Shown piece after piece: positions 1 through 64,000 of a stretch of 64,000 nt of DNA. The translations under genes were made by a program, and so were the position numbers. The stretch's first letter is position 1; each line of letters opens with the position of its first letter. The stretch comes from an uncultured Phycisphaerae bacterium. GTDB lineage: Bacteria; Planctomycetota; Phycisphaerae; UBA1845; PWPN01. Location: assembly GCA_938005315.1 (NCBI GenBank), contig CALLOB010000053.1, forward strand, positions 32,194 to 96,193, given 5' to 3'. The notes under the pieces were generated by a model. It had not been told where the DNA came from. It searched no databases and saw only the letters and a program-made list of their open reading frames with translations.

Positions 1-157
1 GCCGTCGCGGCGCGCGCCCGGCAGCATCGCCCTGGACCGACCACGGTCATGAATCCCCGGGGGCGTCGATCACGCGACACAAGGTCCTCGCTTTCAGGGC
101 GTTCGGCCCGCCACGGATTATCCCCCACCGAGGCCTGCCTGCCAACCGGGATTGGCT

Positions 158-243
158 GCGGCCCCCACAGAGCGGGGCCCTACAGGCGAAACACGCCCCG
201 TCGCGCCGCAGGTCCCCTGGAGGGACGCGCTCCGTCGCGTCCC
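158..243. repeat. Two dispersed GC-rich repeat units
   Basis: Positions 158-186 resemble the repeat whose core is GGCCCCGACAGAGCGGGG, with one change in the core. Positions 219-243 carry the second family, whose core GGACGCGCTCCGTCGCGTCC is present exactly at about 223-242. Further copies lie near 16.63-16.75 kb, 36.02 kb and 46.92 kb, always between genes. Confidence 0.7.
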
Positions 244-294
244 TATTCCCCGTCCAGAGGACCGCGCTCCGTCACGCGAGGAATCCCGAACGGC

Positions 295-323
295 TTGTGC
301 AGGGCACCGGGTGCGGCTAGCAT
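295..323 (+). promoter_or_regulatory. Candidate promoter for the Gfo/Idh oxidoreductase gene
   Basis: TTGTGC (295-300), a 17-bp spacer and TAGCAT (318-323) lie 38 bp before the start codon. The same TAGCAT hexamer serves as the apparent -10 at 13587 and 63366. The -35 is a weak match. Confidence 0.4.
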
Positions 324-361
324 GAAGCCTTTGAGCAGGAATCCCGCAACCGGAGACCGAC

Positions 362-1630
362 ATGAAATCCCCGTTCCGCACGACGTCTCGACACTGGACC
401 CGACGGCAGCTCCTGGCCACCGCCTCGGCCGGAGCCGCGATCATGAGCATGAAGGCGGCCGCCGTCCGCGGCGCGCCGGGAGCCAACGAGGCCATCTCGA
501 TCGGCTGCATCGGCGTCGGCGGACGCGGCACCGACCACCTGCAGGAGATCCGCCAGTTCGCCGAGAAGCTCAACGCCCGCATCACTGCGGTCTGCGACGT
601 CTATCGGCCCAACCTGAAGAAGGCCGCGGATTACGTCGCCGCCGAGTTCGGCTCCCCTCCGCGACAGTTCACGCGCTACCAGGACCTGCTGGCCCTGAAG
701 GACCTCGACGCGGTGACCATCGCCACGCCCGACTTCAGCCACGGCCCGATCCTGGTGGCGGCGCTGAAGGCCGGCAAGGACGTCTACTGCGAAAAGCCGA
801 TGTGCATCCAGCTGGATCTGGCCAACCAGGCTCTGGACCTCGCGACCGCCGGAGGCCGGATCGTCCAGGCCGGCACCCAGCACCGCAGCCGCCCGATCCT
901 GCAGGGGGTGGCCCGCGCGCTGGCCACGCAGGACCTCGGCAAGATCAGCCGGGTGGACTGCGCCGTCCACTTCAATCATCCGCGCTGGGCCCGGGACTAC
1001 GACCAGTGCCGCGCCGAAGACGTGGACTGGGATGCCTTCCTGATGGACCTGCCCAAACGCCCGTTCGACCCCAGGCTGCTGCTGCGCTGGCACCTGTACC
1101 ACGAGTTCACCAACGGCCTGCCGGGGTTGTGGATGACCCACTATGTGGACAGTGTCCATCTGATGCTCAACTGCGGCTACCCCGCCTCCGCCACGGCCCT
1201 GGGGGGCACGTTCGTGTGGAAGGACGGCCGGGAGATCACCGACACGTTCCATGCCCTGCTGACCTACCCCGAGGAGTTCCTGCTCAGCTGGGGCATGAGC
1301 CTGGGCAATGAGGCCGGGGGGCACTTCGGCATCTACGGCCGGATGGGCGCCATCGAGGCCGACGACGGAAACTTCTTCGGCGACAAGTGGACCATCAGCC
1401 CCAAAGGGGGCGACCCGCAGTCGCAGGTCCAGACCCGGGCCATCGAGCCGGTGCCCATGCCGCACCACATGGAGAACTGGCTGGACTGCATCCGCACGCG
1501 GAAAGCCCCCGTGGCCGACATCACCAGGGGCCATCAGCACTCGGTGGCCTGCATCATGGTGGGCAACGCCCAGCAGACCGGCCGGCGGCAGAACTACGAT
1601 CCGGCAAGCCGCAGCATCACCGCGGCCTGA
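362..1630 (+). CDS. Tat-exported Gfo/Idh/MocA family oxidoreductase
   Basis: This 422-residue protein has the Gfo/Idh/MocA fold: an N-terminal dinucleotide-binding domain with the GCIGVGGRG glycine motif (about residues 51-60), then the family's catalytic EKP motif in VYCEKPM (about residue 143), followed by the alpha/beta substrate domain. The N-terminus contains TRRQLLATASAGAA, a twin-arginine signal, so the enzyme probably acts outside the cytoplasm, as many planctomycete paralogues do. Such enzymes oxidise or reduce sugars or inositols with NAD(P); the substrate cannot be told from sequence. The start is supported by GGAG six bases upstream. The next gene, an enolase-superfamily enzyme, starts 38 bp downstream on the same strand, so both may act on one sugar or sugar acid. 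Confidence 0.9.
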   Translation: MKSPFRTTSRHWTRRQLLATASAGAAIMSMKAAAVRGAPGANEAISIGCIGVGGRGTDHLQEIRQFAEKLNARITAVCDVYRPNLKKAADYVAAEFGSPPRQFTRYQDLLALKDLDAVTIATPDFSHGPILVAALKAGKDVYCEKPMCIQLDLANQALDLATAGGRIVQAGTQHRSRPILQGVARALATQDLGKISRVDCAVHFNHPRWARDYDQCRAEDVDWDAFLMDLPKRPFDPRLLLRWHLYHEFTNGLPGLWMTHYVDSVHLMLNCGYPASATALGGTFVWKDGREITDTFHALLTYPEEFLLSWGMSLGNEAGGHFGIYGRMGAIEADDGNFFGDKWTISPKGGDPQSQVQTRAIEPVPMPHHMENWLDCIRTRKAPVADITRGHQHSVACIMVGNAQQTGRRQNYDPASRSITAA

Positions 1631-1668
1631 GCGGAAGACCCGCCCGGGCGACCTGCCGGAGAATGCCC

Positions 1669-2907
1669 ATGATTCGCCGCACGCGACGCCGGCTGATGAT
1701 CGACGCCGCCGGGCTGGCCGGCCTGGCCTGGACGGCCCGCTCTGCGGCAGCCTCCCGCGAGGAGATCCCCGTGAACGTCCGCATCGACAGGGTCGAGGCC
1801 TTCGGACTCATCTATCCCACGCGGGGACGCTTCAAGTTCTTCGAGGACGCCCTGGGACGGTCCGTCGGCCGGGCCACGGTGGTCATCAAGATCACCGCCT
1901 CCGATGGCACCGTCGGCTGGGGCCAGAGCGTGCCGACGCCCAGGTGGAGCGATGAGACGCTCGAGAGTGTGTACTCCACCATCACCCGCCACCTGGCCCC
2001 GGTGCTGGTCGGGAAAAACCCCTTCGACATCGAGGGCATCACCGCCGAGATGAACCGTTGGATCGCTCCGGCCTTCTCGACCGGCCAGCCGATCTGCAAG
2101 GCGGGCATCGACCTGGCGTTGTTCGACCTGACCGGCCGGCTCCTGGGCCGGACCGCCGCCCAGCGATGGAACCGCCCGGGCGGGCGGGATCGCATCCTGA
2201 TGAGCTGGACGCTCAACCCGCGAGTGCTCGACGACGTGCCGGCGATGATTGAGGAGGGCCGGGCCCGCGGATACCGCCACTTCAACATCAAGGTGGCGCC
2301 GGACATCGACTTCGACGTGGCCCTGTGCCGGGAGGTCCGCCGGCTGGTTCCCGACGGGTTTCTCTGGGCCGACGCCAACGGCGGTTACGAGCCGCAGGCG
2401 GCCCTGGAGGCCGTGCCGCGCCTGGCCGAGGCCGGGGCGGCCGTACTGGAGCAGCCGGTGCGGATCAACCGCTTCTCGGCCTACCGCAGGCTCGTGGAGC
2501 TCAAGGCCCTGCCGATCCTGATGGACGAGGGCATCGTGTCCTGCGTCGAGCTGGAGGAGTTCATCCGCCTGGGGCTGCTGGACGGCGTGGCCATGAAACC
2601 CGCCCGCTGCGGCGGCCTGACCGAGGCCCGGCGGCAGATCGAGCTGTGCCTCAAGCACGGACTGATGTGGCTGGGCAGCGGACTGACCGACCCGGACCTC
2701 TCGCTGGCGGCCTCGCTGCTGTTGTACGGCGCTTACGGCCTGGAACGCCCCGCGGCCCTCAACGGCCCGCAGTTTCTGTCTGACTTGAGCATTCTGAAGA
2801 AGCCGCTGATTCCCGTTGACGGGTACCTGCCGGTGCCCGAGGGCCCGGGGCTGGGTGTCGAGGTGGACGAGGCAGTGCTGGAGGAGCACCGGCTGCGCGA
2901 CTTGTGA
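1669..2907 (+). CDS. Mandelate racemase/muconate lactonizing enzyme-type enolase superfamily protein
   Basis: About 412 residues. The N-terminus (MIRRTRRRLM then a hydrophobic stretch) looks like a Tat-type or Sec signal. The core matches the enolase superfamily MLE/MR branch: the strand-2 lysine in HFNIKV (about residue 208), metal ligands in WADANGG, LEQPV and MDEG, and a second catalytic lysine in AMKPARCGG. The usual KxK motif is reduced to NxK, keeping the second, catalytic lysine. Members remove a proton alpha to a carboxylate, as dehydratases, racemases or cycloisomerases; the specific reaction is unknown. GGAG at 1658-1661 suits ATG 1669 better than ATG 1663. It follows the Gfo/Idh gene closely and likely shares its transcript. 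Confidence 0.85.
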   Translation: MIRRTRRRLMIDAAGLAGLAWTARSAAASREEIPVNVRIDRVEAFGLIYPTRGRFKFFEDALGRSVGRATVVIKITASDGTVGWGQSVPTPRWSDETLESVYSTITRHLAPVLVGKNPFDIEGITAEMNRWIAPAFSTGQPICKAGIDLALFDLTGRLLGRTAAQRWNRPGGRDRILMSWTLNPRVLDDVPAMIEEGRARGYRHFNIKVAPDIDFDVALCREVRRLVPDGFLWADANGGYEPQAALEAVPRLAEAGAAVLEQPVRINRFSAYRRLVELKALPILMDEGIVSCVELEEFIRLGLLDGVAMKPARCGGLTEARRQIELCLKHGLMWLGSGLTDPDLSLAASLLLYGAYGLERPAALNGPQFLSDLSILKKPLIPVDGYLPVPEGPGLGVEVDEAVLEEHRLRDL

Positions 2908-2966
2908 AATCCGCCATCGACCGGCTGCCGGGAAACGACAGGATTGCCCCTGCAAGAGGTAATCAG

Positions 2967-4610
2967 ATGAAAAGTGCGCGTCTGTCGGCCGGCCTGATGG
3001 CAGTCACGGTACTGGCCGGTCTTGCGGTCCACGCGGCTGGCGCTGAACGTCCCCGTCTGGTCCTCTGGATCACCGTGGACCAGCTCCGCGCCGACCTGCT
3101 GGAACGCTCTCTGGACCGTTTGGAACCCGGCGGCCTGCGGCTGCCGGCCGAACGCGGCTTGACCTACACCGATGCCCGCTTCGACCACGCCAACACCGCC
3201 ACCGGCGTCGGGCATGCGGTGCTGTTCACCGGCGGCAACGCGATGCAGCACGGCATCGCCGGCAATGAGTGGTTCGACCGCCGGCTGGGTCGGATGGTGT
3301 ACTGCGTCCAGGACGAGCGCTTCCCACTGATCGGAGGTCAACCCCCTGCACCGGACGGCCGGTCTCCGGCCCATCTGACCTCTACCACCGTCGGCGACGA
3401 GCTGATCCTGGCCACCGCCGGGCGAGCCAGGGTCCTGGCGGTCTCGGGCAAGGATCGGGCGGCGATCATCCCCGCCGGCCGGCTCGGCAAGGCCTGGTGG
3501 TTCGACGAGGGGCCGGGCCGGTTTGTAACCTCCGCCTGGTACGCCGAGCGCTACCCCGATTGGGCGGAGCAGGCCGGCAGGTCCGGCGCGCCTGACCGCT
3601 GGCTCGGGCAGGCCTGGACCCTTCTGCACCCGCAGGAATACTACATTTTCGCCGATCGTGACGACCGGGCCTGCGAGAAACCGCCCGGCGGACTGGGACG
3701 CACGTTTCCCCACCCGCTCCCGGCGGACGCTGCGCAGTACCACGCGGTGCTGCCGTACACCCCCTTCATGGACGAGCTGACCGCCGATTTCGCGGCCGAA
3801 CTGGCCGCCCGGGAGGGACTCGGCGACGACGATACGCCGGATCTGCTGTCGGTGAGCTTCTCCGCCACCGACTATGTGCAGCACGCCTTCGGCCCCAACA
3901 GCCTGGAGGCCGAAGACAACCTGGTGCGGCTGGACCGTACGCTGGCCCGGCTCCTGGACCGTGTGTTCGCACGCGTCGGCCCGGACCGGGTGCTGCTGAT
4001 CCTCTCGGCCGACCACGGCAGCTCGGAGAACCCTGACTGCGCAGGCCTGCTGCGCGGCGCGGAGCAAAGCGACGCCGGCCGGCCGGACTCGGTGCTGAAT
4101 GAGAACCTCCGTGCCCGGCTCAGACTCAAGGAAGGCAAGCCGCTGGCCGCCTGGTCCCCCCCGAACCTGTATCTGGACGAAGCCCTGATCGCCTCGGCCG
4201 GCGCGGCGCCCGGCGAGGCCGAGCGGATTCTGGCCGAGGAGGCGATGAAACTCCCACAGGTGCTGCTGGCGGTGACGGCCACGGATCTGCGACGGGGGAA
4301 CCTGCCCGATGATCCCGTGGCTCGACGTCTGGCCGCCGCTTATCACCCGCAACGCTCCGGCCACGTGCTGATTCTCACCGCCCCGCCGGCCGGCGGCGGC
4401 GCCGGTACGCACGGCTCGCCCCACCTGCACGATGCCCACGTGCCGATCCTCATCGCCGGACCGGGCATTCCCGCCGGCCGCGTGCACCGCCCGGTAAGCC
4501 CCCGGGACATCGCCCCGACCGTGGCCGCGATCCTGCGGGTGGCCCGGCCTTCCGGCTGCACCGGCACGCTGCTGGCTGAGGCCCTGGAGACCGCCGCGAA
4601 GCATCCCTGA
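2967..4610 (+). CDS. Secreted PafA/PhoK-like alkaline phosphatase family protein
   Basis: 547 residues with a Sec signal peptide (about residues 1-26, ending in VHAAGA). It matches the alkaline phosphatase superfamily branch that uses threonine as nucleophile. The first metal aspartate is in WITVDQLRAD and the nucleophile region is NTATGVGHAVLFTGG. Further metal ligands lie in SFSATDYVQHAFGP, LSADHGSSENP and THGSPHLHDAHVP, which resembles the histidine cluster of PafA and PhoK. These enzymes release phosphate from diverse phosphomonoesters in the periplasm. The chosen ATG has AGAGGT six bases upstream; an upstream GTG at 2904 would add residues before the signal peptide. The gene begins 59 bp after the enolase-family gene. 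Confidence 0.85.
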   Translation: MKSARLSAGLMAVTVLAGLAVHAAGAERPRLVLWITVDQLRADLLERSLDRLEPGGLRLPAERGLTYTDARFDHANTATGVGHAVLFTGGNAMQHGIAGNEWFDRRLGRMVYCVQDERFPLIGGQPPAPDGRSPAHLTSTTVGDELILATAGRARVLAVSGKDRAAIIPAGRLGKAWWFDEGPGRFVTSAWYAERYPDWAEQAGRSGAPDRWLGQAWTLLHPQEYYIFADRDDRACEKPPGGLGRTFPHPLPADAAQYHAVLPYTPFMDELTADFAAELAAREGLGDDDTPDLLSVSFSATDYVQHAFGPNSLEAEDNLVRLDRTLARLLDRVFARVGPDRVLLILSADHGSSENPDCAGLLRGAEQSDAGRPDSVLNENLRARLRLKEGKPLAAWSPPNLYLDEALIASAGAAPGEAERILAEEAMKLPQVLLAVTATDLRRGNLPDDPVARRLAAAYHPQRSGHVLILTAPPAGGGAGTHGSPHLHDAHVPILIAGPGIPAGRVHRPVSPRDIAPTVAAILRVARPSGCTGTLLAEALETAAKHP

Positions 4611-4634
4611 GTCGCGAATTTCGCCGCCAGGCCC

Positions 4635-4663
4635 TTGAACCGGCCGGGCGGGTTTCTTATGCT
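4635..4663 (+). promoter_or_regulatory. Candidate promoter of the pot operon
   Basis: TTGAAC (4635-4640), 17-bp spacer and TATGCT (4658-4663) precede the polyamine transporter genes by roughly 100-160 bp. TATGCT also recurs as the apparent -10 at 25126. Confidence 0.5.
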
Positions 4664-4819
4664 GAGCGCCCGATCTGCCGAAAGCGACAACAGGCAGGTC
4701 TCGCCTGAGCGCCACGAAGGCTGGAGCCGCCCCGCGCGGCGAAAGGACAGCGATCGGAATTGGAGAAATCGGCTTCCCAGTCGATCACCGCCGCTCTGGT
4801 TCACGCCCTGGGAAACCTC

Positions 4820-5911
4820 GTGAGCCCCAGACCGGCGGAAACCGCCCGCCGCGAGCCGTCAAGCCTGGTCCGTCTGGCTCCTGACGCCCCCGACCTGGCG
4901 GTGGCCGGCATCAGCAAGTCGTTCGGCCCCGTGCGGGTGCTGCATGACATCACCTTCGCCGCGGCCAGCGGCGAGTTCGTCACCCTGCTGGGCCCTTCCG
5001 GTTGCGGCAAGACCACACTGCTGCGGATCATCGCCGGCCTGGAGCGGGCCGATCAGGGTGAGGTCACGCTCTGCGGGCGGACGATCACCGCCCTGCCGGC
5101 CAACCAGCGACCGATCAACCCCGTCTTCCAGAACTACGCCCTGTTTCCCCACCTGAACGTCCGCGAGAACGTCGCCTTCGGGCTGCGCTCCCGGCGGTTC
5201 CCCTGCGACCAGGTGGACCTGCGGGTCGGCCAGGCCCTGGCCATGCTGCAGATGGAGCCGCTGGCCTCCCGCTACCCGCACCAGCTCTCCGGTGGCCAGA
5301 AACAGCGCGTCGCCCTGGCCCGGGCACTGGTCAACGAGCCGGAGCTGCTGCTGCTGGACGAGCCGATGTCGGCCCTGGACGCCAAGCTGCGGGCCGAGGT
5401 GCAACTGGAGCTGCGCCGCCTGCAGCGCCGGCTGGGCAAAACCTTCATCCTCGTGACCCACGACCAGGACGAGGCCATGACCGTCTCGGACCGCATCATC
5501 GTGATGCGCGACGGGGCCATCGAGCAGGTCGGCACGCCCGCGGAGGTCTACGAGCGGCCGGCCAGCCGGTTCGTGGCCGGGTTTCTCGGATCGGCCAACC
5601 TCATCGGCGCCGTCCGGCACAACGGCTGCATGCAGACGCCGCTGGGCCGGCTGGTGCCGGGGCAGATGCCGGACTGGACCGAGGGCACGCTGGCCATCCG
5701 CCCGGAGCGCATCCTGGTACGGCGCCAGCGACCCGCGGCCAACGCCGTCGGCGGCGTGGTCCGCGAGGTGGTCTATCGCGGGGACCACGTGGACCTCTTC
5801 GTCGAGCCCGGCCCGCTTCGGGTGCGGACGGCACCGACCGCGGACCTTCACGTCGGCCGGCACGTCTGGCTTGAGCTCCGGCCCGAGCACCTGGTGGCGC
5901 TGCGTGACTAG
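4820..5911 (+). CDS. potA: Spermidine/putrescine ABC transporter ATP-binding protein
   Basis: About 363 residues. The ATPase domain shows Walker A GPSGCGKTT, the signature LSGGQKQR, Walker B LLLLDEP and the switch histidine in LVTHDQDEAMT. The last 100 residues form a TOBE-like regulatory domain, as in PotA/FbpC importers. It energises uptake of polyamines through the two permeases encoded next. The start is uncertain: GTG 4820 is in frame with a weak GGGA upstream, while TTG 4760 would add 20 residues. First gene of a four-gene operon potABCD; its stop overlaps the potB start by eight bases. Confidence 0.9.
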   Translation: MSPRPAETARREPSSLVRLAPDAPDLAVAGISKSFGPVRVLHDITFAAASGEFVTLLGPSGCGKTTLLRIIAGLERADQGEVTLCGRTITALPANQRPINPVFQNYALFPHLNVRENVAFGLRSRRFPCDQVDLRVGQALAMLQMEPLASRYPHQLSGGQKQRVALARALVNEPELLLLDEPMSALDAKLRAEVQLELRRLQRRLGKTFILVTHDQDEAMTVSDRIIVMRDGAIEQVGTPAEVYERPASRFVAGFLGSANLIGAVRHNGCMQTPLGRLVPGQMPDWTEGTLAIRPERILVRRQRPAANAVGGVVREVVYRGDHVDLFVEPGPLRVRTAPTADLHVGRHVWLELRPEHLVALRD

Positions 5912-6809
5912 GCTGGTGATCTGGTACGGCGAACTGACCACCCCGCGCCGGCTGGCGATGCGCGGGGCGTCACTGGCAGCCGCGCCGGGCCTCTGGCTGC
6001 TGGTCTTTCTGGTGATGCCGCTGACGGCCATGGTCGCGGTCGCCTTCGCGACCCGCGGCACATACGGCGAGGTAGTCTGGACCCTGTCGACCGGCAACTT
6101 CCGCCGGCTGGCGGGTTTCGGCGTCCTGGGGTGGTCGGCCGACTACCTGCTGATCCTCGGGCGCAGCTGCTGGGTCGCGCTGGTCACCACCGTCCTGTCG
6201 CTGCTGCTGGCCTACCCGCTGGCCTTCTTCATCGCCGCCCGCCCCCGCCGCACACGCTACCTGTGGCTGGCGGCGGTGATCATCCCCTTCTGCACCAACC
6301 TGGTGGTCCGCACCTACGCCTGGATGCTGCTGCTCAGCAGCCAGTTTCCCCTCGCCCGCCTGGCCGCGGCCGCGGGACTCATCGACCCCGGGTCGGCCCT
6401 GTACCCCAGCCCGGCGGCGGTCTATGTCGGCATGGTCGGCAGCTTCCTGCCGTTCGCGGTGCTGCCGCTGTACACCAGCGTCGAACGGCTGAACTGGTCG
6501 GTGGTCGAGGCCGCCCAGGACCTGTACGCCTCGCGCCTCCGCGTCTTCCTGCAGGCGATTCTGCCGCAGACCCTCCCCGGGCTGACGGTGGCCGTGATCC
6601 TGACCTTCATCCCCGCGATGGGCGCCTTCGTCGTGCCCGACCTGCTGGGCGGGGCGCGGTACATGCTCGTCGGCAACCTCATCCAGCAGCAGTTCGGCTC
6701 CAGCCGCGACTGGCCCTTCGGCTCGGCCGTCAGTCTGGGGCTGATGCTGCTGACCCTGGCCGGCCTTTTCACCATGCGGCGCCGGGCAGCGACGGGGGAG
6801 ACGGCATGA
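5904..6809 (+). CDS. potB: Spermidine/putrescine ABC transporter permease PotB
   Basis: About 301 residues, six predicted membrane helices beginning near LWLLVFLVMPLTAMVAVAF. The EAA loop that docks the ATPase is visible as VVEAAQDLYASRLRVF (about residues 195-210). It pairs with PotC to form the membrane channel. I chose GTG 5904, overlapping the potA stop; GTG 5916 is an alternative. The stop overlaps the potC start as ATGA. Confidence 0.9.
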   Translation: MTRLVIWYGELTTPRRLAMRGASLAAAPGLWLLVFLVMPLTAMVAVAFATRGTYGEVVWTLSTGNFRRLAGFGVLGWSADYLLILGRSCWVALVTTVLSLLLAYPLAFFIAARPRRTRYLWLAAVIIPFCTNLVVRTYAWMLLLSSQFPLARLAAAAGLIDPGSALYPSPAAVYVGMVGSFLPFAVLPLYTSVERLNWSVVEAAQDLYASRLRVFLQAILPQTLPGLTVAVILTFIPAMGAFVVPDLLGGARYMLVGNLIQQQFGSSRDWPFGSAVSLGLMLLTLAGLFTMRRRAATGETA

Positions 6810-7606
6810 GCGGGCGGCTGCCACGGTGGGTGACCCTCCCGGCCATGGCGGCCCTGGCGTTGCTCTATGTGCCGATGCTGGCGGTGGCGGTGGTGTCGGT
6901 CAACGCCTCGCGGCACGGGTTCGCCTGGCGGGGCTTCACCCTCGCCTGGTACGCCCGGCTGCTGGGCGACCGGTCCGTTCTGGAGGCCGCCTGGAACACC
7001 GTCGTCCTGGCGACGGCCTCTACCGCCGTGGCCACCGTGCTGGGCACCGCCCTGGCGGTGGGCATGAGCCGCTACCCCTGGCCGCGGTGGCTGCGCGCGG
7101 CACTGGACTTCACCGTTTACCTGCCGGTGGTCACGCCGGACATCATCTTCGCAGTCGCCCTGGTCATCGCCTTCGGCATCCTGCGGGCCGTGTCCGGCGT
7201 CTTCAACATGGGCATGACGACGATGATCATCGCCCATATCACGTTCCAGATCGCCTTCGTGGCCCTGGTGGTGCAGAGCCGGCTGGCCACGATCGGCCGG
7301 GCCGTCGAGGAGGCCGCCCGGGATCTGTATGCCGACTCGGGGACGCTGCTGCGCCGCGTCATGCTGCCCCTGATGATGCCCGGAATCGCCGCCGGGGCGA
7401 TGCTCGCCTTCACGTTGAGCCTGGACGATTTCGTGATCAGCTTCTTCACCGCCGGCCCCGAATCGACCACCCTCCCGATCCTGATCTACGCCTCGGTGCG
7501 GCGCGGCGTCACGCCGGAGATTCACGCCCTCTCCACGCTGATCTTCCTGGCGACCGTGCTGCTGGTGCTGGGACTGGAACGACTGACGACCCTTGCCAAG
7601 GAGTGA
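6806..7606 (+). CDS. potC: Spermidine/putrescine ABC transporter permease PotC
   Basis: 266 residues, six predicted membrane helices, with the EAA loop VEEAARDLYADSGTLLRR in the second half. The conserved LSLDDFVISFFTAGP segment after it is typical of PotC/YdcV permeases. The start ATG overlaps the potB stop and has GGGGGAG five bases upstream. It forms the heterodimeric membrane pore with PotB. Confidence 0.92.
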   Translation: MSGRLPRWVTLPAMAALALLYVPMLAVAVVSVNASRHGFAWRGFTLAWYARLLGDRSVLEAAWNTVVLATASTAVATVLGTALAVGMSRYPWPRWLRAALDFTVYLPVVTPDIIFAVALVIAFGILRAVSGVFNMGMTTMIIAHITFQIAFVALVVQSRLATIGRAVEEAARDLYADSGTLLRRVMLPLMMPGIAAGAMLAFTLSLDDFVISFFTAGPESTTLPILIYASVRRGVTPEIHALSTLIFLATVLLVLGLERLTTLAKE

Positions 7607-7610
7607 CTCC

Positions 7611-8714
7611 ATGCGACACGCTCTGATCGCCCCGGCGGCAGCCCTGGCTCTCGCGGCCCTGACCGGATGCTCCCGCAGCGACACCGCCCCGCCGGCTTCG
7701 GCACCGGCCGAGGCGGGCGCGAAAACTGCCACCGGCGGACAGCTCAACGTCTACATGTGGTCCGAGTACATCGATCCGGAGATCCCCCGGGACTTCGAAG
7801 CCCGGACCGGCGTCCGCGTGCGCATCGACGTGTACGAGGCCACCGAGGAAATGATCGCCAAGCTCCAGCACGCCGGCGGATCGCGGCAGTACGACGTCGT
7901 CGTGGTCTCCGACCACGCCATCCCCGGACTGGTCAAGCTCGGTCTCATCCGGACGCTGGACCACGAAAAGATCCCCAACCGCGTCCACGTGGCCGAGCGC
8001 TTCGCCGACCCGGCGTACGACCGCGGAAGCCGCTACAGCCTCCCCTATCAGTGGGGCACACTCGGCCTGATGTACCGCACCGACCGCGTCAGGGACCTCA
8101 AGCCCAGCTGGGCGGCGGTGTTCGACGCGTCGGCCCAGCCGGGACCGTTCGTGCTCATCGACTCGATGCGCGACATGTTCGCCGCGGCCCTGAAATTCCA
8201 GGGCAGGTCGCTCAACACCCGCGACCCCGCCGAGATCAGGGCCGCCGGCGAACTGATCCTGGCCGCCAAGAAAAGCCCCAGGGCGATCGGCTTCGAGGGC
8301 GGCGTCGGCGGAAAGAACAAGGTCGCCTCCGGGGATGCGACCCTGGCCATCGTCTACAACGGCGACGCCATGCGGGCGGTGGCCGAGGACGACAAGCTGG
8401 CCTACGTCATTCCGGAGGAAGGCACGCTGATCTGGGTCGATGCCATGACCATTCCCGCCGGAGCCCCCAACCCCGATGCGGCCCACGCCTTCATCAACTA
8501 CATCCTGGATCCGCAGGTGGGGGCGAAGCTGTCGAACTTCAACCAGTACGCCACGCCCAACGCCGCCGCCCTGGAGCACATCAGCCCCGAGGACCGGGCC
8601 AACCCGGCCATCTACCCGCCGGACGAGGTGATCGCGAAGATGGAGTACATGGAAGACGTCGGCGAGGCCACCCGGATCTACGACGAGGTGTGGACGGCGG
8701 TGAAGTCCAGATGA
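7611..8714 (+). CDS. potD: Spermidine/putrescine-binding lipoprotein PotD
   Basis: 367 residues. A lipoprotein signal ends in the lipobox LTGC (cysteine at about residue 19), followed by an Ala/Pro linker and a type II periplasmic binding fold starting LNVYMWSEYIDPEI, the usual PotD/PotF opening. It captures polyamine outside the membrane and delivers it to PotBC. AAGGAG lies seven bases before ATG. It ends 16 bp before the convergent lutC stop. The YMWSEYI region normally contributes aromatic residues to amine binding, but spermidine versus putrescine preference cannot be read from this. Confidence 0.92.
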   Translation: MRHALIAPAAALALAALTGCSRSDTAPPASAPAEAGAKTATGGQLNVYMWSEYIDPEIPRDFEARTGVRVRIDVYEATEEMIAKLQHAGGSRQYDVVVVSDHAIPGLVKLGLIRTLDHEKIPNRVHVAERFADPAYDRGSRYSLPYQWGTLGLMYRTDRVRDLKPSWAAVFDASAQPGPFVLIDSMRDMFAAALKFQGRSLNTRDPAEIRAAGELILAAKKSPRAIGFEGGVGGKNKVASGDATLAIVYNGDAMRAVAEDDKLAYVIPEEGTLIWVDAMTIPAGAPNPDAAHAFINYILDPQVGAKLSNFNQYATPNAAALEHISPEDRANPAIYPPDEVIAKMEYMEDVGEATRIYDEVWTAVKSR

Positions 8715-8730
8715 GCAGCCGGCCGGCGGG

Positions 8731-9375
8731 TCAGCCCACCAGCACCACGTGCAGGGTTCCCGGGCCGTGAATGCCCGGAACGAGCACCATCTCGATGTCG
8801 GCGGTCTTGCTGTGCGAGGAAACCAGGACCTCGTTGGCCGGCATCTCCGACGGACGGCACCCGGCCCAGTCGATCAGGTCGGCCACGATCTGAGAGGCCA
8901 GGACCACCGCGATATGGCACGGCACCGCCAGACTGGCCAGCCGGCGCCGGCCGCCGCCGCTGACCAGGCTCAGTGAGGCGGTCTCGGCCACCGCCCGTTC
9001 CACGCCGGTCACGCCGATGTCGGCCTGGAAGGCGGCATCCCGGTCGTCGGGGTCCAGCAGGCGGACGCCCCGTCGCTGGAGCTCGGCGACCACCGCCTCG
9101 CGCGAGGGCACGCCCTCGACCGGCACCAGCGCACTGGCGGCGTTCTGCACGCCGGCCAGTTCGCCGATCTTGCCGACCATGGCCGCCTGGTCGGCCACGC
9201 GGTGAACCTTCATGCCCGCCTGCGTCGCGCGTTCGATGAACAGCCCGACCAGGTCGCCATTCCGACTGACCACCCGGGCGACCTCGACGTCGGCCGGAAG
9301 CTCCGTCCGCCGGGGCCGTCCGGCCAGCGCACTGCGGATCCGCGCGAGAAAGGCCTGTTCGGTCTCACCGGGCAT
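8731..9375 (-). CDS. lutC: Lactate utilization protein LutC (YkgG family)
   Basis: 214 residues of the LutC/YkgG (LUD domain) family. It is the third subunit of the LutABC iron-sulfur complex that oxidises L-lactate to pyruvate at the membrane. The glycine-rich LVSGGGRRRLASLAVPCH and the C-terminal LVPGIHGPGTLHVVLVG are typical of the LUD fold. Its start overlaps the end of lutB by 11 bases, so it is translationally coupled. The operon order on this strand is lutA, lutB, lutC. Confidence 0.88.
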   Translation of the reverse strand: MPGETEQAFLARIRSALAGRPRRTELPADVEVARVVSRNGDLVGLFIERATQAGMKVHRVADQAAMVGKIGELAGVQNAASALVPVEGVPSREAVVAELQRRGVRLLDPDDRDAAFQADIGVTGVERAVAETASLSLVSGGGRRRLASLAVPCHIAVVLASQIVADLIDWAGCRPSEMPANEVLVSSHSKTADIEMVLVPGIHGPGTLHVVLVG

Positions 9376-10816
9376 CGCCGCCGTCCTCCGACTCCAGTTC
9401 CTTCTGCAGCGCCGCCCAGCGGACCCGGAAAGGCCTGGCCGGCATCACCGGCAGGTCGCGGTATTGCGTCCAGACCCCGCCGGTCGAGGGCATCCACCGG
9501 CACCAGCCGTTCCGCGAAATCAGCCACATGAACCAGCGGGCCTGCATCGCCCCCCAGCGGTAGAGCCACCGCGAACTCATCCCCAGCCGCCAGCCCTTGA
9601 ATCCCAGCCGGAAGGTCAGCGGAGACCGGCCCCGCCGGACCAGCTCCTGACGCAGGTGGATCAGGTGCGTCGGAATGTCGATCCGCACCGGGCAGGCGTC
9701 CAGACAGGCTCCGCACAGGCTGGAGGCCTGCGGCAGGTGCTCGTAAACCTCCAGCGAGTTCAGCAGCGGGGTGATGACCTTGCCGATCGGACCGGGGTAG
9801 GTGGCCTCGTAGGCGTGCCCGCCGATCTTGCGGTACACCGGACAGGCGTTCAGACACGCCCCGCAGCGGATGCAGCGCAGGGTCGGCATGTAGTCGCTGC
9901 CCAGCACCGCGCTGCGCCGGTTGTCCATCAGCACCACGTGGAACTCCTCGGGCCCGTCGAAGTCCCCGGCGCGTTTCGGACCGGTGATCAGACTGGTGTA
10001 GCACGTGATCCGCTGGCCGGTGGCGCTCTTGCCCAGCAGCTTGAGGAACACCGGCAGGTCCGCCATCCGCGGCAGGAGCTTCTCCAGACCCATCAGGCAG
10101 ATCAGCACCCGCGGGCGCGAGGAGCAGTAGCGCCCGTTACCCTCGTTGGTCACGATGCAGACCGTGCCGGTCTCGGCCACCGCGAAGTTGGCGCCGATGA
10201 TCCCCAGGTCGGCGGTACGGAACTTCTCGCGCAGCACGCGCCGGGCCACCATGGTGAGCGCGGGAGGATCGCTGGTGTACTCGATGCCCAGCTTCTCGGC
10301 AAACAGCCGCCCGACGTCCTCGCGGCTCTTGTGGGCCACTGGGGTGACAATGTGCGAGGGCTTCTCGCCGGCCAGCTGAAGGATGTACTCGCCCAGGTCG
10401 GTCTCCAGGACCTCGAAGCCCGCGGCCTCCAGGTCGTGGTTCAGCTCGATCTCCTCGCTGACCATCGACTTGCTCTTGACGATCAGCTTCGCGGACGCCC
10501 GACGGGCGATGTCGACGATGACCGCCTTGGCCTGGTCGCCGTCGGCGGCGAAATGCACCTGTCCGCCCCGGCCTCGGACCTGCCCGACGAACTGCTCGAG
10601 GTAGCGGTCGAGGTTCTCCAGCGTGTGGTCCTTGATCCGCGCCGCCAGCTCGCGGACCGCCAGAGGATCGCCCAGCTCCGGCAGGATCGCCCGCCGGCCG
10701 TCGTCCTTCTGGCGCGTGGCGCGGTCGAAGATCTCCTGCAGCCGCCGGTTGGCCACCGCGGCGGCCGCCTGGTGCTTGAAGTCCGGAACGCCCGCGCCGT
10801 GACCGGCCTTGCTCAT
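9365..10816 (-). CDS. lutB: L-lactate oxidation iron-sulfur protein LutB
   Basis: 483 residues. The N-terminal two thirds form a LUD domain. The C-terminal part carries two ferredoxin-type clusters, CIRCGACLNACP and CGACLDACP, the expected LutB layout. It transfers electrons from L-lactate in complex with LutA and LutC. The start is fixed by an ATGA overlap with the lutA stop at 10813-10816; an upstream in-frame ATG at 10822 also exists. A run of eight or more G just before the start, inside the lutA 3' end, probably acts as a ribosome-binding tract. Confidence 0.92.
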   Translation of the reverse strand: MSKAGHGAGVPDFKHQAAAAVANRRLQEIFDRATRQKDDGRRAILPELGDPLAVRELAARIKDHTLENLDRYLEQFVGQVRGRGGQVHFAADGDQAKAVIVDIARRASAKLIVKSKSMVSEEIELNHDLEAAGFEVLETDLGEYILQLAGEKPSHIVTPVAHKSREDVGRLFAEKLGIEYTSDPPALTMVARRVLREKFRTADLGIIGANFAVAETGTVCIVTNEGNGRYCSSRPRVLICLMGLEKLLPRMADLPVFLKLLGKSATGQRITCYTSLITGPKRAGDFDGPEEFHVVLMDNRRSAVLGSDYMPTLRCIRCGACLNACPVYRKIGGHAYEATYPGPIGKVITPLLNSLEVYEHLPQASSLCGACLDACPVRIDIPTHLIHLRQELVRRGRSPLTFRLGFKGWRLGMSSRWLYRWGAMQARWFMWLISRNGWCRWMPSTGGVWTQYRDLPVMPARPFRVRWAALQKELESEDGGDAR

Positions 10817-11658
10817 GAGCATCCCCCCCCCGCCCGATCGTGGCCGCAGGCACATGATCCGCTTCGACGCGGTATCCCGGCCACGGAGGCCTCGCCCCGC
10901 CCGCGGGTCAGGTGGCTGTTGTTGCCGTTCCGCATCGCCTCGTCCAGCATCTCGGCGACGTGCTTCACGCGGATGTCGATCCCCTGCCGGTGCAGCCCAC
11001 CGACGATGTTCAGCGTGCAGCCGCCGTCATTGCAGATCAGCAGGTCGGCGCCGGTGGCCTTCACGCACTCGATCTTGTCGGCCAGCATCGACCCGGAGAT
11101 GTCCCCGTACTTGACCGCGAACGTGCCGCCGAAGCCGCAGCACTGGTCCAGCTTCACCAGCGGCCGGTACTCCAGCCCGCGGAAATGGCGGAACACCGAG
11201 GTGATGTCCTCCACGGTCATGCCGATGCCGCGATTGTGGCAGCTGTAGTGGAACGTGGCCTTCGCCGGGTACGGCAGATCCCAGGCCGACAGATCGACCT
11301 TGAGCCTCTTGGCCAGGAACTCGGTGAACTCGAACGTCTTGTCCGCCAGGGCCACGGCCCGCGCGTGCAGGGCCGGATCGTGCTCCGTCAGGTGCGGAAA
11401 ATACTCGCGGACGATCGAACAGCAGGACCCCGAGGGAGTCACGACCGTCTCGGCACTCTCGAACACCCGGATCATCCGCGCCGCCACCGCCCGGGCCTCG
11501 TCGATGAAGCCGCTGTTCAGCGCCGGCTGCCCGCAGCAGGTCTGATCGACCGGAAAATCGCACTTGACGCCCAGCCGGTGCAGCACGCGCACGACCGACT
11601 CGGCCACCTCGGGGAAGTACAGGTCGGTCAGGCACGTGACGAACAGCGATACCCGCAT
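10813..11658 (-). CDS. lutA: L-lactate oxidation CCG-domain protein LutA
   Basis: 281 residues beginning MRVSLFVTCLTDLYFPEV. It has two cysteine-rich CCG domains, seen in VDQTCCGQPALNSG and LDQCCGFGGTFAVKY, which bind iron-sulfur or heterodisulfide-type cofactors. It is the LutA subunit of L-lactate dehydrogenase LutABC. The ATG at 11658 was chosen because upstream sequence in the same frame is low-quality and overlaps the neighbouring membrane protein gene. It lies 46 bp downstream of that small gene and may be cotranscribed with it; a TAGAAT hexamer at 12134-12139 could be their promoter -10. Confidence 0.92.
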   Translation of the reverse strand: MRVSLFVTCLTDLYFPEVAESVVRVLHRLGVKCDFPVDQTCCGQPALNSGFIDEARAVAARMIRVFESAETVVTPSGSCCSIVREYFPHLTEHDPALHARAVALADKTFEFTEFLAKRLKVDLSAWDLPYPAKATFHYSCHNRGIGMTVEDITSVFRHFRGLEYRPLVKLDQCCGFGGTFAVKYGDISGSMLADKIECVKATGADLLICNDGGCTLNIVGGLHRQGIDIRVKHVAEMLDEAMRNGNNSHLTRGRGEASVAGIPRRSGSCACGHDRAGGGCS

Positions 11659-11704
11659 CTGCGAAGCCCCCGACCCCGACCGGCGCCGCCGGGAACCCGC
11701 CGGC

Positions 11705-12073
11705 TCACCTGGGCGTCTGGACGATGACCTGCTCGCCCCGGCTGATGAAGATGAACAGCAGCACCACCGCCACGCAAAGCACCGCCGCCCCCGCGAAAAA
11801 GCCCAGCCAGGAAAGTTGCTGGCGGTCGTTGCGCCGCTGGCCGGCGCTGTTGAGCCCGAAACCGAAACCCCCGACCCCCAGCAGCAGCGTGATCGCCCCG
11901 GCAACCATTACCACCAGCCGCCGCGTGCGCCCGTAGTAGATCACGAAGTCCGAGGTATCGATGTTGCGGAACACCAGCACCGCCAGGGCGGCCGCCGACA
12001 ACGCCGCCGCCGCCGACAACACCACGCTGGCCACCGCCTGGTGGTCGTATCGCCTCAGGGAAAAACCGGCCAA
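11705..12073 (-). CDS. Small predicted membrane protein of unknown function
   Basis: About 122 residues with three predicted membrane helices: near the N-terminus (VASVVLSAAAALSAAALAVL), in the middle (LVVMVAGAITLLLGVGGFGF) and near the C-terminus (GFFAGAAVLCVAVVLLFIFI). I recognise no family. The TTG start at 12073 has GGGGAGG seven bases upstream. It sits directly upstream of lutABC on the same strand, which suggests cotranscription but does not prove a role in lactate use. Confidence 0.65.
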   Translation of the reverse strand: MAGFSLRRYDHQAVASVVLSAAAALSAAALAVLVFRNIDTSDFVIYYGRTRRLVVMVAGAITLLLGVGGFGFGLNSAGQRRNDRQQLSWLGFFAGAAVLCVAVVLLFIFISRGEQVIVQTPR

Positions 12074-12197
12074 GGTTGAACCTCCCCGCAATCGCGACGG
12101 ACCGGCGGCGCCGGCCCACGGCAGGACACATGCATTCTACGCCCGGCCGGGCCCGTTGCCCAGCCTGCCGGTCCGGACTCAGGCCCGTCGCTGAGAT

Positions 12198-13445
12198 TCA
12201 GGCGTAGCTGGCGTCGGACGGCGCGCCGTGCCGCGCGGCACGCTCCTTGGCGACGCGGGCCTCGTAGCCGCTGGCCCGGTGAGCCGCCAGGGCGTCGGCC
12301 TCCATCCCGGACTGCTGCCGCAAATAGCCGATCAGCGGACGGGTGTCCGCGAAGAAAGCCGTCCGCAGCACCTCCTCGGCGGTCACGATGTCGCACCGGG
12401 CCTGAGCGTCGCGCAGCCGCTTGCGGTCCACCAGCAGCGCCCTGGCGAACATCTCGTGGCAGGTCGTGACCGTCTGGATCATGGCCTCGATCTTGGGCTT
12501 GAGGTTGTGCGACTGGTCGACCATGTACGCGATGTTCAGGACCTCGCCACGCTCCTCTTCCGCCGTGACGATCTCGTTGAAGATCCGGAAAACCTGGTAA
12601 GGGTCGATGCTCCCGGTGGTCAGGTCGTCGTCGGCGTACTTGCGGTCGTTGAAATGCAACCCGCCCAGCATCTCCTCGTCGATCAGCCAGGCCACGATCT
12701 GCTCGATGTTCTGCCCCTGGTAGTGGTGCCCGATGTCCACCAGCACCCTGGCCTGCGGACCGGCCGCTCTGGCCAGCAGGAACGCCATCCCCCAGTCGGC
12801 GATGTCCGTGTGATAGAAGGCCGGCTCGAAGGGCTTGTACTCCAGCAGCATGGTCATGCTCTTGGGCAGAGCCTTGTGCACCTTCTGGAGGGCCTCCGTG
12901 AAACGCTGCTTGCGGGCCCGGATGACGTCCTGGCCCGGGTAGTTGGTGCCGTCGGCGAACCACAGCGACAGGTGAGGACTCTTGACCGCCTTGCCGATCC
13001 GTACCGCCTCCAGGCAGTGATCGATGGCCTGCTTGCGGATCTTGGGATCCGGGTTGCCGAAGCTGCCGAACTTGTAAGCCTGGGCCTGAAACAGGTTGGG
13101 GTTGATCGACCCGATCCGCACCCCCAGCTTCCGGGCGTACTCGACCACCTTCGGGTCGAAACCCTTGGGAAAGTCCCACAGCACATGCACCGCCACCGAC
13201 GGGCAGGCCCCCGTCAGCTTGTGCACCTGGGCGGCGTCCTGGAGCTTCTCCTCGATCGTCCGGGCCGCCGCCGGCTGGTGAAACCTGCCGAACCGCGTTC
13301 CCGTGTCGGCATAACCCCAGGAAGGCGTCTCGACGGCGAACGCCTTCAGCCGTTTCATCAGCTTCTCGGGGTCGCGACCGCGGGTCGCGGCCAGATCGAG
13401 CAACTGCCTGGCTCGTTCGGCAATCTGATGGCCTGAAACCGCCAT
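12198..13445 (-). CDS. rhaI: L-rhamnose isomerase, RhaI (Pseudomonas) type
   Basis: 415 residues of the xylose-isomerase-like TIM barrel family. Stretches ETPSWGYADTGTRFGRF, LTGACPSVAVHVLWDF and GLHFNDRKYADDDLTTG match the Pseudomonas-type rhamnose isomerase. The metal and catalytic acids are in LLEYKPFEP (Glu), LVDIGHHYQGQN (Asp, His) and HFNDRKYADDD (His, Asp). It interconverts L-rhamnose and L-rhamnulose using a divalent metal; relatives accept other sugars. ATG 13445 is preceded by AGGAG about nine bases away. It stands alone: no rhamnulokinase or aldolase is adjacent, although a xylulokinase-family kinase lies at 44.6 kb. Confidence 0.88.
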   Translation of the reverse strand: MAVSGHQIAERARQLLDLAATRGRDPEKLMKRLKAFAVETPSWGYADTGTRFGRFHQPAAARTIEEKLQDAAQVHKLTGACPSVAVHVLWDFPKGFDPKVVEYARKLGVRIGSINPNLFQAQAYKFGSFGNPDPKIRKQAIDHCLEAVRIGKAVKSPHLSLWFADGTNYPGQDVIRARKQRFTEALQKVHKALPKSMTMLLEYKPFEPAFYHTDIADWGMAFLLARAAGPQARVLVDIGHHYQGQNIEQIVAWLIDEEMLGGLHFNDRKYADDDLTTGSIDPYQVFRIFNEIVTAEEERGEVLNIAYMVDQSHNLKPKIEAMIQTVTTCHEMFARALLVDRKRLRDAQARCDIVTAEEVLRTAFFADTRPLIGYLRQQSGMEADALAAHRASGYEARVAKERAARHGAPSDASYA

Positions 13446-13762
13446 GTCCCTGGGCTCCTGAGGATGCGACAAGCTCAATCCGAGGGGCCATCTTCGGCAG
13501 ATCGAAGGGGAGTGTCAAGGCCTTTATCCGATATCCCCCCCAGGCCCCGAAAGCCCTGGCGCGGTTGACAGATGACACCTCGGGCCTAGCATAGGCCGCT
13601 GGGCCGACAGACCTCACCCGACCCGCACCGTGCCGTAGCCTCCGCCGGCCCGACAACTTAGGAGTCTGTGACGGAAAATGGCCACCGGCCTCGGGTCGTT
13701 GCCGGCCCCCATGCCGGCGGTCCGTCGGCGCCAGACCCGGACCCGCCGGAGGAGTGACTGAC
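13446..13762. other. Divergent intergenic region
   Basis: A 317-bp gap between the divergent rhaI and FG-GAP lipoprotein genes. Apart from the promoter at 13565-13592 on the plus strand I see no gene or strong structure. Confidence 0.5.
13565..13592 (+). promoter_or_regulatory. Promoter for the FG-GAP lipoprotein gene
   Basis: A perfect TTGACA (13565-13570), 16-bp spacer and TAGCAT (13587-13592). The predicted transcript would have a leader of about 165 nt. Confidence 0.55.
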
Positions 13763-14917
13763 ATGACCATCCGAACGTCACTGGCGTTCCTAACCGCCCT
13801 GACGCTGGCCTCGGGCTGTGCTGCGACCGGGGCACCCTCATTCCGAATGCACGTGCTCAACGCCGCATCCGAGTTCGAGGCTGCCGGGGTGTTCGATGTC
13901 GATCGCGACGGCCGGCCCGACATCTTCTGCGGCGGATTCTGGTATCACAACCCCGGCTGGGAGCGCCATCCGACCCGCGAGATCCGTAAAATCGACAACT
14001 ACTACCTGGACTTCAGCGCTTTGCCGGCCGACATCGACGGCGACGGCTGGACCGACGTGGTCAGCTGCGACTGGCACGAAAAACGCCTTTTCTGGGTCCG
14101 CAACCCCGGCACCAACGCGCACCCTTGGGAAGAGATCGTCATCGACCGGCCGGGAAACCTGGAAACCGCCGTACAGGCCGACGTCAACGGCGACGGACGC
14201 CCGGACGTCATCCCCTGCATCTTCAACGGCCGGCCCGGCTGGTACGAGTTTCAGCCCGATCCGGCGTCCGACCGGGGCGTCCGCTGGGTCAAGCACGATC
14301 TGCCCGAGGAACTGGCCGGAGCGGGCATCGGTACCGCAGACATCAATGACGACGGCCGGCTGGACATCGTCGGGGGCAAGGGCTGGGCCGAGCAGCCCCC
14401 CGACGCCGCCGCGCCGTGGGTCTGGCACGGCGAGTTCGACCTGATCGACGCGAGCATACCCGTCCAGGTGTATGACGTGGACGGGGACGGCGACCTGGAC
14501 CTCGTCTGGGGCATCGGGCACGGCTACGGCCTGTACTGGCTCGAGCAGGAGCGGAATGCCGTCGGCCTGCGGACCTGGGCAAGGCATGAAATCGACCGCC
14601 AGTGGTCCCAGGCCCACGTCGTGCTCCGCGGGGACATCGACGGGGACGGCCTGGAGGACATCGTCACCGGCAAGCGGTATTATGCCCACAACGGGCACGA
14701 TCCGGGCGCGGAGGATCCGCGTGTGATCTACTGGTATGCCTTCGATCGCGCCGCCCGTCGGTGGACCAGGCACGTCATCTCTGAAAACGGGCCTGCCGGG
14801 CTGGGGCTGGCCACGGTGCTGTACGACATCGACGGCGACGGCGACCTGGATGTGGTCGCGCCGGGCAAGAGCGGCCTGTACCTCTTCGAGAACCTGCGGA
14901 TCGCCTCGGCCCGGTAG
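13763..14917 (+). CDS. FG-GAP/VCBS repeat lipoprotein
   Basis: 384 residues with a lipoprotein signal ending in ASGC (cysteine at about residue 20). The rest is a series of repeats each holding a calcium-binding D-x-D-x-D-G loop: DVDRDGRPD, DIDGDGWTD, DVNGDGRPD, DINDDGRLD, DVDGDGDLD, DIDGDGLED and DIDGDGDLD. Seven such loops at regular spacing predict a beta-propeller anchored at the cell surface. Planctomycetes carry many such proteins, but the role is unknown; adhesion or polysaccharide binding is possible. ATG 13763 is preceded by GGAGGAG about nine bases away. Confidence 0.85.
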   Translation: MTIRTSLAFLTALTLASGCAATGAPSFRMHVLNAASEFEAAGVFDVDRDGRPDIFCGGFWYHNPGWERHPTREIRKIDNYYLDFSALPADIDGDGWTDVVSCDWHEKRLFWVRNPGTNAHPWEEIVIDRPGNLETAVQADVNGDGRPDVIPCIFNGRPGWYEFQPDPASDRGVRWVKHDLPEELAGAGIGTADINDDGRLDIVGGKGWAEQPPDAAAPWVWHGEFDLIDASIPVQVYDVDGDGDLDLVWGIGHGYGLYWLEQERNAVGLRTWARHEIDRQWSQAHVVLRGDIDGDGLEDIVTGKRYYAHNGHDPGAEDPRVIYWYAFDRAARRWTRHVISENGPAGLGLATVLYDIDGDGDLDVVAPGKSGLYLFENLRIASAR

Positions 14918-15031
14918 TCCGCCCGGCGCCGGGCCGACGAACCCTCCGGCCCCGCGCCCCATGACCTCCCCGGCTCCCCCGGGCGCCGCGGAAGAGCATC
15001 CCCGCCGCGACCCGACACACGGAGATGCGCC

Positions 15032-16609
15032 ATGAGATTCCGTGTCACTTCGCTCCCGCTGCTCGCCGGCGCGGGCCTGACCCTCATCGCCGGATGCGCG
15101 ACCGCGGAGCCCTCCGCCCGGGCCCGCCTCGCCGACGTGCGAACCGGCCTGTCCCGCGAGGAACTCGGCGATCAGCTCGCCCAGTTCGAGGACACCTACG
15201 AGGCGGTCATCCGCGAGGCCGCCGAGCGGATCGCGGCCCTGGACCCCGGCAAACGGACGCGCCGGCTGGTGCTGCTGTGGCAGACGCGGATGCTTCCCAT
15301 GGCCCGCGACGCGCTCAACCAGGACGACCCCGTTCACGCATTGCTGGACGTCTGGGCCCTCTGCCTGCGGATGCACCACTACTTCCATGACGGCGACGGC
15401 CGCGCGCTGTTCGGCGACCATCAGGACCTCGCCCGACAGGCCGCCGAACGCGCCCTGGAGGCCGTCGAGCAGGTGGCCGCCGCCATCCTCTCGCCCGACA
15501 TGCTGGACCGCGCGCGACAGGCGGTGGACGACCTGGCCCGTCAGTTTCCCATCCGCGGCGAGTTTTCCGGCTCACCCGTACGCACCGCCGTGCAGCGGCC
15601 CGACCACGGCGCGGACGTGCTGGCCGCGATCGTGACCGCCCCGTTCGCGCCTTTCCGGGCCGTCGAGGGCATCGACCGCGGGGCCGCCGCCATCCGGGGC
15701 TTCAGCGCCGTGGCCGCGCGGATGAACGAAACCATCCACGACCTTCCGGAGCTCACCCGGCTCCAGGCCGAATTGCTGCTGCTGGAGATCGAGAACCTCG
15801 AGTCCACCCGGTCGGCGCTGGCCGCCTTCGCCGAGTTCGCCCAGGCCTCCAGCCGTTTCTCCGCCGCGGTCGAACGCCTGCCGGAGGACCTGCGGCGGGA
15901 ACTGGTCGCGGCCACGGAGGATCTGGACCGGCATCAGGCAGGCCTCCAGCAAACCCTGGCTCAGGCCCGTGAAGTCGTCGATCGCATCAACGAAGGTCTG
16001 CGCCGCGCGGACGAATCGGCGGCCGCCGTCGAGCGCACCGCCGTGCAGACCGCTCGAGCCGGGGAAGCCTGGACCGGAACATTCCAGGCGATCACCGACA
16101 TGGTCGCCGGCTTCCGCGGCCGGCCCACGGCCCGCGGCTCCGAAGCCGCGGCCACGGCGGCGGCCGACGGCCCGACCGCCGATGAGCCTCCCGGGCCCGA
16201 TACCCCCGCCGAGACCCCGGCCCCCACGGCGCTCGCCGCCCCGGCCGCGCCGTCGAACGCCGCCCTCCCACCGGCCGTGGGGCCGGACACGGATGCCGAC
16301 CGGCCCCGGCCAAGACCCTTCGACATCCTCGAATACGCCCAGACCGCCGAGGCCCTGGACCGCGCCGCGGACCGGCTGACCGTGCTGACCCGGGAACTGC
16401 GGGACCTGGCCGGTTCCAAAGAGCTCCAGGCCTCGCTGGCGGACGTCGAGGCCCGCCTGGATGGTCTGGTCGGCCGGTCGCGCGGCAGCGCGCGGGAGAT
16501 CACCGACCACGCAGCCTGGCGGGCCGCCCAGCTGATCGTGCTGACCTTCGTCCTGCTGATCGTCTATCAGGTTGCGCGACGTGATACGTCAACCGGCCAC
16601 GACGCCTGA
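15032..16609 (+). CDS. Helical lipoprotein with C-terminal membrane segment, function unknown
   Basis: 525 residues. It has a lipoprotein signal with lipobox LIAGC (cysteine about residue 24), a long Ala/Arg/Glu-rich helical region (about 30-350), and an Ala/Pro-rich low-complexity linker (about 365-425). A second helical segment follows, then a single membrane helix LIVLTFVLLIVYQVARR close to the C-terminus. A protein tethered by lipid at one end and a helix at the other is unusual. The helical part resembles coiled-coil or methyl-accepting-type signalling helices, but no signalling domain is visible. I recognise no family. Confidence 0.75.
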   Translation: MRFRVTSLPLLAGAGLTLIAGCATAEPSARARLADVRTGLSREELGDQLAQFEDTYEAVIREAAERIAALDPGKRTRRLVLLWQTRMLPMARDALNQDDPVHALLDVWALCLRMHHYFHDGDGRALFGDHQDLARQAAERALEAVEQVAAAILSPDMLDRARQAVDDLARQFPIRGEFSGSPVRTAVQRPDHGADVLAAIVTAPFAPFRAVEGIDRGAAAIRGFSAVAARMNETIHDLPELTRLQAELLLLEIENLESTRSALAAFAEFAQASSRFSAAVERLPEDLRRELVAATEDLDRHQAGLQQTLAQAREVVDRINEGLRRADESAAAVERTAVQTARAGEAWTGTFQAITDMVAGFRGRPTARGSEAAATAAADGPTADEPPGPDTPAETPAPTALAAPAAPSNAALPPAVGPDTDADRPRPRPFDILEYAQTAEALDRAADRLTVLTRELRDLAGSKELQASLADVEARLDGLVGRSRGSAREITDHAAWRAAQLIVLTFVLLIVYQVARRDTSTGHDA

Positions 16610-16629
16610 GCGGCAGGGCCGTCCTTTCC

Positions 16630-16747
16630 GGAGGGACGCGCTCCGTCGCGTCCTCCGATCGCGGGCTGTTGCTCGGCCGTTCGCGCCGGCCCCGACAGAG
16701 CGGGGCCCTCCATGGGCTGCGCCGGCCCCGACAGAGCGGGGCCCTCC
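16630..16747. repeat. Cluster of dispersed palindromic repeats, including a tandem pair
   Basis: Positions 16630-16656 hold GGACGCGCTCCGTCGCGTCC flanked by complementary GGAG/CTCC ends. Positions 16683-16711 and 16719-16747 are two identical 29-bp copies of the unit with core GGCCCCGACAGAGCGGGG, repeated with a 36-bp period. A degenerate further unit follows to about 16775. All lie between the convergent stops of the helical lipoprotein and the DUF502 gene. Confidence 0.8.
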
Positions 16748-16798
16748 CGGGATGCGCTCCGTCGCCGCTCGGGCGGGTCATGGCCGGCTGACCTGTCA

Positions 16799-17548
16799 TC
16801 AACCCCCGTGTCCGCGATCCGCGGTCGGCGATCGGAAGTAGCGGATACGATCGGGGGCGGTCATGCCGAAGGACACCACCGCCTGAATGGTCTGCTCGAG
16901 GCTCCAATCCAGCGGGATCACCTCCTCTTCGGGCACCAGCAGCACGTAACCGGAGGTCGGAACCGGCGTGGTGGGCACATAGACGCACAGGATCGTCTGC
17001 CCCGAAACCTCGTCGCGGCAGGACGCGGTGACGAAGGCCGGAACCTTCATCCCCGGGTGCGGGAACTCCACCAGCACGGCTCGCTGGAAGCGGCTCGGCC
17101 CCGCGGTGCCGCGAAGCGTGCTGAACACCCGGCTGACCGCCCGGTGGATCGAGGTGATCACCGGCACGCGCAGCAACACCGCGTCCAGGAGACGGTCCAC
17201 CCTCGCCCGGGCGAAGAACCCCAGCCCGTAAAGCAGGACCAGAACGGCCAGAATCCCGATCGGCGGTGCGGCGTAATCCACGAACCACGCCGGGGGCGCC
17301 GCATCGTAGCGCCGTTCGACCAGGCGGATCACCAGTCCGGCCGCCGGGGCGATGACGAAGCGATCCACGAAGGAGTACAGCCAGTAGACGATCCACGCGG
17401 TGATCACGAAGGGAAGAACCAACAGCAGCCCGGCCAGCAGCTGCCGCCGCAGACCGCCGAACGGTCGCCATCGCGGGGTACCCGGTTCGGAGCCCGCCCC
17501 GGGCGGACCCGCGAGCTCCGCGTTCGCTGAAGACCGCCGACTCGCCAT
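16799..17548 (-). CDS. DUF502 family membrane protein
   Basis: 249 residues. Two hydrophobic segments, LLAGLLLVLPFVITAWIVYW and PIGILAVLVLLYGLGFFAR, precede a conserved soluble region with VPVITSIHRAVSRVF and VYVPTTPVPTSGYVLLVPEE, the hallmark of DUF502 proteins. Biochemical function is unknown. ATG 17548 was preferred over an upstream in-frame start at 17593. It follows the P-type ATPase gene on the same strand by about 70 bp and may be cotranscribed. Confidence 0.85.
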   Translation of the reverse strand: MASRRSSANAELAGPPGAGSEPGTPRWRPFGGLRRQLLAGLLLVLPFVITAWIVYWLYSFVDRFVIAPAAGLVIRLVERRYDAAPPAWFVDYAAPPIGILAVLVLLYGLGFFARARVDRLLDAVLLRVPVITSIHRAVSRVFSTLRGTAGPSRFQRAVLVEFPHPGMKVPAFVTASCRDEVSGQTILCVYVPTTPVPTSGYVLLVPEEEVIPLDWSLEQTIQAVVSFGMTAPDRIRYFRSPTADRGHGG

Positions 17549-17617
17549 GAGCCTCGCTCCCTTCGCCACCCGCAGGTGCCGGCCCACGGCCACGGACTGG
17601 GCCCCGCCGGGCTGAAG

Positions 17618-20335
17618 TCAGGAAGCCGGCTGACCATGCCGCCGGGCCCACCACACCTTGTGGAGTTCCATGACCGCCAGCAGCGTGCTGGCCAGCAGCA
17701 GCAGCAGGAGCCACGACTGCATCGTCACCGGTTCCGTGTGCAGCATCGACCGCCCCACGGGGAGATACAGCATCGCGATGTGCAGGCTCTGGGCCAGCAC
17801 CACGCCTCCGACCAGCAGCGGATTGCTCAGCAACGGAATACGGAAGGCGGATTTCGTCTCCGAGCGGCAGTTGGCCACATGGACGTTCTCCAGCAGCACC
17901 ATGAGCATCAGCAGCAGGTTCCGCGCCGAGTACTCCTCCATGCCCTGAACCCGGATCATCCAGTAGAACAGGGCGAAAGCCAGCGCCGCCATCACCGCCG
18001 CGCCGACCACAGTGCGCTCCAACATCAGCCGGTTGAAGATCGGCTCGCTCGGCGGGCGGGGCCGGCGGCGCAGGGCGTCGCCCTCCCCGGGCTCGAAGGC
18101 CAGGGCCACGTCCTGGATGCCGTTGGTCACCAGGTTGAGCCACAGCAGCTGCACGGGCAGAAGGGGCAGCGGCATGCCGGTCAGCAGGGCGGCGCCCAGC
18201 AGCAGCACCTCCGCGACGCCGGTCGAGATCAGCAGGTAGATGACCTTGCGGACGTTGTCGTAGGCGACGCGCCCCTCCTCGACCCCGGCCACGATGGTCG
18301 CGAAGTTGTCGTCGGTGATGACCAGCTCGGCGGCCTCCCGGGCCACGTCGGTGCCGGCCTTGCCCATGGCCACGCCGATGTTGGCCTTGCGAAGAGCCGG
18401 GGCGTCGTTCACGCCGTCGCCGGTCACGGCCACGTAGTGCCCGGCCGCCTGAGCGGCCTCCACCAGCTCGAGCTTCTGCCGCGGCGCGACGCGGGCGAAG
18501 ACCCGGATGTCGCGGATCAGCCCGGCGACTTCCTCGGGCGTTCGGCCCGCCAGCTCCGCGCCCGAAATCACCTGCCGCGGGTCATCGGCCATGCCCAGAT
18601 CCCGGGCGATCGCCAGGGCGGTCACCGGGTGGTCTCCGGTGATCATGCAGACCTCGATGCCCGCCGAGTGGCACGCGCCAACCGCCTCGCGAACGCCCGG
18701 TCGCAACGGGTCGATCATGCCCAGCAGGCCCAGGCAGCGCAGGTCGCGGGGCCGCTCCGGCGGGTGCGCCGGATCGAACGACGACCCGGCGAAACCCTCG
18801 GCCAGGGCCAGCACACGGTAACCCCGGGCGGCCATGTCCTCGGCCGCCGCGGCCAGCGCGGACCGCCGGTCCGGTGCGTCGCCCCAGTCGCACATCTCGA
18901 AAACGCGCTCCGGCGCACCCTTCGCGAACACCCGCACCTGCGGGCCGTCGGCGCGGTAGGAGGCCGCGAACTGCCGCTCGGACTCGAAGGGAATCTCCGC
19001 CACCTTCGGCAACGATCGCTCATGCCGCCCGGGATCCCCGTCGATCTTCCAGGCCAGCGACAGCAGGGCCAGGTCCGTCGGGTCGCCCCGCCAGTGCCAC
19101 TGGCCGTCGCGCCGGTGAAGGTCGGCCTCGTTGCACAGCGCGCAGGCAAGGGCCGCCCGGCGCAACGGGTGGTCCTCACCGACCTCGACCGCCTCCCCCG
19201 ACGACCGCACGCCGCCCTCCGGCACGAACCCCTCGCCGGTGATCTCGAACACCCGCCCGTCGGCCAGCAGCACCTCCCGCACGGTGATCTCGTTGCAGGT
19301 CAACGTGCCGGTCTTGTCGCTGGCGATCATCGTGCAGCTGCCCAGCCCCTCGACGGCCGCCAGCCGCCGCACCACCACCCCGCGCCGGGCCATCCGCGTG
19401 GTGGCCACCGCCAGGGCCACGGTCATGGCTACCGGCAGACCCTCGGGGATCGCCGAAACCGCCATGGCCACCGAGAACATGAACATCTCCACCAGCCCGT
19501 AGCCGCGCAGCGTCACCCCCAGGACCCCGATGACCACGGCCGCACCGAGGATCGCCACCGCGATGACATGCGTGAAATGCTCCATCCGCACGATCAGCGG
19601 CGGCTTGCCTCCGACCGCCCCCATCACGTCCAGAGCCAGCTGTCCCACGGCCGTCTGCGTGCCCGTGCCCACGACCACGCCGCGACCACGCCCCCGGATC
19701 ACCGTGGTCCCGGCGAAGGCCATGTTCAGCCGGTCGCCCATCGGCGTGCCGGCCTCGCCCGACCAGCCATGGTCTTTCTGGACCGGCAGTGACTCCCCGG
19801 TCAGCAGCGACTCGTCGACCTCCAGGGCCTGCGCGACAAGCAGACGCATGTCCGCCGGCACGCGGTTGCCCGATTCCAGGCACACGACGTCGCCGATCAC
19901 CAGCTCCTCCGCGTCGATCTCCCGGACCTCCCCGTCGCGCAGCACCGCCGCACGGATGCGCAGCAGCTTCTGCAGCGCCCGGCTGCTCTGCTCCGCCCTC
20001 CACTCCTGGTAACCGCCGATCGCCGCGTTGAGCACCAGCACCGCGGCGATGAAGGCCGCGTCCGACACCTCGCCGGTCGCCACGCACACCACGGCGGCGA
20101 TGCCGAGAATGTAGATCAGGGGATTCTGGAACTGACGCAGGACGATCCGCCACCAGGTCGGCGGCGGCGCGTGCGGCAGGGCGTTGGGACCCGACCGCTC
20201 CAGCCTCGCCCGGGCCTCGCGCCCGTCGAGCCCGCCTTCGCCTGCCCCGACCCCGGCGAGAACCTCCGCCAGCGGCAAGGCGTGCCAGGCGACGTCGCTC
20301 CGCCCCGATCGTGCAACCGTTTCAGAGTGCCCCAT
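17618..20335 (-). CDS. Type II P-type cation-transporting ATPase
   Basis: 905 residues with an N-terminal cation-ATPase domain, the actuator-loop LTGES, the fourth-helix SAIPEGLPVAMT typical of Ca2+/Na+/Mg2+ type pumps, and the phosphorylation motif DKTGTLT (aspartate near residue 340). The hinge-region TGDGVNDAPALRKA and C-terminal helices with QLLWLNLVTNGIQD follow. It pumps a cation out of the cytoplasm using ATP; calcium is a guess from the PEGL motif. The asparagine in NLVTNG replaces the aspartate of NLVTDG in classical Ca2+ pumps, so specificity may differ. ATG 20335 has AAGGAG six bases upstream. Confidence 0.9.
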   Translation of the reverse strand: MGHSETVARSGRSDVAWHALPLAEVLAGVGAGEGGLDGREARARLERSGPNALPHAPPPTWWRIVLRQFQNPLIYILGIAAVVCVATGEVSDAAFIAAVLVLNAAIGGYQEWRAEQSSRALQKLLRIRAAVLRDGEVREIDAEELVIGDVVCLESGNRVPADMRLLVAQALEVDESLLTGESLPVQKDHGWSGEAGTPMGDRLNMAFAGTTVIRGRGRGVVVGTGTQTAVGQLALDVMGAVGGKPPLIVRMEHFTHVIAVAILGAAVVIGVLGVTLRGYGLVEMFMFSVAMAVSAIPEGLPVAMTVALAVATTRMARRGVVVRRLAAVEGLGSCTMIASDKTGTLTCNEITVREVLLADGRVFEITGEGFVPEGGVRSSGEAVEVGEDHPLRRAALACALCNEADLHRRDGQWHWRGDPTDLALLSLAWKIDGDPGRHERSLPKVAEIPFESERQFAASYRADGPQVRVFAKGAPERVFEMCDWGDAPDRRSALAAAAEDMAARGYRVLALAEGFAGSSFDPAHPPERPRDLRCLGLLGMIDPLRPGVREAVGACHSAGIEVCMITGDHPVTALAIARDLGMADDPRQVISGAELAGRTPEEVAGLIRDIRVFARVAPRQKLELVEAAQAAGHYVAVTGDGVNDAPALRKANIGVAMGKAGTDVAREAAELVITDDNFATIVAGVEEGRVAYDNVRKVIYLLISTGVAEVLLLGAALLTGMPLPLLPVQLLWLNLVTNGIQDVALAFEPGEGDALRRRPRPPSEPIFNRLMLERTVVGAAVMAALAFALFYWMIRVQGMEEYSARNLLLMLMVLLENVHVANCRSETKSAFRIPLLSNPLLVGGVVLAQSLHIAMLYLPVGRSMLHTEPVTMQSWLLLLLLASTLLAVMELHKVWWARRHGQPAS

Positions 20336-20582
20336 GCCTGCTCCTTCGCCGCCGCGGCGCGACGCCCCCGGGCGTGAACGCACGCCCGTCCCCGGCCGCG
20401 CGAGGACGGCCGTCGTCCGTCGTCCCACGGGCATTATGCGGAGCACGCACGCTGCGTCAACATCCCCCGCCGGTGCCGCGCGGAGAGGACCGGCGATCTT
20501 CGGCATAAACATGTCACTTAAGGGCGAGACGCCGACGCGGCCCCCCGGGGTCGACACGCCCACCCACCCGCACACGACGCGC

Positions 20583-20611
20583 TTGACCCCCGCGACCCGG
20601 GACCCTATCCT
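20583..20611 (+). promoter_or_regulatory. Promoter for the universal stress protein gene
   Basis: TTGACC (20583-20588), 17-bp spacer, TATCCT (20606-20611), giving a leader of about 60 nt before ATG 20680. Confidence 0.55.
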
Positions 20612-20679
20612 CATCACGCGGAGGCGGGCTCCGGCGCGCGACCGCGCAGCGGCCTCGTCGCAACCGCGAGGTGCCCATC

Positions 20680-21579
20680 ATGATCAGCCTTGCGAGACTC
20701 GGCGTGTACCTCAATGACGAGCCCGGCGACCAGGAGGCCCTGGCCTTCGCCGGCCTGGTCGCCCGGATCGGACGACCGGCGTCGATCCACTGCATCCACG
20801 TGCGAGGGCTCGAGGACCCGGTCGCGCTCCCCCCGCCGGACCCCCAGGCCCTGCAACAGCGGGTCGCCGCGGCCCTGCCGGCCGAACTCGGCGGACGCGT
20901 CGAAATCCACGTTTCCGAGGCCACCGGGCTTCAGGAGATGCTCCGCACCGCCCGCCACGGCGACCTCGACATGATCGTCGTCGGCCGCCGCCTGCCGCAC
21001 GACCAGCTCGGCGTCGGCGCCGCGTTCTACCGGCTGGCCCGCAAGACCCCCTGCGACGTGCTTGTGGTCCCCGCCGGCGCGGTGCCGCACCTCAGCCGCC
21101 TCCTGGTGCTCATGGACGGCTCGGCCCACTCGAGGATGGCCCTGGAAAAGGCCCTGTTCGTCGCCCGGGCCAGCGGCGAACGCCCCCAGGTCCTGGTGCA
21201 GTCGATCTACTCGGTGGGCTACGGCTACCAGTACACCGGCATGAGCCTCGAGGAGGCCACCCGACAGCGCGAGGCGCTGACGCGAAAGCAGATCGAGGAG
21301 TGCATCGCCGACGTGGACACCTCCGGCGTGGACTTCGAGATCGTGTATACCTGCTCGCTGGACACCGCAGCGGCCGCCCATGACCTGGCATCCGCCCGCA
21401 ACATGGACGCGATCGTCATCGGCAGCCGGGGAGCCACGCTGCCGGCCATCGCCCTGCTGGGGGCAACCACCGAACGCGTCCTGCTCAACGCCCCCATGCC
21501 CGTCCTGGTCGTCAAGCGAAAGGGGGAAACCTTCCGCTTCCTCGACGCCGTCCTGGAAGGGCTGCAGGCCCCGGGCTGA
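20680..21579 (+). CDS. Tandem-domain universal stress protein
   Basis: 299 residues made of two UspA-like domains (about 1-140 and 145-285). The second contains IGSRGATLPAIALLGATTER, close to the ATP-binding G-x2-G-x9-G-(S/T) motif but with alanine in the last position. The first has IVVGRRLPHDQLGVGA, a weaker version. Such proteins bind ATP or AMP and help survival under stress. The gene is divergent from the P-type ATPase gene and convergent with cardiolipin synthase. ATG 20680 has GAGG about eight bases upstream; GTG 20671 is an alternative. Confidence 0.88.
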   Translation: MISLARLGVYLNDEPGDQEALAFAGLVARIGRPASIHCIHVRGLEDPVALPPPDPQALQQRVAAALPAELGGRVEIHVSEATGLQEMLRTARHGDLDMIVVGRRLPHDQLGVGAAFYRLARKTPCDVLVVPAGAVPHLSRLLVLMDGSAHSRMALEKALFVARASGERPQVLVQSIYSVGYGYQYTGMSLEEATRQREALTRKQIEECIADVDTSGVDFEIVYTCSLDTAAAAHDLASARNMDAIVIGSRGATLPAIALLGATTERVLLNAPMPVLVVKRKGETFRFLDAVLEGLQAPG

Positions 21580-21602
21580 AATCCCGCCGGCCCCCCGGCA
21601 GC

Positions 21603-23039
21603 TCACAGGTGGGGCGACAGCAGCCTCGCGGCCCCGTCCCGCAACCTCACCGGCAGGCTCCGCCCGTCCACTTCGGCCAGCGTCAGCCGCCGGGCCTGCC
21701 GTGTCCTGGCCAACGCCAGCCCTTCCAGCCGGCCGGCCAGTTCCCGGTCGTAGCACTCCAGGTTGAACTCGAAATTCAGCCGCAGACTGCGCGGATCCCA
21801 GTTGGTCGACCCGATCAGCGACCAGGCCCCGTCCACGACCATCAGCTTGGTGTGATCGAACGGCGGAGGCGTCAGCCACACCCGACAACCCCGCTCCAGC
21901 ACCTGCCAGAGCATGGCCGTCGAGGCCCACTGCACCAGCCGCAGGTTGTTCCGCTGCGGCAGCAGGATGTCCACCTCCACGCCGCGCAGCGCCGCGACAT
22001 TCAGCGCCGTGATCAGCGCCGCGTCCGGCAGGAAATACGGCGTCACGATCCGCACCGACGAGCGGGCGCACGCCAGCGCCCCAAGCAACGTCAGCCGCAG
22101 CTTGTCGAAATCCTCGTCCGGCCCGTCCGGAATGCCCCGGGCGAACACTTCCCCGGCGGCAGCGAGCTTCGGCGACCAGCACTCCCCCTCCAGCACCTCC
22201 CCCGTGCAGAACAGCCAGTCCTCGGCGAACACACGCTGCAATTGAGCGACCACCGGCCCCTGCACGCGGAAGTGCAGGTCCCGGATCGGATGCCTCGGCC
22301 GCAGCGCCGGCCAGTGACCCTCCCGGATGTTCATGCCGCCGGTGAAACCGATCCGCCCGTCCACCACCATGATCTTGCGGTGGTTGCGCAGATTGGCGTA
22401 CCGGAAGGCCCACGGCATCACCTTCGGCAGAAACCGGGCCACGGGAACACCGGCGCGACGCAGCGGCTTGACGATCGGCGGCCAGCGGTAACGCGTGCCC
22501 ACGTCGTCGATGATCACCCGCACCGCCACCCCGCGGGCCACCGCCCCGGCCAGCGCTTCCAGGAACATTCGGCCCGCCCGGTCGTTGTCGAAGATGTAGG
22601 TCGACAGAGCAAGCGATGCCCGGGCCCGCTCGATCGCCTCCAGCATCACCGCGTAGGCCCCGGGGTCCTCTTCCAGAACCTCCACCCGGTTGCCCCCCAA
22701 CAGGGGCTGGCCGGTGACCCTTACGACCAGCCGGGCCAGCGAACGCAGATTCTCCCCGGCCACCGGGAACTCGACCGCCCGCCCGGTTGAACCGGCACCG
22801 GGGATCGCCGGCCCCGGCCGGGACCGAAGCAGCCGCGCCCGACGCTGAATCCGGTTGATCCCCAGCCATGCGTAAAGCAGTGCCCCGAAGAACGGAACCA
22901 GCCAGATCAGCCCGATCCACGCCAGCGCCGACCTCGGATCCCGTTTGCGCAGGATCGCATGGCACGTGCCGGTCAGATCCACGGCCAGCACCAGCACCGT
23001 CAGCAGCGAAGGCCAGATCAGCGACAGGTAATCCCACAT
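21603..23039 (-). CDS. cls: Cardiolipin synthase (phospholipase D family)
   Basis: About 478 residues. Two N-terminal membrane helices (LTVLVLAVDLTGTCHAIL and IGLIWLVPFFGALLYAWLG) form the PLDNc region. Two phospholipase D motifs of the H-x-K-x4-D type follow: HRKIMVVDGRIGFTGG and HTKLMVVDGAWSLIGS. The enzyme condenses two phosphatidylglycerols into cardiolipin and glycerol in the inner membrane. Start choice is uncertain because no clear ribosome-binding site is seen: ATG 23039, GTG 23045 and GTG 23057 are all in frame. Confidence 0.9.
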   Translation of the reverse strand: MWDYLSLIWPSLLTVLVLAVDLTGTCHAILRKRDPRSALAWIGLIWLVPFFGALLYAWLGINRIQRRARLLRSRPGPAIPGAGSTGRAVEFPVAGENLRSLARLVVRVTGQPLLGGNRVEVLEEDPGAYAVMLEAIERARASLALSTYIFDNDRAGRMFLEALAGAVARGVAVRVIIDDVGTRYRWPPIVKPLRRAGVPVARFLPKVMPWAFRYANLRNHRKIMVVDGRIGFTGGMNIREGHWPALRPRHPIRDLHFRVQGPVVAQLQRVFAEDWLFCTGEVLEGECWSPKLAAAGEVFARGIPDGPDEDFDKLRLTLLGALACARSSVRIVTPYFLPDAALITALNVAALRGVEVDILLPQRNNLRLVQWASTAMLWQVLERGCRVWLTPPPFDHTKLMVVDGAWSLIGSTNWDPRSLRLNFEFNLECYDRELAGRLEGLALARTRQARRLTLAEVDGRSLPVRLRDGAARLLSPHL

Positions 23040-23057
23040 CGCCACGGGGGCGACCAC

Positions 23058-23704
23058 CTCAGACGGGTTCCGGATGCCCCCCAGGCCGGCGAATCACATC
23101 GGCATGGGGCCCGCAGGCGGCCCGGCGCGGCGATCCCGGCCGGTCCGGCGGCCGCAATCCTAACGCCGAATCCCCCGCCGCACGAAAAAGCCCGAAAAAA
23201 GACCCGGGCGACAGAGGCCTCTCGAGCCCCGCCGCCCGGGCACCCGTTTTGAGCCTGCGGCCACCCCCTTGCGTAGGGCCGCTCCAGACGCAAACCGCAG
23301 GCTCGTGCATCATCGGGACCGCCCCACACCACGCGCCGCCGCATACCGGACGGGGGCTGCGGCGGGCCGACCGCCGCGGTCACCCGATGAACGTCTCCGG
23401 AGGCGACATGGGGCAGGATCGTTCCCGAACCGTCCAGATCCGACCGGCCAGTCCGCGATGCGGGTCGTACCGCTGCACCGGCCTGAGGTCCGGCCACGTG
23501 CACGGGTATGCAACCGACACGCCCGGAATCTGCCGCGTATCGAGACCGTCAGCCCCCGCGCTCCGCCTGTTCATGCTCGTTTCGAGCGTCATACTCATCC
23601 TCCCGAGGCTGCCGGCCTCCGATGTACTGGACGATCTACCCAGCCATCACTGCAGAAACATCCACCTGCGTCTTCAAAAAACGGCGCGTCTTCCGCAACC
23701 GACC
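23058..23704. other. Intergenic region, no gene recognised
   Basis: About 650 bp without a convincing gene on either strand: the open frames have biased, arginine/proline-rich composition. A terminator-like hairpin for minus-strand transcripts lies at 23185-23209. Confidence 0.45.
23185..23209 (-). terminator. Candidate intrinsic terminator
   Basis: Read on the minus strand, GCCCG (23209-23205) pairs with CGGGC (23194-23190) across a T-rich loop and is followed by TTTTT (23189-23185). It lies about 500 bp beyond the CBM48 gene, so something may be transcribed in the gap. The stem is only five base pairs. Confidence 0.4.
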
Positions 23705-24001
23705 TTACGAACACCTCGCCAACCCGGACCCCTCCACATACAACACCGAGTTCAGACCGTGCGGCCCCGGAGCCAGGCCGAAAGCCGCGTAGTCCGCAAG
23801 CCATTCGCCATCCGCCCAGTACTTGAACTGGTAGACCCCGGGAGCCAGCCGCGTTCGACAGGCCCACCAGCCGTCCCCCAGCGAAGTCATGGGCAGTCCC
23901 CCGGGATCCCAACCGTTGAAGTCTCCGGCCACCCCCACCCGCCGGACACCCCGACGGTAGAATCGAAACTCCGCCATGCCGTCGATCTCTTGAGTCGTCA
24001 T
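23705..24001 (-). CDS. Stand-alone CBM48 (AMPK-type glycogen-binding) domain protein
   Basis: 98 residues that consist of little more than one early-set/CBM48 domain: FRFYRRGVRRVGVAGDFNGW, then TSLGDGWWACRTRLAPGVYQFKYW and the end-strand NSVLYVE. The FNGWDP and QFKYW elements match the glycogen-binding module of AMPK beta subunits and of branching-enzyme N-termini. No catalytic domain is attached. It might target partners to glycogen or sense polysaccharide. It is transcribed away from the LysR-type gene, with a shared 160-bp control region. Confidence 0.75.
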   Translation of the reverse strand: MTTQEIDGMAEFRFYRRGVRRVGVAGDFNGWDPGGLPMTSLGDGWWACRTRLAPGVYQFKYWADGEWLADYAAFGLAPGPHGLNSVLYVEGSGLARCS

Positions 24002-24126
24002 AGCTGCCTCCAGATCGACCCCGGCCTCGACACTTCGGGCTTACGACCGGTTCCGGGATCCGGCCGACCGCCTCCCACACGGATGATACGGATAACCCGC
24101 GATGTGGTTTGATTGATTCTAATGCA

Positions 24127-24155
24127 TTGATCATTCGTTTTTATGAATGTATAAT
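24127..24155 (+). promoter_or_regulatory. Near-consensus promoter of the LysR-type gene (leaderless)
   Basis: TTGATC (24127-24132), exactly 17 bp, then a perfect TATAAT (24150-24155). The ATG at 24163 begins seven bases after the -10, so transcription should start at or next to the A of ATG, giving a leaderless message. Confidence 0.75.
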
Positions 24156-24163
24156 CACATTCA
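24144..24163. promoter_or_regulatory. Inverted repeat overlapping the LysR promoter, candidate operator
   Basis: TGAATGT (24144-24150), six bases, then ACATTCA (24157-24163): perfect 7-bp arms. It covers the -10 hexamer and the start codon. It contains T-N11-A-type spacing expected of LysR sites, so autoregulation is likely. Assignment to this regulator is inferred from position. Confidence 0.55.
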
Positions 24164-25107
24164 TGTACGACCTTAACTACCAGCATCTGAAGTACTTCTG
24201 GACGGTTGCGCGCTGCGGATCGATTGCCTCGGCCTGCAGAGAACTGCACCTGACCCAATCGACGATATCCAACCAGATCCGCATCCTGGAGAAAAGGCTG
24301 GGAGTAAGGCTGTTCCGCCGATCCGGTCGCCATCTGGCCTTGACCGAAACCGGTCAGCTGGCGTTCCGCTACGCCGGCGAGATCTTCAGCCTCGGCGGAG
24401 AACTCGTCAGTGCGGTGCAGGGGCGAACGGCCGGCGTCCCGCGCCGGCTGCACGTCGGCGCCCAGGACACGCTGCCCAAGCTGATCGTCTCGCGCCTCCT
24501 GGAGCCGGCCTTCGACCTTCCCGAGTCGGTCCAGGTGATCTGCCACGAAGGCACGCCCGCCCAACTCCTGCCCCGGCTTGCGGTCCACGAAATCGATCTG
24601 GTGCTCGCGGACGCTCCGCTGGAGCCCGATATCAGAGTCCGGGCCTTCAATCACCCCCTGGGAGAGTGCGGCATCGCCCTGTTCGCCATTCCGGATCTTG
24701 CCCGACGTCTCAGACAGGGGTTCCCCTCCAGCCTGCAGGGCGCCCCCGCCCTGCTGCCGGCCCCCACCGCGGCCATGCGCGGCACGCTGGAACGCTGGTT
24801 TCACGCCGCCGGAGTTCGCCCCGCAGTGGTCGCCGAATTCGAGGACATTGAGCTGATGATGACCCTCGGCCGCGCAGGACGCGGGTTCTTCCCCGCCCAT
24901 GATGCCATCATCCCCGAGATCACCGCGGACCCGCGCGTGGAACTCGTGGCCGTCGTCGAGAAAGGCAGCGAGAGGCTCTATGCGGTCAGCGTCGAACGCC
25001 GCCTGCGACACCCCGCAGTCATTGCTATCGTCCAGGCCGCCCGCCGCACGCTGTTCGCCCGCGCCGGCCCGGATCCCGGCGACCGTCCGGGACCGCCGGC
25101 GGGTTGA
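24163..25107 (+). CDS. LysR-family transcriptional regulator, NhaR-like
   Basis: 314 residues. The N-terminal winged helix-turn-helix reads LNYQHLKYFWTVARCGSI and LTQSTISNQIRILEKRLG, closest in style to NhaR, the sodium/proton antiporter activator. A periplasmic-binding-type effector domain follows, with the GAQDTLPKLIVSRLLEP opening also seen in NhaR. It should activate or repress nearby genes in response to an unknown ligand. No antiporter is adjacent; the divergent neighbour is the CBM48 protein. The ATG at 24163 is favoured over the upstream in-frame start at 24109 because the LysR domain starts there and the promoter lies between them. Confidence 0.88.
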   Translation: MYDLNYQHLKYFWTVARCGSIASACRELHLTQSTISNQIRILEKRLGVRLFRRSGRHLALTETGQLAFRYAGEIFSLGGELVSAVQGRTAGVPRRLHVGAQDTLPKLIVSRLLEPAFDLPESVQVICHEGTPAQLLPRLAVHEIDLVLADAPLEPDIRVRAFNHPLGECGIALFAIPDLARRLRQGFPSSLQGAPALLPAPTAAMRGTLERWFHAAGVRPAVVAEFEDIELMMTLGRAGRGFFPAHDAIIPEITADPRVELVAVVEKGSERLYAVSVERRLRHPAVIAIVQAARRTLFARAGPDPGDRPGPPAG

Positions 25108-25131
25108 AAACAGCCGTATCCCGGATATGCT
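25104..25131 (+). promoter_or_regulatory. Candidate promoter for the L,D-transpeptidase gene
   Basis: TTGAAA (25104-25109), 16-bp spacer, TATGCT (25126-25131). It overlaps the stop codon of the LysR gene and gives a leader of about 90 nt. Confidence 0.5.
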
Positions 25132-25229
25132 GGCTCCGGGCATCTGAGCGGGCATTTCCCGGACACGGGACTCCTCAGCCAGTCAGGCCGCATCCGCCGT
25201 TCACCGATGCCTGTCCGTCGGAGTCGCAC

Positions 25230-26351
25230 ATGGTTCGCCGTCGTTCCAGTTCCGCACGCCGCCTTGTGACCCGGGTCTTGCTGGCACTGATGCTCGCCGG
25301 CGGGCTGTGGGTCGGCTGGTCATGGCACCGCGGACCGCAGGCCGCGGCTCCCATCGTGCTGACCTCACTGGTGGCCGAAACGCCGCCGGCCGATCGCGCC
25401 CGACCGGCCGTCCGCCCCGTCGACCGGTCCCCTGGCCTGGTGCGGCTGGTCGCGCCCGTGGCGACCTCGCGTCCCGCCGACGCTGACACGGCCCGCACCC
25501 CTCAACCGCAGGCACCCCCGATTCAGGAAGGCGCCGCCCCGCCGGCCACCGACGGACAGGCCGCGCCGGCTCCCGTCATCCCCGCCACTCGACCGGCCGA
25601 CTCGCAACCGGCCGAAGGCAATCTCCAGGCCGGCCTGGCGGCCCTGGAGCGCGGAGCCCTGCTGGAGGCCCGCACGCTGCTCAACGAAGACTTGAAGAAG
25701 GGCCTGCTGCCGGATCATGCGGTCAGAGCCCGCCAGGCCCTGGAACGCATCGCCGCCGAGACCATCTTCAACGCCAGCGTGGTGCCCGAGGATCCGTTGA
25801 CCGACCACTACACGGTCAAGAGCGGCGATACCCTGGGCCGGATCGCCGCCCGCTTCAAGGTCACCGAGGAGATCCTCGCGACGATCAACCGCCTGCCCAA
25901 CCGCAACTTCATCCGCGAGGGCCGGCGGCTCAAGGTGCTCCGCGGGCCGTTCCACGCCGTGGTCTCCAAGTCCGACCACACCCTGCATGCCTTCCTGCAG
26001 GACGTCTACGTCCGCTCGTTCCGCGTGGCCCTGGGCGCCGACGGCGGCACGCCGACCGGCCGATGGAAGGTGGTCAACCGCCAGCCCAATCCCGGCTGGA
26101 CCGACCCCCGCACCGGCAAGGAGTGGCATCCCGACGATCCGGCCAATCCGATCGGCGAGTTCTGGATCGGCCTGGAGGGCGTCGAAGGCCAGGCGGTCGG
26201 CGCATTCGGTTACGGCATCCACGGCACCATCGAGCCCCAGACCATCGGGCAGGACGTGTCCCTGGGCTGCGTGCGTCTGGCTCCCGATGACATCGCCGCG
26301 GTCTACCAGATGCTTGTGCCCGGCGAGTCGCTGGTAACCATCACCGACTGA
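25230..26351 (+). CDS. LysM and L,D-transpeptidase (YkuD) domain protein
   Basis: 373 residues. One membrane segment or uncleaved signal (RVLLALMLAGGLWVGWSW) is followed by a long Pro/Ala-rich linker and a short helical repeat region. Next come a LysM domain (HYTVKSGDTLGRIAARFKV) and a C-terminal YkuD catalytic domain. The active-site motif is seen as YGIHGT...VSLGCVRLAPDDI, with the catalytic cysteine in GCVR and histidine in IHGT. Such enzymes form 3-3 cross-links in peptidoglycan or attach lipoproteins to it. Its presence in a putative planctomycete fits the now accepted presence of peptidoglycan there. GGAG lies six bases before ATG 25230. Confidence 0.9.
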   Translation: MVRRRSSSARRLVTRVLLALMLAGGLWVGWSWHRGPQAAAPIVLTSLVAETPPADRARPAVRPVDRSPGLVRLVAPVATSRPADADTARTPQPQAPPIQEGAAPPATDGQAAPAPVIPATRPADSQPAEGNLQAGLAALERGALLEARTLLNEDLKKGLLPDHAVRARQALERIAAETIFNASVVPEDPLTDHYTVKSGDTLGRIAARFKVTEEILATINRLPNRNFIREGRRLKVLRGPFHAVVSKSDHTLHAFLQDVYVRSFRVALGADGGTPTGRWKVVNRQPNPGWTDPRTGKEWHPDDPANPIGEFWIGLEGVEGQAVGAFGYGIHGTIEPQTIGQDVSLGCVRLAPDDIAAVYQMLVPGESLVTITD

Positions 26352-26381
26352 ACGCCGCCGCCAGCCCCCGGAGGTCCGGAT

Positions 26382-26735
26382 TTGCCCGCCGAAGACGACA
26401 CCACCACCGTGGCCGACCTGCGGCGAGAGATCGCGGCCTTCATCCGCCAGCGCGACTGGGAGCAGTTCCACGATCCCAAGAACCTCGCCATGGCCATCGC
26501 CACCGAGGCCGCCGAACTGATGGAGCACTTCCGCTGGGTCCGCAACGAGGCGGCCCGCGAGATGGTCCGCGATCCGCAGACGCGCCAGGCGGTCGCCGAG
26601 GAGCTGGCCGACGTGATGGCCTTCGCTCTGTCGTTTGCCAACGCCGCAGGCATCGACGTCGCCTCCGCGCTGCGCGCCAAGATGCTCAAGAACGCCGCCA
26701 AGTATCCCGCCGACCAGTACCGCGGCCGGTACTGA
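26382..26735 (+). CDS. MazG-like nucleotide pyrophosphohydrolase
   Basis: 117 residues, one all-helical MazG/dCTPase-type domain. The metal-binding acids appear in ATEAAELMEHFRW (ExxE) and EELADVMAFAL (ExxD), the standard E-x2-E...E-x2-D set. It would hydrolyse non-canonical or excess nucleoside triphosphates to monophosphates and so protect the nucleotide pool. The start is TTG with GGAGGT upstream. It lies 30 bp after the L,D-transpeptidase gene. Confidence 0.88.
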   Translation: MPAEDDTTTVADLRREIAAFIRQRDWEQFHDPKNLAMAIATEAAELMEHFRWVRNEAAREMVRDPQTRQAVAEELADVMAFALSFANAAGIDVASALRAKMLKNAAKYPADQYRGRY

Positions 26736-26770
26736 CCGCCTCGGCGGTTCCCGCGGCGACCGGACGCACC

Positions 26771-27631
26771 ATGAGCAACGCCTCACCTTCTCTGAAACTC
26801 ATGACCTTCCTGCGGACCGTCGCGGCGGCCGCCGGGCTGGCGGCCGCGTCCGGCTGCGTCGTGCTGCAGCGCGCCCCGACCCCCACGGAACGCGACGATG
26901 TGGTGTTCTACTGCGACGGCGCCGGCGGTGGCGGACCGCTGACCAACTGGGGCGACAGCGTCCGGCAGGGGCTGCTGGACGACGGCTACGAGGGCGAGTT
27001 CCGCCACTTCCGCTGGCAGACCGGACTGGGGGCCCTGGCCGATCAGACTTCCAGCCTTCAATACAAGCGCCGCCGGGCCGGCGAACTGGCCGGCGCGATC
27101 CGGGACCACTGGCGACGCTTCCCGGGCGGTTCCGTGCACCTGATCGGGCTGTCGGCCGGATCGGCCATCGTGGTGTTTGCCCTGGAGGAGCTGCCCGACC
27201 GCTACCGCGTCGATCACGTGTTCCTGCTGGGCTCGTCGCTGAGCGCCGACTACGACCTGAGCCGGGCCCTGCGGCGCGTCCGCGGCGAAATGTATGTGTT
27301 CACCTCCAGGCAGGACCGCGTGCTCGGCGTTTTGGTGCCTCTGACCGGCACGGCGGATCGACGTCGGGCGGGCCGACGGGTGGTCGGTCGATACGGCGTG
27401 CTCATGCCGCCGGACGCCGACGAAGAGACCGAGGTCTTGTACTCGAAAGTCGTCAACATCGAGTGGGACGACGCCCGCGCCGGCCTGGGAGATCCCGGAA
27501 CCCACACCGGCGCGACCCGCCCCGAGTTCGTCCGCAACTTCATCGCCCCCCTGCTGAACCGCGACGGCCCCCGGCACCTGACCCTCACCGGATCCGGGAA
27601 CACCACCACCGCACCCGGCGGGTATCAATGA
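26771..27631 (+). CDS. Alpha/beta-hydrolase-like lipoprotein
   Basis: 286 residues with a lipoprotein signal ending in ASGC (about residue 29). After VVFYCDGAGGGG the sequence runs into VHLIGLSAGSAIVVFAL, where GLSAGS matches the nucleophile elbow G-x-S-x-G (serine near residue 132). A distal histidine candidate is in GDPGTHTG or GPRHLTLTG. It is probably a membrane-anchored serine hydrolase or a structural relative. Substrate unknown. It starts 35 bp after the MazG-like gene and converges on mgtE with nine bases between stops. Confidence 0.72.
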   Translation: MSNASPSLKLMTFLRTVAAAAGLAAASGCVVLQRAPTPTERDDVVFYCDGAGGGGPLTNWGDSVRQGLLDDGYEGEFRHFRWQTGLGALADQTSSLQYKRRRAGELAGAIRDHWRRFPGGSVHLIGLSAGSAIVVFALEELPDRYRVDHVFLLGSSLSADYDLSRALRRVRGEMYVFTSRQDRVLGVLVPLTGTADRRRAGRRVVGRYGVLMPPDADEETEVLYSKVVNIEWDDARAGLGDPGTHTGATRPEFVRNFIAPLLNRDGPRHLTLTGSGNTTTAPGGYQ

Positions 27632-27639
27632 GGCGGCGC

Positions 27640-29019
27640 CTACAGCAGCGTCCCCCGCAGGATGATGCTGGCCACGCTGAAATAGATCACAATGCCGGTG
27701 ACGTCCACCAGCGTGGCCACGAACGGCGCCGAGGCCATCGCCGGGTCGAAACGCAGCTTCTTGAGGATCAGCGGCAGCATCGAGCCGATCAACGTGCCGA
27801 AGGTCACCACCCCGATCAAGGCCATCATCACGGTGAACGCGACCATCAGGTAGTGTTCCCCGTAGGCCGTCACCCGCCAGGGCCACAGTGCGATCCGCAC
27901 AAAGGCGATGGCCCCGAGAATCGCGCCCAGCGACAGCCCGCTGGTCAGCTCGCGGGCCAGCACCCGCAGCCAGTCCCCGAGCCGGACGTTGCCCAGGGCC
28001 AGCGCCCGGATGATGATCGACGTGGTCTGCGAGCCGCTGTTGCCGCCGCTGCTGATGATCAGCGGAATGAACAGGGCCAGCACCACCGCCCGGGCGATCT
28101 CCTCCTCGTAGTACTGCATGGCCGTGGCGGTGAGCATCTCGCCGATGAACAGAGCCGACAGCCACGCCCCGCGCTTGCGGATCATCTCCGGCAGGCCCAC
28201 GTCCAGGTAGGGCGCCTCGAGCGTGCTGACCGCGGCCATCTTCTGCATGTCCTCGGTCACTTCCTCCTCGGCCACGTCCATCACGTCGTCGACGGTCACG
28301 ATGCCCACCAGCCGGCCCTCGGCGTCCGTCACCGGCAGGACGCTGCGGTCCTGCTCCTGGAAGACCCGCACCGCCTCCTCCTGGTCCTGCTCGGCGCGAA
28401 GGGCGACCACCTGCCGGTCCATGAGCCGCGACAGTGGCGTCGTCGGTTCCGCCAGCACCAGTTCGCGCAGGCGGATGTCGTCGATCAGCCGGCCCTGCTC
28501 GTCGACCACGTAGATGATGTTCAGCGTCTCCTTGTCGTGCCCGACCTTGCGGAGGTGATCCAGGGCCTGGGCGACGCTCCATTCCGGCCGAACGGTCACG
28601 AAGTCCGGCGTCATCCGCCGGCCCACGGAGTCTTCCGGATAGGCCAGCAGCCGGCTGGCGACCCGCTCCTCCTCCGGCGACATCAGCCGCAGCAGCCGCT
28701 CGGTCACCGCCGCCGGCAGATCCTCCAGCAGCGCAGTGCGGTCGTCGGGGTCCATCTCGTCGAGCACCGCCGCGACGTGGTCCTGACTCAGCAGCCGCAG
28801 CAGGGGCTCCTGGGCCTCGAACGGCATGTACTCGAAGACGTCGGCCGCGAACTCTCTGGGCAGCAGCCGGAACAGCACGGCCACGTCCTCGGACTCCATG
28901 TCCTCGAGGATCTCGGCCACCGACCGGGGCTGCAGACCGATCAGCGATTTGCGCAGCGCGGCGAACTCGCGGTTGCGGATCATCTCCTCCAGGTCGGGAC
29001 CCACGAGCTTTCCGAGCAT
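27640..29019 (-). CDS. mgtE: Magnesium transporter MgtE
   Basis: 459 residues with the full MgtE layout: N-terminal superhelical domain (about 1-130), two CBS domains that sense Mg2+ (about 135-255), and five membrane helices from about residue 275. The conserved PLIISSGGNSGSQT pore segment and the C-terminal FDPAMASAPFVATLVDVTG are present. It is a Mg2+-gated Mg2+ channel. ATG 29019 has GGAGGT six bases upstream. The upstream gap shows no M-box that I can recognise; a TAGGAT at 29073-29078 may be its -10. Confidence 0.93.
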   Translation of the reverse strand: MLGKLVGPDLEEMIRNREFAALRKSLIGLQPRSVAEILEDMESEDVAVLFRLLPREFAADVFEYMPFEAQEPLLRLLSQDHVAAVLDEMDPDDRTALLEDLPAAVTERLLRLMSPEEERVASRLLAYPEDSVGRRMTPDFVTVRPEWSVAQALDHLRKVGHDKETLNIIYVVDEQGRLIDDIRLRELVLAEPTTPLSRLMDRQVVALRAEQDQEEAVRVFQEQDRSVLPVTDAEGRLVGIVTVDDVMDVAEEEVTEDMQKMAAVSTLEAPYLDVGLPEMIRKRGAWLSALFIGEMLTATAMQYYEEEIARAVVLALFIPLIISSGGNSGSQTTSIIIRALALGNVRLGDWLRVLARELTSGLSLGAILGAIAFVRIALWPWRVTAYGEHYLMVAFTVMMALIGVVTFGTLIGSMLPLILKKLRFDPAMASAPFVATLVDVTGIVIYFSVASIILRGTLL

Positions 29020-29146
29020 GATCGCACCTCCCGGTCCGAGGCCGCCACGCCTGCGGCCCGCCGAAACCGGGCATCCTAACCGTTCCGGTGCGGCGCGCAC
29101 AGCCGGCGCCGCGCCGCCCCCGCTCCAGGGACGCCGCCCGCCGGCT

Positions 29147-29172
29147 CGCCCGGAGCCCTCAGGCTCCGGGCG
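29147..29172. terminator. Strong GC hairpin after ahcY
   Basis: Perfect 11-bp stem CGCCCGGAGCC/GGCTCCGGGCG with a CTCA loop, 18 bp past the ahcY stop. There is no T-tract on either side, so it may stabilise the mRNA end or act as a weak terminator only. Confidence 0.4.
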
Positions 29173-29189
29173 GGTTCATCGGCACGCGG

Positions 29190-30614
29190 TCAGTAACGGT
29201 AATGGTCCGGTTTGAACGGCCCCTCGACCGGAACCCCGATGTAGGCGGCCTGTTTCTCCGTCAGCCGCGTCAGGCTGGCCCCGATCTTGCGGAGATGCAA
29301 CCGGGCGACCTTCTCGTCCAGCTCCTTGGGCAGCGTGTAGACCCGCCGGGCGTACTTGCCCGTCGTGCGGTTCTGCCACAGATCGATCTGGGCGATCGTC
29401 TGGTTCGAGAAGCTGTTGCTCATCACGAAGCTCGGGTGGCCGGTCGCGCAGCCCAGGTTCACCAGCCGGCCCTTGGCCAGTACGATGATCTTCCTGCCGT
29501 CCGGCCAGATCACGTGGTCGACCTGCGGCTTGATCTCCTCCCAGCGCAGGTCCGACAGGGCGTCCACCTGAATCTCGCTGTCGAAGTGCCCGATGTTGCA
29601 GACGATCGCGCCGTCCTTCATCCGGTCCATGTGCGCCCGCGTGATCACGTCCACGTTCCCGGTGGCGGTCACGAAGATGTCCCCGAACGCGCAGGCCTCG
29701 TCCATGGTCACCACCTGATAGCCCTCCATGGCCGCCTGCAGCGCGCAGATCGGGTCGATCTCCGTCACGTACACGGTGGCCCCGAAGCCGCGGAAGGCCT
29801 GGGCACAGCCCTTGCCCACGTCGCCGTAGCCGCACACCACGCACTTCTTGCCCGCGATCATCACGTCGGTCGCGCGCTTGATGCCGTCGATCAGGCTCTC
29901 CCGGCAGCCGTAGAGATTGTCGAACTTGCTCTTGGTCACCGAGTCGTTGACGTTGATCGCCGGGAACAGCAGATCCCCGGCCTTCTCCATCTGGTACAGC
30001 CGGTGCACGCCGGTGGTCGTCTCCTCGCTCACCCCGACCATGCCCTCGGCCACCCGGTGCCAGAACCGCGCGTCCCGCCGCAGCTGCTCGATCAGCAGCG
30101 TGTCCACCACCTCGATCTCGCGGTTGTCGCGGCAGACCGCCGGCAGCTTGCCCGTCTTGGCGTACTCCGCCTCGAACGCCCGCCCGCGGTGGATCAGCAG
30201 CGTGGCGTCCCCGCCGTCGTCCACCACCAGGTTCGGGCCGCCCCCGTCAGGGAACGTCAGCGCCCGCAACGTGCAGTCCCAGTACTCCTCCAGCGTCTCG
30301 CCCTTCCACGCGAACACCGGAATCCCCCGCGCCGCGATCGCCGCCGCCGCGTGATCCTGCGTGGAAAAGATGTTGCAGCTCGCCCAGCGCACGTCCGCCC
30401 CCAGCTCCGCCAGCGTCTCGATCAGCACCGCGGTCTGGATGGTCATGTGCAGCGAACCGGTGATCCTCGCACCCGCCAACGGCTGCGAGGCCCGGTACTC
30501 CTCCCGGATGGCCATCAGCCCCGGCATCTCCGACTCGGCGATCTCGATTTCCCGGCGGCCGAAGTCCGCCAGGCCGATGTCCTTGACCTTGTACTCCTTG
30601 ACGGCGGTTGCCAT
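29190..30614 (-). CDS. ahcY: S-adenosylhomocysteine hydrolase
   Basis: 474 residues, full length. It cleaves S-adenosylhomocysteine to adenosine and homocysteine, relieving product inhibition of methyltransferases. Visible family hallmarks are the N-terminal [16 protein letters not shown], the NAD-binding [17 protein letters not shown], and the C-terminal [20 protein letters not shown], with the lysine and tyrosine that contact NAD of the partner subunit. ATG 30614 has AAGGAG nine bases upstream. It lies 50 bp after the ArsR-methyltransferase gene and is almost certainly on the same transcript. Confidence 0.95.
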
Positions 30615-30664
30615 GTGCAACGTCTCCTTATCAGGTTCGGGGTTCATGCGCGCGACGCGCGCGA

Positions 30665-31684
30665 TCATTCAACTGGTCCGTTGTGCCCGGGTTCGCACGG
30701 GCTCCCGGCCTCCGCTCGAAACGCCGAAACGGCGAACAACGCCGGCCCGGCGAGTTGCCGACCGGCCGCCGGACGGGTGGCCCCCAGCGGCGTGACCCGG
30801 ACCTCGCGGAAACCCGCCCGCCGGACCATCCTCTCCAGCACCGCCGGCTCCATGCCCCAGCCCGGATCGCCCATCCGGTCCCGGAACGCGGCGTTGTCGT
30901 GGACCTCCTGCTCGACGATCAGCAACCGGCCGCCGGAACGCACCACCCGATGCAGCTCCGCCAGCGCCCCGGCCGGTTCCTCCACATGATGCAGCACCAG
31001 CGAGGCGATCGCCAGATCCAGCTCCCCGTCGGCTGCCGGAAGCCGGTCCAGCGAGCCCTGCCGGAATATCAGGTTCTCCACCCCCCGCAGCTCCGGCCGG
31101 CTTCTGGCCGTTTCCAGCATCGCGGCGGAGGGCTCGATGGCGACGACCCTGCGAAACAGCGCCGCCAGCGCCCCCAGCAGATAGCCGGTCCCCGTGCCGA
31201 TATCCCCTGCAACCCACTCGCGCGGCAGCAGCGTCACCAGAGCCTCGAACGGAAACCCCCGGCCGAACGCCTGATTGCGAAGCTGATCCCAACGGCCACC
31301 GACCGTGTCGAAGAACCCGCCGTCGGCCGCACGCCCACTCAGGACCTGCCGGACCCGCTCGGCACACGACGGCTCGATCGGGCGGGCGGTCAGCCACTCG
31401 ACCAGCCGCCGCCGCAGGTCGCCCACGGCCCCGTCGCCGCCGGCGCCCAGGCCGCCGCTGAGGCCGATCGGCGCGGCACTGTACCGTACGCTGGCGGCAC
31501 ATCGCCGATCCACCAGCAGGCCCGCGTCCCGCAACACCCTGAGCTGTCGCGAAACGGTCGATTGCGGCAGCTCGAACACCTCCACCAGCTCGGAGACCGT
31601 CAGCTCGTGATCCACCAGAACCCGCAGGATCGCCTGACGCGTGCTGTCGGCCAACGCCTTGAGCATGAGGTCGGTTTCAGCCAC
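30665..31684 (-). CDS. ArsR-family regulator fused to a methyltransferase domain (SahR-like)
   Basis: 339 residues. Residues 1-90 form an ArsR winged helix ([38 protein letters not shown]) and residues about 165-300 a class I methyltransferase fold ([33 protein letters not shown]). No metal-binding cysteine motif is evident. ArsR-methyltransferase fusions next to ahcY are known as SahR-type regulators that sense S-adenosylhomocysteine and control the SAM cycle; this assignment is by architecture and location. GTG start with GGAGG seven bases upstream. It heads the operon with ahcY. Confidence 0.85.
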
Positions 31685-31703
31685 AATCTGCCTCCGAGCG
31701 ACC

Positions 31704-31721
31704 TATCCAAATATTCGGATA
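31704..31721. promoter_or_regulatory. Candidate SahR operator
   Basis: An 18-bp palindrome TATCCAAATATTCGGATA with one mismatched pair. It overlaps the -10 of the promoter at 31719-31747 and lies 20 bp before the regulator's start codon, as expected for autorepression by an ArsR-type dimer. Confidence 0.7.
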
Positions 31722-31747
31722 ATAGGATTCAAGGTTTCATTCGTCAA
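31719..31747 (-). promoter_or_regulatory. Promoter of the ArsR-methyltransferase/ahcY operon
   Basis: On the minus strand TTGACG (31747-31742), exactly 17 bp, TATTAT (31724-31719). Both hexamers match the sigma-70 consensus at five of six positions. Confidence 0.75.
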
Positions 31748-31939
31748 TTCGGAAGCTCCCAAGTGTTGCCGCAGCCTGCCGGGCATTCGGGAGCGCTTGG
31801 GCATCTGAAGGCCCGCCGGAATCACGTCAACTTGTTCGCAAAACATTCAGAATCAATCTGACTTCAGACGACCGACCGTCTTTTCTGGGGAAGTCACCGG
31901 GTATTGTGAAATAGTCCTTGACCGGATTGATGGAGACGG

Positions 31940-31955
31940 CCCAAAATATTGTGGG
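31940..31955. promoter_or_regulatory. Palindrome upstream of the ribonucleotide reductase gene
   Basis: CCCAAAATATTGTGGG has 8-bp half sites with one mismatched pair. Length and AT-rich centre are reminiscent of NrdR boxes, but the outer bases differ from that consensus. The distance to the promoter is about 145 bp. Confidence 0.35.
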
Positions 31956-32099
31956 TCAATAGCCTGAAAGGCCGAAGATATGGCATGGGATAGGCGGTTA
32001 GGCTGCCTGTTGATAAAAAAAATACGCCCGCGCAAGTCCGTGCAATATAGGACGATGCGATGAGCGCTAATTTCCCGTGTACAAAAGGGCAGGAACGCG

Positions 32100-32128
32100 T
32101 TGACAGGGCCGACATCTTGAGGTATGAA
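32100..32128 (+). promoter_or_regulatory. Promoter of the class II ribonucleotide reductase gene
   Basis: Perfect TTGACA (32100-32105), 17-bp spacer, TATGAA (32123-32128). The predicted start near 32135 is followed at once by an imperfect inverted repeat CCCC-N10-GGGG (32136-32153). The leader would be about 205 nt, and a GAGGCC/GGCCTC hairpin lies directly before the AAGGAG ribosome-binding site. Confidence 0.65.
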
Positions 32129-32340
32129 TATCCTGCCCCTACAAAATATGGGGGTCAGATCCCGGAGGCGGAATCTCGCTGAGAAAGGGCTCCACCCCTC
32201 AGCCGTGTTGTCATGGAGGGCAGGCGGCAGGATTCGGGTGCGCTGCGATTTCGGCGCGTAGCAGGGCTTGGTGGGGGCGTCGGTTTTGTTTGCTTTTTGT
32301 GCGGCATTTCGAGGCCGGGGGCCTCTAAGGAGTTGAATTC

Positions 32341-35043
32341 ATGGCGGTGGCGGTCACGGATCGACCGGCGATGCTGGGGCACGAAGCTGGAGACGACTTG
32401 GGGTTGAGCGAGAACGCTCTGCGCGTGTTGCGGGCCCGTTACCTGAAGAAAGACGAGGCCGGCAGGGTGGTTGAGACGCCGGCGGAGATGTTCCGCCGCG
32501 TGGCGCGCACGATCGCGGCGGCGGAGCTGCGCTACGGAGCCGGGCCCCAGGAGGCCGGCGAGTGGGAGGAGCGTTTCTACGAGCTGATGGTCAGCGGGCG
32601 CTTCCTGCCCAACAGCCCGACGCTGATGAATGCCGGGCGGGAGATGGGCATGCTCAGCGCCTGCTTCGTGCTGCCGGTCCGCGACAGCATCAACGACATT
32701 TTCGACTCGATCAAGCACACCGCGATGATCCAGAAAGCCGGCGGCGGCACGGGCTTCGCTTTCGATGAGCTCCGCCCGACCGGCGACTACATCCGCAGTT
32801 CCGGGGGCACGACCTCCGGGCCGATCAGCTTCTGGCGGGCGTTCAGCGAGGCGACCAACGCCATCCAGCAGGGGGCGTTCCGCCGCGGCGCCAACATGGG
32901 GATGATGTACATCCATCACCCCGACATCCTCAAGTTCCTGCACGCCAAAGAGGATCTGAACCAGTTCACCAACTACAACATCTCGGTGAAGGTCACCGAC
33001 GCGTGGATGCAGGGCTTTCTGAGCGACCCCGACGCTCCGCATGTGGTCCGCAACCCCCGGACCGGGCAGGAATACCTGCTGCCGCGCGACTTGGACATCC
33101 GCACGTACACCATCCGCTCGCTGGTGCCGGTACGGCGCGGTCAGGACGGCGGGTTGCGGGTGGTCGCCGGAGCCGACGGTTCGCCGGCCTCCGGGGACAC
33201 GGCTCGCAACTCGCCGGACCCTTGCGGCTTCTACAGCCGGCGCGACATCTGGAACATCATCGTCCGCAACGCCCACCGCACCGGCGAGCCCGGGGTGGTC
33301 TACATCGACCGGATCAACGAGCACAATCCGACGCCGCACATCGGCCGGATCGAGGCCACCAATCCGTGCGGCGAGCAGCCGCTGCTGCCGTATGAGGCCT
33401 GCAACCTGGGAAGCATCAATCTGAGCGCCTTCGTGGCTTCCGGCGGTGCGACCGCCAACGCCCGCGTGGACTGGGATGGACTGCGGGCCTCGGTGCACAC
33501 GGCCGTGCGGTTTCTGGACAACGTCATCGACGTCAACAAGTACCCCCTGCCGCAGATCGAGCACATGTGCAAGGCCAACCGCAAGATCGGGCTGGGGGTC
33601 ATGGGCTTCGCCGACGCGCTGTACAAGCTGGGCGTGCGCTACTCCTCCGAGGAGGGCGTGGCCTGGGGCGAGCGCTTCATGAAGTTCATCAACGACGAGG
33701 CCCACGCCAGCAGCGAGCAGCTCGCCCGCGAGCGGGGCTGCTTCCCGAACTACAGCGGCAGCGTCTGGGACGTCCGCGACCACCGCCCGATGCGCAACGC
33801 GGCGGTCACGACGGTGGCGCCGACCGGGACGATCAGCATCATCTCCGGCTGCTCGGGCGGCATCGAGCCGATGTTCAGTCTGGCGTTCGTGCGCAACGTG
33901 CTCAAGGGCCAGGATCACAGCGGGCGACCGATGATCGAGATCAACCCGATCTTCGAGTCGGTGACCCGGGAGCGAGGGTTGTACAGCGAGGGGCTGATGG
34001 ATCGCATCGCCAGGGAGGGCACCCTCGCTGGTATTTCCGAGCTCCCCGAGGACATCCGCCACGTTTTCGTCTGCGCCCACGATATCACCCCGGAATGGCA
34101 CGTCCGCATGCAGGCCGCGTTTCAGCGGCATTGCGACGCCTCCATCTCCAAGACCATTAACTTCCCGCATGACGCCACAGTGGAAGACGTCGACACCATC
34201 TATCGCCGGGCTTTCGAGCTGGGCTGCAAGGGGGTGACGGTCTACCGCGATGGCTGCCGCGCCGAGCAGCCGATGGCCCTGAAGGAGTCCGACCGGAAGC
34301 CCGCGGTCGTCGGACAGGCTCCTGCCGCCCCGACCACGGCGGCGGGCAAGGCCCGCGAGGCCGTCATCGCCCCGCGCGACATCCCTGAAATCGTCAGCGG
34401 CCTGCGCATCCGGCAGATGACGCCCTTCGGCAACATGCACGTCAAGATCACCGTCGACCCCAAGGCCGAACGCGAGCTGGAGGTGTTCGCCCAGCTGGGC
34501 AAGGGCGGCGACCTGGCCAACAGCGACCTGGAGGCCATCTGCCGGCTGATTTCGCTGTGGCTGCGGGCCGGCGGATCGCTGAGACACGTGATCCAGCAGC
34601 TCAAGGACATCGGCTCGAGCCTCCAGGTGCCGACCAAGGACGGCAAGATCAAGAGCCTGGGCGACGGGCTGGCCCGGGCACTGCTCAAGTACACCGCGGC
34701 CAAGGAGCAGTTCGGGCTGCGGGCGCTGCTGCTGGGCGAGTACAACCCCAGCGACCTCGGCCGGCCGGCCGGGCCGTCGGCCCCCGGCAACGGCAATGGG
34801 AATGGCAACGGCAAAACCAACGGACGGTCCAACGGCAACGGCCGGTGTCATGAGCTGGTTTCGGGAGTGCGCCACGGAACAGCCGCTCATGAGTCGATCC
34901 GGGCGCCCGGGGCATCGGATATCCCGGGCGCCCCCGATTCCGCCCGTGTGGATTTCAAGGTCAAATGCCCGTCCTGCGGGGAAGGGCTGGTCTTCTCTGA
35001 AGGCTGCAACAAGTGCCATGCCTGCGGCTGGGCTCAATGCTGA
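32341..35043 (+). CDS. nrdJ: Adenosylcobalamin-dependent (class II) ribonucleotide reductase
   Basis: 900 residues. It has the class II reductase core with FLPNSPTLMNAG, the loop KAGGGTGFAFDELRP, the active-site region NPCGEQPLLPYEACNLGS (cysteine radical site) and APTGTISIISGCSGGIEP. It reduces ribonucleotides to deoxyribonucleotides with a B12 cofactor, independent of oxygen. Near the C-terminus a Gly/Asn repeat linker (GNGNGNGNGKTNG, about residues 818-835) precedes a four-cysteine tail: CPSC, then CNKCHACGW. That tail is the usual redox/zinc-type end of this family. AAGGAG lies eight bases before ATG. No NrdR gene is nearby. Confidence 0.95.
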   Translation: MAVAVTDRPAMLGHEAGDDLGLSENALRVLRARYLKKDEAGRVVETPAEMFRRVARTIAAAELRYGAGPQEAGEWEERFYELMVSGRFLPNSPTLMNAGREMGMLSACFVLPVRDSINDIFDSIKHTAMIQKAGGGTGFAFDELRPTGDYIRSSGGTTSGPISFWRAFSEATNAIQQGAFRRGANMGMMYIHHPDILKFLHAKEDLNQFTNYNISVKVTDAWMQGFLSDPDAPHVVRNPRTGQEYLLPRDLDIRTYTIRSLVPVRRGQDGGLRVVAGADGSPASGDTARNSPDPCGFYSRRDIWNIIVRNAHRTGEPGVVYIDRINEHNPTPHIGRIEATNPCGEQPLLPYEACNLGSINLSAFVASGGATANARVDWDGLRASVHTAVRFLDNVIDVNKYPLPQIEHMCKANRKIGLGVMGFADALYKLGVRYSSEEGVAWGERFMKFINDEAHASSEQLARERGCFPNYSGSVWDVRDHRPMRNAAVTTVAPTGTISIISGCSGGIEPMFSLAFVRNVLKGQDHSGRPMIEINPIFESVTRERGLYSEGLMDRIAREGTLAGISELPEDIRHVFVCAHDITPEWHVRMQAAFQRHCDASISKTINFPHDATVEDVDTIYRRAFELGCKGVTVYRDGCRAEQPMALKESDRKPAVVGQAPAAPTTAAGKAREAVIAPRDIPEIVSGLRIRQMTPFGNMHVKITVDPKAERELEVFAQLGKGGDLANSDLEAICRLISLWLRAGGSLRHVIQQLKDIGSSLQVPTKDGKIKSLGDGLARALLKYTAAKEQFGLRALLLGEYNPSDLGRPAGPSAPGNGNGNGNGKTNGRSNGNGRCHELVSGVRHGTAAHESIRAPGASDIPGAPDSARVDFKVKCPSCGEGLVFSEGCNKCHACGWAQC

Positions 35044-35386
35044 GGCAAGCCGGAAGACCTGCCGGCTGATCCTCCGAGGCTGCTCGACCCCGGATCTCTG
35101 GGGATGCATGATGACCCCAGACCCGTTTCTCCCGGGTGAAGGCACCACCACCGCCGGGTCGCAGCCGGGTTCGCCCCTATTGTCGATCGCCGGCCGTGGA
35201 TTGCCCGCCAGCGGCATCTCCACCCGGCGACATTCCGGGACTTGGCCGCCTAGGTCGCCAGTCAGGGCCGTGCGCCAACGCGGGCATGCCAGAGGTCCGA
35301 TTTTTCCGTCAGGCGAAGGCGCGGGTTTACTGGTGGGTAAAACCCCTAAAATAGCCAAATTGGGGGCGTTTCAGGTTGAAAATGGG

Positions 35387-35638
35387 TATAATGTGCTACC
35401 TTTTCCGGCAAATTCGTGTAGAATACATCGGGTAGCATTCAACCAGAGTGGAAGTTGCTGCCGATATTCCACGCGAGCGGTAAACCCGGGAGGCCGACAG
35501 CGCCGTATAAAGACTCAGAGGCTTGAGCCTCCCGGCGGGAATGCATAAGAGGGAGCGTAACCGGACTGAAAACTGGCTTCTTTCCCCTCCGGAAAGCACC
35601 GGGCCCGCCCTTGTGGCACCTGGTGCTTTCTTATTTGT
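35387..35638 (+). ncRNA. Candidate structured noncoding RNA
   Basis: A perfect TATAAT (35387-35392) lacks a good -35. It is followed by complementary segments TGCTACC/GGTAGCA (35394-35400 and 35431-35437), a second stem CCGGGAGGC/GCCTCCCGG (35486-35494 and 35527-35535), and a terminator hairpin at 35592-35638. Successive stems ending in a terminator suggest a small RNA of about 240 nt. It does not match the signature sequences of 6S RNA, tmRNA, RNase P RNA or SRP RNA that I know. Confidence 0.35.
35592..35638 (+). terminator. Intrinsic terminator
   Basis: GAAAGCACC (35592-35600) pairs with GGTGCTTTC (35622-35630), a 9-bp stem, followed by TTATTTGT. No protein gene ends here, so it probably ends a noncoding transcript. 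Confidence 0.6.
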
Positions 35639-36018
35639 CTGACCCGCCGACCTCCTGAGCCCGACGGCTGATCCGGCCCGCAAAAGCGGTCCCGGCCTGA
35701 TGGTGGTGCACCCAGGTCTTCCTTTCGGTCACAACCAACGGCCTCACAAGCCTTTAGGAACACCGAACCAAGGACCCGGGGCGACTCCTGCTGTATTGGC
35801 CCCTTGCGGCAGAAACAAACGCTGCCGGACGGTTACGGGCTCCGGCATCGGGACAGCGTGGCTACAGGGCGCCGGCGGCTTGGCCGCTGACGCTGCGGAC
35901 TCAGGCATCGGGGTTGCATGCCAGCGTGGGTCCGGCTGGCTGTGCCCCGGACTGAACGGGCCAGGGCGGGGGGACGCGCTTGGTCGCCTCGCCACCCACG
36001 GCCTTTTCACATCCATTT

Positions 36019-36053
36019 GCGGCCCCGACGGAGCGGGGCCCTCCGTCGGGGCC
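36019..36053. repeat. Dispersed repeat copy forming a long perfect hairpin
   Basis: Contains the repeat core with one change (GGCCCCGACGGAGCGGGG) extended into a palindrome. Arms GGCCCCGACGGAG and CTCCGTCGGGGCC are 13 bp and perfectly complementary. Confidence 0.7.
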
Positions 36054-36079
36054 AGCGGGCGAAAAACGCCCTCCCGGCC

Positions 36080-36119
36080 GGCGTGGTTTTATAGCCACCG
36101 GCGTTGTTTTATGGCCACC
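36080..36119. repeat. Two-copy 20-bp tandem repeat
   Basis: Two adjacent 20-bp units share the pattern GGCGT-GTTTTAT-GCCACC and differ at two positions. They lie upstream of rpsG. Confidence 0.6.
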
Positions 36120-36219
36120 CGAGCCGTCACGGACCCGGACGTCGGCGGGAAGGCACTCGCCGGCCGATCGGGCTCTGCCAGCCCGCGGACGCAGGGGTCG
36201 GCGGGACGGCGCGGCAGTC

Positions 36220-36248
36220 TTGACCGGTCCGCCGTCAAGGCGCATAAT
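36220..36248 (+). promoter_or_regulatory. Promoter of rpsG
   Basis: TTGACC (36220-36225), 17-bp spacer, CATAAT (36243-36248): five of six matches in each hexamer. The leader of about 130 nt is long enough for autoregulation by S7. Confidence 0.65.
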
Positions 36249-36386
36249 GGCCGGTTCGCCGCTGGAGACATCCGGCGGACGCCCACAGGGGGCGTCTGAG
36301 CGGATGGGAGTGGCCGGCGTGTTCGTCCGCAACGCCGGCAGACGCCGTCTGGCGGCAGGTCGGGCGGGCCAAAACAGCGAGAACCC

Positions 36387-36866
36387 ATGGGAGCCAAGAG
36401 TTTCACCAAATCGGCGGAGCAGCTTCGACCGGACCCCCGGTTCAACAACCGGCTGGTGGCCAAGTTCATCAACTGCATGATGAAGGACGGCAAGAAAAGC
36501 GTCGCCACCCGGGTCTTTTATGACGCCATGGACATCGTGGCCAAGAAGGTCAAGGACGCCCAGCCGCTGGAGGTTTTCGAGACCGCGGTGCAGCGAGTCA
36601 AGCCGAACATCGAGGTCCGCAGCAAGCGGGTCGGCGGTTCGAACTACCAGGTTCCGATGCAGGTGAACCGCAAGCGTCAGCAGTCCTTGGCGATTCGCTG
36701 GATTCTCGAGGCGGTCCGCAGCAGTCGAGGCTCCCGCCCGATCTGCGAGCGGCTGGCCAAGGAGTTCATCGACGCCTTCCACGGCGAGGGCGCGGCGATG
36801 ACCACGCGGGAGAACGTGCATCGCATGGCCGACGCGAACAAGGCCTTCTCGCACTTCGCCTGGTGA
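36387..36866 (+). CDS. rpsG: 30S ribosomal protein S7
   Basis: 159 residues, complete. It matches S7 throughout: [20 protein letters not shown], the beta-hairpin [14 protein letters not shown], and the C-terminal [14 protein letters not shown]7 binds the 3' major domain of 16S rRNA and nucleates head assembly. It normally sits between rpsL and fusA in the str operon. Here it stands alone, with its own promoter before it and a strong terminator 41 bp after its stop. The start codon has only a weak purine stretch (GCGAGAA) upstream. Confidence 0.95.
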
Positions 36867-36907
36867 GGACTCCGGCCGCCGCGCGGCCGGGCGTGCAGAC
36901 TACAATG

Positions 36908-36940
36908 CCCCGGCGGGTTTGGCGCCCGCCGGGGTTTTTT
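36908..36940 (+). terminator. Strong intrinsic terminator of rpsG
   Basis: CCCCGGCGGG (36908-36917) and CCCGCCGGGG (36925-36934) form a perfect 10-bp stem with a 7-base loop, followed by TTTTTT (36935-36940). Confidence 0.9.
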
Positions 36941-36972
36941 CACGGCCGCGGCGGCCGGGGAGCAGTCCCGAG

Positions 36973-39807
36973 GTGGATGGCGGCACCAGCCGACTTCAGG
37001 TTTGGGCAAGGTTCAGCGGATGCGACGTCCGTTTCGATGATCTGACCCGCCGGCTCTACGCCACGGATGCCTCGATCTACCAGATCCTTCCTGCAGGCGT
37101 GGCTTTTCCTCGCGATGCGGGGGAGACCGCGGATATCGTGCGTGCGGCCGCCGAGGCGGGCGTCTCGCTGGTGCCGCGCGGGGCGGGCACGGGGCTGGCC
37201 GGGGGAGCGGTCGGCGAGGGACTGGTGATCGATCTGTCCCGTCACGGCCGGTGGATCACGGGCCTGGACCTCGAGCGTGGGACGGTGCGGGTCGGCCCGG
37301 GGGTGGTGCTCGACCAGCTCAACGCCTTTCTGGCCCCGCACGGCCTGTGGTTCGGTCCGGACGTGGCCACCAGTTCGCGGGCCACGCTGGGCGGCATGAT
37401 CGCCAACAACTCCTCGGGGGCCCGGGCGCCGATGTACGGGACGACCGCCGAGCATGTCGAGTCGCTGGACGTGGTGCTGGCCGACGGCTCGACCGCGGTG
37501 GTGGGCGCCGGCCGGGAGGATCTGGCCGGGCTGCGGGCCGCGGCCGATGCGATCGCGGACCGGCATGGCGATCTGATCCGGGCGCGGCTGCACGACCGGA
37601 TCTGCAAGCGCTGGCCCGGATACGGCTTCGACCGCTACCTCAGACGCCGGGGCGACCTGAGCCGGATCGTGGCCGGGAGCGAGGGCACGTTGTGCCTGAT
37701 CACCGGCGCGACGCTGGGCCTGGTGCCGATGCCGCAGCGCCGCGGTCTGGCGGTGATCTTCTTCGACTCGGTTCCCGCGGCGATGCAGGCCACGGTGGAG
37801 CTGCTGGATCTGACGCCGGCGGCCGTGGAGCACGTCGATCGGCTGCTGTTCGACCAGACGCGGGGGCAGATGGAGTTCGCCGCCGCCCGGAGCCTGCTGG
37901 GGCTGGACGAGTCGCCGTGCGAGGCCTTTCTGATCGTAGAGGTCTTCGACGACATCGACGACCGGCTGGCGGCGATCGAGCGGCGGCGGCTGGGCCTCCG
38001 CACGCTCGTGCTCAAGGACCCGGCGGCCCAGGCGCTGGTCTGGGCGCTCCGCAAGCAGGGGCTGTCGCTGCTGACCGGCTGTGCCGGGCCGGCCAAGCCC
38101 ACGCCGGGGCTGGAGGACGTGTGCGTTCCGCCGGCGCGTCTGCCGGAATACGTCGAAGGGTTGCGGTCGATCCTCGACCGGGTGGGGGTACAGGCCTCCT
38201 ACTACGGGCACGCGGCCACCGGCCTGCTGCACGTGCGGCCGAAGCTCGACCTGCACACCGCCGGGGACATCGCCCGCTACCGGCAGGTGATGGACGAGGT
38301 GGCGGACCTCTGCCGCCGCTTCGAGGGTTCGCTGGCGGCCGAGCACGGCGTGGGCATCACCCGCACGGACTACGTTCCCGGGCAACTGGGTCCGGAGCTG
38401 TACGCGGCGGTGGCGGAGACCAAGCGGGCCTGGGACCCGGCGGGGCTCCTGAATCCCGGCAAGATCGTGGGCGACGGGCGTTACGGCCTGACGGACAACC
38501 TTCGGCTGGGGGCGGGGTACGCGCTGGCCCTGCCGTTCGAGCCGGTGTTCGGCTTCGTGGAGCGCGACGGCTCGTTCATCGGCAACCTCGAGCAGTGCAA
38601 CGGCTGCGGGGGGTGCCGCAAGGATGCTCCGGTGATGTGCCCTACTTTTGTCGCCACCGGCGAGGAGCTCATGTCCACGCGGGGCCGGGCGAACATCATC
38701 CGGGCGGCGCTGGAAGGCCGCTTCGACGGGCCCGGCGGCATCTTCGGCCCTCAGCTCGAGGCGGCCTTGAGCAACTGTCTGGGCTGCAAGGCCTGCAAGC
38801 GGGAGTGTCCCAGCAACGTGGATCTCACGCACCTGAAGGCCGAGCTGAACCACGCGAAACACCGGGCCCTGGGCGTGCCGCTGCTGGACCGGCTGATCTC
38901 GAACGCCGACCTGCTGGGCCGGCTGAACTGCGGGCCGCACGCGCCGCTGGTCAACTTCGTGCTGCGCCGCCCGGCGGTGCGGTGGCTGATGGAGCGGACG
39001 CTGGGCTTTGCGGCCGCACGGGTCATGCCGCCGTACGTCACGCAGCGGTTCGACCGCTGGTTCGCCCGGCGCCCGCGGCCTGCCGCCCCGGCGAGGCGGG
39101 GACGCGTGGTGCTGTGGGACGACTGCTGGGTGCGTTACAACGAGCCGCACATCGGCCGGGCGGCGGTGGCGGTGCTGGAGGCGGCCGGATACGAGGTGGT
39201 GCTCGAACGCCGGCGGGCCTGCTGCGGGCGTCCGGCGTGCAGCCGGGGACTGCTGGACGAAGTCCGCCGGGCCGGCGCGCACAACCTGGCGATCTTCCGG
39301 CAGCGCGAGGAACCGATCGTGTTCCTCGAACCCTCCTGCTATACGATGTTCATCGACGAGTACCGCCAGCTGCGGCTTCCGGGGGCCGGAGAGGTCGCCG
39401 GGCGCTGTTTCACGTTCGAGGGCTTCGTGTTCGACCTGCTGCAGCGCGATCCGGCGGCCATCCGCTGGCGCGCGAACGGCTCGCGCCGGGTCGGCATCCA
39501 CGGCCACTGCCACGCCAAAGCGCTGACCGACACGTCGATCCTGCCGAAACTGGCCGGGCGCGTGCCGGGCGTGTCGGCCCGGCTGCTGGACACCGGCTGT
39601 TGCGGCATGGCCGGCGCGTTCGGAATGCTGCGGACCAAGTACGAGCTTTCGCTGCAGGTCGCCCGGCAGATGCTGGACCGCATCGGCGAACTGGAGCCGG
39701 AGGCCGCGCTGGTCGCTTCGGGAACCAGCTGCCGTCACCAGATCACTCACCTGACCGACCGGCACCCGTTGCACATGGCCGAGCTGCTGGCCGAGTCGCT
39801 GGCATAG
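36973..39807 (+). CDS. Fused FAD-linked oxidase, 4Fe-4S and CCG-domain dehydrogenase
   Basis: About 944 residues in three parts. Residues 15-220 hold the FAD-binding type 4 domain (LVPRGAGTGLAGGAVGEG, GGMIANNSSGARAPMYGTT). The FAD-oxidase C domain continues to about 510 and includes SLAAEHGVGITRTDY. The C-terminal third has two cluster motifs, CNGCGGC with a fourth cysteine in VMCP, then CLGCKACKRECP, followed by GlpC/CCG-type modules (GHCHAKAL, LLDTGCCGMAGAFGM). This is the GlcD plus GlpC fusion found in D-lactate, glycolate or 2-hydroxyglutarate dehydrogenases that feed the quinone pool. Substrate not determinable. GTG 36973 was chosen because earlier starts fall inside the rpsG terminator. 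Confidence 0.88.
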   Translation: MDGGTSRLQVWARFSGCDVRFDDLTRRLYATDASIYQILPAGVAFPRDAGETADIVRAAAEAGVSLVPRGAGTGLAGGAVGEGLVIDLSRHGRWITGLDLERGTVRVGPGVVLDQLNAFLAPHGLWFGPDVATSSRATLGGMIANNSSGARAPMYGTTAEHVESLDVVLADGSTAVVGAGREDLAGLRAAADAIADRHGDLIRARLHDRICKRWPGYGFDRYLRRRGDLSRIVAGSEGTLCLITGATLGLVPMPQRRGLAVIFFDSVPAAMQATVELLDLTPAAVEHVDRLLFDQTRGQMEFAAARSLLGLDESPCEAFLIVEVFDDIDDRLAAIERRRLGLRTLVLKDPAAQALVWALRKQGLSLLTGCAGPAKPTPGLEDVCVPPARLPEYVEGLRSILDRVGVQASYYGHAATGLLHVRPKLDLHTAGDIARYRQVMDEVADLCRRFEGSLAAEHGVGITRTDYVPGQLGPELYAAVAETKRAWDPAGLLNPGKIVGDGRYGLTDNLRLGAGYALALPFEPVFGFVERDGSFIGNLEQCNGCGGCRKDAPVMCPTFVATGEELMSTRGRANIIRAALEGRFDGPGGIFGPQLEAALSNCLGCKACKRECPSNVDLTHLKAELNHAKHRALGVPLLDRLISNADLLGRLNCGPHAPLVNFVLRRPAVRWLMERTLGFAAARVMPPYVTQRFDRWFARRPRPAAPARRGRVVLWDDCWVRYNEPHIGRAAVAVLEAAGYEVVLERRRACCGRPACSRGLLDEVRRAGAHNLAIFRQREEPIVFLEPSCYTMFIDEYRQLRLPGAGEVAGRCFTFEGFVFDLLQRDPAAIRWRANGSRRVGIHGHCHAKALTDTSILPKLAGRVPGVSARLLDTGCCGMAGAFGMLRTKYELSLQVARQMLDRIGELEPEAALVASGTSCRHQITHLTDRHPLHMAELLAESLA

Positions 39808-39830
39808 GCCCCGTGGGCCCGGCAAAGGTG

Positions 39831-40892
39831 TCAGCGCAGGCTCTGAAACCAGACGGTCATCTGCAGGTCCACCGGCAGGCCTTCGGCCTCATCCAGGGCG
39901 ATGACCACCTCGAGCACCTTGGTGTCGGCCCGCTCGTTGGGGCGGTTGGTGCGGAAGTTCTTGCGCCCCAGGGTCTTTTCCACGTGGATGACGGTGCCCT
40001 CGAAGCGCCTGTCGCCGAAGGCCTCGGCGGTGGCGAAGACGCGCTGTCCGACGGCCACCTTGGCCAGATCGGCCTCGTCCACGTCGGCCCGCAGGTGCAG
40101 GGTGCTGCAATCGCCGATCGACAGAATCGGCGAGGGCACCTCCGGGATGACGGTTTCGCCGGGCTCGCGGAAGCGGTAGATGACCATGCCGTCCAGCGGG
40201 CTGCGGATGACGGTCTTGTCCAGCAGGGTCTGGGAGACGGCCAGGGCGGCTTCGGCCTCCTGAACCGCGGCCCGGGCGACTTCGAGGTCCTCAGGGCTCG
40301 GGCCGGCGACCGTGCGGTCGTACTGGGCTTTGGCGGCCTGGGCGCGGGCCCGGGCGGCAGCCAAGTGATCGCGGCAGGTGGCCACTTCCTTGTCGGAGGC
40401 GGCGTCGCTGCGGGCCAGGGACTGCAGCCGGCTGACCTCGAACTCGGCGATGCGTGCCATGGCCTCGGCCTCGTCCCAGCGGGCCTTGGCGATGGTCCGG
40501 TCCTCGGGGCGGTCCCAGCTCTCGAGCTTGGCGAGGCTGGCCCGGGCGGTCTTGACCAGGGCCTCGCGGTGCCGGACCTCGGCCGCCTGGGTGTCGTTGG
40601 CCAGCTCGAAGAGGGGGTCCCCCCGGGCCACGCGGTCGCCGCTGGAGACGAAAATGCGCCGGATGGTGCCGGGGATCTCGCTGAAGATCTGGACCGTCCG
40701 GGAGGCCGGCTCGGTGACGCCTGGGGCGCACACCACGGCCGAAGTCTCCTGTGTGAAGTGCCCGACCGCGGGCAGATCCTCGATCGCCTGACCGGCCTGG
40801 GACCGCACGCCGGTCATCTGGATGTAACCGGTTAGGCCGAGACCGGTCAGGCAAACGGCGACGAACAGCATTCTTGAACATGCGCCTTTCAT
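39831..40892 (-). CDS. HlyD-family periplasmic adaptor protein
   Basis: About 353 residues. A signal or membrane anchor (MLFVAVCLTGLGLTGY) precedes a barrel-sandwich lipoyl-like half (IFVSSGDRVARGDPLFEL). A long alpha-helical hairpin (about 105-215) follows, then the second half (KTVIRSPLDGMVIYRF) and a beta-barrel domain. It links an inner-membrane ABC exporter to the cell envelope, in the manner of DevB/MacA. It is the last gene of the tetR-permease-ATPase-adaptor operon and converges on the dehydrogenase gene. ATG 40892 has AAGGA eight bases upstream; ATG 40901 is the alternative. Confidence 0.88.
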   Translation of the reverse strand: MKGACSRMLFVAVCLTGLGLTGYIQMTGVRSQAGQAIEDLPAVGHFTQETSAVVCAPGVTEPASRTVQIFSEIPGTIRRIFVSSGDRVARGDPLFELANDTQAAEVRHREALVKTARASLAKLESWDRPEDRTIAKARWDEAEAMARIAEFEVSRLQSLARSDAASDKEVATCRDHLAAARARAQAAKAQYDRTVAGPSPEDLEVARAAVQEAEAALAVSQTLLDKTVIRSPLDGMVIYRFREPGETVIPEVPSPILSIGDCSTLHLRADVDEADLAKVAVGQRVFATAEAFGDRRFEGTVIHVEKTLGRKNFRTNRPNERADTKVLEVVIALDEAEGLPVDLQMTVWFQSLR

Positions 40893-40919
40893 GATCACCA
40901 TCCTTGGCCGGCGTCCCGC

Positions 40920-41627
40920 TCAGGCCGCCGGCAGCTCCACCAGTCCGCGCCCGGCCGGGCGGATGGAATCGGCAACGGTTCCATCGCGCATCTGAATGAC
41001 CTGGTCAGCCAGGGCCCGCAGGCCGGGATCATGGGTCACGACGAACACGGCCCGGTCTTCCTCGTGGGCCAGCCGCCGGAGGGTCTCGACCACCTGGGCG
41101 GAGGTTCGGGAATCGAGGTTGCCGGTCGGCTCGTCCGCCAGGATCAGCTCGGCGGGGCTGGCCAGGGCCCGGGCCACCGACACGCGCTGTTTCTCGCCGC
41201 CGCTGAGGGCGTCGGGGCGGTGGTTCCATCGCTCGGCCAGTCCGACGTTCTCGAGCAGTTCCATGGCCCGGCGGCGTGCGGCCCGACCGCGGACGCCCTG
41301 CAGGGCCAGGGCGACCTCCACGTTCTCCACCGCGTTGAGAGCGCTGAGCAGGTTGAAGCTCTGGAAAATGAAGCCCACGTGGCGGCGGCGGATGGCCGGC
41401 AGGTCGGCTTCACCCAAGGCGGTGACGTCCCGCCCGAGCAGTTCCACACGCCCGGCGGTGGGCTTGAGCAGCAGCCCCATGATGGTCAGCAGCGTGGTCT
41501 TGCCCGAGCCACTGGGCCCCATGAGCAGCGTCAGCTCGCCGCGGCAGACGTCCAGGTCGATGCCGTGCAGCACTTCCAGGGCGTGGTCGCCCTCGCGGTA
41601 GCTCTTGCGCACGCCGCGGACCCGCAT
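40920..41627 (-). CDS. ABC exporter ATP-binding protein (MacB/LolD/DevA type)
   Basis: 235 residues. Walker A MGPSGSGKTTLL, Q-loop IFQSFNLL, signature LSGGEKQRVSVARAL, Walker B LILADEPTGNLD and switch histidine VVTHD are all present. ADEPTGNLDS is the hallmark of the MacB/LolD export subfamily. It powers the FtsX-type permease encoded directly upstream. ATG 41627 is chosen; GTG 41630 is adjacent. Confidence 0.9.
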   Translation of the reverse strand: MRVRGVRKSYREGDHALEVLHGIDLDVCRGELTLLMGPSGSGKTTLLTIMGLLLKPTAGRVELLGRDVTALGEADLPAIRRRHVGFIFQSFNLLSALNAVENVEVALALQGVRGRAARRRAMELLENVGLAERWNHRPDALSGGEKQRVSVARALASPAELILADEPTGNLDSRTSAQVVETLRRLAHEEDRAVFVVTHDPGLRALADQVIQMRDGTVADSIRPAGRGLVELPAA

Positions 41628-41659
41628 CACCGGTTGTTCAACAACTCCGGACACCCGAT

Positions 41660-42796
41660 TCAGCCTCGAAAAACGATCGCCGGCTCCAGCCGGAAGACCC
41701 GCACCACGCTGGTGATGCTGGCCAGGATGCACATGCCCACGGTCACCAGGAACATCGTCGCCGTCCACCACAGCGGGACCTCGACGGGCACATTGAACGT
41801 CGGCAGCTTGCAGCCCATGTGCCAGGCGATCAGGCTGCCGATGCCGTAGCCGAGAATGCCGGCGATCAGGGCCTGCTGCACGATGATCCGGCTGAGGCCG
41901 AGGTTGCCCATGCCCAGAGCCTTGAGCGTGCCGTACTCCTGCAGCCTTTCGATGGTCGCCGAGTACATCGTCTGCCCGACGATGACCACGCCGACGAGGA
42001 AGCCCAGGGCACTGGCCAGGATCACGCCCAGGCCCATGCCGGTCTTGAACAGCCAGTAATCGCGGCTGATGGCCGAGAACTCCGCGGTGGTCAGCACATC
42101 CATCTCGGGCAGCCGGTCCCGCAGCCGGCGGGCAAGCTCCTCCGGCGCGACCCCGGCGGCCGCGCCGACCACCACGAACTTCGTTGAGCCCCCGGGCATG
42201 CACGCAAAGTCCAGGGCCCGCTTGAACTCCGTAAACACATAAGGCGCGGTGGTGAACGTGCCCACTCCGGTGCTGAAGCCGGCCACGCGGGTCGCATGGC
42301 CGGAGATCTCCGGAGTCTCGCCCAGGGCCAGCAGGCGGCCGCCGGAGCCGAAGCGCAGCCGCTCCCGCTCGTCGATGATCACGCCGCCGGTCCGGAGAAT
42401 GCGGTCCCGGTCGCCGGAAGCCATCTGCCAGGGCAGATTCAGGCGGGTGTCGCGGCGCAACCCGACCACTTCGACGTTCTCCTGACGCCCGTCATCGCTT
42501 CGCCAGGCGGCGAAATGCACGATCAGCGGCTCGGCCCATGCGACGCCGGGGGTCGGGATCGCCTGGAAAACCACCCGCTCGGGAATCTGGTCGGCCATGT
42601 CCAGGTTGCGGGTACCCTTCTTCATGATCCACACGTCGGCCCCGGCGCGGTCGATGATGCAGCTGCAGTTGTGCATCGCCCCGATGAACAGCCCGACCTG
42701 CAGCGTCACCAGCACCACCGAGAAGACGATGCCCACCAGAGCGAGCGACAGCTTGAGCTTGTCGTGAAACAGGTTGCGCCAGGCGATCAGCGGCAT
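41660..42796 (-). CDS. FtsX-family ABC exporter permease (DevC-like)
   Basis: 378 residues: one N-terminal membrane helix (LALVGIVFSVVLVTLQVGLF), a large extracytoplasmic domain (about 45-250), then three membrane helices starting near GLGVILASALGFLVGVVIVG. The coupling motif RLQEYGTLKALGMGN is typical of FtsX/MacB permeases. With the ATPase and HlyD adaptor it resembles the cyanobacterial DevBCA glycolipid exporter; the exported substrate here is unknown. Its ATG follows the tetR TGA immediately and in the same frame. Confidence 0.88.
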   Translation of the reverse strand: MPLIAWRNLFHDKLKLSLALVGIVFSVVLVTLQVGLFIGAMHNCSCIIDRAGADVWIMKKGTRNLDMADQIPERVVFQAIPTPGVAWAEPLIVHFAAWRSDDGRQENVEVVGLRRDTRLNLPWQMASGDRDRILRTGGVIIDERERLRFGSGGRLLALGETPEISGHATRVAGFSTGVGTFTTAPYVFTEFKRALDFACMPGGSTKFVVVGAAAGVAPEELARRLRDRLPEMDVLTTAEFSAISRDYWLFKTGMGLGVILASALGFLVGVVIVGQTMYSATIERLQEYGTLKALGMGNLGLSRIIVQQALIAGILGYGIGSLIAWHMGCKLPTFNVPVEVPLWWTATMFLVTVGMCILASITSVVRVFRLEPAIVFRG

Positions 42797-43501
42797 TCAG
42801 CCCCCCCCCCGCAGGTCCAGCACCGCGGCCAGGTCGGTCTGCCCGAGCACCTGCCGGCCCTGGTCGGTGAGCATGCCGTTGAGAAACACGTACGTCTGGC
42901 TGAGCATCTCTCCGACCAGGTCGAAGCTCTTGTTGTGCAGGGTCCACTGGATGATCAGACCCTCGGTCAGGGCCATGGCCGCCCGGGCCGCGGCCGGCGG
43001 GTCACACAACTGGGGCTCGAACAACCCTTGCTGGAGCCCTTGGCCGAAGAGCCCGGCCAGGTCTCCGGCCACCTCCTCGTAAGCCCGGGTCTTGGCCTCG
43101 CGGAAGCGGGGGTCGCCGCTGGAGGGTCCACAGCAGGCGTAGAAGTCGAAGACCACGGCTGCGGAGTCGCCCAGCTCGGCAAAGCTGCGTATCCAGCAGT
43201 TGGCGTAAACGGCCAGTTTCGCGAAAAGGTTGTTCAGACCTGCGGACCGCCGGGCCGCCTCGGCCTGCACCCGGCTGATCATGGCCAGGTAGGCGGCCAT
43301 GAGCATCTGATCCTTGCTGGCAAAGTAGTTATAGATGCTGCCCTTGGCGACGCCGGCCTCGGCGGCCACCTGCTCGACGGTGGCCTGGAAGTAGCCGACG
43401 CGCCCGAAGACCCGCATGGCGGCGTCCAGGATACGCTGCTGCTTGAGCTGCCGGTCGGCATCCAGGACCGGATTGGACCTCGCGCGGTTCTTCAGAAGCA
43501 T
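42797..43501 (-). CDS. TetR-family transcriptional regulator
   Basis: About 234 residues. The N-terminal helix-turn-helix is RILDAAMRVFGRVGYFQATVEQVAAEAGVAKGSIYNYFASKDQ, broken here only for description, and is typical of TetR. The ligand-binding domain follows. It heads the exporter operon and probably represses it, releasing when the exported compound binds. A palindrome at the predicted transcription start fits. The last codons run through a G10 tract on this strand (42810-42801) before TGA, which is directly followed by the permease ATG in the same frame. ATG 43501 is the conservative start; ATG 43540 would add 13 residues. Confidence 0.85.
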   Translation of the reverse strand: MLLKNRARSNPVLDADRQLKQQRILDAAMRVFGRVGYFQATVEQVAAEAGVAKGSIYNYFASKDQMLMAAYLAMISRVQAEAARRSAGLNNLFAKLAVYANCWIRSFAELGDSAAVVFDFYACCGPSSGDPRFREAKTRAYEEVAGDLAGLFGQGLQQGLFEPQLCDPPAAARAAMALTEGLIIQWTLHNKSFDLVGEMLSQTYVFLNGMLTDQGRQVLGQTDLAAVLDLRGGG

Positions 43502-43547
43502 GGTTCGGCTGTCACCTGCCGATCTCGGGCTCCGCGCCATGAGCCCT

Positions 43548-43563
43548 GACTGACCGGCCAGTC
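43548..43563. promoter_or_regulatory. Candidate TetR operator
   Basis: GACTGACCGGCCAGTC is a 16-bp palindrome with one mismatched pair. It lies at the predicted transcription start of the tetR operon, just downstream of the promoter at 43570-43599. Confidence 0.55.
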
Positions 43564-43569
43564 GCAGGT

Positions 43570-43599
43570 ACGATAACCGACAACCGACCGCGCTGGCAA
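43570..43599 (-). promoter_or_regulatory. Candidate promoter of the tetR-exporter operon
   Basis: On the minus strand TTGCCA (43599-43594), 18-bp spacer, TATCGT (43575-43570). Confidence 0.45.
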
Positions 43600-43779
43600 G
43601 CACAAGAGCGACTCAGGGCTCAGCGCCGCGCAAAGCCCTGGCAGGTAAGGCCTTACGGACCGGTTTGTCGGGAATTCACCGGGGAGGTTTCAAAGCTGTG
43701 CATGGCCGTGCAATGCCCAAGCGATGAACGCAGGCGAAATACGGCTAAAACCGCAACTAAAATGTTATTGCAATCATAA

Positions 43780-44613
43780 TCATTCCCCGGCCGCCTGGAG
43801 TGATGTCGGCCCGTTGAACTCCGCAAGAAGCTGGCCGAGCATGGTGGGGCCCGCGGCGAAAAAGGGCGTTTGATCGCCCGCCCGGCGCGCAAGGTCCAGG
43901 GGGAACCATGGCCTGCCCCCCGGCGAGACCATCTCCCCGCCGGCCTCACGGACCAGAACGGCTCCGCCGGCCATGTCCCACAGGCGGCACTTGAAGGAGA
44001 AGGCCGCGTCCACCGCTCCGGAGGCCACCAAGGCCAGATTGAGGGCGGTCGAGCCGGTAGCCCGACAGACCATGCGATCAATCCAGCCGTGAACGGTTGC
44101 CGGAAGCGGCTCCTCACGGCCGGAGGGCAGAGCCAGGAACCTGTCGGGCTCCAACGGACCGTCGGTCACCCGCAGGCGGCGGTCACCGCACCAGGCCCCG
44201 CCGCCGAGGCTGGCCGAGTACATCGCGTCCGTGGCCGGCTCGTAGACCACGCCGACCACGGGTTCGCCGGCCTCGATCAGGGCCACCGAGACGGTGAACA
44301 GCGGAAAGCCGTGGGCGTAGTTGCGGGTTCCGTCGATGGGATCAATCACCCAGCAACGGGCGGCGGACTCGAGGGGAGCGTGGCGCTCGGCCCGCTCGAG
44401 CCGCTCCTCGGCGATGACGGCATCGGCGGGGAACGCCTCGGCGATGGCGTCCAGCAGCATGGCCTGGACGGCGTAATCCGCATCGGTCACGGGGGTGCGG
44501 TCCTCCTTGCGGGAGGCCACCGCCGTAAACTGCCGCATGCGGGCATGGATGCCGGCGGGTCGAACCCACTGGATGACCTGCCGGCGGATCTGGTCGTATT
44601 GGTCGGCGTCCAT
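43780..44613 (-). CDS. Inositol monophosphatase family phosphatase
   Basis: 277 residues. The metal-binding motifs of the family are present: AEERLE (glutamate), the loop DPIDGTRNYAHG, and the C-terminal WDMAGGAVLVREAGG. It dephosphorylates a sugar-type monophosphate: inositol phosphate, histidinol phosphate or 3'-phosphoadenosine-5'-phosphate are the family options. The gene starts seven bases after the xylulokinase stop, so the two are one operon, suggesting a sugar-phosphate role. Confidence 0.88.
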   Translation of the reverse strand: MDADQYDQIRRQVIQWVRPAGIHARMRQFTAVASRKEDRTPVTDADYAVQAMLLDAIAEAFPADAVIAEERLERAERHAPLESAARCWVIDPIDGTRNYAHGFPLFTVSVALIEAGEPVVGVVYEPATDAMYSASLGGGAWCGDRRLRVTDGPLEPDRFLALPSGREEPLPATVHGWIDRMVCRATGSTALNLALVASGAVDAAFSFKCRLWDMAGGAVLVREAGGEMVSPGGRPWFPLDLARRAGDQTPFFAAGPTMLGQLLAEFNGPTSLQAAGE

Positions 44614-44620
44614 GATCTGC

Positions 44621-46153
44621 TCACCCCCGCCCCAGCCGGACGAACTCCTCCCGGAGGCTGCCGTACAGCGAGCGGTAACTGGCGTAGAGCCTGTCGTAAG
44701 CCCGGGCGGCCCGGCCGGGCTTGACGCGGGTAGCCACCTTGATGGCCGCGGCGCAGGCTTCCGGCACGCTGGCGTACTCGCCGGTACCGACCGCGGCCAG
44801 CAGGGCCACGCCCAGGGCGCCGCCCTCCTGCGTATTGATGGTCACGACCTGGGCCCCGTACATGTCGGCCTGCATCTGCCGCCAGAACTCGCTGCGAGCC
44901 CCGCCGCCGGAGGCCCGAACCTCGGTGATCTTCACGCCGCGGCGGCGCATGATCTCCACCTGATCGCGCATGCCGAAGGTGATGCCCTCCAGGACGGCCC
45001 GGATCAGGTGGGGCCGGCGATGGCGGACGGTCAGTCCGACCCAGGCGCCGCGGGCCATGGGATCCGGGTACGGGCATCGCTCGCCGGTGAGGTACGGCAG
45101 GAAGACCAGCCCCTCGCAGCCGGGCGGGGCTTTGGCCGCTTCGGCGATCATGGCCGGGTAGAGCGTGCCCGGATCGCGGCCGGCCTTGCGCAGCCGGGCG
45201 ACGTCCTCGGCCCAGAGCGTGTCGCGCAGCCACTGCAGCGATCCGCCGGCCGAAAGCATGCAGCCGAACACGCACCACTTGCCCGGAACCGCGTGGCAGA
45301 AGGACTGCAGGTTGCCCTCGGCGTTGGGCACCGGGGCGTCGGCGTGGGCGAACACCACGCCGCTGGTGCCCATGGTGGCCGAGACGATGCCGGTGCGGAC
45401 GATGCCGTTGCCGACCGCCCCGGCCGGCTGATCGCCGGCCCCTCCGACCACCGGCGTGCCGGCCTTGAGACCGGTGAGTCTGGCGGCTGCGGCCGAGACC
45501 GTTCCGGTGACCTCGGGCGACTCGTGGACCGGGGGCATCAGGTCCGCGTCGATGCCCAGCCGGCTGAGCAGACCGCGGTGCCATCTGCGGGCCTTGACGT
45601 CCAGCAGCAGCGTCCCGGCGGCGTCGCTGACCTCGGCGGCGTACTCCCCGGTGAGTTTCAGGCGGATGTAATCCTTGGGCAGCAGGATCTTGAACGTGCG
45701 CTCATACGTCCGCGGGTCGTGGCGTCGCACCCAGAGAATCTTGGGGGCGGTGAAGCCGGTCAGGGCGACGTTGGAGACCATGCCGATCAGTCGGCGGCGG
45801 CCGCCGGCCAATCGCTCGATCTCCTCGCATTCCGCCGCGGTGCGCTGGTCGTTCCACAGCAGCGCCCGCCGCAGGGAGCGGCCGGCCTTGTCCACGAACA
45901 CGCTGCCGTGCATCTGGCCGGAGAGCCCGATGCCGGTGATTTCGGAGGGCTTGCGTCGGGCCTTGCGGCAGACGGCCGCGATACCCTTGACGACCGCCTT
46001 CCACCAGTCCTCCGGCTCCTGTTCGGACCAGCCGGGTCGCGGCGCGTAGACCGGGTATTCCTGGCCGGCGGTGGCCAGCACCCTGCCCGACGGTGTGCAG
46101 AGAAGCGTCTTGGTGGCCGAGGTTCCGATGTCGATTCCGCAGAGCAGCGCCAT
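44621..46153 (-). CDS. xylB: Xylulokinase (FGGY carbohydrate kinase)
   Basis: 510 residues of the FGGY kinase family. The N-terminal phosphate loop CGIDIGTSATKTLLC, the substrate region GIGLSGQMHGSVFVD and the C-terminal ATP-binding EVRASGGGARSEFWRQMQAD fit xylulokinase. It phosphorylates D-xylulose at O5 so that it can enter the pentose phosphate pathway. No xylose isomerase is adjacent; RhaI at 12.2 kb is a distant relative. ATG 46153 has a GGGA stretch upstream. It is the first gene of an operon with the phosphatase. Confidence 0.9.
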   Translation of the reverse strand: MALLCGIDIGTSATKTLLCTPSGRVLATAGQEYPVYAPRPGWSEQEPEDWWKAVVKGIAAVCRKARRKPSEITGIGLSGQMHGSVFVDKAGRSLRRALLWNDQRTAAECEEIERLAGGRRRLIGMVSNVALTGFTAPKILWVRRHDPRTYERTFKILLPKDYIRLKLTGEYAAEVSDAAGTLLLDVKARRWHRGLLSRLGIDADLMPPVHESPEVTGTVSAAAARLTGLKAGTPVVGGAGDQPAGAVGNGIVRTGIVSATMGTSGVVFAHADAPVPNAEGNLQSFCHAVPGKWCVFGCMLSAGGSLQWLRDTLWAEDVARLRKAGRDPGTLYPAMIAEAAKAPPGCEGLVFLPYLTGERCPYPDPMARGAWVGLTVRHRRPHLIRAVLEGITFGMRDQVEIMRRRGVKITEVRASGGGARSEFWRQMQADMYGAQVVTINTQEGGALGVALLAAVGTGEYASVPEACAAAIKVATRVKPGRAARAYDRLYASYRSLYGSLREEFVRLGRG

Positions 46154-46718
46154 TATTTCGTCCCTTTCGTGGCTCGATGCCGCCGGAGCCCGGGACCGTG
46201 CCGTGTCGCAGCCGAGGGGAGACGGCACGCGGCGATCGGCACGGTCGCCCGGACCCCGTGTTCCGACCGTTCCCGGCCCGCCGGACCATGGCGGGCCGGC
46301 CGGGACGAAGTATAGCCGGAATCACTCCCGGGAGCAGGTTCGCACCCGCCGGCCGCCGAGGTCCGCGAAACCCGACGCTTGTTTGCCCCCCCACCGCGGT
46401 ATCGCGGCGACTCATGTCCGGGCTTGCGGCGGCGTCGCGGGCCGAAGCCGGACGTCGCCGAATGCCCGACGGCTCCGGCCGGGGCGCGTGTCGCCGCCCC
46501 CGGCTGTCGAAACGGGGCTGGTCCTTGACCCCCTCGAGACCGCCGGGTACTCTGCGTTTCTGGGGCGGGGCGTCTCCAGGCGGCCTTCGTTCTCGCCGGA
46601 GCGTTACCCGCGGCACCGCGGTTGCGGCCGGGGACCGGTCGACCACGCCGGCAACCGCGGAGGCGACAGCTCAGTTTTCCAGCCGAATCGGACAAGCAGC
46701 CGGCCGATCGCGGCGACC
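46154..46718. other. Intergenic region before the serine tRNA
   Basis: 565 bp between divergent xylB and the tRNA. It contains a GGCCCGCC/GGCGGGCC hairpin near 46275-46297, a possible minus-strand -10 (TATACT, 46314-46309) for xylB, and a plus-strand promoter at 46525-46553. No gene seen. Confidence 0.5.
46525..46553 (+). promoter_or_regulatory. Candidate promoter for the tRNA-Ser gene
   Basis: TTGACC (46525-46530), 17-bp spacer, TACTCT (46548-46553), about 165 bp before the tRNA. Confidence 0.45.
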
Positions 46719-46809
46719 GGAGAGGTGGCAGAGTGGCTGAATGCGCCGGTTTGCTAAACCGGTGTACGGGCTTAAACCCGTACCGCGGGTTCGAATCCCG
46801 CCCTCTCCG
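46719..46809 (+). tRNA. tRNA-Ser (anticodon GCT)
   Basis: 91 nt. Acceptor stem GGAGAGG pairs with CCTCTCC (46802-46808), discriminator G at 46809. The anticodon stem CCGGT/ACCGG encloses TTGCTAA, with anticodon GCT at 46753-46755, reading AGC and AGT codons. A long variable arm GTACGGG...CCCGTAC and the T arm GCGGGTTCGAATCCCGC confirm a class II serine tRNA. No CCA is encoded. Confidence 0.96.
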
Positions 46810-46918
46810 TTCGTTCCGAAACGACGTTGGTCACCCATAAAACGCGACGCGTTTCGTGCCGGTGTCGAATCGTTTGTGAACCGCCCTAGGGGGTATTCAG
46901 CGATTCTCCGGGGCCTCC

Positions 46919-46942
46919 GGGGGGACGCGCTGCGTCGCGTCC
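46919..46942. repeat. Dispersed palindromic repeat copy
   Basis: GGACGCGCTGCGTCGCGTCC differs by one base from the exact copies near 223 and 16634. Confidence 0.7.
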
Positions 46943-47116
46943 GGAATCAGGTCGCTCCGGTTTTCGGCATCCCCGCGGCCGCCCTCCCGCGGGCGATCAG
47001 GGGTTTGACGCCGGTCGTGGCCCCCCGCCAGGACCATCAGGCCGGCCTTCTCCGTCCCCGTCCGGCCTTCAGGCAGATCCGGTCGGCCCGGATACACACG
47101 AGCGTCGGCCCGCCGG

Positions 47117-47138
47117 AATGTCCCGGAACCTGGACATT
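47117..47138. promoter_or_regulatory. Inverted repeat upstream of moaC, shared with the ttr-like operon
   Basis: Core TGTCCCGGAACCTGGACA (47119-47136) with perfect outer pairs gives 7-bp arms AATGTCC/GGACATT. The reverse complement of 59831-59848 matches this core at 17 of 18 positions. It is a plausible binding site for one regulator of both operons; the protein is unknown. Confidence 0.7.
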
Positions 47139-47292
47139 GCCATCGGAGAACCGCGACGTGAGCGGTTCGATCACGGCATGGGCCCGCGACGCCCACGGAT
47201 GGAACCTTTCGGAACCTTCATCCTCGGCCGCAGCGGCAGCATGTCGCTGCGGTCGCCACGGAACTCCCCGATACGCCGCCGCGGCCGCCGGG

Positions 47293-47333
47293 GCGGGGTC
47301 TTGACGTTTTCCGACCGATCGGTTCTCATCGCC
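47293..47333 (+). promoter_or_regulatory. 41-bp conserved promoter/leader block before moaC
   Basis: Contains TCTTGACGTTTTCCG then CGATCGGTTCT and ATCGCC. It equals the reverse complement of 59517-59557 at 38 of 41 positions. TTGACG (47301-47306) could be a -35, but no good -10 stands 17 bp on. A second, weaker block (47374-47404) also has a counterpart at 59445-59475, separated by 40 and 41 bp respectively. Confidence 0.7.
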
Positions 47334-47586
47334 GTGAGCGCAGTCCGTCTGACACCATCGTGGCTCGATCGCGGATTGAGGATGCCGCCTCCCCGTCGTT
47401 TTCCACGAGGCGTGCATCGTATGACTGAGCCGTTTCAACGGCACGAAAAGGCTCGTCACCATGGGCTTTGTGAAGTCGTACCGCTCGTGTCCTGGTCCGG
47501 GAGTCGGAGCGCTTTCCGGCGATTCCGCACGGGGTGCCCGGACATGACTGAAGTCCTCGCATGCCCTCCCGCGGACCGGGTGAAGG

Positions 47587-48516
47587 ATGTTTGATATCTC
47601 CGCCAAAACCCGGACCGCTCGTGTCGCAACGGCGCGGGCCGTCCTGGCCGTCGCGCCCGACACCATCCGGCTGATCAACGAACGCAGGGTGCCCAAGGGC
47701 GATCCGCTCGAAGTCGCGAGGGTGGCGGCCGTTCAAGCGGCGAAGAACACGCACCAGATCATCCCTTTTTGCCATCCGGTCCCGATCGACCATGTCGCCG
47801 CGGCGTTCGTGCCGGCCGATGATCGCATCGAGCTGACGGTCACGGTCAAGGCGACGTACAAGACCGGAGTCGAGATGGAAGCGCTCACCGGGGCATCGGT
47901 CGGCGTACTGACCCTTTATGACATGCTCAAGATGCTGGACGATTCGATGACGATCCGCGAAGTCCGCCTGCTTGAGAAGCGGGGCGGGAAGTCGGATTTC
48001 AGGACCGCAGGAGCGCGGAAGATCCGTGCCGTCGCCGTGGTCATGTCCGACTCCGTATCGGCGGGATCGAGAGATGATGCATCGGGGCGGCTGATCGCGG
48101 ACCGCCTGCGGGCGGAGGGGATCGAGCTGCTGGATTGCCTCGTGATACCGGACGACGACGACGCGATCGAGCAGACGCTCGTCCGCTGTGCCGACGAGCT
48201 TCGCGTCGACCTGGTCATGACCACGGGTGGCACGGGCCTGGGTCCGCGGGACCGGACTCCCGAGGTCATGGACCGGGTCGTGCAATGCGACGTTCCCGGC
48301 ATCGCGGAGGCCATGCGGGCTTACGGCCGGGATAGGACCCCGTTCGCCGTTCTCTCGCGGGGCCGGGCGGGCATCCGCGGCAGGACGCTGATCGTCAATC
48401 TGCCGGGCTCGCCGCGCGGCGTGGAGGAGTCGCTGGATGCCGTGCTGCCTGCGATCCGCCATGCCTTCCCCATGATGGATGGAGGCGGGCACGACGACGC
48501 CACGGCGGGCCGTTGA
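47587..48516 (+). CDS. moaC: Bifunctional MoaC/MogA molybdenum cofactor biosynthesis protein
   Basis: 309 residues, a fusion. Residues 1-140 are MoaC (cyclic pyranopterin monophosphate synthase) with IIPFCHPVPIDHV and KTGVEMEALTGASVGVLTLYDM, plus the late lysine in LLEKRGGKS. Residues about 148-305 are MogA/MoaB-like molybdopterin adenylyltransferase, with MTTGGTGLGPRDRTPEV and LPGSPRGVEE. One polypeptide therefore carries the second step of pterin formation and the adenylylation before Mo insertion. It heads the plus-strand operon; moeA follows after 10 bp. Confidence 0.92.
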   Translation: MFDISAKTRTARVATARAVLAVAPDTIRLINERRVPKGDPLEVARVAAVQAAKNTHQIIPFCHPVPIDHVAAAFVPADDRIELTVTVKATYKTGVEMEALTGASVGVLTLYDMLKMLDDSMTIREVRLLEKRGGKSDFRTAGARKIRAVAVVMSDSVSAGSRDDASGRLIADRLRAEGIELLDCLVIPDDDDAIEQTLVRCADELRVDLVMTTGGTGLGPRDRTPEVMDRVVQCDVPGIAEAMRAYGRDRTPFAVLSRGRAGIRGRTLIVNLPGSPRGVEESLDAVLPAIRHAFPMMDGGGHDDATAGR

Positions 48517-48526
48517 GGCGGATCAT

Positions 48527-49786
48527 ATGCTGACCTGGGAGCAGGCCCGATCACGCGTCCTGGCGCAGACGCCGGTCCTGGGGCGGCGACGCATCCGCCT
48601 GGAGAGGGCGGCCGGTCGCGCTCTGGCCGAGCCGCTGATCGCCCGGAACGACGCTCCGCCCTTCGATATGTCGGCCGTCGACGGTTTTGCCGTGCATCCC
48701 TCCGACCTGGCCGGCGCCTCGGAGGAGCGGCCTGTCCGCCTGAGGCTCATCGGGACCGTCCATGCCGGGGACGCAGGCGCGAAGAAGCTGCCGAGAGGCA
48801 CGGCGATCAGGATTTTCACCGGTGCCCCCGTGCCGGCCGGCGCCGGAGCGGTGGTGATGAAGGAATACTGCCGGGAGGAGCCGACGGCGGTCATGGTGTC
48901 GCGCGGGACGGCGCCGGGCGAGAATATACGGCCTCGCGGAGGCGAATTCGTCAAAGGCCGGAGGATCCTGCCCCCCGGCACCGCCATCACGCCGCCGGTC
49001 GCCGGCCTGCTGGCGGCGTTTGGATATGCGAACGTGCTCGTGCATGACGTCCCGACGGTGACCATCGCCGTCACCGGAGATGAACTGCTCCCGCCGTCGC
49101 AATCACTGCGGCCGGGCAGGATCCGCGACGCCAACTCCTGCGCACTGGCGGCCGCGGTGCGGGGCCTGGGCATCGGGAAGTGCCGCACGATGCGATTGAA
49201 GGACCGCGTCGCCGTGCTCGGGCGGCGCCTGGCGGACGGACTCGAGCGGTCGGATGTGCTGTTGACGGTCGGCGGCATGTCGGTCGGCGACCGCGATCAC
49301 GTTCGCGGCGTCCTGCACGACCTGGGCGTCAGGGAGCACTTCTGGCGGATTGCGGTCAAGCCCGGAAAGCCGGCGTATTTCGGGAAGTATGTTCATCGCG
49401 GCGGCAGGGGCGCGGGCGGCCGTCGAGGGGGCGGGACCTGCCTGGTGTTCGGGCTGCCGGGCAACCCCGTGTCGGCACTGGTGTGCTTCCACCAGCTGGT
49501 CAGGCCGGCGCTGCTGAAAATGATGGGCAGGCCGTCACCCGCCCCGCTGGTTCTTCGTGCCCGGCTGCTCGGCGGGAGAAGCAAATCGCCCGGGCGGCTG
49601 GAGTGGCTCCGGGGCGTGCTGTCTTCGGAGAGCGGCGACCTGCGCGTGAAAGTCGTTCCGGGCCAGGATTCGCACATGCTGGGCGGCCTGGCCGCGGCGA
49701 ACTGTCTGATCGAATTCCCCCGGGAGGCCGATCGCCTCGCCGACGGCCAAGAAGTGATGGTGGAGCCTTTGTCATGGCGCGAGTGA
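48527..49786 (+). CDS. moeA: Molybdopterin molybdenumtransferase MoeA
   Basis: 419 residues. The N-terminal domain has APPFDMSAVDGFAV, then IFTGAPVPAGAGAVVMKE, the central domain SVGDRDHVRG (normally GGVSVGD; here GGMSVGD), and the GLPGNPVSALVCF phosphate loop. It inserts molybdate into adenylylated molybdopterin made by the MogA part of the preceding protein. ATG 48527 has GAGG eight bases upstream. A Gly/Arg-rich insert (GGRGAGGRRGGG, about residues 292-303) precedes the phosphate loop. Confidence 0.93.
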   Translation: MLTWEQARSRVLAQTPVLGRRRIRLERAAGRALAEPLIARNDAPPFDMSAVDGFAVHPSDLAGASEERPVRLRLIGTVHAGDAGAKKLPRGTAIRIFTGAPVPAGAGAVVMKEYCREEPTAVMVSRGTAPGENIRPRGGEFVKGRRILPPGTAITPPVAGLLAAFGYANVLVHDVPTVTIAVTGDELLPPSQSLRPGRIRDANSCALAAAVRGLGIGKCRTMRLKDRVAVLGRRLADGLERSDVLLTVGGMSVGDRDHVRGVLHDLGVREHFWRIAVKPGKPAYFGKYVHRGGRGAGGRRGGGTCLVFGLPGNPVSALVCFHQLVRPALLKMMGRPSPAPLVLRARLLGGRSKSPGRLEWLRGVLSSESGDLRVKVVPGQDSHMLGGLAAANCLIEFPREADRLADGQEVMVEPLSWRE

Positions 49787-50307
49787 ACGAGGCCCGGCCG
49801 GCCACCGGTACCGTGGTGGCGATTTCCGTCAGCCGGCGGAAGGGAATCCCCAAGACCAACGTCCCCTGGGCGGACCTCAGGCCCGACTGGGGCATCGAGG
49901 GCGATGCCCACGCCGGGCGCTGGCATCGCCAGGTCAGCCTGCTGGCCGTGGAGAGTATCGAGAAGATGCGGGCCGGGGGGCTCCGGGTCGGTCCCGGCGA
50001 CTTCGCGGAGAACGTGACCACCGCGTTCATCGACATCCCGCATCTGGCGGTCGGGGACCGGGTCAGAATCGCGCGGACCGAGCTGGAGATCACGCAGATC
50101 GGCAAGGAGTGCCACGCGCGGTGCGGCGTCTTTCAGGCGGCCGGCGACTGCGTGATGCCCAGAGAAGGCGTTTTCGGCCGGGTCGTGGTCGGCGGACGCA
50201 TCCGTGTCGGCGATGCGGTGGAAGTGGTCCGCGTCACCGGCACCGGAGACCCCGCCCCACCCGAGGCCGATCGCGGTCCCTCCCTCCGGACCGAGCCCTG
50301 CCCATGA
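49774..50307 (+). CDS. MOSC domain protein
   Basis: 177 residues with a MOSC fold (beta-strand domain related to Moco sulfurase C-termini). Features are GDAHAGRWHRQVSLLAVESIE, the GDFAENVTT turn, and KECHARCGVFQAAGDCVMP with the conserved cysteines. MOSC proteins bind molybdopterin-type cofactors and may carry sulfur or a terminal ligand. The start overlaps moeA by 13 bases and has GGAG eight bases upstream. The stop overlaps the transporter start as ATGA. A second, different MOSC protein lies in the facing operon. Confidence 0.88.
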   Translation: MARVNEARPATGTVVAISVSRRKGIPKTNVPWADLRPDWGIEGDAHAGRWHRQVSLLAVESIEKMRAGGLRVGPGDFAENVTTAFIDIPHLAVGDRVRIARTELEITQIGKECHARCGVFQAAGDCVMPREGVFGRVVVGGRIRVGDAVEVVRVTGTGDPAPPEADRGPSLRTEPCP

Positions 50308-51563
50308 CGATCGGGGGCACACGAAAGGCGACCGGAGCCGTCGGCTCGACCCGTTTGCGACTGCGGTTCAGCCGCTCGGAAGCCTCCGGCGCGCTGGGCG
50401 ACCTCGGCACGTTCATCCCGCTGCTCGTCGGCACGGTCCACAACTGCGGATTGCAGCTCGGGCCCGCCCTGTTCCTGGCGGGCCTCATGAACGTCATCAC
50501 CGGCCTGACCTTCGGCATCCCGATGCCCGTGCAGCCGATGAAGGCCATCGCCACCGTGGCCATGGCGGAGGGATTCGATGAATCACGGATTCTCGCGGCC
50601 GGGATCCTCACGGGGGCGGCCCTGCTGGTCCTCGCCGGGACCGGCCTGATCGACCTTCTTCAGCGCATCCTTCCCCGGAGCGTGGTTCGGGGTCTGCAGC
50701 TGGCGCTCGGCCTGAAGCTGATCGAACTCGGTCTCCGCCAGGTCGTCTCCACCGGCGTCTGGATCGGCTGGGACAGCATCGGTCTGGGGCTGGCCTGTGC
50801 GATTCTGCTGCTGCTGTTCTACTTCTCGACCCGCGTACCGGGGGCGCTGATCACCTTCGGCATCGGACTGATCGCCCTGGTCTGCGGAAACCCCGCGATC
50901 GTATCGCAGGCCCGTCTCGGCATGCCCTGGCACCTTCCGAGCCTGGCGGATCCCGGCGACTGGGCGACGGGCTTCTGGAAAGGCACGATCCCCCAGCTGC
51001 CGCTGACGGTCCTCAATTCGGTGGTGGCGGTGTGCGCGCTCTCCGCCGATCTGTTCCCGGGGCGGGGCGCCCGGCCCCGACACGTGACGCTGTCGGTGGC
51101 ACTGATGAATCTGGCCTGCTGCCCGCTGGGAGCGATGCCGATGTGCCATGGCGCCGGCGGGCTGGCCGGGCAATACCGCTTCGGCGCCCGGACCGGCGGC
51201 AGCGTCGTGATGCTCGGCATCGCCAAGATGGGTCTTGCCCTTGCATTCGGGGGCTGCCTGCTTCCATGGTTGAAGGGATACCCGCAATCCGTGCTGGGTA
51301 TTCTGCTGCTGTTCGGCGGGCTCGAACTGGCCATGGTCTGCCGCGACCAGACCGGCAGGGCGGACTTTTTCGTCATGGTGCTCACCGCGGGGGCATGCAT
51401 GGCGATGAACGCCGCAGCGGGGTTCATCGTAGGCTGGGCCATGGCCTCGACCCTGATGTGGGGCGTCTTCCGGATCGAGCCTCCGCACGGCGACGCGTCC
51501 AGAGGCCGGGGGCCCGACGTCATGAACGCTGAAACAGGCTCTCGTAGCTCCGGGGGGTGTTGA
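50304..51563 (+). CDS. MOT1-type molybdate/sulfate transporter
   Basis: 419 residues, about ten membrane helices. The two family motifs are visible: SGALGDLGTFIPLLVG near the N-terminus and CHGAGGLAGQYRFGARTGG in the second half. This is the MOT1 branch of SulP-like carriers, known for molybdate uptake in plants and algae, and annotated as molybdate or sulfate transporters in bacteria. Its place in a Moco operon favours molybdate. No ModABC genes are in the window. Its 3' end overlaps that of mobA on the other strand by 44 bp. Confidence 0.88.
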   Translation: MTIGGTRKATGAVGSTRLRLRFSRSEASGALGDLGTFIPLLVGTVHNCGLQLGPALFLAGLMNVITGLTFGIPMPVQPMKAIATVAMAEGFDESRILAAGILTGAALLVLAGTGLIDLLQRILPRSVVRGLQLALGLKLIELGLRQVVSTGVWIGWDSIGLGLACAILLLLFYFSTRVPGALITFGIGLIALVCGNPAIVSQARLGMPWHLPSLADPGDWATGFWKGTIPQLPLTVLNSVVAVCALSADLFPGRGARPRHVTLSVALMNLACCPLGAMPMCHGAGGLAGQYRFGARTGGSVVMLGIAKMGLALAFGGCLLPWLKGYPQSVLGILLLFGGLELAMVCRDQTGRADFFVMVLTAGACMAMNAAAGFIVGWAMASTLMWGVFRIEPPHGDASRGRGPDVMNAETGSRSSGGC

Positions 51564-52128
51564 GGTTCGTGAGCATGTCCTTCTCCTCCGAGGCCGCATC
51601 GAGCGTGACGACCCGGACCGCCGACAGCAGGTTCTGCAGGCTGCGGCGGCCGCCTTCCAATTCGCGAACGACGGCCGGCAACACGCGCGGATGGTAAAGC
51701 GCGCAACAGGCGTGCCAGGCCTCCCGCCGACCCGTCTGCCGGAAGGCGACCGCATCGCATTGCGGCGTCGCCGCACCCCATAATCGCTCAAGCAGCCTCG
51801 GCCGCAACAGCGGCATGTCGCAGGCCAGCAGAAGGCCCCATCGGGACCGGGCGTAATCGAGGAGCGATCGCAATCCGGCCAGGGGCCCGGCCCCCGGATC
51901 GCCGTCCGGAAGCCTTCTCACTCCGGCCAGCCCCACGGGCAACGCCCCGCATTCGCCCAACAGAACGGATTCATCGATCCACGGGCCGGCCCGGGCCGCG
52001 ACGCTGAACACATGCTCCACAAGGGTTCCGCCGCCGGGCAGCGGCAGCGCGGCCTTGGGCCGACCCATGCGGACGCTTCGTCCGCCCACCAGAATGCCGC
52101 ATACGCAGGACGCGTGATCCGCGCTCAT
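51520..52128 (-). CDS. mobA: Molybdenum cofactor guanylyltransferase MobA
   Basis: 202 residues. The nucleotide-binding ILVGGRSVRMGRPKAALPL matches the MobA L-x-G-G-x-S-x-R-M-G-x-x-K motif, and LLLACDMPLLRPRL holds the metal aspartate. It attaches GMP to Mo-molybdopterin, forming the bis-MGD cofactor needed by DMSO-reductase-family enzymes such as the catalytic subunit encoded in this operon. Last gene of the minus-strand operon. Confidence 0.9.
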   Translation of the reverse strand: MSADHASCVCGILVGGRSVRMGRPKAALPLPGGGTLVEHVFSVAARAGPWIDESVLLGECGALPVGLAGVRRLPDGDPGAGPLAGLRSLLDYARSRWGLLLACDMPLLRPRLLERLWGAATPQCDAVAFRQTGRREAWHACCALYHPRVLPAVVRELEGGRRSLQNLLSAVRVVTLDAASEEKDMLTNLNTPRSYESLFQRS

Positions 52129-52151
52129 GGGATCGCCCCCCGGACGACCGG

Positions 52152-52655
52152 TCACGGCCCCGTGTCCTCGCGCCGCCCGGCACGCTCGACATGCACGCGT
52201 TGCCCCGGTGAAAGCGGGCCGGGCTCGATGACCCGGCAGAGGAATCCGCAGCGGCCGACAACGGCATCCTTGAGGTCCGGATGAATCGCATCGAGCACGT
52301 AGCACGGTTTGCGGACCGAGGCCAGTTCGAGGACCGGCCCATCCTGAAAGCGCAGCCGGTCCCCGACGGCAAGGGTCTGAACGCCCAGACCCCGCACGGT
52401 GATGTTCTCGCCCATGACCCCGGGCCCGACCGGGTAGCCTTCGGCCGCGAGTTCCTCGAGCAGCTCGATATCCTGGATGGAGACGGCGCGGTCCGCCCGA
52501 CGATGCTTTTCGTGGGCTCGTCCATCGCCTGCGAGCCCATCGAACGTCACCTCGGCCCGCTCGATCGGACGTTTGGGCACCCCGCCCGGCGACACGCACA
52601 CGGCGACGACGACTCCGGGCGCTTCGGGGCCGTTCGTTCGCTGCGACTGCTTCAT
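52152..52655 (-). CDS. MOSC domain protein
   Basis: 167 residues. MOSC family features: VAVCVSPGGVPKRPIERAEV at the start, GDGRAHEKHRRADRAVSIQD, and VMGENITVRGLG, followed by a conserved cysteine in VRKPCYVLD. It differs clearly from the MOSC protein at 49.8 kb. Likely handles or senses the molybdenum cofactor. It lies between moaA and mobA with short gaps. Confidence 0.88.
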   Translation of the reverse strand: MKQSQRTNGPEAPGVVVAVCVSPGGVPKRPIERAEVTFDGLAGDGRAHEKHRRADRAVSIQDIELLEELAAEGYPVGPGVMGENITVRGLGVQTLAVGDRLRFQDGPVLELASVRKPCYVLDAIHPDLKDAVVGRCGFLCRVIEPGPLSPGQRVHVERAGRREDTGP

Positions 52656-52703
52656 GACAGACAGATCCTCGTCGCTCCGGCCGCCGATGGACGGCGGACT
52701 CGA

Positions 52704-53717
52704 TCATCCTCCGATCGAGATCATCCGCCTTCTCTGGGTTCGCCGTCCGAACCGCGGTTTGGCCATGACGGCCGCCTGCAGAATCCGGTCGGCGGCCTCC
52801 TCATCCAGCCGGCCGCCGTTCCAGGCCGCGGCCAGACTCCATCCCCCCGCGTCGAATAGACACGACAGGATCTCGCCCCGGGAGGTGACGCGGAGCCGGC
52901 GACAGCTCGTGCAGAACGGCCGAGTCATCGAAGCGATCACGCCCACGATTCCGGCCGGACCGCCGCCCACGACGCTCGCAGCGGCATAGTCGGTCGCGGC
53001 CTGTTCGACCGGGGAGGCGATCGGCTCCAGGGTGAACCGCCTGGAGAGGCGATCGAGGATCTCCGCCGCGGGAACCAGGCGCTCCCGGCAGACCGTCGCC
53101 TCCGGTCCGACAGGCATCATCTCGAGAAACCGGACGGTGCATCCCCGCGAAAGCCCCCACTCGCACAGTTCGCACAACTCGTCATCATTGATGCCGCGCT
53201 GGACGACAACGTTCAGACGGACCGGTCGAAGGCCGGCCGCGATGGCCGCTTCGATGCCGCGAACCGTGCGGGCGAGATCTCCGCCGCGCGTGAGCCGGGC
53301 GAAGCGCCGGGGATGCAGCGTATCCAGCGAGACGTTCACCCGCGTCAGACCGGCCCGCCTGAGGCGCTCGGCGCTGACCGCGAGGGCCTGGCCGTTCGTC
53401 GTCAGCGTGATCTCGTTCAGGCTGCACAGCCGCGCCATCGACGACACCATATGCAGCAGTTGCGGGTGCAGAAGCGGTTCGCCGCCGGTCAGCCGCACGT
53501 GACGAACGCCGTGCCGCCCGGACAGCCATCGGACCACGGCGACGGCGAAGGCCTCGTCGATATGGCAGGGCGATCCGGCCCCGGCGGCAGCGCAGTACCG
53601 GCATGCCAGATTGCACCGGTCGGTCAGCGACAGGCGCAGACGATCGATGCGGCGCCCCCAGCCGTCGATGAGCGGCCCGAGGGGATCGGCGGAAGGTTCA
53701 CCCGATGCGGTGATCAC
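52704..53717 (-). CDS. moaA: GTP 3',8-cyclase MoaA
   Basis: About 337 residues. A radical SAM motif CNLACRYC (cysteines about 35, 39 and 42) is followed by RLTGGEPLLHP. A C-terminal second cluster has CTSCRRLRVTSRGEILSC, including the GTP-site arginines. It converts GTP to 3',8-cyclo-GTP, the first step of molybdenum cofactor synthesis; the MoaC part encoded at 47.6 kb acts next. The canonical C-terminal Gly-Gly is present (ISIGG). GTG 53717 has GGAG nine bases upstream; GTG 53759 would add 14 residues. Confidence 0.92.
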   Translation of the reverse strand: MITASGEPSADPLGPLIDGWGRRIDRLRLSLTDRCNLACRYCAAAGAGSPCHIDEAFAVAVVRWLSGRHGVRHVRLTGGEPLLHPQLLHMVSSMARLCSLNEITLTTNGQALAVSAERLRRAGLTRVNVSLDTLHPRRFARLTRGGDLARTVRGIEAAIAAGLRPVRLNVVVQRGINDDELCELCEWGLSRGCTVRFLEMMPVGPEATVCRERLVPAAEILDRLSRRFTLEPIASPVEQAATDYAAASVVGGGPAGIVGVIASMTRPFCTSCRRLRVTSRGEILSCLFDAGGWSLAAAWNGGRLDEEAADRILQAAVMAKPRFGRRTQRRRMISIGG

Positions 53718-53873
53718 ATTCCATTTCTCCGGCCGGGCGGGCACGACACCCGCGAACACAGGCCCGGGCCCGCGACCGGGGAGGCGATGCGGCCGCCGGG
53801 CGCGAGCCCGCCTTCCGGGGTCTTCGGAAGGCCGGCCCGGCGGCCGGGGGACCGGACTGCGGGATCGTTCGGA

Positions 53874-56800
53874 TCATTCCTTCACCGGCAGCAACGTGAC
53901 GCAGGTATCATAGAAGCTCACGCTTCCCCCGACGGGATCGAACATGCACGTATTTTGGATCACCGGGTCGGTCCACATGGCTGCATTGGCGTGAACGCCT
54001 CTGCTGCGGCGAGGTTCGCCGCGGATCACGTGCCCGTCGATCACCACATCGCAGGCCCCCGTGGCCCAGTGGCCGAAACCGAGCGCAAAGCTGACCACTC
54101 CCGGACGCACCGTCTGTGTCACGATCACCCTTGCGGTCAGCGGCCTGGAGCGGTCATCCCCGGGCCGATAGAGCCCCTGCGTGTTGGTCGCACTGACGAT
54201 CCTGACCATCTGGCCGTGCCGCAACGCCAGACGCCCGGCGTCGCTGGGGTGCACAAGGACCCCATTGTCGGGCATCAGGGCCGAGAGCCATGGATCGGCC
54301 ACCGTCCGGCTCTTCGTCTGCGAAATGACGCGGTGCGTGACCAGGGCCAGTTCATGGTTGTGCCGGTATGCATCCACGGCCTTGCCGTCGAATCCCAGGA
54401 CGGGGAGATACGTCGCGCAGCCGGGATGGGGCTGCCCGGTTCCGGAATGCATCGTGGATGCGGTCTTCTCCTGGTACAGGTTCAGCAGGGCCGCATAGGG
54501 ATGGGCCACGCGATCGCCCTTGTAGGCCCGTTCATGATCCTCGAACCGGCCGCCGCGGTTCAGCACATAGACGACCTTCGGCCACATCCGCTCGCCGACG
54601 ATGGTGCGCCAGCGGTCGGCGTCGAAGACCGGGGCGGGGAGGTGCCGGCGGGACTTCATGAAAAGATCGATTTCGGCGGCATCCGCATCCGGCACCGCCT
54701 GCGAGCCGTCGGGTTTCTCGCCGAACGCGAGATTGGCGACCGCCCGCAGGTAGAAGTCGTCCGGATGCCTCAGCGGAAGCGGGGAGCCGGATTCGTCCCT
54801 GCCGAAACCCGCGTCCCCGAAGCCCGGGAGGCCGAGGTATTCGGCGATTCCCAGGATCATCGCCTCGAACGACAGTGGCACGCTCTGGCCGTAGACCCGA
54901 CAGCTCTCCGGGATGGGCGCGATCACCGGCTGACGCACGGGCTGGACCTTGTGGGGCATGTTCGGATGACTCCCCTGAAATTCCCATCGTTCCAAGAAGG
55001 AGAGGTCCGGAAAGATGTAATCGGCATACATGGAGGTCGGGCCGATGACGATGTCGTTGGCCACAAAGAGGGGCAGTTTGTTGACATCCGAGAGGATCTC
55101 TGCGTTGGTATGGCCGGCCGGCAACGCATAGGTCGGGGCCCCCATGTACAGAAAGAGCGCCTTGACCGGGTACGGATAGGCGTCGCCGATGGAGGGAATG
55201 ATCTCCTCGTAGACATCCGACGCCAGGGGATACCAGTTCCGCTTCGCCGGATAGCCCTCGAAGAGGGTCGTCTTCTCGTATTCCAGGCCGTGGCGGATCG
55301 AACTGATGCCGAAGGCGCCGATCCTGCCGGGATGAGCCTCGAGATCGAAGAGCTTCCCTTTGCCCTTCGTGTCGAACGTGGTGGCCTTGATCATGCCGCC
55401 CGTGGCATCGAAATTGCCCAAAAGCATGTTGAGCGTCATCCACGCCAGAACGTTGTAGAAGCCGTTCGTGTGCTGGGCCGCGCCGCGATGCACGTCCACG
55501 GCGGCCATCCTGCCGTAGCTGGTGAGTTCCCGGGCCGTGGCCACCACATCGCGCTCCCGCACATCCGCGATGGCGGCCCACTCGGCGACCGTCTTCTGCC
55601 GGGCCTGCTCCAGAAGGATCTGGAGGGCGGACTTCACCTCGGTTCCGTCGGGCAGCGTGGCATCCACGAACAGATCGCCGCGCATCGGCACCTTGTCGTC
55701 GTTCGGGTCGACGGCGGTGAAGCGGCCCTCCGTCATGATCACCATGAATGACTCGTCGTAATCTTTCTGGAGCTTCGATTCCGGATCGATGTAGGTGCGC
55801 TTTTCGGCTTGGCGCAACGGCCTGCCTTCGACGATGGTCTCGCAGGCCCGCAGGAACCTGCCGGGCTTCCCGTCCCTGCAGACCACCAGCCATGTGGCGT
55901 TGCACCAGCAGGTCTCGCCGGCGGCGATCGCCGCGGCCTTGTTGGCGTTGCTCAGAAAGGCGGCATCGTACCGCTGCTGCTCCAGGATCCAGCGGATCAT
56001 GGCCATGGCCAGCGCCGCGTCCGTGCCGGGCCTGAGCGGCAGCCATTTCCAGGCCTTGCTGGCAAGCTTGCTGAAGCGTGGATCTGCGACCGCGATTTTC
56101 GTGCGGCCGCTGACGAGGTTGCCCGTCAATCGGGCCGTGCGGTTGGGAGGCCCGTAGTTGGCCTCGAAAAGATTGGCGCCGACGAAAAGAATGAAGCGAC
56201 TGTTCTCGGTGTCCGCCTGCCAGTAGAATTTACGCCCGTCCGTGAATCGCCCGCCGATGTACTGCTCGCTGATGGCCTTGCACGTGAAATAGAGCGATCC
56301 CTGGCAGACCGTGGTATGCCCGTGGGCATTGACCGTGCCCAGTGCGGCGGCAAAACGCCTGTACAGGTCGCCCCGGCCGTCCTTCAACCGGCCCCAGGCG
56401 CAGACGATCTGGTTGTTCCTCGGCCCCAGATCGGGATGCTCGGGGTCGATGAGCTTCTGCAGATGGGATGCGTGCTTCGACCTGAACGCTTCAACCAGCT
56501 TCGCTTTCGCGGCCGCGTCCTTCGCCTCCCAGATGGCCTTGACGTCCGCCTGAAGCGACCCGGCGAGCTCCGGATCGGTCACGGTCATGAGGGCCTTGAG
56601 CCCTTCGACCACGCGATCCTCCTCGCCGGGGATGTCGGCGAAGATCCTTCCGCCCTCGCAGATCTCCCTGATCGCCTGCTCGAACGGGATCGTGATCCAC
56701 TTGTTCTCTCCACGCTTTCCGGCCCGTTTGAGGACTTTCCGGATCCGGTAGGGGTCGTAGGCCGTCTGCAGACCGGCCTGGCCCTTGGGACAGATGGCTC

Positions 56801-57149
56801 CGTCGACCGCTGCCGCTTCCCGGATCCCGGTGGCGTAGGGCAGGTGAGGCACAAGCGTCCAGGGGTTGTATGGATTCCCGTCGATCTTGGTGACCACGCC
56901 GCCCTGCAGCTTGCACTTGATGCCGCAGCCGGTGTTGCACTGGAGACAGGCCGAATAGAGGATGTTTTCAAGCTCGGCCAGCTCGTAGGGGGCGTCGGGC
57001 CGCCTGCTGTTGAGGATCGCGTTCCCGCCCGATGGCCCGCCGGCCGCCGACTCCGCGGAATCCGCCGCGAGGAACACCCCCCCCAACATCGCTCCGCCGG
57101 CCAGAAACCGCCGCCTGGATTGCCGGTCCGAATCGTTTTTCTGCGTCAC
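53874..57149 (-). CDS. Molybdopterin catalytic subunit, tetrathionate/selenate reductase (TtrA) type
   Basis: 1091 residues. A Tat signal (SRRRFLAGGAMLGGVF) is followed by a 4Fe-4S motif C68-x2-C71-x3-C75 and C120, then the large bis-MGD domains of the DMSO reductase family. Blocks such as GKRGENKWITIPFEQAI, MIRWILEQQRYDAAFL and FYLRAVANLAFG resemble TtrA of Salmonella as I recall it. C282 in HTTVCQGSLYF is the likely molybdenum ligand. Known members reduce tetrathionate, thiosulfate or selenate outside the cytoplasmic membrane; the substrate here is unknown and oxidation cannot be excluded. GTG start with GAGG overlapping the preceding stop. Gene order B-C-A matches ttrBCA. Confidence 0.85.
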   Translation of the reverse strand: MTQKNDSDRQSRRRFLAGGAMLGGVFLAADSAESAAGGPSGGNAILNSRRPDAPYELAELENILYSACLQCNTGCGIKCKLQGGVVTKIDGNPYNPWTLVPHLPYATGIREAAAVDGAICPKGQAGLQTAYDPYRIRKVLKRAGKRGENKWITIPFEQAIREICEGGRIFADIPGEEDRVVEGLKALMTVTDPELAGSLQADVKAIWEAKDAAAKAKLVEAFRSKHASHLQKLIDPEHPDLGPRNNQIVCAWGRLKDGRGDLYRRFAAALGTVNAHGHTTVCQGSLYFTCKAISEQYIGGRFTDGRKFYWQADTENSRFILFVGANLFEANYGPPNRTARLTGNLVSGRTKIAVADPRFSKLASKAWKWLPLRPGTDAALAMAMIRWILEQQRYDAAFLSNANKAAAIAAGETCWCNATWLVVCRDGKPGRFLRACETIVEGRPLRQAEKRTYIDPESKLQKDYDESFMVIMTEGRFTAVDPNDDKVPMRGDLFVDATLPDGTEVKSALQILLEQARQKTVAEWAAIADVRERDVVATARELTSYGRMAAVDVHRGAAQHTNGFYNVLAWMTLNMLLGNFDATGGMIKATTFDTKGKGKLFDLEAHPGRIGAFGISSIRHGLEYEKTTLFEGYPAKRNWYPLASDVYEEIIPSIGDAYPYPVKALFLYMGAPTYALPAGHTNAEILSDVNKLPLFVANDIVIGPTSMYADYIFPDLSFLERWEFQGSHPNMPHKVQPVRQPVIAPIPESCRVYGQSVPLSFEAMILGIAEYLGLPGFGDAGFGRDESGSPLPLRHPDDFYLRAVANLAFGEKPDGSQAVPDADAAEIDLFMKSRRHLPAPVFDADRWRTIVGERMWPKVVYVLNRGGRFEDHERAYKGDRVAHPYAALLNLYQEKTASTMHSGTGQPHPGCATYLPVLGFDGKAVDAYRHNHELALVTHRVISQTKSRTVADPWLSALMPDNGVLVHPSDAGRLALRHGQMVRIVSATNTQGLYRPGDDRSRPLTARVIVTQTVRPGVVSFALGFGHWATGACDVVIDGHVIRGEPRRSRGVHANAAMWTDPVIQNTCMFDPVGGSVSFYDTCVTLLPVKE

Positions 57150-57157
57150 GGGATACC

Positions 57158-58345
57158 TCACGCCGGAGACGCGGTCCACCGGGCCGCCCACGCGTTGATC
57201 CGCTCGCCCAGATGGAAAACCGCCATGCCTGCGGCGACCAGAAACAGACCGACCAGGTATTCCATGGCCGTCGCGTGGTAGATGTACTTCAGACGATCAT
57301 GCTGGAAGGCTTCCTGCAATCCCTCGATTTCACCGACGGCCTGACCGGGCACGAGTACGTTGAGACGGGCGCTGACGAAGGCAACCGCCACCAGAAAGGC
57401 GGCCAAGGTCCACGCCGCCCGCCGCCGCGTCAGCAGCAGGCCCAGGGGAATCGCGCCGCCGAGCAGCAGGTGGACGATCCAGAATACCCACCAGTAGGGC
57501 CCCCAGAGGATCAGCTCGATGGCCGGAGCGTGAACGTCGGGATTCCACAGGGCAATCGAGAATTCGGCGAATTCGAAGACGAAATACACCATCAGTCCGG
57601 CGAGGGTGACGTTCCGCAGATACCGTAAGGCCGCGCAGCCGGTCCCGCAATCGTCTTTGAATTGAAACACCGCCAGAACAAAGAGCAGCATGGCCGCGCC
57701 CGCGGTGATCGCGGAGGCCAGGAAAAGCATGGGCAGCAGGGCGCTGTGCCAGAAGCCCTTCGCGCCCACCACGCCGAAGAAGGCGCCGCTCTGACTCGGA
57801 AAGAGAATGGAAAACATGATGGCCAGGCACAGCAGGGGCTTCAGCCAGCCCGACCGTTCCCTGAACGAGAGCAGCCAGCACGCGACCGCGATCATCATGA
57901 ACGCGTTGTACATCCATGCATTGAAGGCCATCATGCTCGTGAAACTCGGCGAAAGGAAGATGGCCGGGGCCCGCTCGGGACGCCCCAGATCCAGCCATAC
58001 CCCCATGAAGGCGGGAATGATGGCGGCGATGGCGAGAACGACGACCGTCCGCAGAACATCCCGGCGGTCGAGCCCCGGCACGCCGAGCACGAATCCGCCG
58101 GCGCCCAGCACGAACGCGCCGCCGGCGATCCCGACGCCGTGGAAGTAGAGCGCCACCCAGAGCCCCCAGGGCACATAGGAGCCGTAGCCCGCCGGCAGAT
58201 GCCCGCCGGCGACGCGCTGACCGATGCCGATCAGGCCGAGGCCCGCCAGCACCGCCCAGATGGTCCACAGCAGGCGCCGAGGCCCGTTGCCCCGGCGACC
58301 GACCCCGCCACATGCTCCGGCCGCACCCGTTCCGACGTTCGTCAT
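57158..58345 (-). CDS. NrfD/PsrC-type quinone-interacting membrane subunit
   Basis: 395 residues with about nine membrane helices, including GLWVALYFHGVGIAGGAFVL and IPAFMGVWLDLGRPERAPAI, the latter a typical NrfD segment. It exchanges electrons between the membrane quinone pool and the four-cluster Fe-S subunit, completing a B-C-A complex with its neighbours. It starts 51 bp after the Fe-S subunit gene and its TGA overlaps the ribosome-binding site of the catalytic subunit gene. Confidence 0.9.
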   Translation of the reverse strand: MTNVGTGAAGACGGVGRRGNGPRRLLWTIWAVLAGLGLIGIGQRVAGGHLPAGYGSYVPWGLWVALYFHGVGIAGGAFVLGAGGFVLGVPGLDRRDVLRTVVVLAIAAIIPAFMGVWLDLGRPERAPAIFLSPSFTSMMAFNAWMYNAFMMIAVACWLLSFRERSGWLKPLLCLAIMFSILFPSQSGAFFGVVGAKGFWHSALLPMLFLASAITAGAAMLLFVLAVFQFKDDCGTGCAALRYLRNVTLAGLMVYFVFEFAEFSIALWNPDVHAPAIELILWGPYWWVFWIVHLLLGGAIPLGLLLTRRRAAWTLAAFLVAVAFVSARLNVLVPGQAVGEIEGLQEAFQHDRLKYIYHATAMEYLVGLFLVAAGMAVFHLGERINAWAARWTASPA

Positions 58346-58396
58346 CGGTTCACCCTCGTCAGGAAACGCCCTGCCGACAAGCCCGTCACGGAACGA

Positions 58397-59299
58397 TCAC
58401 GCGATGTAATAGACCCTCGGCCGCGTCCCCTTGTGGGGCAGGAGCGTATGAACATTGTGTCTTGCGATCAGCTCCGTCACGACACCGTCGGGATCGCTGA
58501 TATCGCCGAAATAGGTCGCCCGGCCGATGCAGGTTGTCACGCAGACGGGAAGCTCGCCGTGTTCGAGACGGTGCAGACAGAAGTGACACTTGCGGGCGTT
58601 GCCCATCGGGCTCCGGTGGCCGCCGCGGCTCCAGCGCTTGCCGTACTCGTGGTTGGGCTGATCCTCCCAGGGCGCACGCCCCCCGCTGACCGCAACGCCG
58701 TCCGCGCCCACCGCGGCAGCATCGGTGTAATACTCGCCGAAATCGCTGGTCCGGGCGCCATAGGGGCACGCGGTCAGGCAGTATCGGCAGCCGATGCACT
58801 TGTCATAATCGACCACCGTGACACCGTCCGCCCGTCGCCATGTCGCCCGGACCGGACACACCGGCACGCACGGCGGCTTCTCGCACTGCATGCACGGCCG
58901 GGGCGTGAACTTCAGGTGAACGTTCGGATACTCCCCCCCTTCCTCCGTCACGACCGGCCGGTAGACCACGCCCGGCGGCAGCTTGTTCTCCGCGACGCAT
59001 CCGATGGTGCAGGCATGACAGCCGACGCACTTGCGCTGGTCGATGACCATCGCCCATCGGCGCTGCTCCATCGGCTTGGCCATCGCTTTCACCAGGTCCC
59101 GCTGCATCTGGATCAGCAGATCCTCCCCGATCCGGGGAGGCACGCCATCCAGAGCGGAGAGATGCCGGATGGTTTCCTGTCCCCGGGGGTCTCCGGTGTG
59201 GCGCGGCCGGCGGTCCCGTATGACCAGAGTCGCCGTCGCAGCCAGGCCCGCACCGGCCAGAGCGCCGGCCTTCACGAATTCACGTCTGTCCATCGACAT
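58397..59299 (-). CDS. Tat-exported four-cluster Fe-S subunit (TtrB/PsrB type)
   Basis: 300 residues. The signal [16 protein letters not shown] carries the twin arginines. Four cysteine groups follow for four 4Fe-4S clusters: [37 protein letters not shown], and CHFC with later CVTTC. It wires electrons between the NrfD subunit and the catalytic subunit. First gene of the six-gene minus-strand molybdenum operon. ATG 59299 has GGAGG six bases upstream. Confidence 0.92.
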
Positions 59300-59516
59300 G
59301 GGTGGCCTCCGGATGCCCCGGGGTTCGGGAAGCCGGACACTGCCGCTGCGCGCCCGTCACGATAAACTCTTCCCGATACGACGCCCTCGATGCGGCGGCG
59401 ATGGCGCCTCACCCGGACGAACGTGGAAAAACATCCTGCCCCGCGGGAAACGACATCGGTGCGGCGTCCTCCATCACAGCTTGTCACGGCGACGTAGCAG
59501 CAGAATGGGCTCCGAT

Positions 59517-59557
59517 GGCGATCAGAACCGATCGCCCGGAAAACGTCAAGACCCCGC
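59517..59557 (-). promoter_or_regulatory. 41-bp conserved promoter/leader block before the Fe-S subunit gene
   Basis: Reverse complement of the block at 47293-47333 with 38 of 41 identities. In this copy the 3' part forms GGCGATC-GGTTCT-GATCGCC, a perfect 7-bp hairpin. The related 31-bp block follows 41 bp downstream (59475-59445) with 23 of 31 matches to 47374-47404. Confidence 0.7.
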
Positions 59558-59809
59558 ATCGGAGGGATGCGCATGAAGCTCCGGCGGTGCGACCGGATCT
59601 TCCGGAAGCTCCGGCCCGGGAAGAGGACCGGCGGATGCGGACCGACGCGCTCCTCAACAGTCTGGAACCCCACCCGGGCCGGACACGCCGGCGGCGCACG
59701 CAGGGGTTCTACGGTCACCTCAACGGCGTGCCGTCCCGCCGGTGACGCCGGCAGCCGCAAGGACCCATTCGGAGGCCGCGCAGGTCCATGAGACGATCGA
59801 TCCGGCTGC

Positions 59810-59848
59810 GTCCCGGTTCTGGGACGGCGGTGTCCGGGTTCCGGGACA
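59810..59848. promoter_or_regulatory. Two inverted repeats 22 bp apart, shared with the moaC upstream region
   Basis: GTCCCGGTTCTGGGAC (59810-59825) and TGTCCGGGTTCCGGGACA (59831-59848) have centres 22 bp apart, two helical turns. The second is, on the other strand, the same site as 47119-47136 with one change. This spacing suggests cooperative dimers of one regulator. Confidence 0.65.
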
Positions 59849-60097
59849 TCCCGGTCCGCCGGGAGCCGTCCGGGTCGCAGAACCTGCGGAAGCGCCCGCG
59901 GCGCGGCGACGCAACCGACGCGATGATCCCGGAACTGCGGCCGAAGTGACCTGCGGCCACTTCTGATGCCGACCGGCATGTGCGTCCGGAAGCCGGGTGT
60001 CCGGGAGTCGAGCCGCGGGGGGAGCCGGCCCGGCCTGTCGTGCGGGCGCTTTCAGGTCCGGCGCATCACCGAGGCGGCCCCGTCCGCCGGCCGGCGG

Positions 60098-63034
60098 TCA
60101 TTTCAGCGTCACCTTGACGAACTTCGCCTCATGTCCCGCGAATGAGACGCTGCGGACCTCCTGCAGCGGTCTTTCCAGCACGTCGACGACCTCGACCTTC
60201 CGCACGCGATCGGCAAACGGCTGGGACTCCATGTCCAGGGTCGCGGGCCGGCCCTCGGTCTCGCGCCAGTGCAGCACAATACCGTCCCCCGCCTCGGCCG
60301 GACGGGTCTCGACCAGCAGCAGATTCTCGGCATCGCACCGCAGAAGCGAGCGGTGAACGGGGTGTCCGTTGGGCGGGCCGGCGGGCACGACCCGGACGCC
60401 CATCGGCACGCAGGCGTTCCAGCCGAAGCGGGTGGCCCCGGCGTTGCCGGAATCCTCCATCGTGGTCAGGCTGCAGCTCCAGCTGAAATCGCCCTCCTGG
60501 GTGGCCCTGAAGTTGGTGAACCAGTAGTTGTTCATGACCCATGAATACAGATGCGGTCTGGGCACCTCGGCCACCGGCTGCCACCTGCCGAGGTTGATCC
60601 CGCCGAACTGCATGAGCGGCACGCGGTTGCTCGCGCAGACGATCTGCCCTGCGGTGCCGCGCACCGCCGCGAATCGCTGCACAGTATGCCAGTCGGATGA
60701 CGACCCCGGAAGCTGGTCGCGGCCCGGGGTGACGCAGCCGCCCTGGGCCTCGTAGACGACCCGGCTTTCGGGCCACTGGAAAGGAAGGGCCACATAGACG
60801 GCCTCGCCTTCGGCCACGGGCTGCTTGCGGATCGTGTAATGCAGCTCGATCAGGTCGGCCGGCTCATACAGGCGGATCTCCCCGCGCACGCCGTCGGCTC
60901 CGGCGCAGCCGTCCATGGCCGCCTCGAAGCGGATGCTCCGGTAGATCGGCCCGGCCACGCCATCCAGGAGCCGCGCGTCGCGCACCGTGGTCCGCCGGAA
61001 CTGCCCCGGCTCGAATCGTTTGCGATCCCCTAGCCGCTCGTAAACGAGCTGGCCGAGGTTCCATTCCGCTCCGGCGTCGACCAGTTCCCGATCCGAGTGC
61101 CGGTCGCGGAGGCTCGCCACCGCCGCGGTCCGCGGATCGAGAGTCAGGGCATAGCGATCGTTCTCGAGCCGGCCCGTACCCGCGTCGGTCGCCGCCGGGG
61201 CTTCCCGCGGCCCGTCGAGGATTTCGACGCGGTAGGCCCTGTACCCCAGCGGCGGCACGTCCCGGGCCCACAGCTCCACCTCGGTGCCGTGCCGCCGGTC
61301 GTACACGCCCTGGATCAGCGCCGGCTGCCCGGTGACCGGGTCGATCAGCCGGACCCGGCGACCGCGCGGCACCACGGCACTGTCCAGGTGCACGACGGCC
61401 ATTCCCGTTCGGGGCCAGCCGAGGGTGTTGAAGACCACCAGCATGGGCACGTCGGCACGCGGCAGGAACCCGGCCAGGATCCCGAAGGCCTCCTCGCGGA
61501 GCATGCCCGCGCCCCTGACGGCCTCCCACACGAACGAGCCCTTCTCGCCCCACTGGAACAGCGAGCCGGCGGCCATCGGCTCGCTGATGCTGTTCTCCGA
61601 CCCGAAGGTGTGCTCGTCATAGAAGAGCAGCCGCTCCTGAACGCCGGCGACGCGAGCGACCGCACCGGCCGACAGTTGCCCGCCCAGCAGCCGGCCCATG
61701 GCCAGCAGGCCCTGGATGGTCTGCATGGCGGCATGCACCTCGCGGCTTTCCGCGGTTTCGCGGGCGGCCGACCCGAAGCCGTCGGTCCACCAGTCCGGCC
61801 AGGCCTGCCGATGCACGGGCAGTTCGTCGGCATGATGGGCCTCGACGTGGGCCGGGAATTCGCCGGCGGTGGCCATGCGCAGTTTCGGCCAGGCGTACTT
61901 CTCGTTCCAGGCCCTGACGGCGTCGCAGACCTGCATCGAGGGCCGGGAGTTGTCCGTGACGTACCCCTGGAGCTGCACGGCGATGCGGTCGAACGGATAG
62001 CGGCGATCCTCCAGCGAGCGCAGGTATTCCAGAAGCCTGGGCCGGTAGACGTCCTCGGGCGAATCGTGAATGCCCCAGAAGTTCCCGCCCATGTAGTGGT
62101 CGCCGCGGAAGGTCAGCGTCCGTCGGCCCGACGGCGATTCCCACCAGAAGGCGGTGGGCTTGTCGAAAGGCAGGATGGAGCGCGTCTGGTTGACGCCCAT
62201 GACCAGGTAGCGGATGCCGATACCGCTGAAGTAGTCCGGCAGACACCAGCCGGCGCCGTTCACGTCGTTCTGCATCGCGGTGCGCACGTCGGCTCCCAGC
62301 TCCTCGCGCAGCCGGCGCACGGTCCGCAGCGAGGCCGCCAGACTGCTTTCCGTGGCGATCTCCGACATGTTCAGGAACATGCCCGCCGGCTCGATGCGGC
62401 CCTCGGCCACCCGCCGCTTGAGTCGCTCGATCTGGGACGCCGGCCGCCGGTCGAGATACGCCGCCACCGTCCAGGCCACCTCGCACGTCCAGCGGAAGCG
62501 GGCGTCCTCGGGGTAGCCGTCGGTGGCGTCGCACAGGTCCAGGGCCTCGTCGATGTAACGCAGGTGCTCGGGCAGGATCTCCGACTGCCGCCATGTGTAG
62601 CCGATATCGGTGTGGGTGTGCTGAACGAGATAGACCGTCCATTCCCGCGGCCTGGCCCATGTGGCCTGGAACCCGTGCACCGGCCCGGCGCCGACCAGAA
62701 TCTCAACCCGCGCCGCCCCGGTTTCGCCCGCCACCGGCAGCTGCAACTCGACTCGTTGCCGGCCGGCGGCCAGGTCGCCCAGCTGCAGGACCGCAGGCCG
62801 GGCCCATTCGTCCTTGCTGATCCGCAGGGACGCCCCGGACAGCCCTTCGCTTTCGACCTCCAGCACCGCCAGTTGCCGGGGGCCGTCTGCGGTCCTGATC
62901 ACCGCTGGCAGGGCCGTCAGGACCGCCGCCTTCACTTGTCCGGCCGCCGCAACCTCGCCCTCGGCCCCGAACGCGGCTGAAACACCCGCCCACGACGCGC
63001 ACGGGATCATCGCCCAGATCAACAGTCGGTACAT
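60098..63034 (-). CDS. Secreted glycoside hydrolase family 38 (alpha-mannosidase-like) protein
   Basis: 978 residues. A signal peptide (MYRLLIWAMIPCASWAGVSAAFGA) precedes an N-terminal beta domain. The GH38 catalytic domain begins at VQHTHTDIGYTW, with the zinc ligands His and Asp, and has the probable nucleophile in AMQNDVNGAGW. A three-helix segment carrying LLFYDEHTFGSENS and C-terminal beta domains follow. The enzyme would cleave alpha-mannose or related sugars outside the cytoplasm. ATG 63034 has GGAGG five bases upstream. It is divergent from the dus gene. Confidence 0.87.
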   Translation of the reverse strand: MYRLLIWAMIPCASWAGVSAAFGAEGEVAAAGQVKAAVLTALPAVIRTADGPRQLAVLEVESEGLSGASLRISKDEWARPAVLQLGDLAAGRQRVELQLPVAGETGAARVEILVGAGPVHGFQATWARPREWTVYLVQHTHTDIGYTWRQSEILPEHLRYIDEALDLCDATDGYPEDARFRWTCEVAWTVAAYLDRRPASQIERLKRRVAEGRIEPAGMFLNMSEIATESSLAASLRTVRRLREELGADVRTAMQNDVNGAGWCLPDYFSGIGIRYLVMGVNQTRSILPFDKPTAFWWESPSGRRTLTFRGDHYMGGNFWGIHDSPEDVYRPRLLEYLRSLEDRRYPFDRIAVQLQGYVTDNSRPSMQVCDAVRAWNEKYAWPKLRMATAGEFPAHVEAHHADELPVHRQAWPDWWTDGFGSAARETAESREVHAAMQTIQGLLAMGRLLGGQLSAGAVARVAGVQERLLFYDEHTFGSENSISEPMAAGSLFQWGEKGSFVWEAVRGAGMLREEAFGILAGFLPRADVPMLVVFNTLGWPRTGMAVVHLDSAVVPRGRRVRLIDPVTGQPALIQGVYDRRHGTEVELWARDVPPLGYRAYRVEILDGPREAPAATDAGTGRLENDRYALTLDPRTAAVASLRDRHSDRELVDAGAEWNLGQLVYERLGDRKRFEPGQFRRTTVRDARLLDGVAGPIYRSIRFEAAMDGCAGADGVRGEIRLYEPADLIELHYTIRKQPVAEGEAVYVALPFQWPESRVVYEAQGGCVTPGRDQLPGSSSDWHTVQRFAAVRGTAGQIVCASNRVPLMQFGGINLGRWQPVAEVPRPHLYSWVMNNYWFTNFRATQEGDFSWSCSLTTMEDSGNAGATRFGWNACVPMGVRVVPAGPPNGHPVHRSLLRCDAENLLLVETRPAEAGDGIVLHWRETEGRPATLDMESQPFADRVRKVEVVDVLERPLQEVRSVSFAGHEAKFVKVTLK

Positions 63035-63377
63035 GGCATCCTCCACAGCAAAACCCGGAACCACTCGACCGGCACCCTGACTCCCGGGGCAGCCGGGCCA
63101 CCGGTCGCATCACCTGTCGCGCGGCCGAGAAGCCCACGCCGCCGCGAAGCCGGAGCGGCCGCAGGCATCATACCGGCGTTTTCTCCCGCTGCCGACTCCG
63201 TGCCCGGCCGATGGTGCCAGCGGCCGGCCCCTCTGCAGCTGTACCGGGGTTCGGCAGGGTGTTCCGGACATCGGCGGCGGGCGCGCAGAGGGCGGCCGGC
63301 GCGTGCCGCGGATCATCGCGTCCAGGGAGACGATCCGACCGTTGCCGATCCGACGGCCAGGGGGCTAGCATGGGAGC
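63035..63377. other. Divergent intergenic region
   Basis: 343 bp between the GH38 and dus genes. Besides the dus promoter at 63342-63371 I see no supported feature. Confidence 0.5.
63342..63371 (+). promoter_or_regulatory. Candidate promoter of dus (leaderless)
   Basis: TTGCCG (63342-63347), 18-bp spacer and TAGCAT (63366-63371). The ATG at 63378 begins seven bases past the -10, so the message would be leaderless. The sequence around the -10, GGCTAGCATG, recurs before the first gene of the window. Confidence 0.5.
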
Positions 63378-64000
63378 ATGCTGCGGATCGGCCGGCTGGA
63401 GCTGGACAGTCCGGTGGTGCAGGCGGCGCTGAGCGGCTACAGCGACCTGCCCATGCGCCGCGTCGCGCGGCTGCTGGGGGCGGGCTATACGCTCAATGAA
63501 GTGGTGCTGGACAAGCTGGTTCTGACCCGCGGCCGCAGACAACGGGCGATCACGCGCGTGGCACCGGACGACCACCCCGTGGGGGGTCAGCTCATGGGGG
63601 CCGAGCCTGGGGCCTTCGCCCGGGCGGCCGACGCGCTGGTCGAAGCCGGCTATGACGTCGTGGACATCAATTTCGGCTGCCCGGTGCGCAAGGTCCTGGG
63701 CCGCTGCCGGGGCGGGTACCTGTTGTCGGTGCCTGAAACGGCCCTGGCGATCGTGAAGGCCGTGGTCGAAGCGGTGGCGGGGCGGCGGCCGGTAACACTG
63801 AAGATGCGCCGCGGCATGGACGACTCGCCCGCAAGCGAGCGGGCCTTCTTCACCATTCTGGACGGAGCCTTTGAGGCCGGCATCGACGCGGTGACGGTGC
63901 ACGGCCGGACGGTCAGGCAGCGCTACGTCGGGCCCAGCGACTGGGGGTTCCTGGCCCGCGTCAAGCGACACGTCGGCGGACGGACGGTGCTGGGCAGCGG
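63378..64000 (+). CDS. dus: tRNA-dihydrouridine synthase, 3' end outside the window
   Basis: The first 207 codons of a DusB-like protein; the gene continues past the right edge. Translation gives LELDSPVVQAALSGYSDLPMRR, then VDINFGCPVRKVLGRCRGGYL with the catalytic cysteine of Dus enzymes (in GRCRGGYL), and VTVHGRTVRQRYVGPSDW with the FMN-contacting histidine and arginine. The enzyme reduces uridines in the D loop of tRNA using FMN and NADPH. No clear ribosome-binding site, consistent with a leaderless transcript. Confidence 0.88.
   Translation, partial: MLRIGRLELDSPVVQAALSGYSDLPMRRVARLLGAGYTLNEVVLDKLVLTRGRRQRAITRVAPDDHPVGGQLMGAEPGAFARAADALVEAGYDVVDINFGCPVRKVLGRCRGGYLLSVPETALAIVKAVVEAVAGRRPVTLKMRRGMDDSPASERAFFTILDGAFEAGIDAVTVHGRTVRQRYVGPSDWGFLARVKRHVGGRTVLGS

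Follow-up and report, generated by a model that had tools for sequence, protein, structure and literature searches.

The two palindromes at positions 59810-59848 of the window (the whole stretch of DNA that was analysed, 64,000 nucleotides) are part of a regulatory region that is present twice, once upstream of a molybdenum (Mo) enzyme operon and once upstream of a converging operon for Mo cofactor. This is the new result of the analysis. The features of the two copies make it probable that the two halves of a split operon are under the joint control of one putative dimeric regulator via the duplicated region, which is denoted A-B(-C) after its blocks.

The gene cluster and the paired palindromes

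The palindromes belong to a 12-kb cluster in which a plus-strand cofactor operon converges on a minus-strand enzyme operon. Every gene in the two operons is either a Mo-cofactor or a Mo-enzyme gene:

58397-59299, minus strand: 4Fe-4S subunit (TtrB/DsrO/NrfC-like; here Fd), first gene of the enzyme operon
57158-58345, minus strand: NrfD-type membrane subunit
53874-57191, minus strand: molybdopterin oxidoreductase (MoOR) catalytic subunit, 1105 aa, closest to TtrA
52704-53759, minus strand: moaA
52152-52655, minus strand: MOSC
51520-52152, minus strand: mobA
47587-51563, plus strand: the cofactor half, with a moaC-mog fusion, moeA, MOSC and the MOT1 molybdate transporter

A single 309-aa ORF (47587-48516) carries moaC fused with a mog/moaB-type (MoCF_biosynth) domain. 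The enzyme resembles TtrABC and the polysulfide/thiosulfate reductases in its catalytic Mo subunit, four-cluster ferredoxin subunit and NrfD membrane subunit. It differs from TtrABC in the order Fd-nrfD-MoOR, with cofactor genes added in the relatives, and in its scores against the NCBIfam equivalogs, which are 471 bits for the catalytic subunit (TtrA cut-off 1750) and 174 bits for the Fe-S subunit (TtrB cut-off 416). Both scores are far below the cut-offs, and the enzyme does not class as a tetrathionate reductase by them. No transcription-factor gene was found in or beside the cluster up to the end of the contig at 64000. Elsewhere in the window, at 30665-31684, an ArsR-type HTH is fused to a SAM methyltransferase domain.

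The palindromes are situated upstream of the enzyme operon in a gap of about 800 bp (a 798-bp intergenic region), in which no GC3 coding signature was detected:

59831-59848: palindrome 1, farther from the Fd gene, TGTCCGGGTTCCGGGACA, arms TGTCC/GGACA
59810-59825: palindrome 2, GTCCCGGTTCTGGGAC, 5-bp perfect arms GTCCC/GGGAC

The first-pass annotation had proposed this pair, and both palindromes are present with the centre spacing of 22 bp that it gave (centres at 59817.5 and 59839.5). Its description of the spacing as exactly two helical turns was slightly overstated, the distance being 2.1 turns at 10.5 bp per turn, or about 34 degrees off; the placement on one face of the helix holds, since at such a spacing both dyads lie nearly on the same side. 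Cooperative binding to tandem operators on one helix face is a general arrangement for homodimeric bacterial transcription factors.

Dyad symmetry alone is weak evidence against chance. When the 798-bp intergenic region was resampled under a first-order Markov model, the summed dyad score was equalled at 22 bp in 17 of 300 cases, and the same dyad quality at any spacing of 18-32 bp appeared in 173 of 300. The palindromes are also identical to each other at 14 of 16 positions with both dyads scoring at least 6/8, a combination that 2000 resamples did not yield at all at 22 bp and yielded once when any spacing of 17-42 bp was allowed; no other pair of palindromes at least 13/16 identical occurs across the 64-kb window. 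The two copies of one palindrome are not a product of chance.

The duplicated control region

Similarity to the DNA around the palindromes was found upstream of moaC, in three blocks that follow the same order and face inward from both ends of the cluster:

59755-59854, minus strand: block A, Fd copy, a 100-bp module with both palindromes
47113-47212, plus strand: block A, moaC copy
59517-59565, minus strand: block B, Fd copy, a 49-bp predicted core-promoter module
47285-47333, plus strand: block B, moaC copy, containing TTGACG-N17-TCTCAT
59438-59475, minus strand: block C, Fd copy, a 38-nt leader patch
47374-47411, plus strand: block C, moaC copy

The block A copies are 73% identical, ungapped, over 100 bp, and the block B copies are 88% identical over 49 bp; the similarity of A and of B exceeds all 1000 resamples. 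Block C is a weaker shared leader block (p=0.006), located 41 nt (Fd) and 40 nt (moaC) after block B, and forms a short conserved patch in 5' leaders that are long in both operons (about 215 and 250 nt). Upstream of A the copies are unrelated (p=0.77), and so they are in the A-B interval (p=0.57), which also differs in length (189 bp on the Fd side vs 72 bp on the moaC side). The moaC upstream region is 12 kb away from the Fd upstream region and faces inward; the two do not make up a divergent promoter.

In a search of the 3.76-Mb genome, blocks A and B were restricted to these two places, and the palindrome with at most one mismatch was found only at these two loci; the 14-mer CTTGACGTTTTCCG with at most one mismatch has one additional match, on contig C40. 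A genome-wide regulon was rejected, because palindrome matches with three mismatches were no more frequent than the control, and so was a dispersed (REP-like) repeat, of which there would be two copies only. Coding of block A was likewise rejected: the copies share an ORF-like resemblance (MSRN.D.A..EP), but their mismatches by codon phase (11/9/7) show no periodicity.

The moaC copy of block A holds two sites, one of them degenerate:

47119-47136: intact moaC-side site, TGTCCCGGAACCTGGACA (core 47120-47135, GTCCCGGAACCTGGAC)
47142-47157: degenerate second moaC-side site, ATCGGAGAACCGCGAC, in the same 22-bp register

The intact site is identical to palindrome 1 at 17 of 18 positions. The earlier proposal of a single clear site on the moaC side is correct as to this one intact site, but it overlooked the degenerate second one, whose dyad score is 5/9 vs 7/9, as well as the duplication of the region as a whole. 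Because a decayed second site persists on the moaC side, the asymmetry between the two upstream regions is only one of degree, decayed vs intact. The different regulator responses that the annotation predicted for the two promoters are therefore conjectural; under the favoured explanation the enzyme side, with its two intact sites, would carry the stronger module and may give the stronger response.

The differences between the block A copies suggest, but do not prove, selection on the palindromes themselves. At site 1, one of 18 positions differs, vs 26 of the other 82 positions of A (Fisher p=0.037, from a comparison of only two paralogous copies); the suggestion goes no further because, with any 18-bp stretch of A allowed, the permutation p-value is 0.335, and because site 2 is conserved no better than its surroundings (p=0.40). 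In the chief rival explanation, the two regions would be a relic of duplication, in which upstream DNA was copied when an ancestral operon split and one half was inverted, the palindromes being non-binding and selection acting on promoter B only. That A and B lie as inverted copies on either side of precisely this cluster, that site 2 decays at the background rate and that the conservation of site 1 is marginal all agree with such an origin. Pure decay, however, is not expected to retain A at 73% while the A-B interval is randomised and differs in length (189 vs 72 bp), and a tandem palindrome of this quality is beyond chance; we regard this explanation as rather unlikely.

Predicted promoters lie within block B on both sides:

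59521-59549, minus strand: predicted sigma70-type promoter, Fd side, TTGACG-N17-TCTGAT, best in the region, 9/12 match
47301-47329, plus strand: predicted sigma70-type promoter, moaC side, TTGACG-N17-TCTCAT, best sigma70 match of the region
59518-59535, minus strand: dyad GCGATC-GGTTCT-GATCGC over the predicted -10 element, a possible separate operator

A stricter consensus scan of the Fd upstream region reported no promoter, on account of the -10 element. The centre of the -10 dyad, GGTTCT, also occurs in palindrome 2, and the dyad is imperfectly kept at moaC (47316-47331). Site 1 and the -35 element are 290.5 bp apart on the Fd side vs 173.5 bp on the moaC side; the difference of 117 bp is about 11.1 turns, so the helical phase is roughly equal in both copies. 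The arrangement resembles known tandem dimer operators in that two near-identical palindromes 22 bp apart precede an operon and a second operon of the same pathway has a copy. It is unlike them in that the sites here precede the predicted starts by about 190-330 bp instead of surrounding the promoter, which is unusually far for a sigma70-type start.

Inverted repeats could also belong to a structured RNA or to the terminator of the upstream mannosidase gene, which is on the same strand and ends 250-290 bp before them. This is highly improbable: no terminator-like site was found in the region, blocks A and C show no excess RNA folding (z-scores near zero or positive; -0.25 and 0.15 in one test), no Rfam match, including the Moco riboswitch, was obtained at E up to 5, and the same module stands before moaC, there after a tRNA gene.

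Relatives of the operon and their regulatory genes

Among the 114 genomes searched in the order, the operon is present in one other, with a ferredoxin subunit 76% identical; it is widespread but patchy beyond the order, occurring in scattered Planctomycetota, Verrucomicrobia and Desulfomonile-like genomes. Neither the palindromes nor block B are seen in the 205 bp that the contig of that one relative still offers before the first gene. They were likewise not found upstream of the operon in the more distant relatives, and there is no close relative among those compared. The 113 other genomes searched in the order yielded no credible copy of block A or B, nor was there any credible copy in the class (about 400 genomes; 397 in the search with B and C). 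Two matches were discarded: a 34-nt match of block B in genome G485 (E=5e-4, 397 genomes) is chance-like and falls inside the coding sequence of an unrelated gene, and a site with two mismatches at 2678 of locus L045 is within the nrfD coding sequence and was ascribed to chance. Relatives without the sites are also what a duplication relic would leave.

In relatives with linked cofactor genes, such as L045 and L049, these and the enzyme genes follow one another collinearly as a single operon, and the split into converging halves is therefore probably the derived arrangement. The regulation of this operon has evidently changed repeatedly, and the absence of the sites from distant relatives thus does not refute them: a sigma54 activator and a receiver-domain protein are encoded upstream of the operon in L055, a receiver-domain protein in L049, and Rrf2-family regulators in other relatives. 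The L055 activator gene (a bEBP gene) is one reason to consider that a sigma54 activator might use the palindromes as enhancer-type sites and reach the promoter by looping over 200-300 bp. About eleven bEBPs are encoded in the present genome, and bEBP sites are typically tandem palindromes in helical phase at some distance. Nevertheless, this is an unlikely explanation, because the best -24/-12 promoter in either upstream region matches only 6/11 defined positions, none is conserved between the two regions, and the conserved core is sigma70-like.

An Rrf2-family gene directly precedes Fd in eight relatives (L045, L047, L126, L062, L067, L143, L144 and L057), for instance at 206-736 in L045, where it overlaps the Fd start, and at 7277-7690 in L047. 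Such Rrf2-headed Fd-nrfD-MoOR operons occur in several phyla and may represent a hitherto undescribed regulon in which Rrf2 proteins govern TtrA-like enzymes. No Rrf2 gene is linked to the operon of the window in its upstream region, and tblastn gave no match to an Rrf2 remnant in the gap of about 800 bp.

The palindromes might instead be sites of an Rrf2-family repressor that was relocated elsewhere in the genome, and since this metagenome-assembled genome is only 90% complete, an Rrf2 gene may be missing from it. We consider this quite unlikely despite the eight linked genes. The genome's own Rrf2 proteins reach no more than 39% full-length identity with the operon-linked ones, whereas those of L045 and L047 share 62%; one of the own genes precedes an iscS-type gene, and the window's sites are absent upstream of the own Rrf2 genes. 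Moreover, the only operator-like dyad kept between the congeneric genomes L143 and L144 is unlike the sites of the window. This dyad, ATGACC-TTAT-GGTCAT (L143; one change in L144), lies inside the conserved promoter TTGACnAAATGACC before the Rrf2 gene (upstream of 7223 in L143 and of 10877 in L144), and is likely an autoregulatory site. Block B has a dyad of its own over the predicted -10 element, with another sequence. In comparison with known Rrf2 regulation (IscR, NsrR, RirA, CymR, the SUF regulator), the Rrf2 gene at the head of the relatives' operons is a likeness, while the operon studied here has no such gene and a palindrome that departs from the L143/L144 dyad in sequence and position. 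Searches of the literature turned up neither this operator nor any Rrf2 control of such operons.

Candidate co-regulation of enzyme and cofactor supply

The alternatives of a sigma54 enhancer, an unlinked Rrf2 protein, an RNA structure, a coding sequence, a terminator and a dispersed repeat are less likely or rejected. Under the favoured explanation, the palindromes would be two adjacent candidate sites for one homodimeric transcription factor, and module A would act with the sigma70-type core promoter predicted in B. The shared A and B modules make a common regulator plausible, and with the A-B(-C) region at both operons, facing inward from both cluster ends, the same regulator would switch the Mo oxidoreductase and its cofactor supply together. 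When the operon split, the copied control region would have kept the halves co-regulated. The analysis shows the sites, the duplicated modules with dissimilar DNA between them, their confinement to two places and the collinear operon of the relatives; from these we infer the regulator and its binding, the promoters, the direction of control and the stronger response on the enzyme side.

Three points chiefly weaken this co-regulation reading. There is no regulator gene nearby, where one would usually be expected for a regulator that has just two or three sites in the genome; the sites are far from the predicted promoter; and close relatives are lacking, while those compared do not have the sites. 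As to the history of the cluster, it is possible, and proposed here tentatively, that the lineage lost its Rrf2 regulator, split the operon and kept co-regulation through the duplicated region and a new regulator; the second operator would then be decaying on the moaC side, turning equal into graded control.

A Moco riboswitch or ModE would control the same class of genes. The riboswitch has no Rfam counterpart here, and the operator is, we presume, unrelated to the ModE consensus.

A duplicated promoter region is fairly ordinary gene regulation, and the finding, if true, would be of relevance to specialists in Mo-enzyme regulation, leaving general understanding unchanged. If true, the favoured explanation would describe a compact two-promoter regulon that links a Mo respiratory-type enzyme to its cofactor supply, and would add an example from a Planctomycetota lineage with few known operators. 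It would also offer a natural comparison of one vs two operator sites in otherwise matching promoters.
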